The notes under the pieces: generated by a model
Seen by the model: the letters and a program-made list of their open reading frames with translations, nothing else
Databases searched by the model: none
Told to the model about the DNA's origin: nothing
Source of the DNA: Norana najaformis
Lineage: Eukaryota; Annelida; Clitellata; Crassiclitellata; Hormogastridae
Direction: 5' to 3'
DNA length: 64,000 nucleotides
NCBI GenBank assembly: GCA_964023275.1
Contig: OZ029914.1
Location: 30,325,851-30,389,850, forward strand
Shown: positions 1 to 64,000 of the stretch, one piece after another
Position numbering within the stretch: position 1 is the first letter of the stretch
Layout: every line of letters begins with the position of its first letter
Translations under genes and position numbers: made by a program

Positions 1-182
1 CGATTAGTTTGTGCCAATTGTTCTGTGATGCGGAAATTTACGGGAACGCTAAACCTGTTTTAGTCAACCTCTTGTAACGATGGACCTTGAACAAGCTTTG
101 TGCACGCTAGCTGTCACCTTGTTGAGATAATATTATAAGATAGGCTGTGCAGAGCTTTTTCAGGTACTTTTAAGGCATGATG

Positions 183-620
183 TTAAGTGTCATCATATAT
201 ACATACATACATGCATGCTTGCATACATAAGTGTACATACATGGGCATACATACATACAGACTTATATACATACGTACATACATACATAAATACATACAT
301 AGATACATACATACAGACAGACCGACATACGGATATACATATATACATAAATACATACATACATACATATATACATACATAAATACATACATACATATAT
401 ACATACATAAATACATACATACATACAGACATACATACATACAGACATACATACATAAATACATGCATAGATACATACAGACAGACAGACAGACAGACGG
501 ACATACATACACACATACATATATACATACATACATACATAAGTACATGCATGGCTACATACATACTGACAGACACATACATACATGCATACATACATAT
601 ATACATGCATGCATACATGC
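183..620. repeat. (CATA)n microsatellite with CAGA interruptions
   Basis: About 440 bases of imperfect CATA/TACA tetranucleotide repeat with CAGA variants. The long open frames across it on both strands (Tyr/Ile/His or Met/Cys/Val-rich) are repeat artefacts. In the second duplication copy almost all of this block has been lost. Confidence 0.95.
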
Positions 621-1359
621 GGTGCCAGTTGATACTGGCATCAGTTGGGAGGCTATCGGCAAGTCCTACTAATCAACAATCAGCCGTGTGTCCAGGACTT
701 CGGAGGCTCCGTCCGTTTGCCGGCTCAAATAACTAAGAAAAGGAAATTTGCGTCTGCTTTACGTATTCTCCATTACGACAGGGGTTCCTAAATGCTTTTG
801 CCAAAAAATTTAGCGACCTAAATGTTTGTTAACATATGAATTCTTAATTCAAACGCGAAATCTTGTCGAAATTTAGTCGCAGACATCTCCGTTATGCGAA
901 TAATAGAGACTTAGTTGACTAGTAAGTATCTACCTGTATTTACCTTTGTCGGCACTGAAACTTTGTAGCTTTTAGTTATGGGAAGGATTCAGTCGCGATT
1001 CACAAGAAGGCGTTCACGGTTTAAGTTTGATTTGCAACACAAGGTTTTTGAGGAAGCATTAGTTACTATTCGGAAAAAGAGGGGGTACGGTGATCAGCCA
1101 ATCTAAATTACATTGTGAAGAATAGCGCTGAAACCAGACATCTGCGCCATTAATTGAAGCTTAAAATCTTCACATTTCTTCAGCGACCGACAAAAGCAGA
1201 GGAACCGACTCATCCACCGAAGACAGATTACGGCTGATCTGAGCAACACAGAGCAGGAAGGACACAACGAATAAGTATATGTCAACGATAACGAATGGAG
1301 TGGACACGACTTCAGACAAATCTATACGTCAATGCCAAAGAAGCTTAATTTTTATGTTA

Positions 1360-1840
1360 TATTTACACATGCACACATACGTAATGTATATATATACGCT
1401 TACATACATGCAGCACGCATACATACATACACAGATGCGTACATAGATTATATACATCGATATTTACATACATACATATGATACATGAATACTGGTACAC
1501 GAATAGATGTATATAGGCCTATAAAAATAAATACACGCATACACAAATGCAAGCATAGATATATACATACATAGGTACTTATATAGACTACAAATATCGA
1601 CACATAGAAACATTCACACCGGTACATGCATTCATGCATGCATACATATATACACGCATGCATACATAGATACATAGATACATACACAGTTACATACACA
1701 CATTCATGCATGCATACATGACATACATAGATACATAAAAACATAGATACATACACAGATACATACACACATTCACGCATGCATACGTGCATACATACAT
1801 ATATACATACATGTACGTACATACACACGTAGCATTATAA
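1360..1840. repeat. (CATA)n-type degenerate microsatellite
   Basis: A second imperfect CATA block with CACA and GATA variants, conserved in position in copy 2 at about 12590-13055. No coding signal beyond repeat-driven frames. Confidence 0.9.
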
Positions 1841-4600
1841 CATGTAAGCTGTGTTTATAGCATAATATAAAATAAGCACTATAGGCCTATATGCATATCA
1901 CGTACAGACTATATGCAGTAAAGTAATGTATATCTTTCGGTTCACGTATAAGTTTACGACATTCATTCGTCTAAATCATCGGCTCCATCGTCCTTCTGGT
2001 CCCGTGGCTGGCGCTTTGGTTGGGAGTCTGCCGGCATTGGTCAGTTCTGCCGACCGTTCGAAAGGGGCAGGGCAGCTACGCAGCTTAGACCATGGGCCGA
2101 CCGACGCCGAAGCAAATCGATTTGCATGTTCCCCAGGGGAGTAATCTCTTTGTTAACGCCCGGCTTTGAAAATGTCGACCATCGATCGTCAGATCCGAAA
2201 TCTGTTTCTCCCTATAGAAACAGACCAACATATATGTGTAGATATATATATATGTATATATATGTGTATATATATGTATCTATACACATATACATGTAGC
2301 GTTGTTCTTGTTATATTGTCATGTATATATAACACGAAATGTTTGTGCTACAGTTATAATTACAAATTATAATTACATACATGCCTATATGTATCGTTGT
2401 ACTAGTTATATAACTACTGTAGACATTCATGTTCTGTTACAGTTACAGTTACAAAATTACAAAAAAGTCCGATCTGTTTGGGGTAGTGCTATTGGGGGTG
2501 GATGGCGCTAGACTTGTGCTTAGCGCCCATAAACATAAACATAGGGATCGATTCCAGACTCTGTAAGATAATAACTCGGACTAGGGCTACGATTTCGTTA
2601 GGATTCACTCAGTTTTCTGGATCTGAGATAATCCTTGATAATTGGACTTAAAGAGTAGAAGATTGGGTGCGCCATTCAAGTTTCCGACATTGAAGAGGAT
2701 GGATTCGTTTACAATTGGAGATGTAGGCTATGACGTATGCATAAATTATGGCCTACTTATATAGCGCCTTTGAGGGTTCTCAAAAAGCGCTATATACCTG
2801 CTCAGATCCATACATACATACATGCATGCATACATTCACATACATACATACATACGTATATGCAAACATACATACATGCATACATACATACATTGTTGTA
2901 GTGGCACGTGTTGAAGGGAATGCTAGAATGCTACCACTGGGTGCCATGTGCAACAGATGTTGTAGAGTAGGAGTGTCAGTTGTTTGGAGGGGAAAACGCC
3001 AACCTTTAATAGGTGTGTGCGTGATGTTGAGTCAGTCCGGCTTTTGGTTTTCGACCCTGTTGGTCTTTTCGTGTTGTTTGCCGGATTCACGACATGTCGT
3101 TGCTGTTCTCTTCCAGAAGTGGATGACTTACCTTTTTGAAGTTGATGTTTGTCGAAGGCATCTCCCTCTGAGATCCTGCTGTTCGTTTGGCCGCTGTGTT
3201 CGTTTCTGTGTACATGTGAGTCTTATTTTCGCTTGTACATACAGTAGCTTGGAGATAATATATTGTCATTTTAACTACCGCTGGCCTTCTTTTTCTGTCC
3301 TTAGACAACCTGCAACAACATATATACATACATATACATACAACATACATACATACATACATACATGTATACATACACAACATACATATTATGCCAGTGA
3401 GAATTGAGTTATGTATTTGCAACGGTGTTTACATATGTACATACGTATTGTACTGGCATAATGCATATATTCGAGTCAGGGTGTGTATGTTTTTGTCCGT
3501 GTATGTTTAAGTGTTTGTGTATATTTGTGAGACACATCGCTAAGGCAATACGGGCCTCAGTGGCCATGTATGCATGGCTGACAATGCAATGCGCTAATGC
3601 ATGGTGTGTAAGTGCACAATAAATTCAGTGCTATATACATTGTACTCTGTTGTGTTTAAATTATATTGTGTTTATGTTGCATTATGTAGTATTGTATTTT
3701 GTTTTGTTGTATTTTATTCGATTGTATTGTAGTTTGTTGTATGTTACTACATTGTAGTATATCATATTGCATTGTGTTCAGTGGCCTACCTGGCCGAGGA
3801 ATCCTGGAATCCGGATCCCCGCTGAGGTCAAGACCATGAACCTCGGGATTTGTGTAGTTCCAATGAGATTTTTTAGGTGTTCTCCCCCTTCCGATCGGCG
3901 CTCTGTCGACGGAAACGAGTGTCATACAACGAAGAGTATTTTCCAGCCTGATTTCATATATTCGATTTCTCGTATGTTTAATTTCGGCAAAATGCGTGTT
4001 CTTCTGGAGTTCTCCGCCCCGGACCCCGCTGGAGAAGTTTATGACGCCGCTCAGACCCCTATGCGATAGGCTTCAAGTCATCGACACTCGCTGTCTCAGA
4101 CCCCCGAGCTCCCATCCAGGTACTGGACCTCTGACTAAAAAACTTGCACAAATATGAAGCCCAAATGTGTTCAATCTCATAGTCTATGCTTCAAAACACG
4201 TTGTCTTTCGGGGTGGAGCCCCGAAACCCCGCTTGGGGAGCTTATGACACTTCCCCGCCACCCTAGTCCTTAGGGAGCTTACTGTTCCAGATCTCCATTT
4301 TCCTTTCGGTTCCGACCCCCCCGGCTTAAACAGTCGCGTAAGCCAATGACTGTGTTGTAATATATGATATTGTATTGTTAATTTTATTGTGTCGAATTTC
4401 ATTGTATAGTATAGTATAGCGTTAGCATTGTAGACATATTATTTAGTGTTGCCTTGCATTGTTTTGTGTGATAGCGATGCGCCACAACTAGCTGGGTCTA
4501 GATCGGAGATGGTGGACTTGCTATATCCAACCGTCAAGTCTCTTGACGTATGTTCGTTTGTCCGTCTGTCGATATGTCGTCTGTCTTTTCCCTCGCACAA
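1841..4600. other. Duplicated non-repetitive stretch without recognisable gene
   Basis: Mostly single-copy-looking sequence interrupted by short TA/CATA runs (2235-2300, 2810-2895, 3320-3385). It holds a 72-codon frame (1926-2144) and a longer frame (2748-3407) that are kept in copy 2, but near-identity of the copies keeps any frame, so this is not coding evidence. C/G-rich stretches at 4010-4060 and 4200-4320 resemble a run at 41340-41470 and may be a dispersed repeat. At 2757-2802 lies a retroelement terminal hairpin. No protein family is recognised. Confidence 0.6.
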
Positions 4601-4602
4601 CG

Positions 4603-4842
4603 GGGAACTCACCAGTGGGGAACTCACCAGTGGGGAACTCACCAGTGGGGAACTCACCAGTGGGGAACTCACCAGTGGGGAACTCACCAGTGGGGAACTC
4701 ACCAGTGGGGAACTCACCAGTGGGGAACTCACCAGTGGGGAACTCACCAGTGGGGAACTCACCAGTGGGGAACTCACCAGTGGGGAACTCACCAGTGGGG
4801 AACTCACCAGTGGGGAACTCACCAGTGGGGAACTCACCAGTG
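4603..4842. repeat. 15-bp minisatellite, 16 units
   Basis: Sixteen essentially perfect tandem copies of GGGAACTCACCAGTG. Because the unit is a multiple of three and has no stop in several frames, it creates long spurious open frames on both strands (GNSPV, GELTS, GTHQW forward; LVSSP, TGEFP reverse). The second duplication copy has 13 units at 15829-16023, so unit number has changed since the duplication. Confidence 0.98.
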
Positions 4843-4855
4843 ATGCATTGTTGGG

Positions 4856-5150
4856 TGACAGAGAGGTGAACGGAGAGAGCCAATAAAAGAGAGCGGGAAA
4901 TGAAGAGGAAAAAGAATGGAGAGAACAAAGGACAGTGAGAGTGGAGGGAGTAAGTAGGACGAGGAAGAGGAAAGGATAGGATGCGACACAGAGACAGAAA
5001 GAGAACAAGAAGGAGGAAGTAGGACAAAGAGACATTGAAGAAGAAATATACAGAGTTAGACAGTAAAGAGAGAAAGGGAGGGAGATGAAACGAGAGACAG
5101 AACCGGCCATTTGGTGTCGGGGAAACGAAGCCAATTGTTCGTCGAGCAAT
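4856..5150. repeat. Purine-rich (GA) tract next to minisatellite
   Basis: Imperfect AGAGA/GGAGA purine-rich sequence of about 290 bases following the minisatellite. The reverse strand gives long Ser/Leu/Phe-rich frames that look membrane-like only because of base composition. Duplicated at about 16040-16330. Confidence 0.75.
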
Positions 5151-5499
5151 TGTCTCTGATTTGACAGATTGCTTAGAAATATTTCGAGCTGATGTGGAAA
5201 TGGACATGACAGACGAATCCTCTGGCTTTATAGAACACGTCACACACAATGCATACAATGCGCATAACAGAAATATTTCTAAATTATATGTACACGTTAT
5301 GTAACAGAAAATATCTTTTCCTAAAAAGTACTGAGCAAACGGATTCATAGTGACAAATAATAATTTAGAGTTCGATGCCTGTAACTTTATGAACTTGACA
5401 TCGACCATAGAATAGTTGTTGCCAAGCTGGAGGTCATACTCCGTAGCCAAAGCCCAAAATCTCTACCAAACCTTGATTTAACATACACAGTTCTTAAGA

Positions 5500-5790
5500 T
5501 CCGGTCACCAAACATGCTTTTCCCACAGACATTGAAGAGAAGTTTGCCAGATGGGCAGCTGATGACAGCTGGGAGACTTTTCAAACAAGAGGTGGCGGCT
5601 GTAGTACGCAGGCTGAAAAACGGGAAGGCACCAGTTATCTGCCACATATCAGCCGAGCTGCTTAAAGTCGGGGGAGAGGAGGGCGCTAAATGGTTCATCT
5701 GTGTGGCAGCAGGCGTTTGGAAGTCTTTCTTGGCACCGCGTGACTGGACCAGAGGAATTATATCTTTACCTTTTTACAAGGGAAAGTGTG
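5500..5790 (+). pseudogene. Non-LTR retrotransposon RT fragment (copy 1)
   Basis: The forward translation contains the motif RLKNGKAP followed by a helix with AELLK and GGEE, then PRDW and ISLPFYKGK. This is the characteristic start of the reverse-transcriptase fingers in non-LTR retrotransposons (LKNGKAPG...EhLK.GG...W..s.i.PiyKGKG). Only about 95 residues survive with no upstream endonuclease and no following palm motifs, so it is a dead fragment. It is embedded in the duplicated segment, with its twin at 16681-16975. Confidence 0.8.
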
Positions 5791-5814
5791 TATGTATGCA
5801 TGTATCGAAAACTT

Positions 5815-6070
5815 ATATAGCGCTTTTTAAGTAACTCGCAAGAGCGCTAAGGCATGGCCACCTAGAGGTCTCTAAAAAGGTGTGTCTTAAGGCGTCAGAG
5901 AATGTTTCCTGGACTGTTGAAGAGGCGAGAGATCGTATATCAAGTGGCAAACTGTTCCAGAGAGATGGTCCCTCGCAGGAGAAAGAGCAGTTCTGTGTAA
6001 TGTAGGTCAAGTAATCTAGTATGCATTCGAAAAGACACTCATGTGCAAAGGCACTCATACAGAATGACAT
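5815..6070 (-). pseudogene. Non-LTR retrotransposon 3'-terminal fragment, reverse strand (copy 1)
   Basis: On the minus strand the peptide CSFSCEGPSLWNSLPLDIR followed by a TFLE-like end is the conserved C-terminal tail of CR1/L2-like reverse transcriptases (GP..WNsLP..iR...s...Fk..Lkt.Lf). It is followed on the minus strand by the terminal hairpin sequence near 5815-5850 (AGCGCTCTTGCGAG...AAAGCGCTATA). It lies tail to tail with the forward RT fragment just upstream. Confidence 0.8.
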
Positions 6071-6289
6071 TAAAACCGCAATAGAATCCTATCCGATATA
6101 TATGAATGTAACTATGTATATATATGTATGTATATTATGTACGTGCCACGTATATGTGAGGAGAAAATAAAATTTGGCTGAATGTCGACCGATTGCGGAG
6201 TTCGTTGAAGCAATTCGCGATTCTATATATGTGTTTCTACAGACGTGTTTCTACATATAGTGCTGAATATATATATATATATTGAGAGC

Positions 6290-7220
6290 TCGTTATGTTT
6301 GTTGCGCAATAGACCTAATTCACTCATTAGAGGTTTCTTCCGAAGCATTGTGTATTCACTACTTACTGATAGCTCTCTTGACTACTATTTGTATGCTGAT
6401 GATACCCAATTCTTCCTTTCATTTTATAGCTCCGCATCTAATACTGCCCTCCAACTATTTGCTTCTGTTTTTGACGATGTTAGAATCTTGGATGGCTAGT
6501 AATAAACTTCTTCTGAATCCTTCTAAAACCGAATTCCTGTCCTAGGTACCAGCCAGCAACGCCGTAAATTTGATTGCATTACGTCTCCAGTTGGTGGTCT
6601 ACTTGTTAACCGAACTGAAAGAGGACGTTGTGTGGCCTTGGTGTTTGATTCCACCATGTCACTTCCTAACCATGTTCAGGCCATATGCGGATCAGCTCAA
6701 TTTCATGTACGGGGTATTCGTATAAGCAGGTCTCATGTCCCTCAAACGGTATTGATCCTACTAGCTAATGCATTGGTTTCCAGCAGACTTAATTACGATA
6801 ACTCACTTCTCACTGGCATCACTAAGGGAGATCTTCACAAACTACAAATGGTTCAAAAATCTCTATTCAGAGTTATAACAAAAACTCTCAAGTATCAGAA
6901 TAATACACCAATACTGCATTCGTTACACTGGTTGCCCATCGAGCAAGAATCAACTTCAAAATCTGGTTAATAAAGTAATACATTTAAACCAGCCAACGTA
7001 TCTCTGTTCCATGCTCAACCGTCATACCAACAAATATTGCACTCGATCAGTGGATAGGCTACTATGACTTGTCCCTTGTAACAGAACAATGTTGGGTTCC
7101 AGAGCGTTCTCGGTTGCTGGTCCATGGCTCTGGAATTCGCCGGCAAATTCTATTCGTTCTGTCAATTCGGTGACGTCATTCAGCTCTAAATTTAAGACTC
7201 GTCTGTTACATCTTGTTTAG
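6290..7220 (+). pseudogene. Non-LTR retrotransposon RT pseudogene with YADDTQ motif (copy 1)
   Basis: Encodes the RT catalytic box YADDTQFF near 6390-6415, the downstream NPSKTEFL motif, the QTVLILLANALVSSRLNYDNSLL helix region, and near 7090-7215 the tail motif (FSVAGPWLWN, TRLLHLV). Relative to copy 2 it has at least two one-base frameshifts (near 6480 and 6540), so it cannot make a continuous protein. The YADDTQ form and tail fit the CR1/L2 side of non-LTR elements. The duplication breakpoint (6864) falls inside this pseudogene. Confidence 0.85.
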
Positions 7221-7229
7221 CCACCATAG

Positions 7230-9330
7230 CTTATCTTCTAGTTTCTCTGACCTATAGGAATTCGACCTGGCTTCTCCAACTGGATCATGGTTTGGATTAC
7301 GATTTCACTTGCCCAAGGTCCACAAGCTTACACAGTCACTGTTTCAGCGAAACTCAAAACCGCAAACCTGCACTCTCTGCCTTACAAGGCGAGCGTTCAA
7401 ACCAACGGGCTACTATATCACATAGTACATCGAGAAGATTTAGATTTCCTTGTTTTCTTAGTCGTCCAGTTTTTGCTGAGATATGCACAGTACAGATTGA
7501 CAGTAAGCATCCCAGATGGCCTTCAAAATGTTCATTGCCTGTCCGCAAATACAATTGTCTATGTGATATTTCAAGCTATGCAGTTTTCTGTAGTTCAGAA
7601 ACTGTTGCCATATAAAGTCTTGTCTCATCATCTCGTTTGCGCTTCAGTGTCAGAAAATCGAAGCCAGTAGACAGGGATTGATATTGATCGATATTCACGC
7701 GCAGACAAGTAAGCGAATTCACCAAGTAAATTCAAGCACCACATTATTGGAAAAAGTTCCGGTATGATTTAGGCTGAAACTAAACCGAAGCGTTGACTTC
7801 GCCAAGGATATATATACATATATACATATATACATATATATATATATATATGTATATATGTATAGCATTAATACATGCAGCCCTGAATCCTTATAAACAC
7901 GCACATGCTTACATTACAGACTAAAATTTTATACACAGTGTAATACATATTGCATACACATAGACAATAGGAGCAGAATTATCGCATTAATCTTACTTTA
8001 CTTATAGACCACATACAAATCTGTTTCCTTTTTTCCTACCTTTCTTGCATCATTTCCTTCCTTCCAGGTTCTTTTCTTCCTTTCTTCTATACATCCTTTC
8101 CTGATTTCTTCTATCCCCTTTCCTTCGTTTTTCCTTCCTTCTTTCTTTCCCTTCTTCTTTCTTTCTTTTTCCCTTCTTTCACTACTTCTCCCTTTTTCTT
8201 TTTTCTACTTCGGTACATCATTTCCCCTTCTTTCTTTCCTTTTAAATATCCTTTCTTTCTTGCTCCTTTCCTTGCATCCTTCTTCCTTGGGTCCTTTCTT
8301 CCTCTTCTGGCTCAACCATTGACCAGATTCCCGATGTTTTCTTGCTCAGTCCGTGCATCAGTGTTTGTCCCTGATGCGTCTGTCTGATCAGGCGGATGTC
8401 TTTTCCATTCTCTGCTTTATGCGCCATCGAGACGCAGAGACAGATGGACGGACGGACGGACGGACGGACAGACGGACGGACGGACACGTAGAGTCCTAGA
8501 TCACTCACTGAGGATAATTTCATTTTCCGCTTCAGGCTTTCAGCCGACGGGTCCTGCTGCTGACCCACTCAAGATGAACAATGCCCTGGCACACATCCAT
8601 CCATCCATTCATCCATCCATCCATCCATACATACATATATACGTAGACGCATCTATGCTGCTGGCTATATATATATTTGCATATATGAGCCAATGCATCT
8701 ATGTATATATATATGTATGTGAGACGCTTGTAATATGCTGCCAATATATGATCACAACTAACGCATCAATTCCTACTCAGGTCGTTTGTCTCTGCTCGTA
8801 GGCCTGTATGTAGGCCTATATGTAGGCCTATATGTGTATATATACACTCGAGCAATGTCATTGTATAAGGGCACTACAGAAGTCATATATACTCCACGCG
8901 CTACGTACGAACACTTCTGTGTCTATGCATCTGACAGTATATAGCATAACGTGCTGTGCTACAGATAAAGACTATGCAATTGTCATATAATCTGTTGAAA
9001 ATGCATGGCCATATGAAGGCAGCGTGTCTGTGATGTCGCAGGTCAGCGCCCAGTTGGCCTTGAAAACAGTCTAAATGCCGCCAAACTAGGTAAATAATTA
9101 TAAATTACTAGAGTAATGAATTTGATTTTTTAATAACTCAATTTTGCTTTGCAAGAGCTCGCCCATAGGGCAATTGTTCCCCGAGGTCTCTGATCGCTAA
9201 GCCACTGGCTAAGCCCCTGGCAACTGATGGACGGACGGGCGGACGTACAGCACACAGACAGACAGACAGACACCGATACACACAAACACACGTATTATCA
9301 CACAGACACGCCATAACTCATTGGCGAGAG
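7230..9330. other. Spacer with simple repeats, no recognisable gene
   Basis: Open frames of 107-127 codons around 7287-7670 have no recognisable motif and overlap in several frames. Simple repeats: TA/TATACA at 7808-7865, pyrimidine-rich CTTT/CCTT at about 8020-8290, GGAC at 8445-8485, CATC/CATA at 8597-8640. At 8797-8832 the 12-base unit GTAGGCCTATAT occurs about three times. The remainder is featureless to my eye. Confidence 0.6.
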
Positions 9331-9795
9331 CCATAACTGACACGTCCAAATATGAGCATATAACACTTGTTCTTAAATCTTTGCATTGGCTTCCTGTTCA
9401 GGAAAGGATTTGTTTAAAATGGGGGCTTATATTTGATAGAACATTGAACTCTTGCCAACCACAATAATTGAAATCAGTCCTCATTCCGCAAAAACTTATC
9501 ATTATTCAACGAGACTGTTCTTCCCTGGTTGTGCCAAAACCTAGAACTATTCTTGGTGAACTAGCTTTTACGGTTGCTGGACCTAAATGATGGAAATTTC
9601 TTCCTGCATCTGTTCGTTCTGCTCAGACTCTTATGTCACTTCGGTAGCAACTTAAGACTTGCCTTTTTCAGTTGGCTTTTCCGCCGTAGGGCCTCCCTCC
9701 CTCTGTTTCGTTGGACTTTCCTGATATTGACCTGATTGCGGCTTGATCAGACACCGGCGCTATAGAACTTGCAAGTTACAAAATTACAGTTACAC
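9330..9795 (+). pseudogene. Non-LTR retrotransposon 3'-terminal fragment
   Basis: The forward sequence encodes a decayed RT C-terminus: LKSLHWLPVQERI-like residues near 9370-9410, then FTVAGPK.W..LPASVRSAQ and a K.CLF end near 9570-9670. It finishes with CACCGGCGCTATAGAACTTGCAAG and TTACA repeats. The same words (GTTGCTGGACCTAAAT, CTGTTCGTT.TGCTCAG, GACACCGG.GCTATAGA) recur at 56370-56610, so both belong to one family. Several stops and frameshifts are present. Confidence 0.75.
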
Positions 9796-9799
9796 GCAG

Positions 9800-10190
9800 G
9801 TAGAGAGACAGGAAGACAGCCAGATAAACAGACGTACATGCATAGACAGGAGGAATACAGACAGACAGACACACAGACAGACAGACAGTCAGACATAAGC
9901 TCAAATTTTTCATTACCTAATTAATCGGCTCATCTACTGTACGATGAGTTTAATGCTGTACCAGTAGAATGCAAATGCATTTGAAATAACATAACGACGG
10001 ATATCTTAAGGCATTTAGGCATACATACAGACAAGCAGAAAGACAGACAGACATACAGACATTCAGACATACATACAGACAGACAGACAAAAAGACAGAC
10101 AGACAGACATACATACATACAGACAGACAGACAGAAAGACAGACAGACATACATATATACATACAGACAGACAGACAGACATAAACACAC
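9800..10190. repeat. (CAGA)n/(CATA)n microsatellite tracts
   Basis: Interrupted CAGA and CATA tetranucleotide repeats at 9790-9895 and 10018-10190. Cys/Val/Leu-rich reverse frames here are repeat artefacts. Confidence 0.9.
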
Positions 10191-10761
10191 CGCCAAATGC
10201 AGAACAATGCTGTTCATGGGCCAAATATCGCTGTTCATGCATATGTCTGCAAATATCACGAGGTTCAGGAGATTTTTATAGCGTCTGCGGTCATTTCTCA
10301 AAATAGGTGTGTGCACATGTCTGTGTGCGCGGTCATGCATGCTACTGCGTGTATTCGCATTGTGTATGTGTCTGTCTGTGTGCATGTGTGTTTATATATC
10401 TCCCAGTGCCATCTCTGTAAACCGGCTTCCTTAAACAGGCACTCGATGCAATTGATTTCAGCATAAAAACCATAGTCAAATTTTGCTGCAACAGGACAAA
10501 GCCTCGGCTACAGATGCTTATGCTGCTGCTGCTGCTGCTGTGGGCGACTGCATGGCCTGTGGCATGGACAATGGTCAACCACAGAATGACAATACTCTGA
10601 CCAATGACACATTCATCGGCTAATTCGACAACGAACGCAAGTCAAGCGCACACGCACACACAAACGCACAATCAAGCATACACACACACATACATATAAG
10701 CTTCCAGCTTAGTTCTACCAGTTCTGCTACTTCACATTTTCATATTCTATTATTTCGTGGA

Positions 10762-10940
<179 letters not shown>

Positions 10941-11069
10941 CAACATTCTAACATATATGTGCAATCAATATATAGGGCCTACTACAAATATAAAATATAT
11001 GTATTCGATATATAAATTGACCAGATGTAATAGTGGAGCACGTTTTCTACATAACTCAGCCGAATGGCT

Positions 11070-11642
11070 CTCCTCCTACCAGTCCGTCCGTCCGTCCGTC
11101 CATCCGTCCATCCGTCTGTGGAGTCTCTCGACTCTGACCTGCTATTGCCACGGCCACACCCCCCCCCCCCCGATGTAGGCCTATTTATTAGGCACCGTAG
11201 CATTATCCTGTGCGTCGCTCGGCTTGGCATTTCGGATCGTAGTGCGTTTTATGACAATCCGTGCAACCAATTTAAGCTCTCCCTCACTTCATACATCGTT
11301 CTCTAACTCCCTTCCATTGCATTCCATTCTTTCGCTTTCCTCCTCCTTCTGTTCATGTTATTTTCTTTTTCCTCTTACTCTTCCTCTTCCTCCTCCTACT
11401 CTTTTTCTTCCTCCTACCTCTCCTCTTTCTACTCCGCTGTCACTCGCATGCCTCGCTTCTTGCTTCAACACGTATTATATCTGTCACTCTGCTTCTTTGT
11501 CTCTTTGTCTCTTTGTCTCTCATACATTCATACAGAAATACATGCATAGTTACATACATATATACAGACAGACAGACACACAGACACACAGACAGACAGA
11601 CTGACATACACACATACATGCCTACATATATGCATGCCAATT

Positions 11643-11684
<42 letters not shown>

Positions 11685-11720
11685 TCTCTGTCTCTCTCTC
11701 CCCCTCTGTGTGAGTTTCTC
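11070..11720. repeat. GTCC repeat, poly-C and pyrimidine-rich microsatellites
   Basis: A CCGT/CCAT repeat at about 11083-11117, a poly-C run at 11159-11171, pyrimidine-rich CTTCCT/CTCTTT sequence at 11330-11520, CAGA/CATA at 11525-11635 and a (CT)n tract at 11646-11705. Frames here are Ser/Leu-rich composition artefacts. Confidence 0.85.
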
Positions 11721-14700
11721 TGTGTGTCTGCCTCTCTTCGATTCCTTATTTTTCTCCGTATGTTCCTTCTCATTAGTTTCCTGACTATTTCTCTGCTTGT
11801 CGCACTTTCTATCGCCCACCATCCAACACCAGATCGTTCCGCAGGCGAAGAAGAGAGGCTGTCGTGCTGAAGGACATGCGATCTACTAAACCAGATGCTA
11901 AATGCATTTAATGAAGCGTACAAATGAGCGAGACTGGCAAATGCAAACGAGTTACAGGCGAATAAAGTCGATTAGTTTGTGCCAATTGTTCTGTGATGCG
12001 GAAATTTACGGGAACGCTAAACCTGTTTTATTCAACCTCTTGTAACGATGGACCTTGAACAAGCAGTGTGCACGTTAGCCTGTCACCTTGTTGAGATAAT
12101 ATTATAAGATAGGCGTGTGCAGAACTTTTTCAGGTACTTTTAAGGCATGATGTTAAGTGTCATCATATATACATACATACATGCATGCTTGCATACATAA
12201 GTGTACATACATGGGCATACATACATACAGACTTATAGACGTTTTAAGTTTGATTTGCAACACAAGGTTTTTGAGGAAGCATTAGTTACTATTCGGAAAA
12301 AGAGGGGGTACGGTGATCAGCCAATCTAAATTACATTGTGAAGAATAGCGCTGAAACCAGACATCTGCGCCATTAATTGAAGCTTAAAATCTTCACATTT
12401 CTTCAGCGCCCGACAAAAGCAGAGGAACCGACTCATCCACCGAAGACAGATTACGGCTGATCTGAGCAACACAGAGCAGGAAGGACACAACGAATAAGTA
12501 TATGTCAACGATAACGAATGGAGTGGACACGACTTCAGACAAATCTATACGTCAATGCCAAAGAAGCTTAATTTCTTTGTTATATTTACACATGCACACA
12601 TACGTAATGTATATATACGCTTACATACATGCAGCACGCATACATACATACACAGATGTGTACATAGATTATATACATCGATATTTACATACATACATAT
12701 GACACATGAATACTGGTACACGAATACATGTATATAGGCCTATAAAAATAAATACAAGCATATACACATATGCAAGCATACATACATACATACATAGGTA
12801 CTTATATAGACTACATATATCGACACATAGAAACATTCACACCGGTACATGCATTTATACATGCATACATATATACACGCATACATACATAGATACATAG
12901 ATACATACACAGTTACATACACACATTCATGCATGCATACATGACATACATAGATACATAAAACCATAGATACATACACAGATACATACATACATTCACG
13001 CCTGCATACATGCATACATACATACATATATACATACATGTACGTACATACACACGTAGCATTATAACATGTAAGCTGTGTTTATAGCATAATATAAAAT
13101 AAGCACTATAGGCCTATATGCATATCACGTACAGACTATATGCAGTAAAGTAATGTATATCTTTCGGTTCACGTATAAGTTTACGACATTCATTCGTCTA
13201 AATCATCGGCTCCATCGTCCTTCTGGTCCCGTGGCTGGCGCTTTGGTTGGGAGTCTGCCGGCATTGGTCAGTTCTGCCGACCGTTCGAAAGGGGCAGGGC
13301 AGCTACGCAGCTTAGACCATGGGCCGACCGACGCCGAAGCAAATCGATTTGCATGTTCCCCAGGGGAGTAATCTCTTTGTTAACGCCCGGCTTTGAAAAT
13401 GTCGACCATCGATCGTCAGATCCGAAATCTGTTTCTCCCTATAGAAACAGACCAACATATATGTGTAGATATATATATATGTATATATGTGTGTATATAT
13501 ATGTATCTATAAACATATACATGTAGCGTTGTTCTTGTTATATTGTCATGTATATATAATACGAAATGTTTGTGCTACAGTTATAATTATAAATTATAAT
13601 TACATACATGACTATATGTATCGTTGCACTAGTTATATAATTACTGTAGACATTTATGTTCTGTTACAGTTACAGTTACAAATTACAAAAAAATGTCCGA
13701 TCTGTTTGGGGTAGTGCTATTGGGGGTGGATGGGGCTAGACTTGTGCTTAGCGCCCATAAACATAAACATAGGTATCGATTCCAGACTCTGTAAGATAAT
13801 AACTCGGACTAGGGCTACGATTTCGTTAGGATTCACTCAGTTTTCTGGATCTAAGATAATCCTTGATAATTGGACTTAAAGAGTAGAAGATTGGGTGCGC
13901 CATTCAAGTTTCCGACATTGAAGAGGATGGATTCGTTTACAATTGGAGATGTAGGCTATGACGTATGCATAAATTATGGCCTACTTATATAGCGCCTTTG
14001 AGGGTTCTCAGAAAGCACTATATACGTGCTCAGATCCATACATACATACATACATGCATGCATGCATTCACATACATACATACATTCGTACATGCAAACA
14101 TACATACATGCATACATACATACATTGTTGTAGTGGCACGTGTTGAAGGGAATGCTAGAATGCTACCACTGGGTGCCATGTGCAACAGATGTTGTAGAGT
14201 AGGAGTGTCAGTTGTTTGGAGGGGAAAACGCCAACCTTTAATAGGTGTGTGCGTGATGTTGAGTCAGTCCGGCTTTTGGTTTTCGACCCTGTTGGTCTTT
14301 TCGTGTTGTTTGCCGGATTCACGACATGTCGTTGCTGTTCTCTTCCAGAAGTGGATGACTTACCTTTTTGAAGTTGATGTTTGTCGAAGGCATCTCCCTC
14401 TGAGATCCTGCTGTTCGTTTGGCCGCTGTGTTCGTTTCTGTGTACATGTGAGTCTTATTTTCGCTTGTACATAGCTTGGAGATAATATATTGTCATTTTA
14501 ACTACCGCTGGTCTTCTTTTTCTGTCCCTAGACAACCTGCAACAACATATATACATACATATACATACAGCATACATACATACATACATACATGTATACA
14601 TACACAACATACATATTATGCCAGTGAGAATTGAGTTATGTATTTGCAACGGTGTTTACATATGTACATACGTATTGTACTGGCATAATGCATATATTCG

Positions 14701-15828
14701 AGTCAGGGTGTGTATGTTTTTGTCCGTGTATGTTTAAGTGTTTGTGTATATTTGTGAGACACATCGCTAAGGCAATACGGGCCTCAGTGGCCATGTATGC
14801 ATGGCTGACAATGCAATGCGCTAATGCATGGTGTGTAAGTGCACAATAAATTCAGTGCTATATGCATTGTACTCTGTTGTTTTTAAATTATATTGTGTTT
14901 ATGCTGCATTGTATTGTATTGTATTTTGTTTTGTTGTATTTTATTCGATTGTATTGTAGTTTGTTGTATGTTACTACATTGTAGTATATCATATTGCATT
15001 GTGTTCAGTGGCCTACCTGGCCGAGGAATCCTGGAATCCGGATCCCCGCTGAGGTCAAGACCATGAACCTCGGGATTTGTGTAGTTCCAATGAGATTTTT
15101 TAGGTGTTCTCCCCCTTCCGATCGGCGCTCTGTCGACGGAAACGAGTGTCATACAACGAAGAGTATTTTCCAGCCTGATTTCATATATTCGATTTCTCGT
15201 ATGTTTAATTTCGGCAAAATGCGTGTTCTTCTGGAGTTCTCCGCCCCGGACCCCGCTGGAGAAGTTTATGACGCCGCTCAGACCCCTATGCGATAGGCTT
15301 CAAGTCATCGACACTCGCTGTCTCAGACCCCGAGCTCCCATCCAGGTACTGGACCTCTGACTAAAAAACTTGCACAAATATGAAGCCCAAATGTGTTCAA
15401 TCTCATAGTCTATGCTTCAAAACACGTTGTCTTTCGGGGTGGAGCCCCGAAACCCCGCTTGGGGAGCTTATGACACTTCCCCGCCACCCTAGTCCTTAGG
15501 GAGCTTACTGTTCCAGATCTCCATTTTCCTTTCGGTTCCGACCCCCCCGGCTTAAACAGTCGCGTAAGCCAATGACTGTGTTGTAATATATGATATTGTA
15601 TTGTTAATTTTATTGTGTCGAATTTCATTGTATAGTATAGTATAGCGTTAGCATTGTAGACATATTATTTAGTGTTGCCTTGCATTGTTTTGTGTGATAG
15701 CGATGCGCCACAACTAGCTGGGTCTAGATCGGAGATGGTGGACTTGCTATATCCAACCGTCAAGTCTCTTGACGTATGTTCGTTTGTCCGTCTGTCGATA
15801 TGTCGTCTGTCTTTTCCCTCGCACAACG

Positions 15829-16023
15829 GGGAACTCACCAGTGGGGAACTCACCAGTGGGGAACTCACCAGTGGGGAACTCACCAGTGGGGAACTCACCA
15901 GTGGGGAACTCACCAGTGGGGAACTCACCAGTGGGGAACTCACCAGTGGGGAACTCACCAGTGGGGAACTCACCAGTGGGGAACTCACCAGTGGGGAACT
16001 CACCAGTGGGGAACTCACCAGTG
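15829..16023. repeat. 15-bp minisatellite, 13 units (copy 2)
   Basis: Same GGGAACTCACCAGTG unit as at 4603-4842 with three fewer units. All long frames across it on either strand are products of the three-divisible unit. Confidence 0.98.
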
Positions 16024-16680
16024 ATGCATTGTTGGGTGACAGAGAGGTGAACGGAGAGAGCCAATAAAAGAGAGCGGGAAATGAAGAGGAAAAAGAATGG
16101 AGAGAACAAAGGACAGTGAGAGTGGAGGGAGTAAGTAGGACGAGAAAGAGGAAAGGATAGGATGCGACACAGAGACAGAAAGAGAACAAGAAGGAGGAAG
16201 TAGGACAAAGAGACATTGAAGAAGAAATATACAGAGTTAGACAGTAAAGAGAGAAAGGGAGGGAGATGAAACGAGAGACAGAACCGGCCATTTGGTGTCG
16301 GGGAAACGAAGCCAATTGTTCGTCGAGCAATTGTCTCTGATTTGACAGATTGCGTAGAAATATTTCGAGCTGGTGTGGAAATGGACATGACAGACGAATC
16401 CACTGGCTTTACAGAACACGTCACACACAATGCATACAATACGCATAACAGAAATATTTCTAAATTATATGTACACGTTATGTAACAGAAAATATCTTTT
16501 CCTAAAAAGTACTGAGCATACGGATTCATAGTGACAAATAATAATTTAGAGTTCGATGCCTGTAACTTTATGAACTTGACATCGACCATAGAATAGTTGT
16601 TGCCAAGCTGGAGGTCATACTCCGTAGCCAAAGCCCAAAATCTCTACCAAACCGTGATTTAACATACACAGTTCTTAAGA

Positions 16681-16975
16681 TCCGGTCACCAAACATGCTT
16701 TTCCCACAGACATTGAAGAGAAGTTTGCCAGATGGGCAGCTGATGACAGCTGGGAGACTTTTCAAACAAGAGGTGGCAGCTGTAGTACGCAGGCTGAAAA
16801 ACGGGAAGGCACCAGTTATCTGCCACATATCAGCCGAGCTGCTTAAAGTCGGGGGAGAGGAGGGCACTAAATGGTTCACTTGTGTGGCAGCAGGCGTTTG
16901 GAAATCTTTCTTGGCACCGCGTGACTGGACCGGAGGAATTATATCTTTACCTTTTTACAAGGGAAAGTGTGTATG
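16681..16975 (+). pseudogene. Non-LTR retrotransposon RT fragment (copy 2)
   Basis: Duplicate of the fragment at 5500-5790 with a few substitutions; same RLKNGKAP, AELLK and LPFYKGK signature of the RT fingers. No flanking domains. Confidence 0.8.
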
Positions 16976-16984
16976 TATGCATGT

Positions 16985-17195
16985 ATCGAAAAACTTATAA
17001 AGCGCTTTTTAAGTAACTCGCAAGAGCGCTAAGGCATAGCCACCTAGAGTTCTCTAAAAAGGTGTGTCTTAAGGCGTCAGAGAATGTTTCCTGGACTGTT
17101 GAAGAGGGGAGAGATCGTATATCAAGTGGCAAACTGTTCCAGAGAGACGGTCCCACGCAGGAGAAAGAGCAGTTCTGTGTAATGTAGGGCAAGTA
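16985..17195 (-). pseudogene. Non-LTR retrotransposon 3'-terminal fragment, reverse strand (copy 2)
   Basis: Duplicate of 5815-6070; minus-strand peptide GPSLWNSLPLDIRSL is the RT tail signature. The region just downstream has lost about 20 bases present in copy 1. Confidence 0.8.
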
Positions 17196-17449
17196 ATCTA
17201 GTATGCATTCGAAAAGACACTCATACAGAATGACAGTAAAACCGCAATAAAATCCTATCCGATATATATATGTATGTAACTATGTATATATGTATGTATG
17301 TATATTATGTACGTGCCACGTATATGTGAGGAGAAAATAAAATTAGGCTGAATGTCGACCGATTGCGGAGTTCGTTGAAGCAATTCGCGATTCTATATAT
17401 GTGTTTCTACAGACGTGTTTCTACATATAGTGCTGAATATATATATATA

Positions 17450-18400
17450 TATTGAGAGCTCGTTATGTTTGTTGCGCAATAGACCTAATTCACTCATTAG
17501 AGGTTTCTTCCGAAGCATTGTGTATTCACTACTTACTGATAGCAGCTCTCTTGACTACCATTTGTATGCTGATGATACCCAATTCTTCCTTTCATTTTAT
17601 AGCTCCGCATCTAATACTGCCCTCCAACTATTTGCTTCTGTTTTTGACGATGTTCAGTCTTGGATGGCTAGTAATAAACTTCTTCTGAATCCTTCTAAAA
17701 CCGAATTCCTGCTCCTAGGTACCAGCCAGCAACGCCGTAAATTTGATTGCAGTACGTCTCCAGTTGGTGGTCTACTTGTTAACCGAACTGAAAGAGCACG
17801 TTGGGTGGCCTTGGTATTTGTTGCCACCATGTCACTTCCTAACCATGTTCAGGCCATATGCAGATCAGCTCAATTTCATGTACGGGGTATTCACATAAGC
17901 AGGTCTCATGTCCCTCAAACTGCATTGATCCTACTAGCTAATGCATTGGTTTCCAGCAGACTTAATTACGATAACTCACTTCTCACTGGCATCACTAAGG
18001 GAGGGAGATCTTCACAAACTACAAATGGTTCAAAAATCTCTCGCCAGAGCCATAACAAAACCATCTGAGTCTCAGTATATTAAATAATACTTCATTCCTT
18101 AAACTGGCTGCAAACTGAGCAGATAATCAGTTTAAAATGTCTTTTAGTTCACAAAGTGCTATGTATCTGAACAAACCGACCCATCTGTGTTCCATGCGCA
18201 ATCCTCATAGCAGTAAATATTGCACTGGATCAATGGGCACTGACTTTTGGGGTACCTCGACCAGAACTTTGTTGGGTTCCCGTACGTTCTCGGAACTGGT
18301 TCTAGGCTTTGGGATTCGCTGCCAGTGCAATTATGGTAACGGCGCCATGGAACCAGTAGATCAGATTGGATTAGACGAGCTATGGTTATGATTACGATCT
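17450..18400 (+). pseudogene. Non-LTR retrotransposon RT pseudogene with YADDTQ motif (copy 2)
   Basis: A 217-codon frame from 17415 includes YADDTQFFLSF (RT catalytic aspartates), NPSKTEFLLLGTSQ and the QTALILLANALVSSRLNYDNSLL region. It is therefore less damaged than copy 1, which has frameshifts in the same place. A GGGA-type insertion near 18001 shifts the frame before the C-terminus. From 18042 to about 18400 the RT tail continues but is clearly diverged from copy 1 (the LLGSRTFSE stretch replaces LGSRAFSVAGP). Confidence 0.85.
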
Positions 18401-18679
18401 ACGACTTCTTAGACCTCTGTTGGCTGTTCCAAAGGGAATCGATCGTGGGAATCGAATGTCCAATTAAGCAACTGTCGACAAATGTCGTTCGTTACGATAG
18501 TAGTCTCCAGATTAGATAAGGTAAGGTTCGCTGTTCTTATCTTTGCCTATCACGTAGCTCTCTCAATACGCGGATGCTACGACCAACTTCTATTCCTCTT
18601 CGTATCACATCACGCGGCATCAAAACACTCGCCATTTCGCTAAGCTATACGCCATATTCACGAACTTCATTTAACAGTT

Positions 18680-19890
18680 TTCGATGTAACTGCTGCTTTT
18701 GATACCGTTGATCACTTAATCCTATTGGAGCGTTTGGAGATTTCCTTTGGCATCACTGGTTCTGCCCTCACCTGGTTTCAGTCACTCCTGTCAGACCGCC
18801 TTCAATCTGTTGTTTTTGGGCCATCATGGTCCCTCTGGTCCCCCGTCTTCTTTGGTCTCCCCCAGGGTTCCGTCCTAGCTCCTCTCCTCTATATTTTATA
18901 TACCTCTGATCTAGCTCGGACCCTCTACCACTGAATGTTGCCGTCCTTCAGTATGCAGACGACACCCAGGCTTATGCCCATGGTCCGGCGGAGGCTGCCT
19001 CTGCCCTTGTCCAGAGGATTCTCGATGCCACCTCTGTCCTTGACCTACGGATGACTTCCAATTGCCTCCGTCTGAACTGTAATAACACCCTGTTCATCTG
19101 GCTTGGTGGCCGCTTGCAGCTCGCCAAGATTGATCTTTCCTCCTTAGCCAGAGATTTCCGGATATCTCTTTCTCTACTGCGGTCCGGTATCTCGGGGTTG
19201 TGTTGGATCAGGAGCTTGCCCTGTCTGCTCATCTTAACACCGTCTCTCGTTCTTGTTTTTACATTCTTCGTCAGCTCCGCACCATTCGCCGTACTCTTTC
19301 ATTCCACGCTATCTCCACTCTGGTCCATGCCCTCATTTGCACTAGGGTTGACTTTGGTAACGCCATCTTTACAGGTCTATCGCTAGCCAACACTGCAAAG
19401 CTGCAATCTGTGCTTAACTCTGCTGCTCGTCTCATTGGGGGCATTCCAAAACATGGCCACATCTCGTCTTATATTCGTGACACTCTTCACTGGCTCCGCG
19501 TCCAGCAGCGTGTCCACCTTAAGATCCTCTCCCTCATGCGCAATTTTGTTGTTGGCTCTGCTCCCCTTTACCTCATTGACTTCTGCACTTTGGTCTCCTC
19601 GTTGCCGGGCCGTAGCAACCTTCGCTCGGCCACTCAGGATCTCCTGTTTGTCCCTCGAATGCGCACCGCTACTGCCCAGTCCAGAAGCTTTGCCTACGTT
19701 GGTCCCACTTGCAGGAATCGTCTCCCTCAAGAATTGCGACTTGAGCTCCTTTCTCTCCCCCTCTCAGTATTCCGTAGGCGCCTGAAGACTGTACTGTTTA
19801 ACAGTGATTTTACTCCTTCGGGTCGGAAGCATCTCTGTTGAGTTTATCCTCTAACAGGCGCTTTATAAATCTCAAATTACAATTACAATT
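18680..19890 (+). pseudogene. L2/CR1-like non-LTR retrotransposon RT pseudogene
   Basis: The best-preserved RT region in the window. In order along the forward strand: FDVTAAFDTVDHLIL (RT domain A, first catalytic Asp) near 18680, GLPQGSVLAPLLY near 18858, YADDTQAY (domain C) near 18950, thumb-like sequence, then a 213-codon frame (19200-19841) with LNSAARLIGG, LHWLRVQQRV and the C-terminal FRRRLKTVLF. These blocks lie in three different frames, so at least two frameshifts have broken it. The 3' end is CGCTTTATAAATCTCAAA plus TTACAA repeats, the usual end of this family here. The 5' part and endonuclease are absent (5' truncation). Confidence 0.9.
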
Positions 19891-19899
19891 ACAATCAGT

Positions 19900-20430
19900 C
19901 AATCATAATCAATTTGCCTGATGAATAGTTGTGCTAGAATTCCCTCGTCAGTTTCAATGTAGGCCAATGCATCTCGAGAAACCAGAAAGACAGTAACTGC
20001 CAGGAAGGGTGACAGAAAGAGCAGTACTAGACGTCAGAAGTCGACAGGCGACGTACAAGCAAATACAAAAATACAGAAATACGGAAAGAATGACAGACGG
20101 AGACAGACGGAGACAGACGGAGAAAGATATGAGTGACTTAATGAAACCCGAGGCCATTAGCCAGTCGAATGTTGAGTTTTATGACATGTTCACAGCGAGC
20201 TGAACTTTGATGGACTTCACATCCGGGGTGCTGTTTTCTTTTCAGTCGAGCTGCACTTTATCTGTTCCTGTTGCCTTCTGCTTTTGTCGTGTAAATAAAA
20301 GTATTCATAAAGAGCAACACTAGGCATCATAAGTAGACAGACAGACATACGGACGGACGGTCAGGAAGACATACACACAGACAGAAACCTACACGGAGAG
20401 AATGACAGAAAAAGAGATTACACACACAGA
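19900..20430. other. Spacer, short CAGA/GGAC repeats
   Basis: Between the RT pseudogene and the GC-richer island upstream of the receptor gene. Only short GACAGACGGA-type repeats (20090-20125, 20335-20400) are seen. Confidence 0.6.
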
Positions 20431-20439
20431 ATGACAGCG

Positions 20440-20885
20440 CGAGAGGCCGCTTTGATATCTGACTTCAGCAGATGGTAGCCAGAGACCCCTATACGTTCCA
20501 AGTCTTTGGCCAAAGTATAGCGAACCGGGCGAGGCTTGCATCGGAGTTGACTGTCGGCCGCTGGTCATCGGTTGGTCAGTTACGCGCACGGCATCGACTG
20601 ACCATCGACAGCCATCGATGACGATACGGATGATGTAACGGCAAAGCAGCGAATGTCTCCGAAGACGTCCGATGGATCCGAAGCACAGGGCGCGGCCCCG
20701 TTGAGCCATGCGGCAGTAGGTTAATGTACGAGGGGGGTTGTTGCGATCGCCGTCTCCGTGAACATTGAACGGGAATCTTTTAAGTTTCGACGAGGATCGC
20801 ATTGGACAGTTAGCGACCAGATGAAATGATCGAGCAATTGTTCTGTCATCGGAAGAGGTTGTTCGAGTCCAGAGTTAAACAGGAG
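20440..20885 (+). promoter_or_regulatory. Probable promoter / 5' UTR first exon of the LRR receptor gene
   Basis: A GC- and CpG-richer island in an AT-rich neighbourhood. It ends with a near-perfect splice donor, GGAG|GTAAGT, at 20885/20886 on the forward strand. The next good acceptor, TTTCTTTCAG|GAAT at 21686/21687, lies 42 bases before the receptor start codon at 21729. I infer a noncoding first exon joined to the coding exon across an intron of about 800 bases. A 137-codon frame on the reverse strand through this island has no recognisable motif. The transcription start was not identified. Confidence 0.45.
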
Positions 20886-21686
20886 GTAAGTCGTTGCAAC
20901 TTGTTAGAGGATATTGGCGGGAATTCAGATGAAGGCTAACTCGGTTACTTCAGAGACTCACGAGACCAAAAGTACTCAATTTTACTTAAATATAGGCGAG
21001 CCTGAAAGTATGTATACACATGGAGAGAGACAGACAGACAGACAGAGACAGACAGAGAGAAACAGAGAAACACAGAGAAACAGAGACAGATAAAAACAGA
21101 TAAAGACAGACAGAGGCAGAAAGAGACAGACCGAAACAAACAGATAGACTTACTAATTGAGCATAGGACTGCCAGATAAAAATGTAGATAATTTGCTGGA
21201 TGATACACGAGGCGCGAACGTTGCCACATATCTTAACCCCACCTCTCAACATAATTATTAATTTTCTCTCTAGTTCAGCCTAATGCTGGCGGTTCTAATC
21301 GGAACTTATTACCAGCAAGTCGCCCTCAATGCCCTTCCCGCCCAGAAAGTTCTGCGGATTTTGTGCTTAGGAAAGAGGGATGAACACGCGCTAAGGTTAT
21401 CTCGGGGTTAATCGACTACTTAACGTTAACGCACGGTGATGATAGCAGAACTGATGTTGATGGTTTTTATGATGGTGTTTGGTGATGATAGTGATGTTGG
21501 TAATGATACTGATGGTGGCTGTAGTGGTGGGATTATGGTGATGGTAGCAGTTGTGATGGTTGTGGTGGTTTAGGTGGTTGGAGTTATGATTGAGGTTGTG
21601 GGTGTGATGATGATTAAGATGATGGTAATGGGGGTTGTGGTCGTGATGATGACAATGAATGAAGTCGCTATAGCAATTTCTTTCAG
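20886..21686 (+). other. Inferred 5' UTR intron of the LRR receptor gene
   Basis: Bounded by GTAAGT and TTTCTTTCAG. It contains a CAGA-rich stretch (21020-21150) and a GTGATG/GGTTGTGATG-type repeat (21425-21660). The repeat produces a His/Asn-rich frame on the reverse strand, which I regard as spurious. Confidence 0.4.
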
Positions 21687-21728
21687 GAATATCTTGTACC
21701 TGAATGCGACTGATGGCTGACGTGTGAG

Positions 21729-24044
21729 ATGCTTCTTCCTCTGTTGACGATCCTCCTTCTCCTGACACTCGTTACTTCTTCCATGCAGCCATTTCCACCT
21801 CCTCTGTCTTTCTTCTCTTCCTCTCCCTCCTCTTCCTTTTCCTCAACAGCTTTCCCGCCCGTTGCCCTGAGGATCGCTCTCTGTCAAACGACGTTGTGCT
21901 CATGCGGAAAGGGTCGGTTTGAGGACTTAATCAACGACGCCTTTTTCCATCCGTTGATCATGGTCGACTGCTCCTATCGCAACCTTTCCACTCTGCCAGC
22001 GAGCATTCCGCTTGGCACGCATTCCCTCAACCTGCGTGGTAACGTCATTTCCGTCGCCTCTGGGTTTTGGTTTCTGCCGTTGTCCGAGTCCCTCCAGCGC
22101 CTCGATCTGTCGCTGAACAACATCTCAAATCTTCGTTCTCTGATGGACTCTCCAGCCTGGATGTCGTTGAGGTACCTCGACCTGGCCCACAACACGATCG
22201 AGTGTCTAGAACGCGGTGTGTTCGAGAAAGCGCCGAAGTTGTCCTACCTTGACCTGTCCCACAATCTGATTCGCGTCCTGGAGGACGGGTGCTTCATCGG
22301 CCTCGACGGATTGGCCTATCTATCCCTGCGCAATAACCATATCTTTCATTTACCTAGCGCCACATTCGAGGCTATCTACAGTTTAACCTCCGTAAGACTG
22401 GATAAGAATCAAATCGGCGACGTCTCAGGGGAGGTGTTCGCGGCTGCGCTGTCGAAGTTGGCGGAAAACGTTACGACTTCCGCTAATGAAATCAAGAACG
22501 TTCGATCGCATTCACTGTCGAACCTAGATAGATTGCGAAAGATCGATATCTCGTATAATTTTATTAAATCTGTTGGTCCGTTGACCCTGTCCGCACTGCG
22601 TTCTCTGACAGACGTCACCTTTGACGGGAATCTGATCGATCGATTGTCTCGCGGCGACCTCTACTCGTCGGCCGTTCGCGAGCTCAGTCTCTGTCGAATG
22701 CCACGCCTTTCCGTGGTCGACGAGGGAGCCTTCTTCGACCTCGAAGACCTGGAGATTCTGCGGCTGAGCGAGAATCCGCGGCTCGTATATATACATCCGC
22801 TTGCTCTGATGAGGGTGGAGCGCCTGCGAGTGCTAGATCTACGTGGCAACGGGCTCTTCGCCATTCCAGAGGACCTCGCTCTTGCCAGTCCTAATCTGGA
22901 GATGATTCGCATCTCCGAAAATCCGCTGCACTGCGACTGCAACGCGCGCTGGATCGGCCACTACATTGGTGTCGAAACCGGAAGCAGTTCGACTACGAGT
23001 TCTCACCGGAACTGGACCTTCGGAAACGTCAGCGACGGGGAGGATGTCCCTGTTTGCGACAGTCCGGCCGATAAACATTCCATGTCGCTGCGTGGCCTGG
23101 ACTTCCGTTCCATTCCGGAACGCTGTCGCCCAGTCGTTGTTCCGCTCTTCGTCGGTTCCGCTCTCCACGAAGTCGGTTCCAGCGCCACCTTCAGCTGCCG
23201 TTCCATCGGGATTCCGCTCCCCAAGATCCACTGGATTCTTCCTAGCGGCAAAGTGGTAAACGGCACTCCAAACGACAGCCGGATCCGCTTCGATTCGAGC
23301 GGATCGCTTACCGTCAACCACCTGAAACCCGTCGACTACGGAACCTACACTTGTCTGGCGTCGAACCCCAAAGGCTACGATGCCGCGTCCGTTCGTCTCA
23401 CCCTCTATTCCAGCGGAGTGCGGATTCTGCTTAAAAGCGTCTCCTGGAATTTCGTTTCCGTGACGTGGAACGGAACAGACTCTACCATCTCGACGGCCAA
23501 CTACGTCATCCTTCATCGTTCGACAGCAGACGGCCAAAAATACGGAGACTACGGTAGAATCCCGCTGAGGCCATACATGCGAGCGTTTACGGTAACGAAC
23601 CTTGACCCGCGAACGTCATATGAGTTTTGTATTGCGTGCGAAAGGGCCGAGAAGGACGGAGCGATGGAGAAACTCAGTTGCATATCAGTATGGACCAAGG
23701 ACTACCCAGCGTCCAGGGTTGGAATCTCGTCTGTGCTTGACGACAGCGTGACGGCTGAGGTGCTGAGCGTTGTCGCCTTGGTTCTGGCGGCTACCCTCGT
23801 TTTGGTAGCCGTCGGGAGGTACAGGAGGAGGAGGTCGTACAGGGAGCCACGAGGCTTCCGGCTGGAAAAGGAGAGTTCGCTCGGAACGCTCCAAGGTGAA
23901 GCCACCAGACGAGGTAGCTTCAAGGTCCACGAGGGAAAGCCGAACATCCCTTTGAGAGAACTCTTTCAAACGACGACGACAACAATGCTTCAGGCGAATG
24001 CATCCAATTCGCGCACTTCGCTGCTCGAATCATACGAAGCGTGA
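21729..24044 (+). CDS. LRRN-like leucine-rich repeat, Ig and FN3 transmembrane receptor
   Basis: A 771-residue type I membrane protein in one coding exon. Residues 1-18 are a signal peptide; a Ser/Pro-rich linker follows. A cysteine cluster (Cys52-Cys81) forms the LRRNT cap, about 11 leucine-rich repeats run from about 85 to 395 with the LxxLxLxxNxI pattern, and LHCDCNARW at 400-408 starts the LRRCT cap. An Ig C2 domain spans about 475-560 (Cys490 and Cys542, with W502 and DYGTYTC). An FN3 domain runs about 565-655. A transmembrane segment (about 678-696) is followed by RYRRRR and a 70-residue tail. This order matches the vertebrate LRRN family (about 700 residues, intronless coding region), which acts in neuronal adhesion and guidance; orthology is inferred. 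The start has G at -3, an in-frame upstream stop, and a short upstream ORF (21704-21727) ending just before it. The third and later repeats carry N-glycosylation sites. Confidence 0.9.
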   Translation: MLLPLLTILLLLTLVTSSMQPFPPPLSFFSSSPSSSFSSTAFPPVALRIALCQTTLCSCGKGRFEDLINDAFFHPLIMVDCSYRNLSTLPASIPLGTHSLNLRGNVISVASGFWFLPLSESLQRLDLSLNNISNLRSLMDSPAWMSLRYLDLAHNTIECLERGVFEKAPKLSYLDLSHNLIRVLEDGCFIGLDGLAYLSLRNNHIFHLPSATFEAIYSLTSVRLDKNQIGDVSGEVFAAALSKLAENVTTSANEIKNVRSHSLSNLDRLRKIDISYNFIKSVGPLTLSALRSLTDVTFDGNLIDRLSRGDLYSSAVRELSLCRMPRLSVVDEGAFFDLEDLEILRLSENPRLVYIHPLALMRVERLRVLDLRGNGLFAIPEDLALASPNLEMIRISENPLHCDCNARWIGHYIGVETGSSSTTSSHRNWTFGNVSDGEDVPVCDSPADKHSMSLRGLDFRSIPERCRPVVVPLFVGSALHEVGSSATFSCRSIGIPLPKIHWILPSGKVVNGTPNDSRIRFDSSGSLTVNHLKPVDYGTYTCLASNPKGYDAASVRLTLYSSGVRILLKSVSWNFVSVTWNGTDSTISTANYVILHRSTADGQKYGDYGRIPLRPYMRAFTVTNLDPRTSYEFCIACERAEKDGAMEKLSCISVWTKDYPASRVGISSVLDDSVTAEVLSVVALVLAATLVLVAVGRYRRRRSYREPRGFRLEKESSLGTLQGEATRRGSFKVHEGKPNIPLRELFQTTTTTMLQANASNSRTSLLESYEA

Positions 24045-24150
24045 AACGATTTATGCTGCTGCTGCTGCTGCGGATGCGGATGTTGTCGATGTTGCTGACG
24101 CTGCTGTTACTGATGCGCTGCTGTTGTTATTGTTGTTTGGAAAGAAGAAG
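24045..24150. repeat. (CTG)n repeat just after the receptor stop codon
   Basis: GCTGCT triplets begin about ten bases after the stop and continue, degenerate, to about 24140. Probably within the 3' UTR. Confidence 0.85.
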
Positions 24151-24420
24151 GAACGAAGAATGGAATGAAGAAAGATGGATTACTAAACGAAGAAAGAAAT
24201 GAAGAAAAATGGATTACTAAACGAAGAATGGAATGGAAAAAATTGATTACTAAACGAAGAATGGAATAAAGAAACATGAATTACTAAACGAAAAATGGAA
24301 TGGAAAAATGGTTTACTAAACGAAGAATGGAATAAAGAAAAATGGATTACTAAACGAAGAATGGAATGGAAAAATGGATTACTAAACAAAGAATGGAATA
24401 AAGAAAAATGGATTACTAAA
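24150..24420. repeat. About 31-34-bp minisatellite in probable 3' UTR
   Basis: About eight degenerate units built on GGATTACTAAACGAAGAATGGAAT, alternating between a form ending TAAAGAAAAAT and a shorter form ending GGAAAAAT, so the array has a dimeric higher-order pattern. Three units contain AATAAAG, the canonical polyadenylation hexamer. Confidence 0.85.
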
Positions 24421-24847
24421 CTAATTAGCCAGTAAACAAATTAATGAAATAATGTATATAAAACACTGAAGATACTGTAGAGTCGATATAGCAAAAAGAT
24501 GGCTGACATGGAAGGAAGGTAGATGGTGGCAGGGTGAGAGGGGGCGATGGATGGAGGGCGGTAGGATGGGCAGAGGTGAAGCAGAGTAGGGGAGGGAACC
24601 GGGAGAAAGGGAAGGAGGGAAGGACGGACGGAGTGACGGAGATAGAGACGGAGTGACGGAGGGACGGACGGACGGACGGAGGGACGGACGGACGGACGGA
24701 CGGACGGACGGACGGACGGACGGACGGACGGACGGAGAGAGAGTTGCAGAGAATAAAAAGAATGAAATAAAGAAATTTATGCTAACGAAGAATGAAGGAA
24801 AGAAAGAATAAAAAGAAAATGTCTTCACGCGACCGGGTGTCTGATAT
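24421..24847. repeat. GGAC-rich microsatellite and purine-rich spacer
   Basis: A (GGAC)n tract covers about 24620-24735 with AGAGA-rich flanks. Long Ser/Pro/Arg frames on the reverse strand are artefacts. The DNA transposon begins directly after, at 24848. Confidence 0.85.
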
Positions 24848-24975
24848 CACTGGCCAACAGAAAAAATTTTTTTCTTGTTGCCTTCGGTTTTAGACCTGTT
24901 CTTGGGGTAATTTTGGGCGCTGATTCAGAAAATGTCATTGGATTGAGTGCATCAGGTCTAGTTTCTGAGATATCG
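24848..24975 (+). repeat. Left terminal inverted repeat of the DNA transposon
   Basis: Imperfect inverted match to 27351-27468; the outermost 12 bases are identical after reverse complementing. The left arm is about 10 bases longer, mainly in an A/T run at 24861-24873. Confidence 0.85.
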
Positions 24976-25451
24976 TCAATTTTGTAAAGAAAACCCAGTC
25001 CACTCTTTAAACGATGTCTTTGGCAAAACTAAAATGTCATAATAAGCTTTATTTATGGCTAATTATAATTCTTGCTGATTCATATAATGCCTACATCCTT
25101 ATAATGTAAAATCAGCATATCTTGCCGCGTGCTGAGATATTGCTGATTCAACGAAATAACTATTCCGTAGCCTACAGCTTACTCAGCACTAAATTCATGG
25201 CCTCATTTAGAATTTATTTGTGCTTATACAGCGTTTCATGGTTTCGAACTATGTAAATAGATTATGCTGAAGTCAGCATTTATAGCCTATATAAACCGCC
25301 TCCTGAAAGCTAGAGCAGCCGCAGTCGTCTTAGGGCATATTAAGAGTTGGTCGCAAGAACAATCTGTGAATGTGAACATTAAATAACTACATGTTCTTAC
25401 TATTTTTTAGGTTAGTCATTTAATTCCTCAGATGCGAACATCCTTAAGGTT

Positions 25452-27155
25452 ATGGCTACTTCCAGACGGAGCTGCATTAACCATCCAGACATATTCTGCT
25501 ACATTTGTGGGGAATACACACTAAAAGCAAACAGGAAACCGATTTCTGAGTTTGTAAAAAGAGCATATGTAGGTTATTTTGGTGTCAAACTTGGAGATCA
25601 AGATAAGCAATGGGCTCCTCATACAGTATGCAAAACTTGTATTGAACGATTGCGCCACTGGACAATTGGAAAGAGAAGCTGCCTGAAATTTGGTGTACCG
25701 ATGGTTTGGAGGGAACAGATAAACCACTTCGACGACTGTTACTTTTGTATGGCTAATATCATAGGCATCAATCGAAATAATCGTCACAAGTTGTCTTACC
25801 CTGATATACCTTCAGCCAGGAGACCTGTTCCGCATTCGGATATTGTACCAGTTCCACCTTTTCGCGAACTACCTCAGCTCTCAGACGATGACACTTGCAT
25901 GTCCAATATCGGACAAGATGACGAAAGTGAAGAAAGTGGGGGCAGTGACAGTGATTTCCAATCAACTTCACACAGTGAACGTTTTGACCAAAAAGAGTTG
26001 AGTGATCTGATCAGGGACTTAAATCTTTCCAAAGAGTCCTCTGAATTGCTTGCGTCCAGACTAAAGGAAAAGAATGCACTTCAGCCTGGAACGAAAATTA
26101 CAATTTATAGAAACAGAGAAAAGGATTTGCTGCCATTCTTTACCGAAGACAACAACCTAGTATTCTGTAATGACATCAGCAACTTATTGAAGAAAATTGG
26201 TCTGTCGGATTACAGCCCAGATGAGTGGCGTCTTTTTATCGACAGTTCAAAACGTAGTCTGAAATGTGTGCTTTTAAATAACGGCAACAAATTTGGTTCT
26301 ATTCCAATCGGTCACTCCACCAGGATGAAAGAAGAGTACAATGCCATCTCTTTAGTACTGGAAAAGATAAAATACAAAGAACATCAATGGGTAATTTGTG
26401 TAGACTTGAAGATGGTAAATTTCCTCCTTGGTCAACAAAGTGGCTACACAAAGTATCCCTGCTTTTTGTGTCTTTGGGACAGTAGAGCCAAGCATGAACA
26501 TTGGACAAGAAAAGATTGGCCTTCGAGGAAAGACATGGTGGTTGGAGCTCAAAATGTAATCAAGGAATCTTTGGTGGCACGAGATAGGATCATACTGCCA
26601 CCACTACATATAAAGCTAGGCCTGATGAAACAATTTGTCAGGGCTTTGAATAAAGAAGGTTCATTCTTCGAATACATAGTACACAAGTTACCAGGAATTA
26701 CAATGGAAAAATTGAAGGCTGGAATCTTCGATGGTCCACAGATCAGGCAACTTATGAATGACCCACTTTTCATACCATCAATGAATGAAATCGAATCTTG
26801 TGCCTGGTCTTCCTTTGTTCTTGTAACTAAAAATTTTCTTGGCAACAAGAAGGCAGACAATTATGCACAACTAGTAGAGGATATGCTTCTTCATTGCAAC
26901 AAGCTTGGCTGCAACATGAGCATTAAAGTCCATTATCTCCACAGTCACTTAGATCGCTTTCCAGAGAATCTTGGTGACTTCAGCGAAGAGCAAGGTGAAA
27001 GATTTCACCAAGACATCAAAACAATGGAAAATCGATATCAAGGAAGATGGGATGCACACATGATGGCAGACTATTGCTGGAATATTATGCGCGATTGTTC
27101 CGGCAGATGCCACACTCGGAAATCGTACAAAAGGAGCTTCTTCGGTGTCGAATGA
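25452..27155 (+). CDS. Transposase-like protein of the TIR element
   Basis: 567 residues, uninterrupted. Residues 8-100 hold paired cysteines (C16/C19, C26-region, H57/C60/C63, H92/C96/C99), a probable zinc-binding DNA recognition module. An acidic Ser/Asp/Glu stretch covers about 144-172. The C-terminal half has a candidate RNase-H-like DDE core: D264 in LFIDSSKRS, D318 in ICVDLKMV, and a glutamate in FSEEQGERFHQ (512-516). A C337-x2-C340 and H348-x-H350 zinc knuckle sits between the second Asp and the Glu, as in several eukaryotic transposase superfamilies. From memory, similar single-exon proteins are scattered through invertebrate genomes without assigned function. The inverted repeats flanking the ORF are the main evidence that it is a transposase. 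The start at 25452 is the first ATG of the open frame. An AATAAA lies at about 27264. Confidence 0.8.
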   Translation: MATSRRSCINHPDIFCYICGEYTLKANRKPISEFVKRAYVGYFGVKLGDQDKQWAPHTVCKTCIERLRHWTIGKRSCLKFGVPMVWREQINHFDDCYFCMANIIGINRNNRHKLSYPDIPSARRPVPHSDIVPVPPFRELPQLSDDDTCMSNIGQDDESEESGGSDSDFQSTSHSERFDQKELSDLIRDLNLSKESSELLASRLKEKNALQPGTKITIYRNREKDLLPFFTEDNNLVFCNDISNLLKKIGLSDYSPDEWRLFIDSSKRSLKCVLLNNGNKFGSIPIGHSTRMKEEYNAISLVLEKIKYKEHQWVICVDLKMVNFLLGQQSGYTKYPCFLCLWDSRAKHEHWTRKDWPSRKDMVVGAQNVIKESLVARDRIILPPLHIKLGLMKQFVRALNKEGSFFEYIVHKLPGITMEKLKAGIFDGPQIRQLMNDPLFIPSMNEIESCAWSSFVLVTKNFLGNKKADNYAQLVEDMLLHCNKLGCNMSIKVHYLHSHLDRFPENLGDFSEEQGERFHQDIKTMENRYQGRWDAHMMADYCWNIMRDCSGRCHTRKSYKRSFFGVE

Positions 27156-27350
27156 CTTGAAATTTTTATAACAAACTTGTTCTGTTTGGTATCATATAAG
27201 TACAGTTTCAGGTACTACCATTTTCTTTTAAGTATTTATATTATGTTTATTTAGTGTATCACATAATAAATTGAGCACTACATAATTATAGCTATAGCCT
27301 TATGTTTTATGGGCGAGCAGAGGCAAGGACTGGTATATGGCATAATGTTC

Positions 27351-27468
27351 TATATCTCGAAAACTAGACCTGCTGGGAGAAAACTGGTGCCTTTTCTGGA
27401 ATCAGCAGGTCAAATATACCCAGAAACAGTTCTAACATTTGAGGCAACAAATTATGTGTTGGCCAGTG
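27351..27468 (-). repeat. Right terminal inverted repeat of the DNA transposon
   Basis: Mate of 24848-24975. A 100-codon forward frame across it is not expected to be real. Confidence 0.85.
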
Positions 27469-27655
27469 TATTTATTACCAAGCATAGTTCTGAAAACTTT
27501 CTGGTTGCTAGAAAATCAGTTCCAATTGTTTGCAGACTGTTGCAATTTTTTGCCCATTTTGGACTTTGTGTTATCTCTTACAGACCTGCAGAAATATACA
27601 GTTTGCTCTAAAATGATAATAGAGATTCTAATATTAGAATATATATTATATGTAT

Positions 27656-27656
<1 letters not shown>

Positions 27657-27715
<59 letters not shown>

Positions 27716-27860
27716 GGATCGAATGATATAGAGAGAGGTATAAAGAGAGCATAGAAGATATTGTTTTTTTTGTAGTCACAATCGCGGAAGAATACATTAT
27801 CACACGCATGCACGCATACGCGCTCGCGCACGCGCTCGAGCACGCACGCACTTATACACA
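27657..27860. repeat. (GA)n microsatellite and GCAC-rich tract
   Basis: Perfect (GA)n at 27658-27714, then a CGCACGC alternating purine-pyrimidine stretch at 27800-27850. Confidence 0.92.
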
Positions 27861-28169
27861 TGTATTGATTATTACATGACAGCCCTAGTGGACATGGGGT
27901 CAAAGTTCATCCGTGTATAAACATGATGGAGTTTTACATGTGGCAGCTGCCTGAGGGGCTTTATCCTCTCTGGGGCGAAAGATAAGCGCCTACATCAATT
28001 ATTGAAGGCCCTCAACAGAGGACACCCTCGCTTAAGCATGCGTGTACATGAGCACAAGTTACAGTTCCACTTCTGGCGTACATAGTGTCTCTGTGTAAAT
28101 GGTTGGCCTATAGCACAAATATGGAACGTATTATATGTATCTTAGATAGGCCTAGTATGTAGACTAGAT

Positions 28170-28517
28170 AGGCGTATTATCGTTATCGTTATCATTATCA
28201 TTATCATAATTATCATCAGCATCGTCATCGTCATCATCATCGTCGTCGTCATCATCATTTATTTCCCCGAGGCAGATATGATCCCTCAGGTGAAAAACAT
28301 TTGTATGGATATATTATATTTGAATTATTATTACTACTACTACTACTACTAATACTACTACTATTATTATTATTATTACTACTACTACTATTATTATTAC
28401 TACTACTATTATTGCTATTATTATTATTACTATTATTATTATCATTGTTGTTGTTTTTATTATTATTATTATTATTACTACTACTATTATTACTATTGTT
28501 GTTGTTGTTGTTGTTGT
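28170..28517. repeat. Triplet microsatellites (CAT, ACT, ATT, GTT)
   Basis: Successive imperfect triplet runs: CATTAT/CATCGT at 28180-28260, ACT/ATT at 28318-28495, GTT at 28496-28517. The GTT end adjoins, and on the minus strand terminates, the retroelement tail at 28518-28860. Confidence 0.93.
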
Positions 28518-28860
28518 AACGAAAAAGTTATAACGCGCCAAGTCACACAGAAACTCGATTCTGAGGGCCGATTAATCAGCTGCCATGTGATAATTCAGTC
28601 CGATATCCCGATGTTTCGAAGTCAATAAGAAAATTGTCAGTTTTGCTGCGTTTCTTGAAGAAGAACAGAATTCGAGCTTCGAAGAAAGATCGGTAGTCGT
28701 TTCCATTGCTTCGGTAGCGACATGGAATGCGGGAAAGCCTATGACCGGGAGATTGGAAGGGAGTGAGGTAGGGAGGCATATGGCATATGGGCTGTTTTTT
28801 GTGTCCGGAGTCTTCTGAACACCTGAGATATGTCCAAAATTTGGAAGAGGCATCTGAGCA
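28518..28860 (-). pseudogene. Non-LTR retrotransposon 3'-terminal fragment (family with triplet tail)
   Basis: On the minus strand the decayed RT tail reads GFPAFHVATEAME with a frameshifted alternative, then SFFEARILFF..., ending LNYHMAAD before a stop and an AAC triplet tail. The forward fragment at 34040-34260 ends SFFEAETLFLPSRN...LYYHLEAD with a matching nucleotide 3' end (TGATTAATCGG versus TGACTAACCGC, then CTCAGA, TGTGTGACTT versus TGTATGACTT). The two are members of one family. Confidence 0.75.
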
Positions 28861-29384
28861 TTCCTCCTAAGAAGGCGAGACTTATATTATTTCCCTAATA
28901 AATATGCGAAAACAAACTAAATCGGTCTAAACGTTGCGGTTGCTGCTGCTGATGGTGAAAGCCTGACTGATGATAATGGCTATTGTATAGATATTAATGA
29001 GACCGGGGCAGTGTTGTTTTTTGCGTTGCCAAAGCTAGGCCCGTAAATTTCTGCTCAAAAACTTTGAACCGTACTGCATGGCAGCACTCTTCTGCTTTGT
29101 CTCGGTATATGGTCCCGTGACAGTTAACTCAATCGCCATTACAGCATAAAGCAATCAGCAGACGGGGGGGGGGGGGGGGGCAGATCTATCGAAATCTTCT
29201 GGTGATTTCTTGTGGACTCTTTCTTATTTCATTTTGCAAACAATTGAAGGCTTAGCTTTTTTCCAACTACTAACTTTTCCAAATTTCGAGGTCAGTTCAT
29301 AAATTAGCGCGATATAAGTAGGCCTACCTGATTAATAAAAATAATAAAGATGGTGGTGGTGGTGATGATGATAATATTTATAAT

Positions 29385-29603
29385 TATAATACTAGTGCTG
29401 AATATGCAATCTCGCATTTTCGGAGGCGCGAGAGAATCTAGCTATCTATTTCATCGGCTTTCAATTATAATTCAACGCTTCAACGCCGTCGCTTTTCGCA
29501 GCACCTTCTCTCTGTCAGAGCCGGATGAGACGAAGCCGTTCCAGATGCTCATTACTGTCTCCGGACTATTTTTTTCACCACCTGAGGTATTATACCTACC
29601 TCG

Positions 29604-29615
<12 letters not shown>
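29385..29615 (+). pseudogene. RT C-terminal fragment (SYLFHRLS / QRFNAVAF family)
   Basis: Encodes RESSYLFHRLSIIIQRFNAVAFRSTF, then FFSPPEVLYLPRV, then an AAT microsatellite. It matches the better-preserved copy at 57110-57470 (GYLFQRLSVTLQRFNAVAFHGTF), which has the typical reverse-transcriptase C-terminus EtLGpiNg....fl.dLGR.....gd.re. Here only the last third remains. Confidence 0.75.
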
Positions 29616-29645
<30 letters not shown>

Positions 29646-29712
29646 TATTATTATTATTATAATATTAATAATAATAATAATATTATTATTATTAAAACAA
29701 CAATAATAATGT
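29608..29712. repeat. (AAT/ATT)n microsatellite
   Basis: Imperfect AAT then ATT triplets, forming an inverted pair able to fold. Directly abuts the RT tail and probably grew from its 3' end. Confidence 0.93.
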
Positions 29713-31205
29713 CTACCTTGTTGTTTGCGTCCAACTGTAGGCCTATGTATATATATATATATGTATGTATATGCAATGTATGTTAAATTCATAATCAAAA
29801 CGTTTGATACTTGTTCTGCCTACGTTCTCGCACTCTGCTTCACAAGATCTACAGTACAAGCAGACTGATAAACAAACCAAAGGTTTATAGGTGAGGATGG
29901 AACTATTTGCTTACAGACATTCCATAAATAGGTTCAAAATACGTATTGACTAAAGGGTCGAGAAAACTGGGACGTGAGCCAGAGGCATGTATGAGAGAAA
30001 CGTAGGAGGCAGGCTATATGCCTCTGTAGTCGTTATTTTTAAAAGCCTCTGGAGTTCAAATCGAACACATGGTTGAGTAAATTGATTTAATTATATAGGG
30101 CGTTCGGAAGATGAAGAGCTTTTAGAACTATCTGAATGTCTCTGATTGGACGTGGCAGGCAAAGATACTGAAGGCAAATGCGGCGAATACAAATACATTG
30201 GGTTTCAGAAAGGAAAGCATGGAAACAAACGCCAAGAAACGACACACAGGAAATAGAAAATGAAAAGAGATTTTTGTACCTGGATAGCTTCTTGAGTCGT
30301 GACATGCGCAGATGACGGTAGAAAGAGAACAGCAAACGTGAAACTGGTTCTGACAGGTTCCAGTAACACATGGAAGAGAAATTCAACCACCAACAGTAGG
30401 CCTATATTATTGCTAAATTAAAATGCTGAAGATTGCACATTCAATACTAGTTTGCATGAATGTGGAAGTTTGAAGGAATTCAGCCTCAAAACATTTACAC
30501 CCTCATCAAAAGAAAAAAGAAAAAGGGTATATAGAAAAAACCGGGAAAGTAGAAGAGATACAAAAAGCAAGGCAGCTTCAAAGGAAGAAGCAGGAGTATG
30601 GTAAATTAAAGTTGTTGAAGATTGGGGACTAAAAAACTATTTTTAAACTATGACTAGCCACCGAAAAAGCTCTGCAGCTCCAAACTATTCTGGCGTGAGT
30701 TACAAAATTAGTCAGATGATGAGTACAATATCTTTTGCTCTGAGAGGTGAGCAATTAACAAAAGTGGGTCTGCTGATTTTAGTGGCGTAATTCGAAGTAT
30801 ACAGAGGGGCAAGTGGAATCTTAAGCTTAACAAACTAAATATTACAGAGTTTCATGAAGTTTAACGTATTTTAGGACAGAATTATAAGTCCAAACGCTTG
30901 ACAATTTCTTAACGCAGATGTGCACCATATTATAATATGTATGGTTTCTATGGCTACTGTATGGCCTTGGCTCTACTGACTTTTCAAGGAAATCATCGAG
31001 TGAGATTCTTCACACTAATATTACCTTAGACAAGAAACTGTTAAAGAATCCCTAAAATTATAAAATCGCTTGTGTGTAGCCCATAATGCAATGCTCAGCA
31101 AATCAACAAGACCTAATTCTAATATTCGTCGTGACTTCACTGACTTTCAATTGACCTGGCTGAAAATTGTTTATAATCATTGTACAATGTATATCTTATG
31201 CATAT
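29713..31205. other. AT-rich spacer, nothing recognised
   Basis: About 1.5 kb of AT-rich sequence. A 99-codon reverse frame at 30087-30386 has no motif, splice context or compositional support. No element or gene was identified. Confidence 0.6.
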
Positions 31206-31699
31206 TGTGAAGTTTCTCCCCGTCGAGGGTGCTGGTTCCACTAACAATCTACATTAGGATGACCGTTACCAACCCTTGGGATGAGTGCCAGTCCCCTGAA
31301 TACGGCTCCCGCGGTCTGTATCGACAAGAGTCTTCACGTTTCGACACTTTATTAAATGTGCAATACTTATCTTAACATCTACAGAAAGAAACTAAGATGG
31401 CATCGGCGGGTGTCATATAGCGTGAGTACGGTCGACACTTCGTTCTCTCGGAGTCAGCCGTTTTCTTCGTCTTTAGCGGACTTCTCTCTACTTCTCTCTC
31501 TCTCTTTCCTTCGACTTTGTCGAGTCCTTTTATAGGCCTCTTGCGTGCATCACGTGGTCTTACGTGCATTACGCCATCCTTATGTACATCACGTGGTCTT
31601 ACGCACGCTAAGTCATCTCCTTGCATACATCACGTGATCAAGAAAAATTGACGGGTTCACAAACTGTCAATCAAAATGAAAACGGGGTATACTTTCACA
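31206..31699 (-). mobile_element. Solo LTR of an LTR retrotransposon
   Basis: A 494-bp unit with inverted termini TGTGAA...TTCACA, flanked on both sides by ATAT (31202-31205 and 31700-31703), fitting a 4-bp target duplication. On the minus strand it has the layout of an LTR promoter. A U3 part holds three imperfect units with CACGTGA at 31555-31635. A TATA box CTATAAAAGG lies at 31526-31535, and AATAAAG about 180 bases further on (31348-31353). No retroviral coding sequence or second LTR is nearby, so it is a solo LTR left by LTR-LTR recombination. The superfamily cannot be told from an LTR alone. An 84-codon reverse frame in it is probably fortuitous. Confidence 0.75.
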
Positions 31700-31734
31700 A
31701 TATATACCTACGTGGTTCACATTCATAGTGAAGT

Positions 31735-31925
31735 TTCGCTGTGGTTGGTCCAACTTTCTGGAATAGATTGCCTATCAACCTACGACGTCAGCTCCTTGGT
31801 CTTTCTTTGCCTCTATTTCGTAAGCCCTTGAAAATCAAATTTGTTCAGTTGTGGTTTTGTGTTGTCAGATCGCGAACGCCTCTGATGGCGCTATGTAAAT
31901 CTGTGACTACAATTACAATTACGAA
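31735..31925 (+). pseudogene. Non-LTR retrotransposon 3' tail (L2-like family)
   Basis: Encodes VGPTFWNRLPINLRRQLLGL and LPLFRKPLKIKF, the C-terminal RT tail, then GATGGCGCTATGTAAAT and TTACAA repeats. Same family as 18680-19890, 40740-41085, 48785-48905 and 63700-63865. The A/T-rich 3' end of a second short tail (GGCGCTATATAAATC) lies at 32203-32230. Confidence 0.8.
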
Positions 31926-32374
31926 ATTCATATGGCTAATTTTGGGTTGATGGCCACATCAAAGGCAAATTTCAAATGGAACAATAACCGGTCTGACCCT
32001 CTTGATCCGCCAGTGACTGATTTAAATGTAGAATCTTGTAAACCGTGAGACACATTTTGATGGTGATGACGGTGATGATGATGAGTATGCATTATCGCAC
32101 CTCAGATGTTAAATGTTAAATAGAATCAACTTCAATACCTTAACTCTATTTGAAGCCTACGAGTTGCCATTCTTGTATGTTTGACATGTTAAGGTATTAT
32201 GCATGGCGCTATATAAATCATTCATGCAATTACAGACGCGTAGTTACGCTGCTGTCCAAGGGTAGTCATCGAACAACTTCTTTGTGAGGATCAATAGCGA
32301 CGGCATCTGGCGATTTATTGAGAATTATGCTACGCATCTGAGGTGTATCGAGTTACATTATCTGGGGCTTTACA

Positions 32375-32605
32375 AATCTTCTTCTTCTTCTTCTTCTTCT
32401 TCTTCTTCTTCTTCTTCTTCTTCTTCTTCTTCTTCTTCTTCTTCTTCTTCTTCTCTTCCTCTTCTTCTTCTTTTCTTCTTCTTCTTCTTCTTCGCATTCT
32501 TCTTCTTCGCATTCTTCTTCTTCGCATTCTTCTTCGCATTCTTCTTCATCTTCTTCTTTCTTCTTCTTCTTCTTCTTCTTCTTCTTCTTCTTCTTCTTCT
32601 TCTTC

Positions 32606-32650
<45 letters not shown>
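32375..32650. repeat. (CTT)n and (AAT)n microsatellites
   Basis: About 230 bases of TTC/CTT triplets with GCA interruptions, followed by (AAT)n from 32606 to 32650. All frames through it are homopolymeric amino-acid artefacts. Confidence 0.97.
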
Positions 32651-32784
32651 TAGCGATAGCAATAATAATAATGCATCTGATTAAATCAAATGGCCTTCCT
32701 CTGTTGACTGAATTGACTTCTGATTTGAATCTTCTTCTCACATGCAGGCCACAATATTTCATATGTAGATCTCACTTCATTTTG

Positions 32785-33015
32785 CCATAATTATGAAGGC
32801 CTCGTCTTTTCATACGAAGGCCTCATCCTATCATAGTCATATGCTGGCCGCGTCTTCTCATGTCAAGGCCTAAACTTCTTTTACGCCAGTCTTTTCCTCT
32901 CGTAATCAGGCCTCATTTTCTCATACACAGGACTCATCTTCAAAATTATGCAGGCCACGTCTTCTGCTTTAAACTCAGCATTTTTTCGTATGACAACCTC
33001 CTCTTCTCATAAGTC
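32785..33015. repeat. Degenerate about 28-32-bp minisatellite
   Basis: About eight diverged units built on GAAGGCCTCATCTTCTCATA. Recurrent words are AGGCCTC, GGCC.CGTCTTCT and TTCTCATA. Old and strongly eroded. Confidence 0.65.
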
Positions 33016-33845
33016 GGCCTCATCACATATGGGAATTTTTGTTAAAACTGTCGCATTGAGCATCCAGAACTGTAGGTACTAGACGTATCACGGCTCGAGC
33101 CAAGTCAGTATCTTCATCGTTTAACTGTCCAAAACGAGATAAGCGTTTGATTTATTTAACAACTTTCGTCATACTTTCCGGTTACCGTTTAAGTGCAAAG
33201 AGCAAGTTCAAAAGGTCGCCCAGTAACTGATAGAAGTTCAGGCCAAATTGCGCCGCTTCAGATTTTTAGGCACAATGCATGAGCTTCGATTACACTAAAA
33301 AAGAGATGACTGTGAACCGCCTAAACAGAATGTCAACCAGCTTGTCCTGGGCAGTCACTTGGATGTTTCAGATATGATTTGTGGACGACATTTCTACTAT
33401 CCATTATTCCAGTACTATGCCCTAATGTTACTATATGAGATCTACTTCCTGCAATAGATCTAAGACTGTGCTGAAATGAAAAAAGCTTGTATATTAGAAG
33501 TTTTTTCAGAGATCTAGATCTTGGCAGAGAAAAGTACGAGCTTCGGCGTAAAGGCAGTCATCTCTGTCCGGGCCATCAAAACTCTCTGACTAAAGCTAAA
33601 GAGGCCTAGCTGCCTAAATTTGGCGCATCTAATGGTTCGGTTAATGCCAAAACTGTTACTGTAGTTTTGGCTTTTGTCATAGTCAAACTATCAAGGTCGG
33701 TTTCTGCAATGATGATCAAAACATACCCTATCTTGTGTAAGTTAAGGCATTTCCTTGTCGCAAGGTGGACCGTGATATTTCAAACAACAGACCAGATGCA
33801 TGTTGGCCTGCAAAAAGTGCAACATGTGGCTGGAAGCTCTCTAGC
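33016..33845. other. Spacer, nothing recognised
   Basis: Unremarkable sequence; a 79-codon forward frame at 33667-33906 runs into the SINE head and shows no motif. Confidence 0.5.
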
Positions 33846-33849
33846 ATTG

Positions 33850-34030
33850 TCCTGGGTAGTTAGCTACATCAGTAAGCGCGTACGCCAAGGAAGCCTCGGT
33901 GCGTGAGGATCCCGGGTTCGCGTCCCGGTCGTGGCTTATTTCAGAGATTTGAATCTCGGGCTAGTACGGTCCGTGCGCGGGGACCTTAAATGGCGTGTAG
34001 CGGTGGTGAAGGATCTCACCCGTGCGCGGG
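33850..34030 (+). mobile_element. tRNA-derived SINE (candidate)
   Basis: The head resembles a tRNA gene: an A-box-like TAGCTACATCAGTAAGCGC at 33861-33879 and a B-box-like GGTTCGCGTCC at 33915-33925 inside a T-arm with a CCGGG/CCCGG stem. The B box departs from the GGTTCGAnTCC consensus and no clean acceptor stem is visible, so this is not a functional tRNA. The body (about 33935-34030) includes a short inverted pair ACCCGTGCGCGGGT. Confidence 0.5.
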
Positions 34031-34039
34031 TGGAATCCA

Positions 34040-34265
34040 TATGATCGCTTTAGAAAAACGTGTACAATTTACAATTTTTTACAATTTCTAGCATTCCATT
34101 CCCCAAGGAATGGAACCGCCTGCCAATCCTTTTTCGAAGCTGAAACTCTTTTCCTTCCTTCAAGAAACGCCTACTTCTCACTGGTTTCCAAACATCTGAT
34201 TATCTCATTGTATTATCACCTTGAGGCTGACTAACCGCGCCTCAGATTCACCCTTCTGTATGACT
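34040..34265 (+). pseudogene. Non-LTR retrotransposon 3'-terminal fragment (family with triplet tail)
   Basis: Forward remnant with FHSPRNGTACQ, SFFEAETLFLPSRN and LYYHLEAD before a stop, then GCGTTACAAATTTTAATAATAA. Partner of 28518-28860. A mixed AAT/AGT/AAC triplet array follows to 34385, the expected extension of the tail. Confidence 0.75.
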
Positions 34266-34469
34266 TTGTATGCGTTACAAATTTTAATAATAATAATAGC
34301 TAGTAGTAGTAGTAGTAGTAGTAATAATAATAATAATAATGATAATAACAACAACAACAGCAGCAATAAACAATAATAGCAATTTTGTATGTATGCATAT
34401 ATGTATATATATGAATGTAGTTATGTATGTATATATATGTATATATGTATATACATACGTGTATGTAGC

Positions 34470-34525
34470 AAGACACTTGATATAGCGCCTTTTAATGACC
34501 TCTCAAAAGGGCTCTCAAACCAAAC
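34470..34525 (-). repeat. Retroelement terminal hairpin fragment
   Basis: Contains GATATAGCGCCTTTTAATGACCTCTCAAAAGGGCTC, an isolated copy of the 3'-terminal hairpin seen at the end of the L2-like elements here, in reverse orientation. Confidence 0.6.
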
Positions 34526-34755
34526 CATAACCCCAAAAAGACACTTAACTCGTAGCAGGACAAATGATTATTAATCCAAATTGCTTAAATCACATGTGAA
34601 ATGAATGTATCCGGAAAAACACATTATTTTGCAGCAAAACAAAGTCATGCTGTTTTCAAAGCCTCTCTATTATTAAGCAAAACGTCTATCGGGGCGCTGG
34701 CAGTGCCATCATCCAGGTCATCGATCGCTCTTTTTTGGAGTGCAGTCGTAAACCT

Positions 34756-35784
34756 TTACTTGCCGCCAAGGAATTCGGAAAATCGCTTTCGTTTTCCTCC
34801 GAGAAACTCGGAGAATCTTTTCCTTTTGCCTCCAAGAAATTCCGAGAATCTCTTCTTTCCTCCGAGAAACTCCGAAAATCGTTTGCGTCTTCCTCCGAGA
34901 AATTCAGAGAATCGCTTCTCTTCATCAGCTGCTTCAGAGTCCTCCTCAGGTTCAGTACTTCGGTCGATCTCGTCTTCATGGTAGTCTGGAACGAAATGAA
35001 TTGACAAACCTCATTAATCAAAAATGCAAGAAGAATGAAAGCAGACAATGAAGGATAAAAGAGAAAAAAGGTACTGTGAGGTGCTAAACGACGCTGTTTA
35101 CAATGTCTAGATACATGCATACATACAAAGGAAAACTAGAATAACAGACAAATGACCCATTGAAGGAAGGAAGGAAGGAAAAGTGGAAATTAGCGAATAA
35201 TAATAATCATGAGAGAGTAATTAGTATAAGGTAAGACAAAAACAGCATAAAAATCTAGAAAATGCTGGAGCGCAAAGTATCTGGACGAGAAAAACTGTCA
35301 TCATCATCATCATCACCACCACCATCATCATCATCTCATCATCACCACCACCATCATCATCACCAGCAGCAGATCAGCATCACCTACACCACCACCACTA
35401 CCACCCCACCACCACCTACACCACCACCATTATTATCATCATCATCATCATCATCATACTTTTTCAAAATCTGACGGATCCTTTCTACCCCGGGTAAATA
35501 ATTTTAAAACTTTACAATCGGTTCAGGTAAAATGGTCTAAGACGGCAAAATGTTCAACCTAGCATCGGCGAATTATCTTCGTTTTTGCGTCTAAGGTCTT
35601 CTAGGTAGAGCTCCGTGATGAACTGTCTCAATCGAGGCTTCAGCGAGGCGTCGTCCTTGACCGTTTCCGGTCGTTCGACGTCTGCTACGAAGCCCCTGTG
35701 GTCGAACGACCCATCGCAGAGGTTCAGAGTAAACCTGGCGGCGACCAGAACCCCCAGAACCAACAGCTTCAGTAAGTCCGGCAT
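34756..35784 (-). CDS. EFLGamide (TRH-type) neuropeptide precursor, two exons
   Basis: Exon 1 is 35784 down to 35559 and exon 2 is 34985 down to 34756. The inferred product is 151 residues. Residues 1-24 form a signal peptide (MPDLLKLLVLGVLVAA core). A spacer with RLRQFITELYLEDLRRK (51-67) and an acidic stretch (79-98) follow. Five identical copies of FSEFLGG start at 101, 112, 122, 133 and 144. They are separated by basic sites (RRKR, KKR, KRKR, KRKR) and the last ends GGK-stop. Convertase cleavage and amidation from the last Gly would give five FSEFLG-amides. EFLGamides are ligands of TRH-receptor orthologues in annelids, acting as secreted neuromodulators; the match to that family is strong. 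The donor CTAG|GTTGAA is weak, but it is the only GT before the exon 1 stop and matches the phase of the acceptor TTCGTTCCAG at 34986. The five copies use different synonymous codons. An in-frame stop precedes the start codon. Confidence 0.82.
34986..35558 (-). other. Intron of the EFLGamide precursor gene
   Basis: 573 bases between the phase-matched donor and acceptor (both leave one base, then AC, making GAC/Asp76). It contains CAT/CAC triplet repeats at 35297-35458. No conserved internal element was recognised. Confidence 0.65.
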
Positions 35785-35844
35785 TGAACGAGGTCGGCAC
35801 AGATGGTGATGACTATAGATGCTCCGAACAGCAGAAGATCTCTA

Positions 35845-35945
35845 AGTAAATGTTAAATGTAAATGTAAATATAAATATAAATGCAGATGTAAATATAAAT
35901 GTAAATATAAATGTAAATGTAAAAATAAATGCAAATGTAAATCTC
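35845..35945. repeat. (AAATGT/AAATAT)n hexanucleotide repeat
   Basis: Imperfect six-base repeat upstream of the neuropeptide gene start (about 60-160 bases before its ATG on the minus strand). The start codon falls outside it. Confidence 0.9.
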
Positions 35946-36221
35946 CGAAATTCAGCTCCACTGGCTAGGTCAGGCCATTTTCCACACTGGCGCTATATTA
36001 AGTCAAGTCCGCAAGATATACGGGCCAGTACTTCACTAACTGGATTAGTAACTTAATGAGTGAATCAGTAAATCAAGAGAAGAATCAGTCAACTAGTGAA
36101 TCATAAGTTATGTGATTCATGAAGCAGCATATTTGGGCCATATGATTTTTTGGTTGAAAACATCTTTTGATCGCTAGTATGTGGTGTTTTAGTATAGTAA
36201 TTTCAACTGGCATTAGAAATA

Positions 36222-36436
36222 GGTATTCATACATACATACAAACACACACATACATACCTACATACATGCATATATACATACATACATAAATACATACAT
36301 AAATACATACATACATACATGCATACATGCATACATGCATACATACATAAATACATACATACATACATACATACATACATACATACATACATACATACAT
36401 ACATACATACATACATACATACATACATACATACTT
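36222..36436. repeat. (CATA)n microsatellite
   Basis: About 210 bases, with a perfect core from about 36355 to 36433. Confidence 0.97.
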
Positions 36437-36559
36437 GCGCATTTTCAGTTCTTCGTACTACTGTACACGCAGTTTAAGTTCAGGTATAACATTTGACTGT
36501 AACATTGCATTTCCTGACCATATTCTGGATATATACAATTATTTCACTTTCACTTATGG

Positions 36560-36680
36560 AATATTCATAGAGTCAAATCTCATTCGCCTCAAACTGTTTT
36601 AGTTTTACTTACAAATGCTCTGGCTTTAGCAGACCCGACTACTGTAGTTCACTTTTCCTAGTATCACTGAGAGATTTGCC
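36560..36680 (+). pseudogene. Short RT fragment
   Basis: Forward peptide SHSPQTVLVLLTNALALADPTT parallels SHVPQTVLILLANALVSSRL of the RT pseudogenes at 6290 and 17450. Too decayed to place in a family. Confidence 0.55.
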
Positions 36681-38227
36681 TGGTAAAATATGCACCTGTT
36701 GGTAACACCTGTCTCGAACTAGCGCCAAACAACGTTTTCATCGTTTAGTAGTTAAATCTGACAAAACGAATCTAACATGTGCAAACACTGTTTAGGTTGT
36801 ACGGTCGGCCTATACCGAGGGTAAAGTGGTGCATTTTAATAAATTAAAATGGGGAGCTGTGGCACCATCTATAAGCGGTGATAATATCCCAGATGGGAGT
36901 TCGTTCTAGTTTGAACTAGACGGCTAAGTTATTTTACCAGGTTTTGCGCGTTTCAATGCCCATGTTTGGAATTTGTTCGGAATGTGGAGTACTTTTCCAG
37001 TGATTAGCATATTCTTATTTACTCTTAGGATTTGAAGTTGCTCTCAAATCTCTTCTATTTTATTATTGTCTATTCTTTTATATTCTAGTCTATTGTAGTC
37101 TAGTCTAATGATTTATTTAGCGACGTTATTAAAATGCATTAGACATTACAATTTTTCAGCAGCTCATAATGCTTTTAGGCAATCGTAGTTATGCGTGGAA
37201 TTTGCTCGGAATGTGGAGTACTTTTCAAATTGTCAATGGTTCAGGACATGAAAGTCTTCACTGGCATATAATGGCGATCTTTAAAATTCGGCCATAGAAA
37301 TGACCAAAAGGCGTCAGATAAATGTCTGATTACCACACCATAGAGTTGTGCGTGAAATTACTGAAACAACGGCTCTTCTAGATATCTGTCCTGCGTAATA
37401 TGTACCGAATGCGCCGTAAAATGTTTACTATTCGACGGATAGAGCGAGTTCAATCTGTCCGCCCCATCTCTTCCTTTTCCTCATCCTTCCCGACATGCAC
37501 TTGGCTTTCATTAACTCCACCTGGCGTCTATCACCATTTCTTCCTGCCCGCCCTGGTATCACTTGCCATCAGAAGCTGGATATTCAGGGAGGGTGAAGGC
37601 TTTTAAGGGGATAGTGGCCATCACTTGAAGACGGGCGGTCAACCTTTGCCCGTCTCCTCTGCATTCCTCACTCGTACTTGGGCTGGCTTCAATTTAGGGT
37701 TCGCCAAATGGCGTCACCAATCTGAACGAGCTCGACACAAATATAGCCGTTTCCTTCACTTTCTTGGTCTCGGTGTATGCTGTTAATCTATTTTTTATAT
37801 CTTTGATCTACTGCTGAAAGTTAACTCGGTGTAGTCTCTGTGATTCATTTAGATACAGCGCAGCATCTAGCAATATCATTAACAGCCACACATGATTAAC
37901 CTCTGCAATAAAATATGCCCGTTTAAGACAAGGTAGGTACAGACCTGTGGTATGGTATCAGTGACAGAGGTGTATTTAATGTACCTCTTAACTAGGCCAT
38001 ATGCAGGACATGATAGCACTTTATCAATCTGGTGTCATTAAGCAATAGAAGATGGTGTAAATTTCCATAAGGCAACAAGACTAGATCCCTTAATATTTAG
38101 GTGTTAGGCATAGTTTGAGCCTTATTAACATTTCACAAATTTACTCCAGAAAGAGATTTGTTTGACTTTTCAGCAGCTTTCCTCACCCAGCGAACCGATT
38201 TACCAGTAGTCAAGTCTGGAAAATATA
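36681..38227. other. Spacer with a local direct repeat
   Basis: No gene recognised. GGAATTTG.TCGGAATGTGGAGTACTTTTC occurs at about 36968-36997 and 37198-37227, about 230 bases apart. A 68-codon frame at 37400-37606 lacks support. Confidence 0.5.
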
Positions 38228-38339
38228 AGTGATTAATATTTACTGTTTATGCCTACGTACGTCATCTGTATTGCATAGTCATTAGTGATTAATATTTACT
38301 GTTTAGGCCTACGTACGTCATCTGTATTGCATAGTCATT
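38228..38339. repeat. 56-bp tandem duplication
   Basis: Two adjacent 56-base units beginning AGTGATTAATATTTACTG and ending ATAGTCATT; they differ by one base (GTTTAT versus GTTTAG). A recent slippage or repair duplication. Confidence 0.97.
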
Positions 38340-38512
38340 AAGTAAGTAAAGAAGTAAGACATTTGTTAACACGCCATGTGTATATCAACACTCGTTCTTA
38401 AACTGTGAAGTTTTTTTACAAAATCCTATATACACATCACCGTTTATAACGCATAGAAATCTCCTGCTTTATATAGTCTAACTTAAGAGCTTCATCAACG
38501 AAATGTTTGCAG

Positions 38513-38753
38513 AATATCAAATAGACAGCTTTTGTCGGAAGTCGAAAGAGCGCTTAACAGAAGTGGCTATGAATATGCGAACAAGAACAACAGAATCATG
38601 CAGACAACTGTCGAAAAGCTAGAAGTCCAAGGACGGGCACTTAAACTAAGTGACGATATTTGGATAATATATGAAAAGGCACGAACTGGACACGACAAAA
38701 CTTTCACGGAAACATCAAAGAGGTCATCGTCTCAGTCAGATGGAATTCTGAGC
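38513..38753 (+). CDS. Putative internal coding exon, function unknown
   Basis: A 241-base open stretch between an acceptor (TGTTTGCAG at 38504-38512) and a consensus donor (GAGC|GTAAGT at 38753/38754). It encodes about 80 residues with protein-like composition: a charged, helical start (LLSEVERALNRSGYEYANK), a middle KLEVQGRALKLSDDIWIIYEK and a Ser/Thr-rich, phosphorylatable end. It starts after two bases of a codon and ends on a codon boundary. An alternative acceptor lies at 38528. It has no in-frame stop in an AT-rich region where stops are common. I recognise no family, and no partner exon was found within the window. Confidence 0.35.
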
Positions 38754-38939
38754 GTAAGTTATGACGGGATGAGTTAAACTTACGTTCTAGCATCCTATAG
38801 ATCAGATTTTGCTTTTTGTTCTTATTAACCTGTCTTTTCTCTTTATAGTACGCCGTAAATTCCTTGCAGGAAGCAAGGACTCTGATATTAATTATTTAAG
38901 CTATTACCAGAAGTTTTGAGTTGTTAGACTCTAAATTGT

Positions 38940-39050
38940 CTAGATGCATACCTACATACATATACATATAAATAAACATATATATGTACATATACACATA
39001 CACATACATATTCATAACATACATACATGCATACATACATACATACACAC
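38940..39050. repeat. Imperfect CATA microsatellite
   Basis: TACATA/CATACA repeats with interruptions, downstream of the putative exon. Confidence 0.85.
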
Positions 39051-40430
39051 TGTACATTGATATTTTCGTCTTTATTATTTGTGCCATTCTCATTTTTGCC
39101 ATTATTATTCTACGCCTTTATTAACGTGCGGCCTTTTTAATTTCACCCGTTTGATTGCATTCTTTTGATTTATGCCCGTTTGGTAGTGAGTCTTGAATGC
39201 ACGTGCACGAGGATTGACCATGACAACGGGGCTCACTCTGCCCTGTATTACCTACCAGCCATCAGTCTTAACTGTCCCTTGTGTTGTCGATAGGCAGCTT
39301 CTATTCTTCGTTGCCAAAATACCGATATGCGCCAGATTCAAACTCATCGCAAATTTGTCCCAAAATATATACAGCGTCGCAAATGCGCATTTTCGCAACA
39401 AAATTCCCTCGGTAAGAGTTGCGACCCTTTCATCTTCTACCCTTGGCTCAAGGCGGTCCTCACTGACCCTGCGGAACCACATCTTCTCTTCATCGATCTA
39501 GTGCTTGATTTCAGACAATACAGCACAACAGAAACTGAAAACGGAGAGAGCGTCTTACGATGATGACAGATTTTCAAAGTGCTGACAGAAGTCAGGTGCA
39601 CAAAATGGCTGGCGTGGATGCAGCTTTTTCCGACATTATATGGGATCTTTTATATGAGATCCGCACAGCAGGACAATGAAATGAATGTTTTATGACGATA
39701 TATATAATAGCAACTTTTTGTTCTTTACAAACAAGACTTGGCAGGGCACCCACCTCAAACTTACATTGAATTGTGAATACGTATTTAGAATAAAGCCTGT
39801 TATATTAGATGCACGTTATTAGGCACATATTCCAACCAGTATGCATGATGGATGACAAATCTTGACCTCTGACCGGTCATACCTATGCAGTTATGTGTAG
39901 ACCAACTTGCATGCAATAAATGCGTAATTTATATACCGCCTGTTCAAGACATCAACTCCGAGGCGCTGTCAACCAATGGTTGGTAAAATAAGTCTTTAAT
40001 TTTTGGCAGAAGGAACTAGTCGCTCTTGCGGATATCAACAGTAAGACCCCTCTAGACAGGTGACTTAAAAATTGAAATCTCTCCAAACGTTTCGAAGACT
40101 AAAGAATGATATTTCGGTGACTTCAGCCTAGATTTTGGTTCTCTAAATTCTCGACCTTGAAAAGATGGTAAAAATTGTCCACCATAAAACATGGTAGATT
40201 TACCCTGTATATACCACACAATTACTAATTCAATCACATCCACAGCGCAAATACCACTCAGTTATATGTTACTTCCAGCCATCTTCTTCAGCTATCAAAG
40301 GCTGCGCTATAGCGCCATACCTCCCGTCGTCTGTTATATTGGGATGGAAGGCCCAAATTGGGTCTAGAATACAACGTGAAAACCTTAAAATAATGCAGTT
40401 AAAATACTACAAATTCTTGCTTTTCCATTC
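39051..40430. other. Spacer; one reverse terminal-hairpin remnant
   Basis: Frames of 76-102 codons around 39193-39563 overlap on both strands and show no motif. At 39925-39975 a reversed remnant of the retroelement terminal hairpin (TTTATATACCGCCTG...GAGGCGCTG) is visible. Confidence 0.5.
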
Positions 40431-40434
40431 ATTT

Positions 40435-40650
40435 TACAAAGGACGTACTTTTACAGAGGCTGTCCCTGCATCTCGGTATGCTACTTCCACTTGAGCAAAT
40501 GTGTATATTACCCAACCTTCCTCTGAAAATAGTACTTTTCTCAAAAAAACAGCTAAAGAAACATTTTCAACTCATGTTAAATCGCACCGTTCTAGAACTG
40601 TTAGATAGCGCGTTTGTGAGGTTCTTAAAAGGCGCTACATAAATAGCCAG
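40435..40650 (+). pseudogene. Non-LTR retrotransposon 3' tail with terminal hairpin
   Basis: Decayed tail (FLKKTAKETFSTHVKSH in one frame) followed by the hairpin AGCGCGTTTGTGAGGTTCTTAAAAGGCGCT and ACATAAAT. A short CATA microsatellite follows (40652-40702). Confidence 0.65.
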
Positions 40651-40729
40651 ATACATACATACATACATACATACATACATACATGCATGCATACATACAT
40701 ACATGTGAAGACGCATTGAGTTCAAAATA

Positions 40730-41085
40730 ATTATGCTGATGCGTAACTGCCTGACCGGTTGTGCTCCATCCTATCTCTGAGAACTATGTATTTCAGTGTC
40801 ATCCTTACCAGGCTGCAGACCTCTTCGTTCTACAACACAGGGTGAGGTGGTTGTTCCCCGTCCCCCACTGTCACAATGCAGCATGGTAGCTTCGCCGTTG
40901 TCTGTCCCTCATTCTGGAGCAGACTTCCATGCAACCTGCGACACGAGCTTCTTCTCCTTTCTATGCCTTTATTTCGCCGGCTGCTGAAGACCATTCTATT
41001 TGATCGTGCTCTTGTGTGGTCAGGTCTGGAGCACCTCTGATGGGTTTTCTTGAAGAGGAGCTATGTAAATATGCACTTACAACTT
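40730..41085 (+). pseudogene. Non-LTR retrotransposon 3' tail (L2-like family)
   Basis: LMRNCLTGCAPSYL, then SSLPGCRPLRSTTQGE..VPRPPLSQ parallel LMRNFVVGSAPLYLIDFC and SSLPGRSNLRSATQDLLFVPR of the larger RT pseudogene at 18680-19890. The end (TGCTGAAGACCATTCTATTTGATCG ... GCTATGTAAATA) is the same tail. Stops and frameshifts throughout. Confidence 0.8.
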
Positions 41086-42170
41086 AAAATTGCTTTATTT
41101 TAATTTTAAAAAAATTCGATTTAATTATGGAGGTCTTCGATTTTTTTGGCTGGATTTCTCTCGGCGGATCTTCTAAATAGTGTCACTGTTGTATTCGATC
41201 ACAAACTGTGGTCAGTTTTGATTAAACTGTGCACCACATCGAGTATCAAGCTGCAAAATATGGCCGAGAATACGATGTAAACCCCTTAAAGATATATGCA
41301 GGGAAATAGCCCCAAATTATGCATTTTGCTTCAGGAGAGCTTTGCACCCCCTAATCCCCGACCAGGGGCTCTGTCCATGAATCCCACTGGGCTACGCCCC
41401 CAGACTCTCACAAAGGCTCACGCTCCGCGCTTGGCATGTGGCCCCCGTGTTTAAATCCTGGGTCCGCCTTTTATCAGCTATTAATTAATGAACCAGCTCA
41501 ACCCGATCTTCCTTCGCCCCCAAACACTACTCCGCTTTCCTCACTTCACCTTTAAAACGAGCAAACTCTCAATGAATAACTCAAGTTGCTCCCTTTGTTA
41601 GGATAAGCTCCCACCAGACCGCAAAATCAAATGCTTGTGTAGGCTTCAAAAGTAGTTATTATTTTACCGGTTAATATTGACCTAAGAAGACGCGGATGTT
41701 CGACGCAAGGTTCGTCCGGTAGACCGGTCGGTCAGTTCCGGAAATCCGATTCTTCCATATGAAAACACACCCACATTCAGGCATACACGCAACTGTTTTT
41801 GTATAAATATATCCACCTCTGGTTCCTCGTCTTCTCCCACTACTTCTCTTCCGGATCAACTTCTTCCTTCCTTTCTTCTACCTTCCGCTTGATCTATTGC
41901 TCACCCAACAAACCATACACACGCACACACACACAGACGAACACGCCGGTGACTTAGGCCTACTCATACACATATATTGAATATACGTAGAAGTGTGTGT
42001 GTGTGTGGGTGGGTGGGTATGGGTGTAGTTACACATCCACGCACACATATATTGTTACATAGATACAGACACACTCGTACATATACATTAAATTTATTTA
42101 TACATACTCATACACATAAATGTACGCATATAAATACTTAAACATGTATTCGTACATAAGCCGCCCATGC
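41086..42170. other. Spacer with C-rich dispersed repeat and short GT/CA tracts
   Basis: A C-rich stretch at 41340-41470 (GGGCTACGCCCCCAGAC) resembles sequence in the duplicated segment near 4010-4060 and 4200-4240. The preceding 41265-41330 resembles 40365-40425 (GAATAC.A.GTGAAAACC / ATGCA). GT and CA repeats at 41920-42015. No gene. Confidence 0.4.
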
Positions 42171-42178
42171 ATGTCGGT

Positions 42179-42525
42179 CTAGTCTCTGTCTCGGGGTAGG
42201 ACGTCTCGGGTCTCGTCTCGGTCTCGGGGCAGGACGTCTCGGGTCTCGTCTAGGTCTCGGGGCAGGACGTCTCGGGTCTCGTCTCGGTCTCTGGGCAGGA
42301 CGTCTCGGGTCTCGTCTCGGTCTCGGGGCAGGACGTCTCGGGTCTCGTCTCGGTCTCGGGGCAGGGCGTCTCGGGTCTCGTCTCGGTCTCGGGGCAAGGC
42401 GTCTCGGGTCTCGTCTCGGTCTCGGGGCAGGGTGTCTCAGGTCTCGTCTCGGTCTCGGGGCAGGGCGTCTCGGGTCTCGTGTCGGTCTCGGGGCAGGGCG
42501 TCTCGGGTCTCGGTCTCGGTCCCAT
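42179..42525. repeat. 33-bp GC-rich minisatellite, about 10 units
   Basis: Unit TCTCGGGGCAGGACG followed by TCTCGGGTCTCGTCTCGG, about ten copies with A/G changes at one base (GGACG versus GGGCG). Because 33 is divisible by three, all three reverse frames stay open (RDPRRPAPRPR, DETRDVLPRDR and PETETRPETSC repeats). No promoter, splice or flanking protein supports translation. CpG-rich in an AT-rich region. Confidence 0.93.
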
Positions 42526-42529
42526 GGGT

Positions 42530-43475
42530 CTCTTGGACATCCCTGTATAGCGCATACATTTATCCGATTAGCAAAGAGCTTATAAGCATTGTAATTGTCA
42601 CGTTTACTTTTGTTTCTAGAAAATGCATTTGTTTCCGTGGATCCGACCCAGAGAAGCACGCGACGCTCCACGACTGTTTCTTCTGACTTTCTATTTTGAG
42701 CATATAGCGCCAAACAGGCATCGTGGAGCTCTTAGGTCCCTCTGTTTCGAGCAATCGTTGAGCCTGTGAAATGCCTGCGCAAGATGGCCCACGTGTTCTT
42801 TCGCTTAAGAAAGTAATTCCCATGGAAGGATTTTGCGCAACTTGAAACGAACGCCGCTCCAGAACAAAGAAGTAGCAGAATCGTAGCAACGAATCCGCCA
42901 TTAAAGACACTCGTTCAGAGGCAGATCAAAGACAACAGACGGTTTATCTGCAGGCGCAAACAAAATAAACTGCATCTAAATTGCTCACATGTCGGACCAA
43001 ATGCAGTTTCTCAACGACTGTTAACCGATCGGTCCATATAGTGAGTCTCCTGTCAGATGTTACGTGTTAAATATCATATGTTAAGTGTCGCATATTATGT
43101 ATGGCATGTTAAATATCACATGTTGAGTGTCACATGTTGAATATAACGTGTTAACTGTCACACATTGTATGCGCAGGTACATTACTTTTCAACTGCCCTA
43201 AGAATGCAAAGACGAGTAATTTGTAGGCTCTACCCCTACATCCAAGCCATTCGGGAGAAATAATGACCAATTGAACGACCAATGGCCAGAATGACATCTT
43301 AGAATTTGCCTGGATTCTAACTTCGGTGCTTTTACGGGACTTTGTATGCAGAAGCTGCATTTGAACTTAAGTCTTTGCTCCTCGTCCTTCCCAGCAGAGG
43401 CAAGCGTGAGTCATAGCTGTATTTAGCAATTCCAGTGAGATGAAACTCAACGGGGGTTGTTTGTTAAAGGTCTTT
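42530..43475. other. Spacer with eroded short tandem repeat
   Basis: At 43055-43165 an eroded repeat of roughly 13-16 bases (ATATCACATGTTAAGTGTC) occurs about seven times. The rest is unremarkable; frames of 69-116 codons on the reverse strand lack motifs. Confidence 0.5.
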
Positions 43476-43479
43476 ATTT

Positions 43480-43660
43480 ATTGCTGGACTTGTTTGTTTC
43501 TGTTATACGTGGAAGATTGTTCTTCTGGAAATCCGAACTGTTCCGGATGATACACAAGTAATATTTTCTGCTAATCTTAACGCGCACCTTTTAGAGCTGA
43601 TAGATAACCATGTTCCGTGCTCTGGAGAGATTCGTGAAAGGCGTTATACAAATGTTCAGA
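43480..43660 (+). pseudogene. Non-LTR retrotransposon 3' tail remnant
   Basis: Eroded tail with CACCTTTTAGAGCTGATAGATAACC and TGGAGAGATTCGTGAAAGGCGTTATACAAAT, parallel to the element end at 40580-40645. Confidence 0.55.
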
Positions 43661-43833
43661 TACATTCATGCCTACATACTACGCTGTAATCATTCGCTTA
43701 TTAGGCCTCAACGCCTCTTCCGACCACAATCCGCTGAAGAGAAGTGGCTGAACAGGATATTTCGGCAGCAACGCAAACATTGTTGTCGCAATTTGGTAAA
43801 TAATATTTCTAGCTTGTATTTCTAATACTATAG

Positions 43834-43894
<61 letters not shown>

Positions 43895-43895
43895 T
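43834..43895. repeat. (CT)n then (TA)n microsatellite
   Basis: CT dinucleotides 43834-43868 followed by TA dinucleotides to 43893. Confidence 0.95.
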
Positions 43896-44059
43896 CTACG
43901 CATTTCATGATGGCGCTGTTCGTGTAATAGTAGTGAACACATTTTTACCTTGACGGTCATATTTCTTCATTCAAGATAAAAAATCTTTGGCCGAAGGAGT
44001 AGGTGCTCCGCAATAAGTTTGACTCCGGTAGAATGGTCCCAGAGGCTAAAACTTATATA

Positions 44060-44785
44060 GACACTTAATATAGCCCTCTTAAGTACTTCAGAAAAGCGCT
44101 ACCTACACTTGCCTATGTGGTGGTAAATTTAACAAAGAACAAAAATTCACCAGTAACCCAATATTGCTCAGATAACTAGAAAAATTTACACTGGCTGGCT
44201 CCCGCACACACGCAGAACCAAACTTAGGATGGAAGCCAATGTAGCTGATAAAACGAAATGAAGACTTGCGTTGGCTACAACTCTCTGCCACGGCCACTCA
44301 TCCTGCACCAGGGCTGACATCATAGATGTAAAACACGTTTATTTTATATCGCGTAATATTCACGTTTTCAAACTTTTTAATTTTAAGGATTGTTTTTATT
44401 ACTTTCCGAATTTCAAAGTATTTGCAGAGAAAAATGCAGGATACTTGATTAACTAAACAGGATCTTATGTATTTCAGCTTATGTTGTTCACGATTCCATG
44501 GGTGACAGCGAGTATTAGAAGAGAGGCGCCATCGTATCAGACCCAATTGGTTTCATCGCTCTACTCAGTCGTCGGCTATCAACGTTTCTTATCATATATT
44601 TCTTATTTTTTCATATTTAGTTCCATAAAAAGCGCATTTTTTTAACGTTTTCATTTCTTGGCTCAGCTTTTCTAAATATACAACTAACATTACTGTAAGT
44701 ATGCAATGTTAGGTCTACTAAAATGCTGGGCTCACCAAATCTGTCTTTGGCCAAAATGTAGTACAGGTTCGTTTTATTTATTATT
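44060..44785. other. Spacer; reverse hairpin remnant at its start
   Basis: 44065-44105 (TAATATAGCCCTCTTAAGTACTTCAGAAAAGCGCT) is a reversed terminal-hairpin remnant. Beyond it the sequence is AT-rich without recognised genes; ATTTATTT-type repeats begin near 44770. Confidence 0.5.
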
Positions 44786-44789
44786 TTAT

Positions 44790-44970
44790 TTACTATTTTA
44801 TTTACTTTTTACCCGAGGTATAGGGACCTACCTCTTCCCTCAAATTCTAAAAATTCTCCGGATAATGAACAAATGCTGGGACGGCTAGAAATTGTCAAGA
44901 TATGGAGGAGCAAAATTACCGTGGAAGGCATTAGCGTTAAAGCGTTGAATTATTCATTATTATTTTACTT
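44790..44970 (-). pseudogene. RT C-terminal fragment (QRFNAVAF family), reverse strand
   Basis: Reverse complement reads AATTCAACGCTTTAACGCTAATGCCTTCCACGG, a decayed QRFNAxAFxG motif, then CATATCTTGACAATTTCTAGCCGTCCCAGCA and a CCTCGGGTAAA tail running into ATAAA repeats. The copy at 56690-56860 has the same words (AGCGCTAATGCCTTCCGTGG, CAGATCTTGACGATTTTTAGCCGTCCCAGAA). Confidence 0.7.
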
Positions 44971-45565
44971 CCTATTTTATTTATTAATTTTATTTTCGCA
45001 AAGTGCATGCGTAAACTCCAAGGATCAAGAATGAAAAACTCTGCAACATTTTGGCACTTACCAGAATCAAAATATGAAATTAAACAAGTTTAGAATCTTA
45101 ATAAATGTAAGACGGTACACACACCGCCTGTCGATACCAGGGCCACTGTTCTTCTTCAACAACTTCAACACAATTTTATTTAACTCTTTTATAGAAAGTT
45201 TTCTAATTTCGAGCTCTATTCAAAATTAAACACAGTTTTATTGATGTTAAGGCAAAATTTGAAATTATACGATGTGACTTCAGCTGCCTTATCATGTACG
45301 TGGACTGTGATCCTAACATTAACATAAGTCTATTTTAATCTATGTTTTATATTGCTAGGCTAACAACATATAATTTCGATAAAATAAACTTGCCGCAAGG
45401 CTTCACGTACAATGGCCGTAAAATGTAACGCGCTATATAAATGTCGTGATAGACCTTTATACTAGCGCATTGTTCGTAGTCTCTCTAAAAGGTCTACACG
45501 TGTTTTACAGTGCGCCTGAAAAGTATCCTTTCGAAGGCAATGCAGCTTACTGTTAGTATATATGG
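44971..45565. other. AT-rich spacer with a terminal tail remnant
   Basis: CGCGCTATATAAATGTCGTGATAGACC at about 45430-45455 is the 3' end of an L2-like element in forward orientation with no coding part left. Nothing else recognised. Confidence 0.5.
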
Positions 45566-45574
45566 CATGATAAG

Positions 45575-45680
45575 CAAGAGAGAGAGAGAGAGAGGAGAGA
45601 GAGAGAACGAGAGAGAGAACGAGAGAGAAAGAGAACGAGAGACAGAGAGAACGAGAGACAGAGACAGAGACAGAATCATG
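45575..45680. repeat. (GA)n / GAGAACGA microsatellite
   Basis: AGAGAG with regular AACGAGAG interruptions, ending in GACAGA repeats. Confidence 0.93.
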
Positions 45681-45854
45681 TTCATACAGTAACTGCACAT
45701 GACAGTGCTTCATGTTCGTGTAGTGACGCTGCTTCTGACAAAGCACGATGTCTAAGTGGATGACCTTGTCGTCATCTATGAAGCTGCAGCTCTTTGCTCG
45801 TTGTGGCATGTGGCTCTTTCTCATGATGCATTCTCTTTGTTTTACAATCGAACT

Positions 45855-46110
45855 GCATCGTCTTCTTCGTCTTCTACCAAGTGCCATTCTCAATTTAAGG
45901 AAATGCCAACTAGTTATACATAGGCTAACAACAGAGCTGCGTCTCCTGCCAAGTACTATCCTTCAGCGCAAAGGCCAACGGACTATTCCTTGGTCAGTGG
46001 GCTGAGGTGCGTCTCCCTCCAAGTACCATTCTTCCCTTTAAGGCCATTTTGCCATAGGTAAACGAGCTACGCTTCCTACTAAGCATCATCGTTCTTCGCG
46101 GAGACCATCG
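45855..46110. repeat. Eroded tandem repeat of about 60-80 bp, four units
   Basis: The phrase TCT.C.CCAAGTACCATTCTTC followed by AAGGCCA recurs at about 45868, 45950, 46015 and 46075 with strong divergence. Confidence 0.55.
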
Positions 46111-46329
46111 CCTCGAAAGGGTCAAAGGTAGCTCTGGCGACTGGAGGAGGCGTCTTAGACGGTCGTTGATAACGCGTGTCTCATGTGGGCGCTATATAAT
46201 TTAGATAGAGGACATGTCGGTCCGAGGACTTGGAGAAGGACTTCGGGAGACCCTCGAAGGGAAAATATCAACAGCTTGTCGCGTGTTCGTCGCGATGATA
46301 AGAGCGGGGAAAGGCAGAACGCGGGTCAG

Positions 46330-46770
46330 ATGGAAGAGGCAGGAGACGAGGAGGTGGAGAAGGAAGAGGAGAAGGAGGAATTGAAGAGGGAACGAGGAAC
46401 AGAGGGAGAGATATGAAAAACGCAGACCCGGTTGGAAGGAGGGCAGAAAGGCAAGTGGAAGAGAAGACGAGAATGCGGATAATAAAAAGAGAAGGGGAAA
46501 GAGAAAGACAGAAGAGTGAGAAGAGAAACAGAAAAGAAGAGAGAAAAACAGAACGAGTGAGAGAAAGACAGAAGGAGTGACAGAAAGACGAAAGGAGTGA
46601 AAGAAAGACAGAACGAAGTGAGAGAAAAACAGAAAGGAAGAGATAAAGACAGAAGTAGTAAGAGAAAGACAGAAGGAGTGAGAGAAAGGCTAAAGGAGCG
46701 AGATAAATACAGAAGCAGTGAGAGAAAGACAGGAGAGAAGAGAGAAAGACAAAAGGAGTGAAGCATGGAG
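46330..46770. repeat. GA-rich minisatellite (about 20-bp unit)
   Basis: Purine-rich array built on AGAGAAAGACAGAAGGAGTG, degenerate, about 15 units from 46490 to 46765, with less ordered AGGAGG upstream. The Leu/Ser-rich reverse frame is an artefact. Confidence 0.85.
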
Positions 46771-47231
46771 CCTAATCTTCATATTGCAAAAGCGTTCGTG
46801 CGATATTAGAACCCCGCCTTGTCAGTTGAAATTTACAATCCACTGTTCATCGATATACACTGCAAGGATATTTCAGTCTACTTGTGGTTGGACTGATCTT
46901 GTCATATCTGCGCTTGAGTCGCAAGATCCTTCAACTCCATGCTGGGCCACTTTTCTGAGAGACTCAGAAAGCGCAGTCTTAAATGATAGATAGCTAGCTA
47001 ACTAATTCTTTTGAGAGAGGGGGTGCTTGAGACGAGTAATAAATTCGGGGTTCATACCTGAGGGAGGAAAACTGGGCGAGACACACACGTGAGAGGGATC
47101 AAGCCAGACAGCGTGAGACGGTGAGAGCGGAAAACAGGCGTATGTACGTAGACAGAATGGAAATCACATGAGGTGGAGCAAAGCAAAAACAGAGACAGAC
47201 ATGCAGACAGTTTTATCAGACGGACAAACAG

Positions 47232-47449
<218 letters not shown>

Positions 47450-47474
47450 CATATACATACATACATACATATAC

Positions 47475-48085
47475 GGCAAGTCAATCTGTCAGTCATCCAG
47501 TCAGCTATTCAGTCAGGCATTCAGGAACTAAGTAAGTGTGTAAGCCAGCCAGCCACCAGTCAGTCAATCGTTCAAGAATTCGGCGATGAAGTGAGAAAGG
47601 AAGCGAGCTACCAAATGAAAGAAATACACGCTAAAAATACGGCGATTTGGATGCAGGAAAGAAAGAAGATAGTGAGACGGTGAAGGGCGGTGGATGAACT
47701 GAGCGTTTAGGTCTCTGGCTCTTGGTCCTTCAGTCGGCTAACATCAGAGCTCAATCGAATGTAACCAGACACTAGTCAAAAGTTTCATTTATCCGGATTT
47801 CCAGAACGTCCGATTGAATCTCGTGCTCTGGATTAGCGAAGAGAACAGCAGGATTATAATCCAAGAATTCTCTATCGACGCCATATTTGCATCTCTAGAA
47901 TGCCTTTGATCTTAAAAAAAGTCTAGTACTGTCAAACTCGTGACGAAAATATCTGAATACCCAATTCCTCTGCTCTGTATCTTTTCTTCGGCCACTCGCT
48001 CTGTCTGCTGTCTGTCTCCGCATGACAGACGGAGTGAGTGGCCGATATATGAATGTTTGTATGAATGTCTGTCTATTTGTTCCTA
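47475..48085. other. Spacer, nothing recognised
   Basis: Short CAGT-rich phrases (47480-47570) and featureless sequence; no gene. Confidence 0.5.
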
Positions 48086-48086
48086 T

Positions 48087-48088
<2 letters not shown>

Positions 48089-48137
<49 letters not shown>

Positions 48138-48455
48138 TTTGCACTCTCTCTTGGACTGGGCGTGAAAGCAAAGCTACATTGTCAGCGGGTTTTAATGTAT
48201 CGCTGATATCAGTGATATCATGTATCTGTGTGTAAGCATGCATATATGTACCTACGTATGTATGCATGGACGTATGTATGTATGCATGTACGTGTGTATG
48301 TATGTGTGTATGTGCGATTGTATCCTAGTCTGTATGTATGCATGTATGTATGCATGCATGTGTGTATGTATGTATGTTTGGATATATGTATGCATGTATG
48401 TGTGAATGGATGTACGTATATATGAATGTATCCATGTATGTATACACAGTGTTTT
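48089..48455. repeat. (CT)n and (TATG)n microsatellites
   Basis: (CT)n at 48089-48135 and an imperfect TATG/TGTA repeat at 48216-48452. Confidence 0.93.
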
Positions 48456-48544
48456 ATAAGAACCTGCCGAAAATAAAAGGTCCCGTGTCCCAAAGTGGAA
48501 CTCAAGGAAGGCGCACATTTCCTTTTCTCTAAGTCTTAAGCCGG

Positions 48545-48765
48545 CAGTTGATTAATCCCAAGGTCGTGGACATGGGGCCAGCCCATCACAGGACTTGCTG
48601 GTTACTTCCCAGCCTACGCCAGTACCAATTTACACTGCTTTGTGACAGAGGCATTTAGGCGCAGCAAACTTTCCCAGGATCGTTACACGGAGTCGAATCC
48701 GCTACCGCATGATCATTGACCAAGCGCTTTACCGATTGACCACCGTGTCGACAGCGCTTCTTGCT
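48545..48765 (-). mobile_element. tRNA-derived SINE, reverse strand
   Basis: On the minus strand the head has an A box (TGGTCAATCGGTAAAGCGC, complement of about 48722-48742) and a B box GGATTCGACTCC (complement of 48689-48700), with about 30 bases between, as in tRNA genes. The body continues to about 48545 with TGGGAAGTAACCAGCAAGTCC. There is no clean cloverleaf, so it is a pol III-type SINE rather than a tRNA gene. Confidence 0.6.
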
Positions 48766-48784
48766 AGGCTACTGATTTTAGAGT

Positions 48785-48910
48785 TGTAAGTGTAATTTCG
48801 TAATTTAAGATTTATAAAGAGCCTCTTAGAGAATATACTCAACAAGGGCGTTCCCGACCCGAACAAGTAAAATCACTGTTAAACAGTACAGGCGTCTGCG
48901 GAACCCTGAG
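48785..48910 (-). pseudogene. Non-LTR retrotransposon 3' tail, reverse strand (L2-like family)
   Basis: Reverse complement contains CGCCTGTACTGTTTAACAGTGATTTTACTTGTTCGGGTCGGGAACGC and CTCTTTATAAATCTTAAATTACG, nearly the same as the end of the RT pseudogene at 19780-19885. Confidence 0.85.
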
Positions 48911-49504
48911 AGAAGAACAGAGAGGACTCGAGTCGCAGATCTCGAGAGAAATGGTTCATGAACAACACGTTCGTCTATGAACAACTTGCGCTATATAAAA
49001 GAGCTGGGAAATTCCAGCCAAAACATCAAGGGACCCTATCTTTAGTTGACAGTTGACCCGATGTTCGGGTTTCCTGGTTCGTATTGCGCTTAAGAAACGA
49101 CAGCCAAATGCAGCGTTCGCAGCACAAGGTAACCCAAGCCCCCCATGACTACGACTCCAGGTCCGTGTATGTCTGCCTATGTCTGCCTGTCCTTCTGTAT
49201 CTGTCTATGTTCTTTTGGCTCCACTGTTCTTCTGCTGACTTCCGTGGAAAGACAAAAAGCTCTTTGACGTCCTTAATTTTATTGTTTTACTGTATTAGCG
49301 ATACATTAAAACCCGCTGACAATGTAGCTTTGGTTTCAATTTAGATGCCCAAGGTGAGATTCGGGTATATTTGCCATCCTAAACCGGGCACGACTCTTGT
49401 TATTAACCATGAGTCGTGCGCTTGCTATTGACCCCGCTCCAGAGCACAAGTATTCGAAACAGAAATATAGCCCACGTATATAAAATATGCTAAATCTAAA
49501 TATA

Positions 49505-49735
49505 TGCGGATGCGGTGGGTGTAGTCTTATGGTCGGTGCCTCGTAACCGGAGACTCGTGGGTTCGAATCTTCCGCAAGCCTTTGAGTAGCGATCTTGGAC
49601 AAGTTGCTCACCCTCAATTGTCTGTGGGGAAGGCAACAGGAAACCACCTCACTCATCTCATTCTCGGATGGCACGAAGCCAATGGACCTGCCTTCGGGCA
49701 GAGAACTCATATATATATATATATATACACACATA
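49505..49735 (+). mobile_element. tRNA-derived SINE, forward strand
   Basis: An A-box-like GTGTAGTCTTATGGTCGGTGC (49520-49540) is followed 20 bases later by a perfect B box GGTTCGAATC (49560-49569). The body (49580-49710) contains GGACAAGTTGCTCACCCTCA and GGCAACAGGAAACCACCTCA, phrases familiar from tRNA-derived SINEs of animals. It ends in a TA repeat (49711-49740). A partial second copy of the GAGCAAGTTG phrase occurs at about 49785. Confidence 0.7.
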
Positions 49736-49834
49736 TATATATAGTGAAGTTAAGGAATTGCGTTAATTCTTTCGTGATGCGGCCTTGAGCAAGTTGTCAA
49801 GCTGTTCAAGGTACCAGTCATTCAGATTGACTCT

Positions 49835-49882
49835 TAGTGCACGAATTCAAGTGTAGCTTAGTGCACGAATTCAAGTGTAGCT
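49835..49882. repeat. 24-bp exact tandem duplication
   Basis: Two identical adjacent units TAGTGCACGAATTCAAGTG+TAGCT. Confidence 0.98.
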
Positions 49883-49984
49883 TCTGGCGAAAGAGAATAC
49901 GCAATAACCGGCTCTTGTTCTGTTCATTCGGTAGTTCGATACACTCTATGCCAGTCGGAGTGACCAACAAATTGGGCTTTTGAG

Positions 49985-50190
49985 CGAGGTTCGGTTTGTA
50001 TTGGAAAAGGAGACGATGTGAGAGAGACAGAGACAGAGAAACATAGGTACAGAGTAAGAGAAACTGAAGAAATAGGATATACGCATAGAGAGAGGGAGAG
50101 AGGGAGAGAGAGAGAGAGCAAAAAAGAAGGCACAGAGACGGAGCGAGAAAAATTATAGATTGAAAGACAGAGAATAGAAAAGAAACAGAG
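49985..50190. repeat. GA-rich microsatellite
   Basis: GAGACAGAGA and GAGAGGGAGA repeats, imperfect. Reverse-strand Leu/Ser frames here are composition artefacts. Confidence 0.8.
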
Positions 50191-51180
50191 TGAATGTGTA
50201 TGAAATTTGATAACGAGCGTGTAAAACTCAGCGTATGTGACAAATGGTGCTATAGAAATCTCCAATCTGCGGAGTCCGATATCGCGGAAAGGAAAGACAG
50301 ATTAAAAAATAGGCAGTTTCTGCACTGTACTCCACTTTTACCTCATAGGGCACCAAGGTTGAGAGCTTCGAAAATACGTGTGATATTGGCGTTGGACAAT
50401 GGAGCATAGGGACCGTGAATGCGGAAGTTTGTCCAGTCGACCTAATACTGTCCGCGTGTCCGACTGTGCTTCAGCCGAAAGATCTAAAATGCTCAGGTCC
50501 GAATTTTGACTAAAACAGACAGTAGACGAGGTCGCTTAATAGTGGGATCTAACCTAACCTTACCTTACCTTACCTGGCCTTATCTTCTAAGGCGTCGACA
50601 AGGTTTTGATAGTGGGGATTGTTGAATCCAGGAGTTTTGATGGGTGGCTCTGCTTTATGTCGCCAAGAAATCTGACTACCTTTCTTGAGTCATAGACACA
50701 GACGGCTGTTTCCAAGTCTCCAAAATTTCTTATGACTTATTCCCACAAGCTCTGCTGCAAAAGTTTACTTCTCACGTTCTTGGCTGAATAAACTTATCCT
50801 TTTCCCCTTTTCTTCTCAGCAGACTTCTATGGCTTTTATTCTTTGAAAACCTATGCATAAACGTTTTATCTCTAGGGCAAAAGTAATTGGGCAAAAGCAA
50901 CTATGCTCCTTATCTTATCTTGCCTTTGCGTATCTTACCTTGCCATGCCTTACCTTACCTTATCGTATTTGACCTTACCTTACCTCATTTTATCTTTGTT
51001 AAATGATCTCTTTATTTGGCCAGGCATCTGAAGGTTCAACGACCATTGACAGTCCGACCTTACTACTTAGGTCTACTTCGTAGAACAGAGCCTCTTGGAA
51101 CAGTAGCTTCTGACCACTTCTGCTCTCTCAGTTTCAACAATAGCTTCGATATATACATCAACAGGAGTTGACTTCACCCT
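50191..51180. other. Spacer with CCTTA pentanucleotide tracts
   Basis: Imperfect TTACC/CCTTA repeats at 50555-50590 and 50910-50995. They resemble but are not a telomere repeat (TTAGGG). No gene recognised. Confidence 0.5.
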
Positions 51181-51224
51181 AAAATATCGAGTATGATCTG
51201 GACTCATATATGCTCGCAGTATTC

Positions 51225-51241
51225 CTCTCTTTCTCTCTCAA

Positions 51242-51296
<55 letters not shown>

Positions 51297-51349
51297 TCTT
51301 CTTTTTCTTCCCTCCCTCCTCCTCCCTCCCTCCCTCCCTCCCTCCCTCC

Positions 51350-51396
<47 letters not shown>

Positions 51397-51397
51397 C
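51225..51397. repeat. (CT)n and (CCCT)n microsatellite
   Basis: CT dinucleotides at 51242-51292 and 51351-51392 flanking CTTCCCTCC repeats. Confidence 0.95.
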
Positions 51398-51439
51398 CTC
51401 ATGTTCTCTGGCCTGCTCATGCTGTCTCAATCTCTCAGT

Positions 51440-52035
51440 CCCTCACATTCTGGTCTTGTCTGGACAGCCTTCAACGTCTCATTCTTGAGTTGACGTGTCT
51501 CGTGCATCGAGCGGCCCGAGTTATTGCGAAGTGAGGCGCCTTTTAATAATTCATACGAGTCGTTTAGTATTCATTATGGTCAATTGGTCGATTGGTCGGG
51601 CAGAGAAGAAGTGCTAAAGACTTGCACTTCTCGCCCCACGCTAAACAATATACGCACCAATGACGTAAGACAAAAAGGGTCAGTCCGTCTAATCGCGACA
51701 GTTTTCTGACCCATCATACAAACTCATCGATGCTCTACCGCAATTTCTGTTTGGCCTTTCACTCAAAACTGAAAACATTCCTCTTTCACACATCCTCTCC
51801 TGACACCCCTTCTTCCTCTTATCTCTCTCTCTTCTCTCCAACCCCAAACACCACCACCCGTAGCTGCCACGCTGTTTCTCCGTCTGACATTTGGATCTTG
51901 ACCTGGAACCCAACCCTTTTTGCCTATCGATTTTGTTTTGACTGACCGCCTGTGAATGAGCTGGTCCCCGCGGCGCGGCTTTCGTCGGGCGCTGTAGAAA
52001 TCTCGGAATTACGATTACGAAGTATAACAATAACA
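51440..52035 (+). pseudogene. Non-LTR retrotransposon 3' fragment (GCGCCCAACGAAAG family)
   Basis: Decayed RT thumb (RLILELTCLVHRAARVIAK) near 51470-51530, then LKT-type end residues near 51760-51790 (KTENIPLSH in one frame), then a long 3' part. Its last 200 bases (TAGCTGCCACGCTGT, TTGGATCTTGACCTGGAACC, GGGCGCTGTAGAAATCTCGGAATTACGATTACG) match reversed copies at 58345-58680, 59640-59840 and 61445-61550. One family, four copies in 10 kb. Confidence 0.8.
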
Positions 52036-53230
52036 TATGTGCATGCATACATATTAATAAATGCGCCATTTATTGAAATATACGCACGCACGTGTAATAT
52101 CTAAATTATTCAGAAAACCAGTGCATGTGGGCTGTAGTTTGTTTGCATTTTGGTTGTTTCGTTGCTTCGTTCGATGACAAGAATAACGCAGATAAGACTG
52201 GCGCTGAATAAATTCAGAAGGGTAATCGGATTACATGCAGCTTCAGCTGTGGCCAAGAAGCAGTTGGATCGTGATTCTGTCGTATTCAAAATGAATTCCT
52301 GTTTTATCTTAAGCTGAACTCCGATTCTGTTTTAATTTCTGCTCTCCACTTCGTCGTCGACTACAACTGCGTTCTCTTCGACCAGAACCCTCCACGATCC
52401 CTCTTCGTCTTAATTCCTTGCCCTGTTATTTTGCCCAGTTTTAGCTTTTATTTCTATTTCGCTGTTATCTTGCCATGTCTACACAGACGAGCCATGTTAT
52501 TTTAGACCTTTTTCTTCATCGAAACGAAATATTATGTATAGATAAAGGTGAATTCAGAGGGCAGGACGGCCATGCACTCATCTGATTTTTGGAGACCACG
52601 CCAATGAGTTGTCGGAAACCAGTTTTAATAAGAGTTGCCCGCAGAAACTGAAGTAAAAACACGACTGTGAAAATGGTGTTAAAGCAAATAAAGGAAGGAA
52701 TAGAAAATCCAAAGCGAACATGTCGCTAAACAATTGCGAAAGTGGGACAAAGGATAGGAAAAGTCGATAAATCACGAGAAAGAGAATGAGAAGTCAAGCT
52801 AATATGGAAAAAAAGAGCCAGGGAAACTTAGGTAATGTGGCGTATACGTAAAATCTTTTTTACACCTTATAACATGAAAAATATTGCCTGCCCTTCTCAA
52901 TTCCCCGATCCGCCATCATATGTAGCTTATATAGGGCCTACGCATTTACTAATGCAATATTCCGCATTTCGGCATTGCATTTACACGCAACCAACTCGGA
53001 TATGAAAAGATAGAAGATTCATATCATAAGCGAGGGTAGATTATTAACTTATAGTAATTTAAGTTATTAATTCATCCAACCTTACTTGTGTCTTAAGTAT
53101 ACGATGACTTGGAATGGACGAACTCTATCTTCTCTTATCCGATGCGTCGGTTCGGCTACTGCGTTCCAAACGATTCAACCGCGACCTTCCGCTTCGTAGT
53201 CTCCTCGCGCCACCCAGCGGCTAAGCAGCG
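52036..53230. other. Spacer, nothing recognised
   Basis: No convincing coding exon, repeat or element; a 65-codon reverse frame at 52578-52775 lacks support. Confidence 0.5.
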
Positions 53231-53238
53231 AACTTAAG

Positions 53239-53877
53239 ATGCTCTTTTTCTTCTTCCTGGTTGCAGCGACAGAACCACCGACACGACGAAAGTTTTCCGA
53301 CAATATACAAAAGATGCTCGGCCGGTCTTTATAACAGCATGCTCTTCCCTCTCTCCCTCCTTCCCTCTCTTTCTGTCCGTCTCTCCCGTTCTCCGTTTCC
53401 GCCTGTCATCACTGGAATGGATCCTGGTACGGCTAGGATCTCGCAAATGACAAATCCTCACTGCGTCGGGTAAGATTCTAATTCCCACAGAACGATAACA
53501 TTAATGCTAACAATGTTCTGAAGCCCAAATCTTCACGCTGATACGAATCCTATGACGCGGCTACAGAATCTTACTCCGTCCCGTGCGATTCTTCTCTTCC
53601 CACAGATGCAGCCTGCGTTGATGACTGCGTCACTTGGGCAACAGGTGCGTTGGCGAGTGGCGCGAAGCGAATCGCGAATGAGTTTGAAAATGGATTCCGC
53701 GGAGGAACGAGGGAACGTTCTTTCGAGCTGCTGTATACGCCAACGCTTAACAGAAAAATCGACCTCAATCCGCCCCTTCCGCCCAGTGGGATTTCTTCCA
53801 CTCGGTCCCACCCGGCACCACCACTCACGGAGGTCAACGAAGGTCACCATCTCCGATTGATTCATCGCGGGCCGTAA
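53239..53877 (+). other. GC-rich coding-like island with splice-site signals, strand unresolved
   Basis: A GC-richer block in an AT-rich setting. Forward signals: an ATG at 53239 opening a 31-codon frame with a hydrophobic start (MLFFFFLVAA) then TEPPTRRKFSDN; an acceptor TTCCTGGTTGCAG at 53266; a donor GG|GTAAGA at 53469/53470; an acceptor TTCTCTTCCCACAG at 53605; and an open stretch from there to a stop at 53877 encoding AACVDDCVTWATGALASGAK and a Pro-rich end. However, splicing 53469 to 53606 gives a stop after four codons. On the reverse strand a 110-codon frame (53533-53865) also ends at a GTAAGA donor and carries TCCPSDAVINAGCICGKRR. I cannot decide between strands or exclude noncoding GC-rich DNA. 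No family recognised. Confidence 0.25.
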
Positions 53878-53879
53878 GA

Positions 53880-56195
53880 CGAAAACACGTCACTCGACAC
53901 GTCGCACGATTGTGTGGGTCAGTCGATTAGGTACCATCAAGTGCGTACACCCTTGAAGTATACCCCACGAAGTGAAGAGTGCGATTTACAATTGGAAGCA
54001 GTCGGAGAAGAGACCCACGTGCTTAGTCACCGGTAATTCTGCGCCTCCTACCGACGAGGACGCTTAACATGATGCTGCACAGAGTGCAGAAATTCCTAGG
54101 TTAAGCAACGCACCAGACTGGAATATCGTCGATTTTTAGCAATTGCAATTATGTTCGTTAAAATCAACCCTACATGTATATGTAAATTATCATTAATTAT
54201 GTATTAATTTTTAGTAATATACAAAATACGGTAAGCACGCGGCGATTTTGAGAGGTCTGAAAAGACGCTATTCTACATGTAAGTGTCGTGATGCATACAA
54301 AGGCCTGCATGCATACAAACATAGACTCAATGCATAATGGTGACAAACTGGCAATGGCCAGAGGCTAAATTAATTGTTCGGTGTTAGCACCATCACAGAG
54401 GCAAACGAACACCACGCTGGAAGCAACAACTTTCGAAATTAATTACTATGCTTTCACTTCAGCTCAATTTTCACGATTATGAGACTAACGCCGTCCAAAA
54501 CGCAGCCTAATCTTCGACGTTTTTCAATGTCGAAAGCACTCATTAAGTCACGTGACAATGCACGAAATTGCACGCCAGCAGATTTCGTTCATATGGCGAT
54601 TTTTGCTCTTTATTCGAGACATTTTTCACGTTGGCTTTTGTATGAACAGCAGACGATAGATACTGCGCCGATATTCTTAGGAAGGAAAATCAGTTTGCAC
54701 CGTGTGATATCACGGTCGTCGTCAACGTGGTGAAGGAGGTAGGCCTACAGTACCTCTCGGTAAGCATGCATTAAACACGCCGATACCACAACTAACAGCC
54801 CGGTTTTTGCGAGACTCATAGATGTGCGAGCGAGCTGTTAGTTCCCCGTGACTGGCAATTCACTTTACTAATATAAAGAGACCATGGAAATTAATTTGGA
54901 AAATAAAGAAGCGCTGTAAAACGACACCGGAAGGGCATGTGTAATTAGATGCAACTTCGTCGAGTAACAGTTTTACGTGCGAATGAAATACAAGAAGTCG
55001 GGTTATTTGGTCCTGTGATCTCTATTTATAGGAGCAATGGATATCAGTGATCTGGTCATTTTCAGTGCATTTTCATAATCCAGATAGGTCAAGCCGAGAG
55101 CAAGTGAAGTGCTAGAGTGGGAATTGTTTGTGTCGTGGATTTGGCAAGACAGTTTAAGAATGAAACGAAATGAGATACTTCAATAAGTCAGCGATGAGGT
55201 GGGCAAGAGAAGACGAGAGCAGTGGACATCACTGTATTATCTGTTCGAAGTTGCTTCCACAAATTTGGTGCAGTGCAGACTAATGAGTGGTGAGAATTTG
55301 CTCATGGGATTTTGCTAATGGGGGTATTTCAGAGCAGATTTGAGACGTATCTCCAGGAATCGGTGGCATTTCTACTGCTGTATGCCTATACCCATAAGAT
55401 TCATTTTTAAACAGTAGATTTGTTGGCATAAATAGAACCTAGGTGGCGCTCATCACAATAGAAATGCTTGTCGCTCTTACAGCAGGCATAAATAGCTTGC
55501 AGTGATAACCCATTGACAGTCATCTTCATCCCCATGTACAGCTTACTTCATATAACAGATAATAATTCACATAAATACATTTAAACAGTCCAATAAGTAA
55601 TTTTTATGCAGCTTTCTCATACTTCAACGCGCTTACAGTTTCGTTCAGAAGTGAAGCTTCATATTTTACAATGCAATGCAGGCCTAAATAGCCACACATT
55701 TTAGATACGGCCGCAGTAAACATTCTGAAAATAGGTCAAACATCAGTTAATGATAAAGGCAAAATGTTGCAGTTCTTAATTTTAATTAGCCCGATAAAAG
55801 CGAATTTCGTTATTTTTTTCAAAATTCGCACTCAGAAAAGACATATTCCCAACCACAATCACATGGAAATTAGGCCTAATTAAGGCGGTTTCCGTACAAT
55901 ATACAATACATGTAGTCTAATCAGATAACTGAGACATTTCGGATTTACAAGGATCAAACCCATCAGGCCTATTTACGCATATGGTAACATTAGGCAACTC
56001 CACAGTGGTAGCCTGTAATGTATCAAAATTATGTAGGCCTATACATCTACATAAGCCTTCGTGTACAGTCTAGGCTATTATATTATATGTAGGCATATTA
56101 CGAAGGTAATGTATGTAACTAGGATACGCACAAAACTTGCGACTACACAGATTTCGCTTTGGCGTGTAAACTGCGAACATGGCGATCGAGATCTT
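53880..56195. other. Long spacer, largely featureless
   Basis: No gene recognised. At 54235-54290 a forward remnant of the terminal hairpin (GCGGCGATTTTGAGAGGTCTGAAAAGACGCT) is present. An 84-codon frame at 54479-54733 has no support. 54750-56195 is AT-rich with several TAGGCCTA motifs and no element I can name. Confidence 0.5.
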
Positions 56196-56199
56196 TTGC

Positions 56200-56265
56200 A
56201 TAGCCAGATATTTCGGCACCTTTAAGACATTCCCAAAAGGTGCTATATAAATGTTAAGATAAGTA
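56200..56265 (+). repeat. Retroelement terminal hairpin and tail remnant
   Basis: CGGCACCTTTAAGACATTCCCAAAAGGTGCTATATAAATG: stem GCACCTTT/AAAGGTGC with the ATATAAAT end of the L2-like elements. Confidence 0.65.
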
Positions 56266-56324
56266 TATGTTCAGGACATGACAAAGACCTGAAACATGTC
56301 AGGCGACATATCTTGTGATCGTCT

Positions 56325-56610
56325 GTTTGCCTTTCTCTGGTTCTACCTAAAACTAAAACTCCGGTGAACGAAATTTTTCGGTTGCTGGACCTAAATTTGG
56401 GAGCTCTCTCCCTCTGTCTGTTCGTTTTGCTCAGTCGCTTGTGTCACTTCGTTCTCAATGCAAGGCTCTCCTTTTCCCAACTGCTTAGCCACAGTCCACA
56501 GGCTGTTTCTCTGTCTCTGTGGACTGATCTGGACGTTGACCTGACTGCAGCTGGGTTTTGATGTGCCATCGATTGACGCCTTGTGCATTAGACACCGGTG
56601 CTATAGATGT
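56325..56610 (+). pseudogene. Non-LTR retrotransposon 3'-terminal fragment
   Basis: Same family as 9330-9795. Shared words are TTGCTGGACCTAAAT, TCTGTTCGTTTTGCTCAGTC, GTCACTTCG and TAGACACCGGTGCTATAGA. RT tail peptide (SLPLSVRFAQSLVSLRSQ) in a broken frame; followed by AAT triplets at 56617-56668. Confidence 0.8.
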
Positions 56611-56689
56611 TACCAATTAATAATAATAATATTAATATTAATAAATAATAACAACAATAATAATAATGATAACCAGTTATCTTTTCCAA

Positions 56690-56860
56690 TACACAATACG
56701 CTGCTATTACAATTCAAAGCTTTAGCGCTAATGCCTTCCGTGGAACTTTTGCTCCGCCAGATCTTGACGATTTTTAGCCGTCCCAGAATTTTTTCATTCT
56801 CCGGAGAATTTTTAAAATCCTGAGTGATCATGTATCTCGGATAAAATAAATTTAAAAAAT
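56690..56860 (+). pseudogene. RT C-terminal fragment (QRFNAVAF family)
   Basis: TACAATTCAAAGCTTTAGCGC and the following 140 bases match the reversed copy at 44790-44970 and, more loosely, 57300-57470. It ends GTATCTCGGATAAAATAAA. Confidence 0.7.
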
Positions 56861-57104
56861 AAACAAATAACAATGTAGTCAACAGATCAGATGTTTTGAG
56901 ATCTGATCTGTTTTGGACAGCTAAGTATTATTTAATAATAATAATAATAACCTACGGGTTATTAACCTACGGGTCTCTCTAGAACAGACGGCAAGAGACC
57001 GGATGGCCTTACTCTGATTCCTTGGCGTTCGGGGCGCAGCCTCCTATGGGATGTAACCGTGATTGACACGCTTGCACATTCTTACTTACAGGCAACCTCT
57101 GTTA

Positions 57105-57470
57105 CAGCAGGAGGCGCAGCTGAACTGGCGGCCGATAGAAAAACTTTGAAATATGATCATCTCACTAATGCATACCACTTTGTCCTTCTGGCCTTTGAGA
57201 CTTTAGGCCCTATCAATGGTTTGGGTATGACCTTTCTCACAGACTTGGGACGTATATTGTCCCTCATATCCGGAGATGGTAGAGAAACAGGTTACCTTTT
57301 TCAACGTTTATCTGTAACATTACAGCGTTTCAATGCAGTCGCCTTCCACGGTACATTTGTGGTGCCGAATCCAGACGAGGATTAGCCGTTCCAGAATCCC
57401 TCTCTCTCTCTTTTTCTCCGGAAATTTTTGAACAACCAAGGGATTATACTTACCTTGGTAAAAAAATTAG
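57105..57470 (+). pseudogene. RT C-terminal fragment, best copy of the QRFNAVAF family
   Basis: A 108-codon frame (57059-57385) with AADRKTLKYDHLTNAYHFVL, AFETLGPINGLGMTFLTDLG and GYLFQRLSVTLQRFNAVAFH. These are the conserved C-terminal blocks (K...Y..l...y.F.p.a.Et.G..g......lG.ri......e...l.qr.s...qr.N..a..gt) of an RT lineage common in aquatic invertebrate genomes. It is 5' truncated with no palm domain upstream, and its tail includes TTATACTTACCTTGGTA. Confidence 0.85.
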
Positions 57471-57474
57471 AGGG

Positions 57475-58340
57475 TCTGGTCAGTTTTTTGAAAGTGTGTA
57501 GTTGCTGTTTAACGATGCTGTGTGATAACGAAGATGGATAGCATTTCCATCCTCCTTTATCCAGGCTTGGGACTGGCAACATCCGAACACGGCAGTGGTG
57601 GAATGAAAGTCCAGATGCCTTAGTCTAGACAAGGAGTCTGGATTAATTAAATGCATGAGTCACGACTTTTATCGAGATTAGACTCATTTTCGGGAACATG
57701 TTGCAAGTTTATTTGACGATTATGACCACGACAACGATACTGATATCATGCTAATGGCAATGATGTGTTGGCGATGACCGCAATCTTAACTAGGTGTGTG
57801 TGTGTTTGTGTGTGTATGTGTGTTTGTGCGTGTGTGATTTGTTGAAAACACGCACAAACAGCAGTAGCAAAGAGACAGTACATGCCAACACCATAAGAAG
57901 AAAAACAATCAAACGATCATTGCAAATAGGTTTATTAAAAGCAACGAAAAATACCAAACCAATGAAAATAAACGAAACAATGAGAATACTGACCCAATTA
58001 ATACTAAGAACCAATGAGAAACTGTGAAATATAAAAAATGCCAGCTTTTGAGCTACACGTAACAAGACAAAAATGCAAAAGTAAAAATGCTAATGTAAAG
58101 TGATGGTTGTTAACTGTCGGTGCATAATTGCAGATCAAAACGGAAATGACTAATTCCTGTCTCGAATGCTCCCAGAGACGAGGCTTCAGCCAAAGATGGA
58201 GTAAGTTGGTTCCAGATCTTAACCCAAAGGCTAGAGAAGAAGTATTTGGAACTATCAGTATGTCGTTGAGGTTTCAAAGTTTGAAGGCGTGGCCACGAAA
58301 GCGTGACCAGTTTTTGATTATTAGTCCTATACTGTTGACG
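57475..58340. other. Spacer with GT repeat
   Basis: (GT)n at 57792-57838; otherwise unremarkable. Confidence 0.5.
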
Positions 58341-58344
58341 AGTG

Positions 58345-58680
58345 TAATGATGACTGCGATCGTAATCGTAATCTTAAGATTTATACAGCGCCCAACGAAA
58401 GTCACGTCACGTGGACCGGCTTATTCACAGGCGATCAGTCAAAAAGAAAACGATAGGCAAAAGGGGTTCGGTTCCAGGTCAAGATCGAAAAGTCAGGCAG
58501 AGACACAGCGTGGCAGCTACGGGGGGTGTTGTTTGGGATTGGCGCGTAAAGAGGGATAAGAGGAAGAAGGGGAGTCAGGATAGGATCTGTGAAATAGGAA
58601 TGTTTTCAGTTTGAGTGAAAGGCCAATGCAGAAATTGCAAGCGGTCGAGTATAGGTGAGTTAGTATGATGGGTCAGATAA
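58345..58680 (-). pseudogene. Non-LTR retrotransposon 3' tail, reverse strand (GCGCCCAACGAAAG family)
   Basis: Forward text TTATACAGCGCCCAACGAAAGTCACG and TTCGGTTCCAGGTCAAGAT is the reverse complement of the 51.7-52.0 kb element end. The reverse-strand residual peptide includes RLQFLHWPFTQTENIP, matching FLFGLSLKTENIPLSH-like residues there. Confidence 0.8.
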
Positions 58681-58912
58681 CTGTCGTAGTTCTGGGGGGG
58701 GGAGTTCTGGGAAGACGACGACGGCGCTGATGATGATGACGATGATGATGCATGATGATTGCAGTTGGTGGCGGCAATATTGGCGTCAGACGTCGTCGTC
58801 GTCGTTTTGAACTTTGTCCAGCGCATGACGCGCTTTTCTCTCTCGGGACTTGTCTTCATACAACGCGGACGCTCTAAGCAGCTTATGCGCTGCTTTTAGC
58901 TGCATCGATTAC

Positions 58913-59048
58913 TCCGTCCGTCCGTCCGTCCGTCCGTCCGTCCGTCCGTCCGTCCGTCCGTCCGTCCGTCCGTCCGTCCGTCCGTCCGTCAGTTCGTCCG
59001 TCCGTCCGTCCGTCAGTTCGTCCGTCCGTCCGTCCGTCCGTCCGTTCA
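58913..59048. repeat. (CCGT)n microsatellite
   Basis: About 130 bases of CCGT with three CAGTT interruptions. Open in several frames (SVRP / TDGR repeats), which is an artefact. Confidence 0.97.
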
Positions 59049-59635
59049 GTCCGTTCGTACATACGTCTTGTTCGCATTACGGAGCTGATTTTCAAAACTT
59101 TGCAATGTAACAATGCAAAAACGCAGGTCAGTTATAAGTCAATGTAAATTGGAATAGACCAAGACTTAAATTTAATGCAAGATATAATGTGCTCACGAAT
59201 TTGAACTAAAGTTGAAGTCTTGAATATAAGCATAAGCAACTGGGGTATGGGACCCTCAGTGCACTCGAAAACAACCAACACCTCATTAAAAATATAAAAT
59301 CAAGCTTGTATCGGCCCATACTTAGTTTCTTTTTTAATGATCAAAGCGGGCATATGACGTGGTGTCCACGTCTAGACTTAAAAACATATCTAGAATATTT
59401 ATATCTATTAATATATACTACATATCGCTCGCATTGCCATAGCATCGTCCATGGCGAATCTACGAGTCAATCGGGGCATTCCCACTTTTGGTTTCGGGTG
59501 CATGCCATTGGCTTGGACTTGGCTTCCTGATTTGCAGGTTGGTTAGAGCCAGGGTTGCCTACTAAACTTGTTAAGTAAAGAGGTCATCCTATATCTGGAA
59601 AACTAAATCAGAATAGGGTCTATCCTGAATAGGGA
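59049..59635. other. Spacer, nothing recognised
   Basis: A 74-codon forward frame at 59306-59530 lacks motif and context. Confidence 0.5.
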
Positions 59636-59639
59636 ATAG

Positions 59640-59840
59640 GGTCTATCCAGCCACGTCACGGGGACCAGCTTATTCACAGGCGCTCAGTCAAAACAAAATC
59701 GATAGGCTAAAAGGGTTCGGTTCCAGGTCAGGGATCCAAGTCAGGCAGAGAGACAGCTTGGCACGGTGGCAGCTACGGTGGGTGATGTTTGGGATTGGAG
59801 CAGAAAGAGAGAAGAGGAGGAAGGGGAGTGAGTCCACTGT
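59640..59840 (-). pseudogene. Non-LTR retrotransposon 3' tail, reverse strand (GCGCCCAACGAAAG family)
   Basis: CACGTCACGGGGACCAGCTTATTCACAGGCG, GGGTTCGGTTCCAGGTCA and GTGGCAGCTACGGTGGGTG match the copies at 58390-58530 and, reversed, 51855-51990. Confidence 0.8.
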
Positions 59841-60114
59841 GGGCTATTTAGGGTCCAGTTGTTGCTCGGAACCTTAGAACAAACTTTCAAACCTTCCAAT
59901 CCGACAGATAAACAGCACCAGGTTTGAAAATATTGGCGTTTATTAATTTTTGCTGTTTTACATGTATCATTTCAATATGGCCGTTACGACTCACGTCGTA
60001 CACTGCGAAGTTTTTAAAACATTGACTATCCAGTTTGATGCCAAACTTCTCTGTCCAGGTGATGCGCATGCGCCTTCAAACCACTAAAACAAGGCTACTT
60101 GTGCATTCACGCGT

Positions 60115-60360
60115 GACTAACCGTAACAGCGACGTTTGTTGTACCCGCCGGTGGCATGATGTTCTAAACGTTTAGATAATTTAGCTAAATTATCTAGTAT
60201 GTGTATACGTGATGCGGAACCACTCGGCTTAATAAGCGTGCCTGGTAATTTATTCCACAGGCAAGCGACGATTGCTAAATGCTTACACCTGAATGTTGAA
60301 TTAGCGCCTATTAATAGTAGCTTATATTTGCTAATAATAGCTTGTAAGGTCATTCGTTGT
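60115..60360 (-). pseudogene. Possible retroelement C-terminal remnant, reverse strand
   Basis: A 78-codon reverse frame contains FRCKHLAIVACLWNKLPGTL, reminiscent of the WN.LP motif of RT tails, with a KLSKRLEHH end. The match is weak and no terminal tail was identified. Confidence 0.35.
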
Positions 60361-60364
60361 TTGT

Positions 60365-61295
60365 TTTTCTTTGTGAGGTAACTGAATGCGCTATATTAAG
60401 TGTCTTGTTACACAAATTCCGCATTCGTCTTCATCTTTTCGACCGGTTTTCATGATTTTATCGGCCATGGACGGATTGATGTCTTCAATGCCACTGATGA
60501 ACTGTCATGTAGGCCTAACCACTCGGCCGTAACTCATCATCCTGAATTCGCCCTTGGCCTACAATGTAGGCTTATAATATCAGCAGATAGGCCGAATGTG
60601 TACTGTCTGGGCCTATGCTTCCCAGGCAGCCTTGTTCACTGGGCCCAGAGCGGGCCCGCATCATGCCACTTGTGGTAACTGGTGGCTAGCTACAGGACAA
60701 ATGCGGCCGTCAGGTTTACCTTGAGAGGGTATATTATATTATATACAGGGTCATTGCTGCAACAACGTAGCAATGTGTCTGCGTCTGTGCTATATGTATC
60801 TACTTCGCAGCAACTGAGTTTTAGCCCACAGACCGTCAAGTTCGATTTTCACTTTACAAAAATCCATAAACCGACGAAAAATCGCCTGTAAAGTACAAGT
60901 AGCAGCGCTGGCAGATTTCACTCTGTCAACTGTCCTCTGACCTTTGCCCTGTAAAGACCTCTCCTTCTGCGCTCATCAGCTTGGCAGGAGCCCATCATAC
61001 ACTGGTCGCAATCATATCATCACAGATCAACTGTTTGGATCAGTGATCGATCGACAAAGAGATCTCCATGTAGAGATCTACTGTACTAGATCCGATCCTT
61101 GGCATTAAAGCGATTTGAGATACCATCACCCACGTCTTCCTCTGGGATTTTTGGTGTCCAGTGCAGAGTGGTCTTAAAGCACAACAAAACAAACTGAAAT
61201 CTATTCCATGTTCACGACGCAGTGAGGGCAGCTACTGATTCAGCTTCAGAGCAAACACAGAAAATTATCTGGTTAGAAAATCCTCATGAGACAAT
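60365..61295. other. Spacer, nothing recognised
   Basis: Contains several TAGGCCTA motifs. Frames of 69-92 codons have no support. Confidence 0.5.
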
Positions 61296-61299
61296 GATA

Positions 61300-61398
61300 C
61301 TAAGGCAGAGAGAAAGAGAGAGAGAGACAGACAGACGGACAGACAGAGAGCAAAACAGAGAGAGAGAGAGAAAGAGAGAAAGAACGAGAGAAAGAGAT
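61300..61398. repeat. GA-rich microsatellite
   Basis: AGAGAG with GACAGACGGA and AAAGAGA variants. Confidence 0.93.
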
Positions 61399-61442
61399 TT
61401 TCTGCTTACATAGGTTTAATAGCAGCAATATTCCAAGTTTTA

Positions 61443-61552
61443 CATGTTACTTATTGTAATCGTAATCCTGAGATTTCTACAGCGCCCAACAAAAGCCACA
61501 CCACGGGGACCATCTTATTCACAGGCACTCAGTCAAAACAAACTTATGCCTA
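61443..61552 (-). pseudogene. Non-LTR retrotransposon 3' tail, reverse strand (GCGCCCAACGAAAG family)
   Basis: ATTGTAATCGTAATCCTGAGATTTCTACAGCGCCCAACAAAAGCC and CTTATTCACAGGC are the last about 100 bases of the family; the rest of the element is missing. Confidence 0.85.
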
Positions 61553-61554
61553 AC

Positions 61555-63690
61555 TGTTGATCATTAGCACCGTCTTCATTTACAATTCCACAAAAGATCG
61601 AATATTAGAAAATGTAGTTTACTTTGCTCCCCAGCTCAGTAGTTTTCCCATCAGCGTTGGGTTCATTGTTACAGTGAGGAAGAATGATAAAGCTACACTG
61701 AAGAACAACTAGTCACTGATGATGGCAGGCCCGGATTACCCTATAACAAACCAGGCAGCATTATGGGGCTCATCCGACAGTGCCTAAAATTACTGTAGTC
61801 CTCTAACTTGTTAGGTGAATTGCAAGCACAAAACTAGAGTCATGTAATTACAATTACCGTGAATTACATGAATATTAAGTATCCATCCAGCACATAAATT
61901 GTGATCATAGTGGCCTCCAGAATGCTCAGATTAAATTCTAAGTATATGGAAAAGCATTGGCGGCCGGGGTTTTTGCCCAAGACTCAACAACACCCCTAGA
62001 CCCTTTCCGCCTTAGGGTATCTGCTTTGCAGCAGGAAGGAGGGAAAATAATGCGGGACCCCACATTATCCGTGTGCCTAGGAACCCCAACAGCCTTGAAT
62101 CTGAGCCTGATGACAGGAAATGCATTGAGGCCGAGGAATAGCAAACTGCACAGACAAGATAATACAATACACCAACTGGACCACACGTTACCCGTCGTGA
62201 TCGCATCACAAGTTGCCCAATATAAAAAGGCCTTTTGGATTCAAATCTGTCATTACAGGGAAAGGCTTTTCACAGTTTTCAGTGTTCCAGCTGGCCACCT
62301 ATCTGGCACCATAACAGTTGCACATTTCATAATCCACACATAATCACAGACTTTACATAGAAACACTAGAACTTTAGTAAAACACTAGTAAAAGATTGTA
62401 ATACATATTCATCTAACACGCATTTGAACAAGCTGCAAACGAATAGCGTTCACATGCTGCTCAAAATTAACTGATTTGTTGCTCAACATTAACATCGTCT
62501 TACTGCAACTGGAATACAGAGAATCTCACAACTGTTGCAGTGTCCTCTTTTACCTAGCAGCAACGTTAGCAACCTCTTGCAGCAAAATTCTATTAAAAAC
62601 TAGACACTGTCCTGAATTAAAGTTCAATCTGGTTGTAAAAAGTGACGGCATTTAACGACAGTCAAGCAGAGGAATGTAGCGTACCATACACATCATCTAC
62701 TACAGAAATTCTCAGCGGCCCTCTGATCACGACAGAACAGGACATAGGCGAGTTAAGGCGACGAGCTCAGCTCAAACATTTGTACAGCCAGTCGAGGGTG
62801 AACAGTAGGTGGGAGACTGTTCTGCAGAGACAGTCCAATCATCACAAGATTTATGCTGCACCAAGAAGGTCCTGGCCTTGGGTATAACACATTAACCACG
62901 AAAGAAGATAGAAACTGATGGGCATAGGACATCACACAAGTATCTGGGATAATGGAGGATACATATCATTCGTAACTCCAGATGAGTTATGGACCCTCAC
63001 CAAATAACTGGCATTTGAACCCAAGCAGCACCAGAAAAAGACAATATCGGCCCATCATACCACAGTCACATTTTAAGTTACAAATCAGACCTATAAACTG
63101 AAATAAATAGTTATCTGTTGGCACTAAAACGAAAAGCAATTTACTTACTATGCATATCAGTTACCATTTACATCATATTTACACACTATACTTTTATTTT
63201 TGGCAATTTCTTATTTCAGGATGCAGGTTTTAATCAATCATTTTTATTTGAGGGTACATTTTTAACTGAGGACACAATTCTTAATCAAGTGTGCATTTCT
63301 TTAGTGATGGCACATTTTAAAAACTGAACATAAGAAAATTCAGCCGTGCAAAACATTCACTTCAATTAAAAGACTAAATCTTCTTTCTTCACTATATCAA
63401 AATATTGCAAAAAAGTTCCAAGGGCTTTCTCAGTTTCATTAGATGTTTCCAATAAAGTCAAGCAGCTTCCACAGCTGCTATATTTGCATAAATGTCTAGA
63501 TACACTACATTAAATTATATCGTACTCGGCAGATGTTAATATAAATCAGCAGTCTATGTGCAGTATGCCAAGAATTTTGACGTTACACAATGTGATTTTT
63601 AAAGAAACTTTCTGCAATAAAATGCTGACAATGTGCCTGAGCTCAGTGAAGATGTAAAATCCATCAAAGGAGTGCAGCGTTGTATGTATG
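61555..63690. other. Spacer with two unexplained open frames
   Basis: 61957-62343 is an open stretch of 128 codons without recognisable motif, overlapped by a reverse frame. 62642-62887 encodes an 81-residue hydrophilic sequence with TEQDIGELRRRAQLKHLYSQ, which looks protein-like. A possible acceptor (TTTAACGACAG) precedes it and a possible donor (AACA|GTAGGT) lies inside. Neither stretch has enough support to be called a gene. Confidence 0.3.
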
Positions 63691-63694
63691 TATT

Positions 63695-63862
63695 CAGCTG
63701 CAGCTTGAGCTCTTCAGTTTGTCCCTTCCGCAGTTTCGCATGCGCCTGAAGTCTGTACTATTTGACAGCAGTCTCACTGGTTCGGGTTGGAAGCGCCTCT
63801 GAAGGGTTTCTTCTTGAAGTGGTGCTTTATAAATGTCAGATTACAATTACAATGTATGTATT
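63695..63862 (+). pseudogene. Non-LTR retrotransposon 3' tail (L2-like family)
   Basis: TTGAGCTCTTCAGTTTGTCCC, CGCATGCGCCTGAAGTCTGTACT, GGTTCGGGTTGGAAGCGCCTCTGA and GTGCTTTATAAATGTCAG plus TTACAA repeats match the end of the RT pseudogene at 19740-19890. The peptide FRMRLKSVLFDSSLTGSGWKRL parallels FRRRLKTVLFNSDFTPSGRKHL. A reversed terminal-hairpin remnant follows at 63868-63900. Confidence 0.88.
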
Positions 63863-64000
63863 TTGCTATATAGTGTCTTTTAATAACCTCTCAGTTTGCT
63901 AAAGCAATCAGTCAGCCGTCTGCATGCAATTTGCTGATTGTCAAAAAGTACAGAACAAAGGCTTCATGAAAACTTCCTCTGCAGGGCAGCTGAGCATGTC

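Follow-up and report, generated by a model that had tools for sequence, protein, structure and literature searches.

The window analysed in this work, a stretch of 64,000 nucleotides from the genome of Norana najaformis, contains on its minus strand (positions 34756 to 35784) a gene that very probably encodes a protostome TRH-type (EFLGamide) neuropeptide precursor of an annelid. It was confirmed that this locus is a real two-exon neuropeptide precursor gene. Its TRH-type identity, which an earlier note made from the DNA had proposed, is borne out by sequence matches to other precursors, by the identity of the predicted peptide with the ligand reported from Platynereis and by the presence of at least seven TRH-receptor-type loci in the genome. 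The ligand result for Platynereis, which reportedly comes from Bauknecht and Jekely 2015, is cited here by way of reviews. The accessible text of two reviews gives FSEFLGamide as the ligand of the Platynereis TRH-type receptor (PMC4772807; PMC5818035), in agreement with the view of the earlier note that EFLGamides are the annelid ligands of TRH receptors. As FSEFLGamide has already been reported in Platynereis, the peptide is not new, and the gene is a further member of a known family, to which it adds its architecture and the numbers of ligand and receptor genes.

Structure of the precursor gene and its splice junction

The coding part of exon 1 (35559..35784, minus strand, 226 nt) begins with an ATG at 35784, encodes a signal peptide and a spacer, and ends one base into codon 76. 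The signal peptide covers approximately residues 1–23 (35716..35784, minus strand; the cleavage point is approximate), with a hydrophobic core from residue 4 and a mean Kyte-Doolittle value of 2.83 over 11 residues. It was called from hydropathy and from the similar start of two relatives (P0002 and P0014). Residues 55–64, also within exon 1, read FITELYLEDL, a recurring spacer motif. A phase-1 intron of 573 nt follows (34986..35558, minus strand), which has GT..AG borders (G/GTTGAA ... TTCCAG/AC) and a weak donor. The coding part of exon 2 (34756..34985, minus strand, 230 nt) contains an acidic spacer and the five FSEFLGG units and runs to a stop codon whose last base is 34756. When recomputed, this layout of 226, 573 and 230 nt gave a joined coding sequence of 456 nt that is in frame and specifies 151 amino acids, with Asp76 formed from G and AC; both the two-exon structure with a signal-peptide exon and the agreement of the splice phases, as previously described, are thus upheld. 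A possible polyadenylation signal, ATTAAA (34491..34496, minus strand), lies about 260 nt past the stop; it is weak and was recognised by its motif only.

The five copies of FSEFLGG, all on the minus strand, are located at 34891..34911 (followed by RRKR), 34858..34878 (KKR), 34828..34848 (KRKR), 34795..34815 (KRKR) and 34762..34782, where the last copy has only one K between it and the stop. The five perfect repeats that had been noted are therefore present, but the statement that they lie between dibasic sites does not extend to the end of copy 5. In all five copies a C-terminal glycine, as part of GG, precedes a basic residue, which in copy 5 is the single K, as is expected of amidated peptides. 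The repeated units also conform to the family signature of several copies with the core E-[F/L]-[L/F/V], as given in the accessible part of one study (PMC8398477). The predicted peptide begins with Phe and not with the N-terminal Gln, converted to pyroglutamate, that would characterise TRH in the narrow sense.

The donor G/GTTGAA is poor, scoring −4.7 bits in comparison to 2.4 bits for the donor of a paralogue on contig C12 (described below), where the matrix was a generic one and GT donors only were scored. Among these, GTTGAA is the only one in phase 1 ahead of the stop at which the frame of exon 1 closes. An alternative acceptor 24 nt upstream is likewise in phase, and the frame is open there. 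The intron phase is identical in the C12 paralogue. One of the related sequences, P0002, is a protein of 146 aa from a 998-base contig with the tag lgn, which we take to denote assembled public reads. It is a single open reading frame that starts with MPDLLK as does the window gene and retains the spacer motif, and in it NFNMP runs into EYYLED and then EEKRFSEFLGG. As P0002 is unbroken across the same position, the junction 35559/34985 is supported. A second relative, P0014, matches exon 1, and from this same point onward its sequence is unrelated. The gene is predicted to be spliced and expressed in N. najaformis.

Related precursors and alternative explanations for the locus

A protein database search with the precursor yielded 47 matches at E 0.001 or better, and 32 of them contain FSEFLGG (27 before K or R and five in the form SEFLGGPG); the kinship with EFLGamide precursors, for which the earlier note had called for such a search, is hence well founded. 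The SEFLGGPG form was found in Limulus, Tachypleus, Centruroides and Amblyomma, and thus in precursors from horseshoe crabs, scorpions and ticks; Ostrea edulis is the one other organism-named match. A motif of the LLADLY type is present in 11 of the 47 homologues, a count made with a loose pattern and no control. The LLADLYxxDL type of spacer motif was observed behind the signal peptide in P0013, P0019, P0025 and P0032, as at residues 55–64 of the window gene, and a signal-like start was seen in several homologues. At E 0.001, Pfam contained no family matching the precursor.

The species' own genome (608 Mb in 17 contigs) was scanned by pattern, with Ser and Leu restricted to a single codon set, and seven exact FSEFLGG sites were detected, comprising the five in the window gene and two on contig C12; this restriction leaves the census incomplete, as copies using AGY or TTR codons would escape it. 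On C12, the locus (L008) forms an intact gene model of 167 aa, in which exon 1 (L008:3783-4017) has a hydrophobic start, the intron (869 nt) is in phase 1 as in the window gene, and exon 2 (L008:4887-5155) carries two FSEFLGGK units. The two genes share the same exon plan and both have a motif of the LLADLY type in their spacers. A protein search with the C12 paralogue gave only six matches, all of them already among the 47 of the window precursor, and none of the six was recognisable as an orthologue of the paralogue. Pfam showed nothing in this protein at E 1.

Simple and tandem repeats abound in the window, and it may be asked whether the five units are a tandem DNA repeat that is open by accident and has no peptide function. 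The heptamer FSEFLGG occurs five times after two basic residues in the real window, whereas none of 30 dinucleotide shuffles contained a heptamer that occurred even twice after a dibasic site. Other such heptamers in the window are MEWKNGL (twice) and DPRRPAP, which recurs four times in a separate open reading frame made by a repeat, and for this reason the shuffle control alone is insufficient against a plain tandem repeat. Against such an origin, seven of the 21 nucleotide columns vary among the five copies and all seven are third codon positions, a pattern with a probability of about 9e-6 if columns are drawn freely, related copies not being independent. As every variable column is a third position, the FSEFLGG peptide is under selection, and its presence in 32 of the 47 homologues likewise speaks against an accidental frame, whose probability we consider negligible. 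On the shuffles and the codon pattern of the copies together, chance or a simple-repeat origin was rejected. It is also very unlikely that the window copy is a decaying duplicate with an eroded donor while the C12 paralogue does the work. The difference in donor scores given above, obtained with a generic matrix, would suit such decay, but the frame of the window gene is open, its five peptides are identical and differ in their codons at third positions only, and its signal peptide resembles those of P0002 and P0014. Further, it is the C12 copy that has just two units and is farther from P0002, which shows 52% identity to the window precursor and 30% to the paralogue.

Another explanation is suggested by the organisation of related genes in other species. 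In Platynereis, according to the available text of one study, FVa units and a stop codon precede the EFLGa units on one mRNA; the EFLGa units themselves possess neither a start nor a signal peptide, neuron-specific stop-codon read-through is proposed for this mRNA, and Capitella is said there to resemble this layout (PMC3890597). The accessible part of another describes a single oyster gene whose alternative splicing yields either a MIP or a fulicin precursor, and states the same for Capitella (PMC8398477); as they stand in these texts, the two accounts of Capitella disagree. By analogy, exon 2 could belong to an FVamide/EFLGamide gene as its downstream portion, reached by read-through or alternative splicing, with exon 1 as one of several alternative leaders, and the weak donor GTTGAA would suit regulated splicing. 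However, in the 264 kb around the gene (less 2,500 bases) no open reading frame of 25 or more residues was found with at least two [FYW][VILM]-G-basic units, as expected for an FVa or MIP partner, a scan that sees two or more units only. The bicistronic arrangement, in which EFLGa is preceded by FVa units and a stop, was accordingly not found at the window gene in the 264 kb scanned, and the 573-nt intron contains no repeated FVa unit. The 9.9 kb surrounding the C12 paralogue likewise showed no F-V/I-Gly-dibasic unit, and exon 1 leads in frame directly into the EFLG units, as it does in P0002. On these grounds we regard a downstream position in an FVamide gene as very unlikely, and prefer a stand-alone EFLGamide precursor. 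In the part of a further report that was available, EFLGamide/TRH precursors are described from nemerteans, and neither the peptide nor its receptor from phoronids (PMC8557429). Because of these nemertean precursors, and of the signal-like start in several homologues, stand-alone EFLGamide precursors are probably not unique to this genome.

TRH-receptor-type loci in the genome

A search of the genome with human TRHR, a query that was checked against PDB over 398 residues, gave 130 matching pieces, with 104 of 995 genome candidates scored. At least seven TRHR-type loci (receptors A to G) were identified, near C4:21.655M, C2:24.818M, C16:16.016M, C9:22.711M, C3:1.724M, C13:9.149M and C2:44.628M; this count is a lower bound, as only 104 of the 995 candidates were scored. 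In six of these loci the pieces of the first half show 43–50% identity to human TRHR at E ≤ 2.1e-46, while the seventh (G), which is split by an extra intron, matches in three pieces of 50, 37 and 55% with a best E of 2.9e-27; matches of the next receptor class begin at 33% and 8e-25. A CAG/GT donor behind [N/S]R[IV]Q closes the first half in all seven loci, and in each of the six where the second half is known, the frame continues in phase 0 from V-[TI]-[KR]-ML. A profile of the seven receptors scored 374.9 bits against human TRHR in PDB, compared with 164.5 bits for the next type (CCK-A). Four residues of human TRHR that we take to be TRH-binding are conserved, Tyr106 and Asn110 in 7/7 loci and Tyr282 and Arg306 in 6/6 loci that have a 3′ exon. 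When one receptor was compared with the database, every functionally named match among the 120 listed (of 2,036) was a TRH receptor, many others being unnamed or hypothetical, and the best organism-named match among those listed was from Capitella teleta (58%). Nine of the 120 listed matches are from Limulus, and several TRH receptors per species are hence not peculiar to this genome.

Two of the loci show irregularities. Receptor locus B (L031, G000:C2:24816682-24818353) lacks four residues of TM6 (LPY----VYNSF) that are kept in the other five loci with this exon, and given this gap it may be impaired. For receptor locus D (L047, G000:C9:22710600-22714600), neither the approximately 2.7 kb behind the first half nor the nearby listed matches yielded a second-half exon.

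A phylogenetic tree was constructed from 34 receptors, including 22 of the 120 listed database receptors. In this tree all seven receptors fall within a clade of 18 annelid and unnamed sequences (99/98). Receptor E branches with one receptor from the leech Helobdella (96/90) and receptor F with the other Helobdella receptor (100/96), while receptors A, B and G group together with four unnamed sequences (98/95). Receptors C and D have no stable place, D being a long branch that is without its 3′ exon. The annelid Owenia lies outside the annelid clade, beside human TRHR (85/75). From its receptors, the host is likely a clitellate or a near relative. The claim that the precursor also places the organism phylogenetically does not hold for the peptide by itself, as FSEFLGG is also found in chelicerates; the TRH receptors, with their position in the annelid clade, serve this purpose better. 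In this rough tree, some of the receptor duplications appear to predate the split from leeches, and the date of the expansion is rough because only 22 of the 120 listed receptors were included.

Proposed mechanism, comparison with known systems and neighbouring features

Neuropeptides are generally produced from precursors with a signal peptide by cleavage at basic sites, trimming and amidation. By analogy with this pathway we infer that exon 1 would supply the signal peptide and exon 2 the cargo, so that the precursor could enter the secretory pathway, be cut at its basic sites and be trimmed by a carboxypeptidase. The second glycine of each FSEFLGG unit would then be used for C-terminal amidation, yielding up to five FSEFLG-amide peptides per precursor, and the gene on C12 may contribute two further copies. 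The peptide is predicted to act on TRH-receptor-type GPCRs such as those encoded by the seven or more loci in this genome.

Of the known systems, the FVa-EFLGa precursor of Platynereis dumerilii, so far as the available texts describe it, shares with the window gene the peptide predicted here, its reported ligand being FSEFLGamide; in contrast to its EFLGa units, which follow FVa units and a stop, those of the window gene are joined to a signal-peptide exon of their own, with no FVa repeats in 264 kb. The fulicin of the oyster Crassostrea gigas, in the accessible account, resembles the present case in its amidated peptides with an E/D-F-L core and is regarded as TRH-type (PMC8398477), but its gene is shared with MIP, a partner not seen here, and its signature (F/Y)S(E/D)FL(M/o)amide is without the glycine of EFLG. 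The chelicerate precursors (Limulus, Tachypleus, Centruroides and Amblyomma) are similarly multi-copy with a repeated SEFLGG core, and since Pro-Gly follows this core their predicted peptide is longer than that of the window gene. Vertebrate TRH (pGlu-His-Pro-amide) is also a short amidated peptide encoded in multiple copies and acting on the same receptor type, whereas the window peptide has neither an N-terminal Gln or pyroglutamate nor any sequence likeness to it, and the link between them runs via the receptors.

Since the EFLGamide units are predicted to be spliced directly to a signal-peptide exon, an annelid may be able to produce the peptide from a conventional secretory precursor, a point of relevance to the stop-codon read-through put forward for Platynereis. 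We give roughly even chances to the broader reading that the TRH system of this species has been freed from an FVa/EFLGa transcript and has expanded, with two self-standing genes that provide the same peptide at different dose and seven receptors, some of which were duplicated before the split from leeches. If true, it would constitute a natural test of whether the Platynereis read-through is ancestral or a peculiarity of that lineage. With both ligand genes and the seven receptor loci located in a single chromosome-scale genome, the pairing of ligands and receptors in a probable clitellate can be tested directly. A literature search, from which supplements and most subscription journals were excluded, retrieved no description of seven TRH receptors or of two EFLGamide genes in an annelid.

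An open reading frame with four [YF]IGLGKR units (L017, G000:C2:30471535-30472035, plus strand) lies some 110 kb 5′ of the gene; it is apparently another amidated-peptide precursor, of the GL-amide type, and its only match in Pfam is below threshold (E 0.24). Within the window, an intact frame of 772 aa (21726-24041, plus strand) contains leucine-rich repeats and an Ig domain above the Pfam cut-offs and a weak fn3 below them. A recent direct duplication involves positions ~1000-7000 and 12200-18000, about 11.2 kb apart; its two long blocks are 98.6% and 93.9% identical, single pieces go down to 82%, and it includes a 15-bp tandem array (reading GELTS) as well as, in the second copy, a reverse-transcriptase match below threshold. 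Lastly, an open frame of 579 aa (25416-27152, plus strand), which has no Pfam match, is possibly derived from a mobile element.
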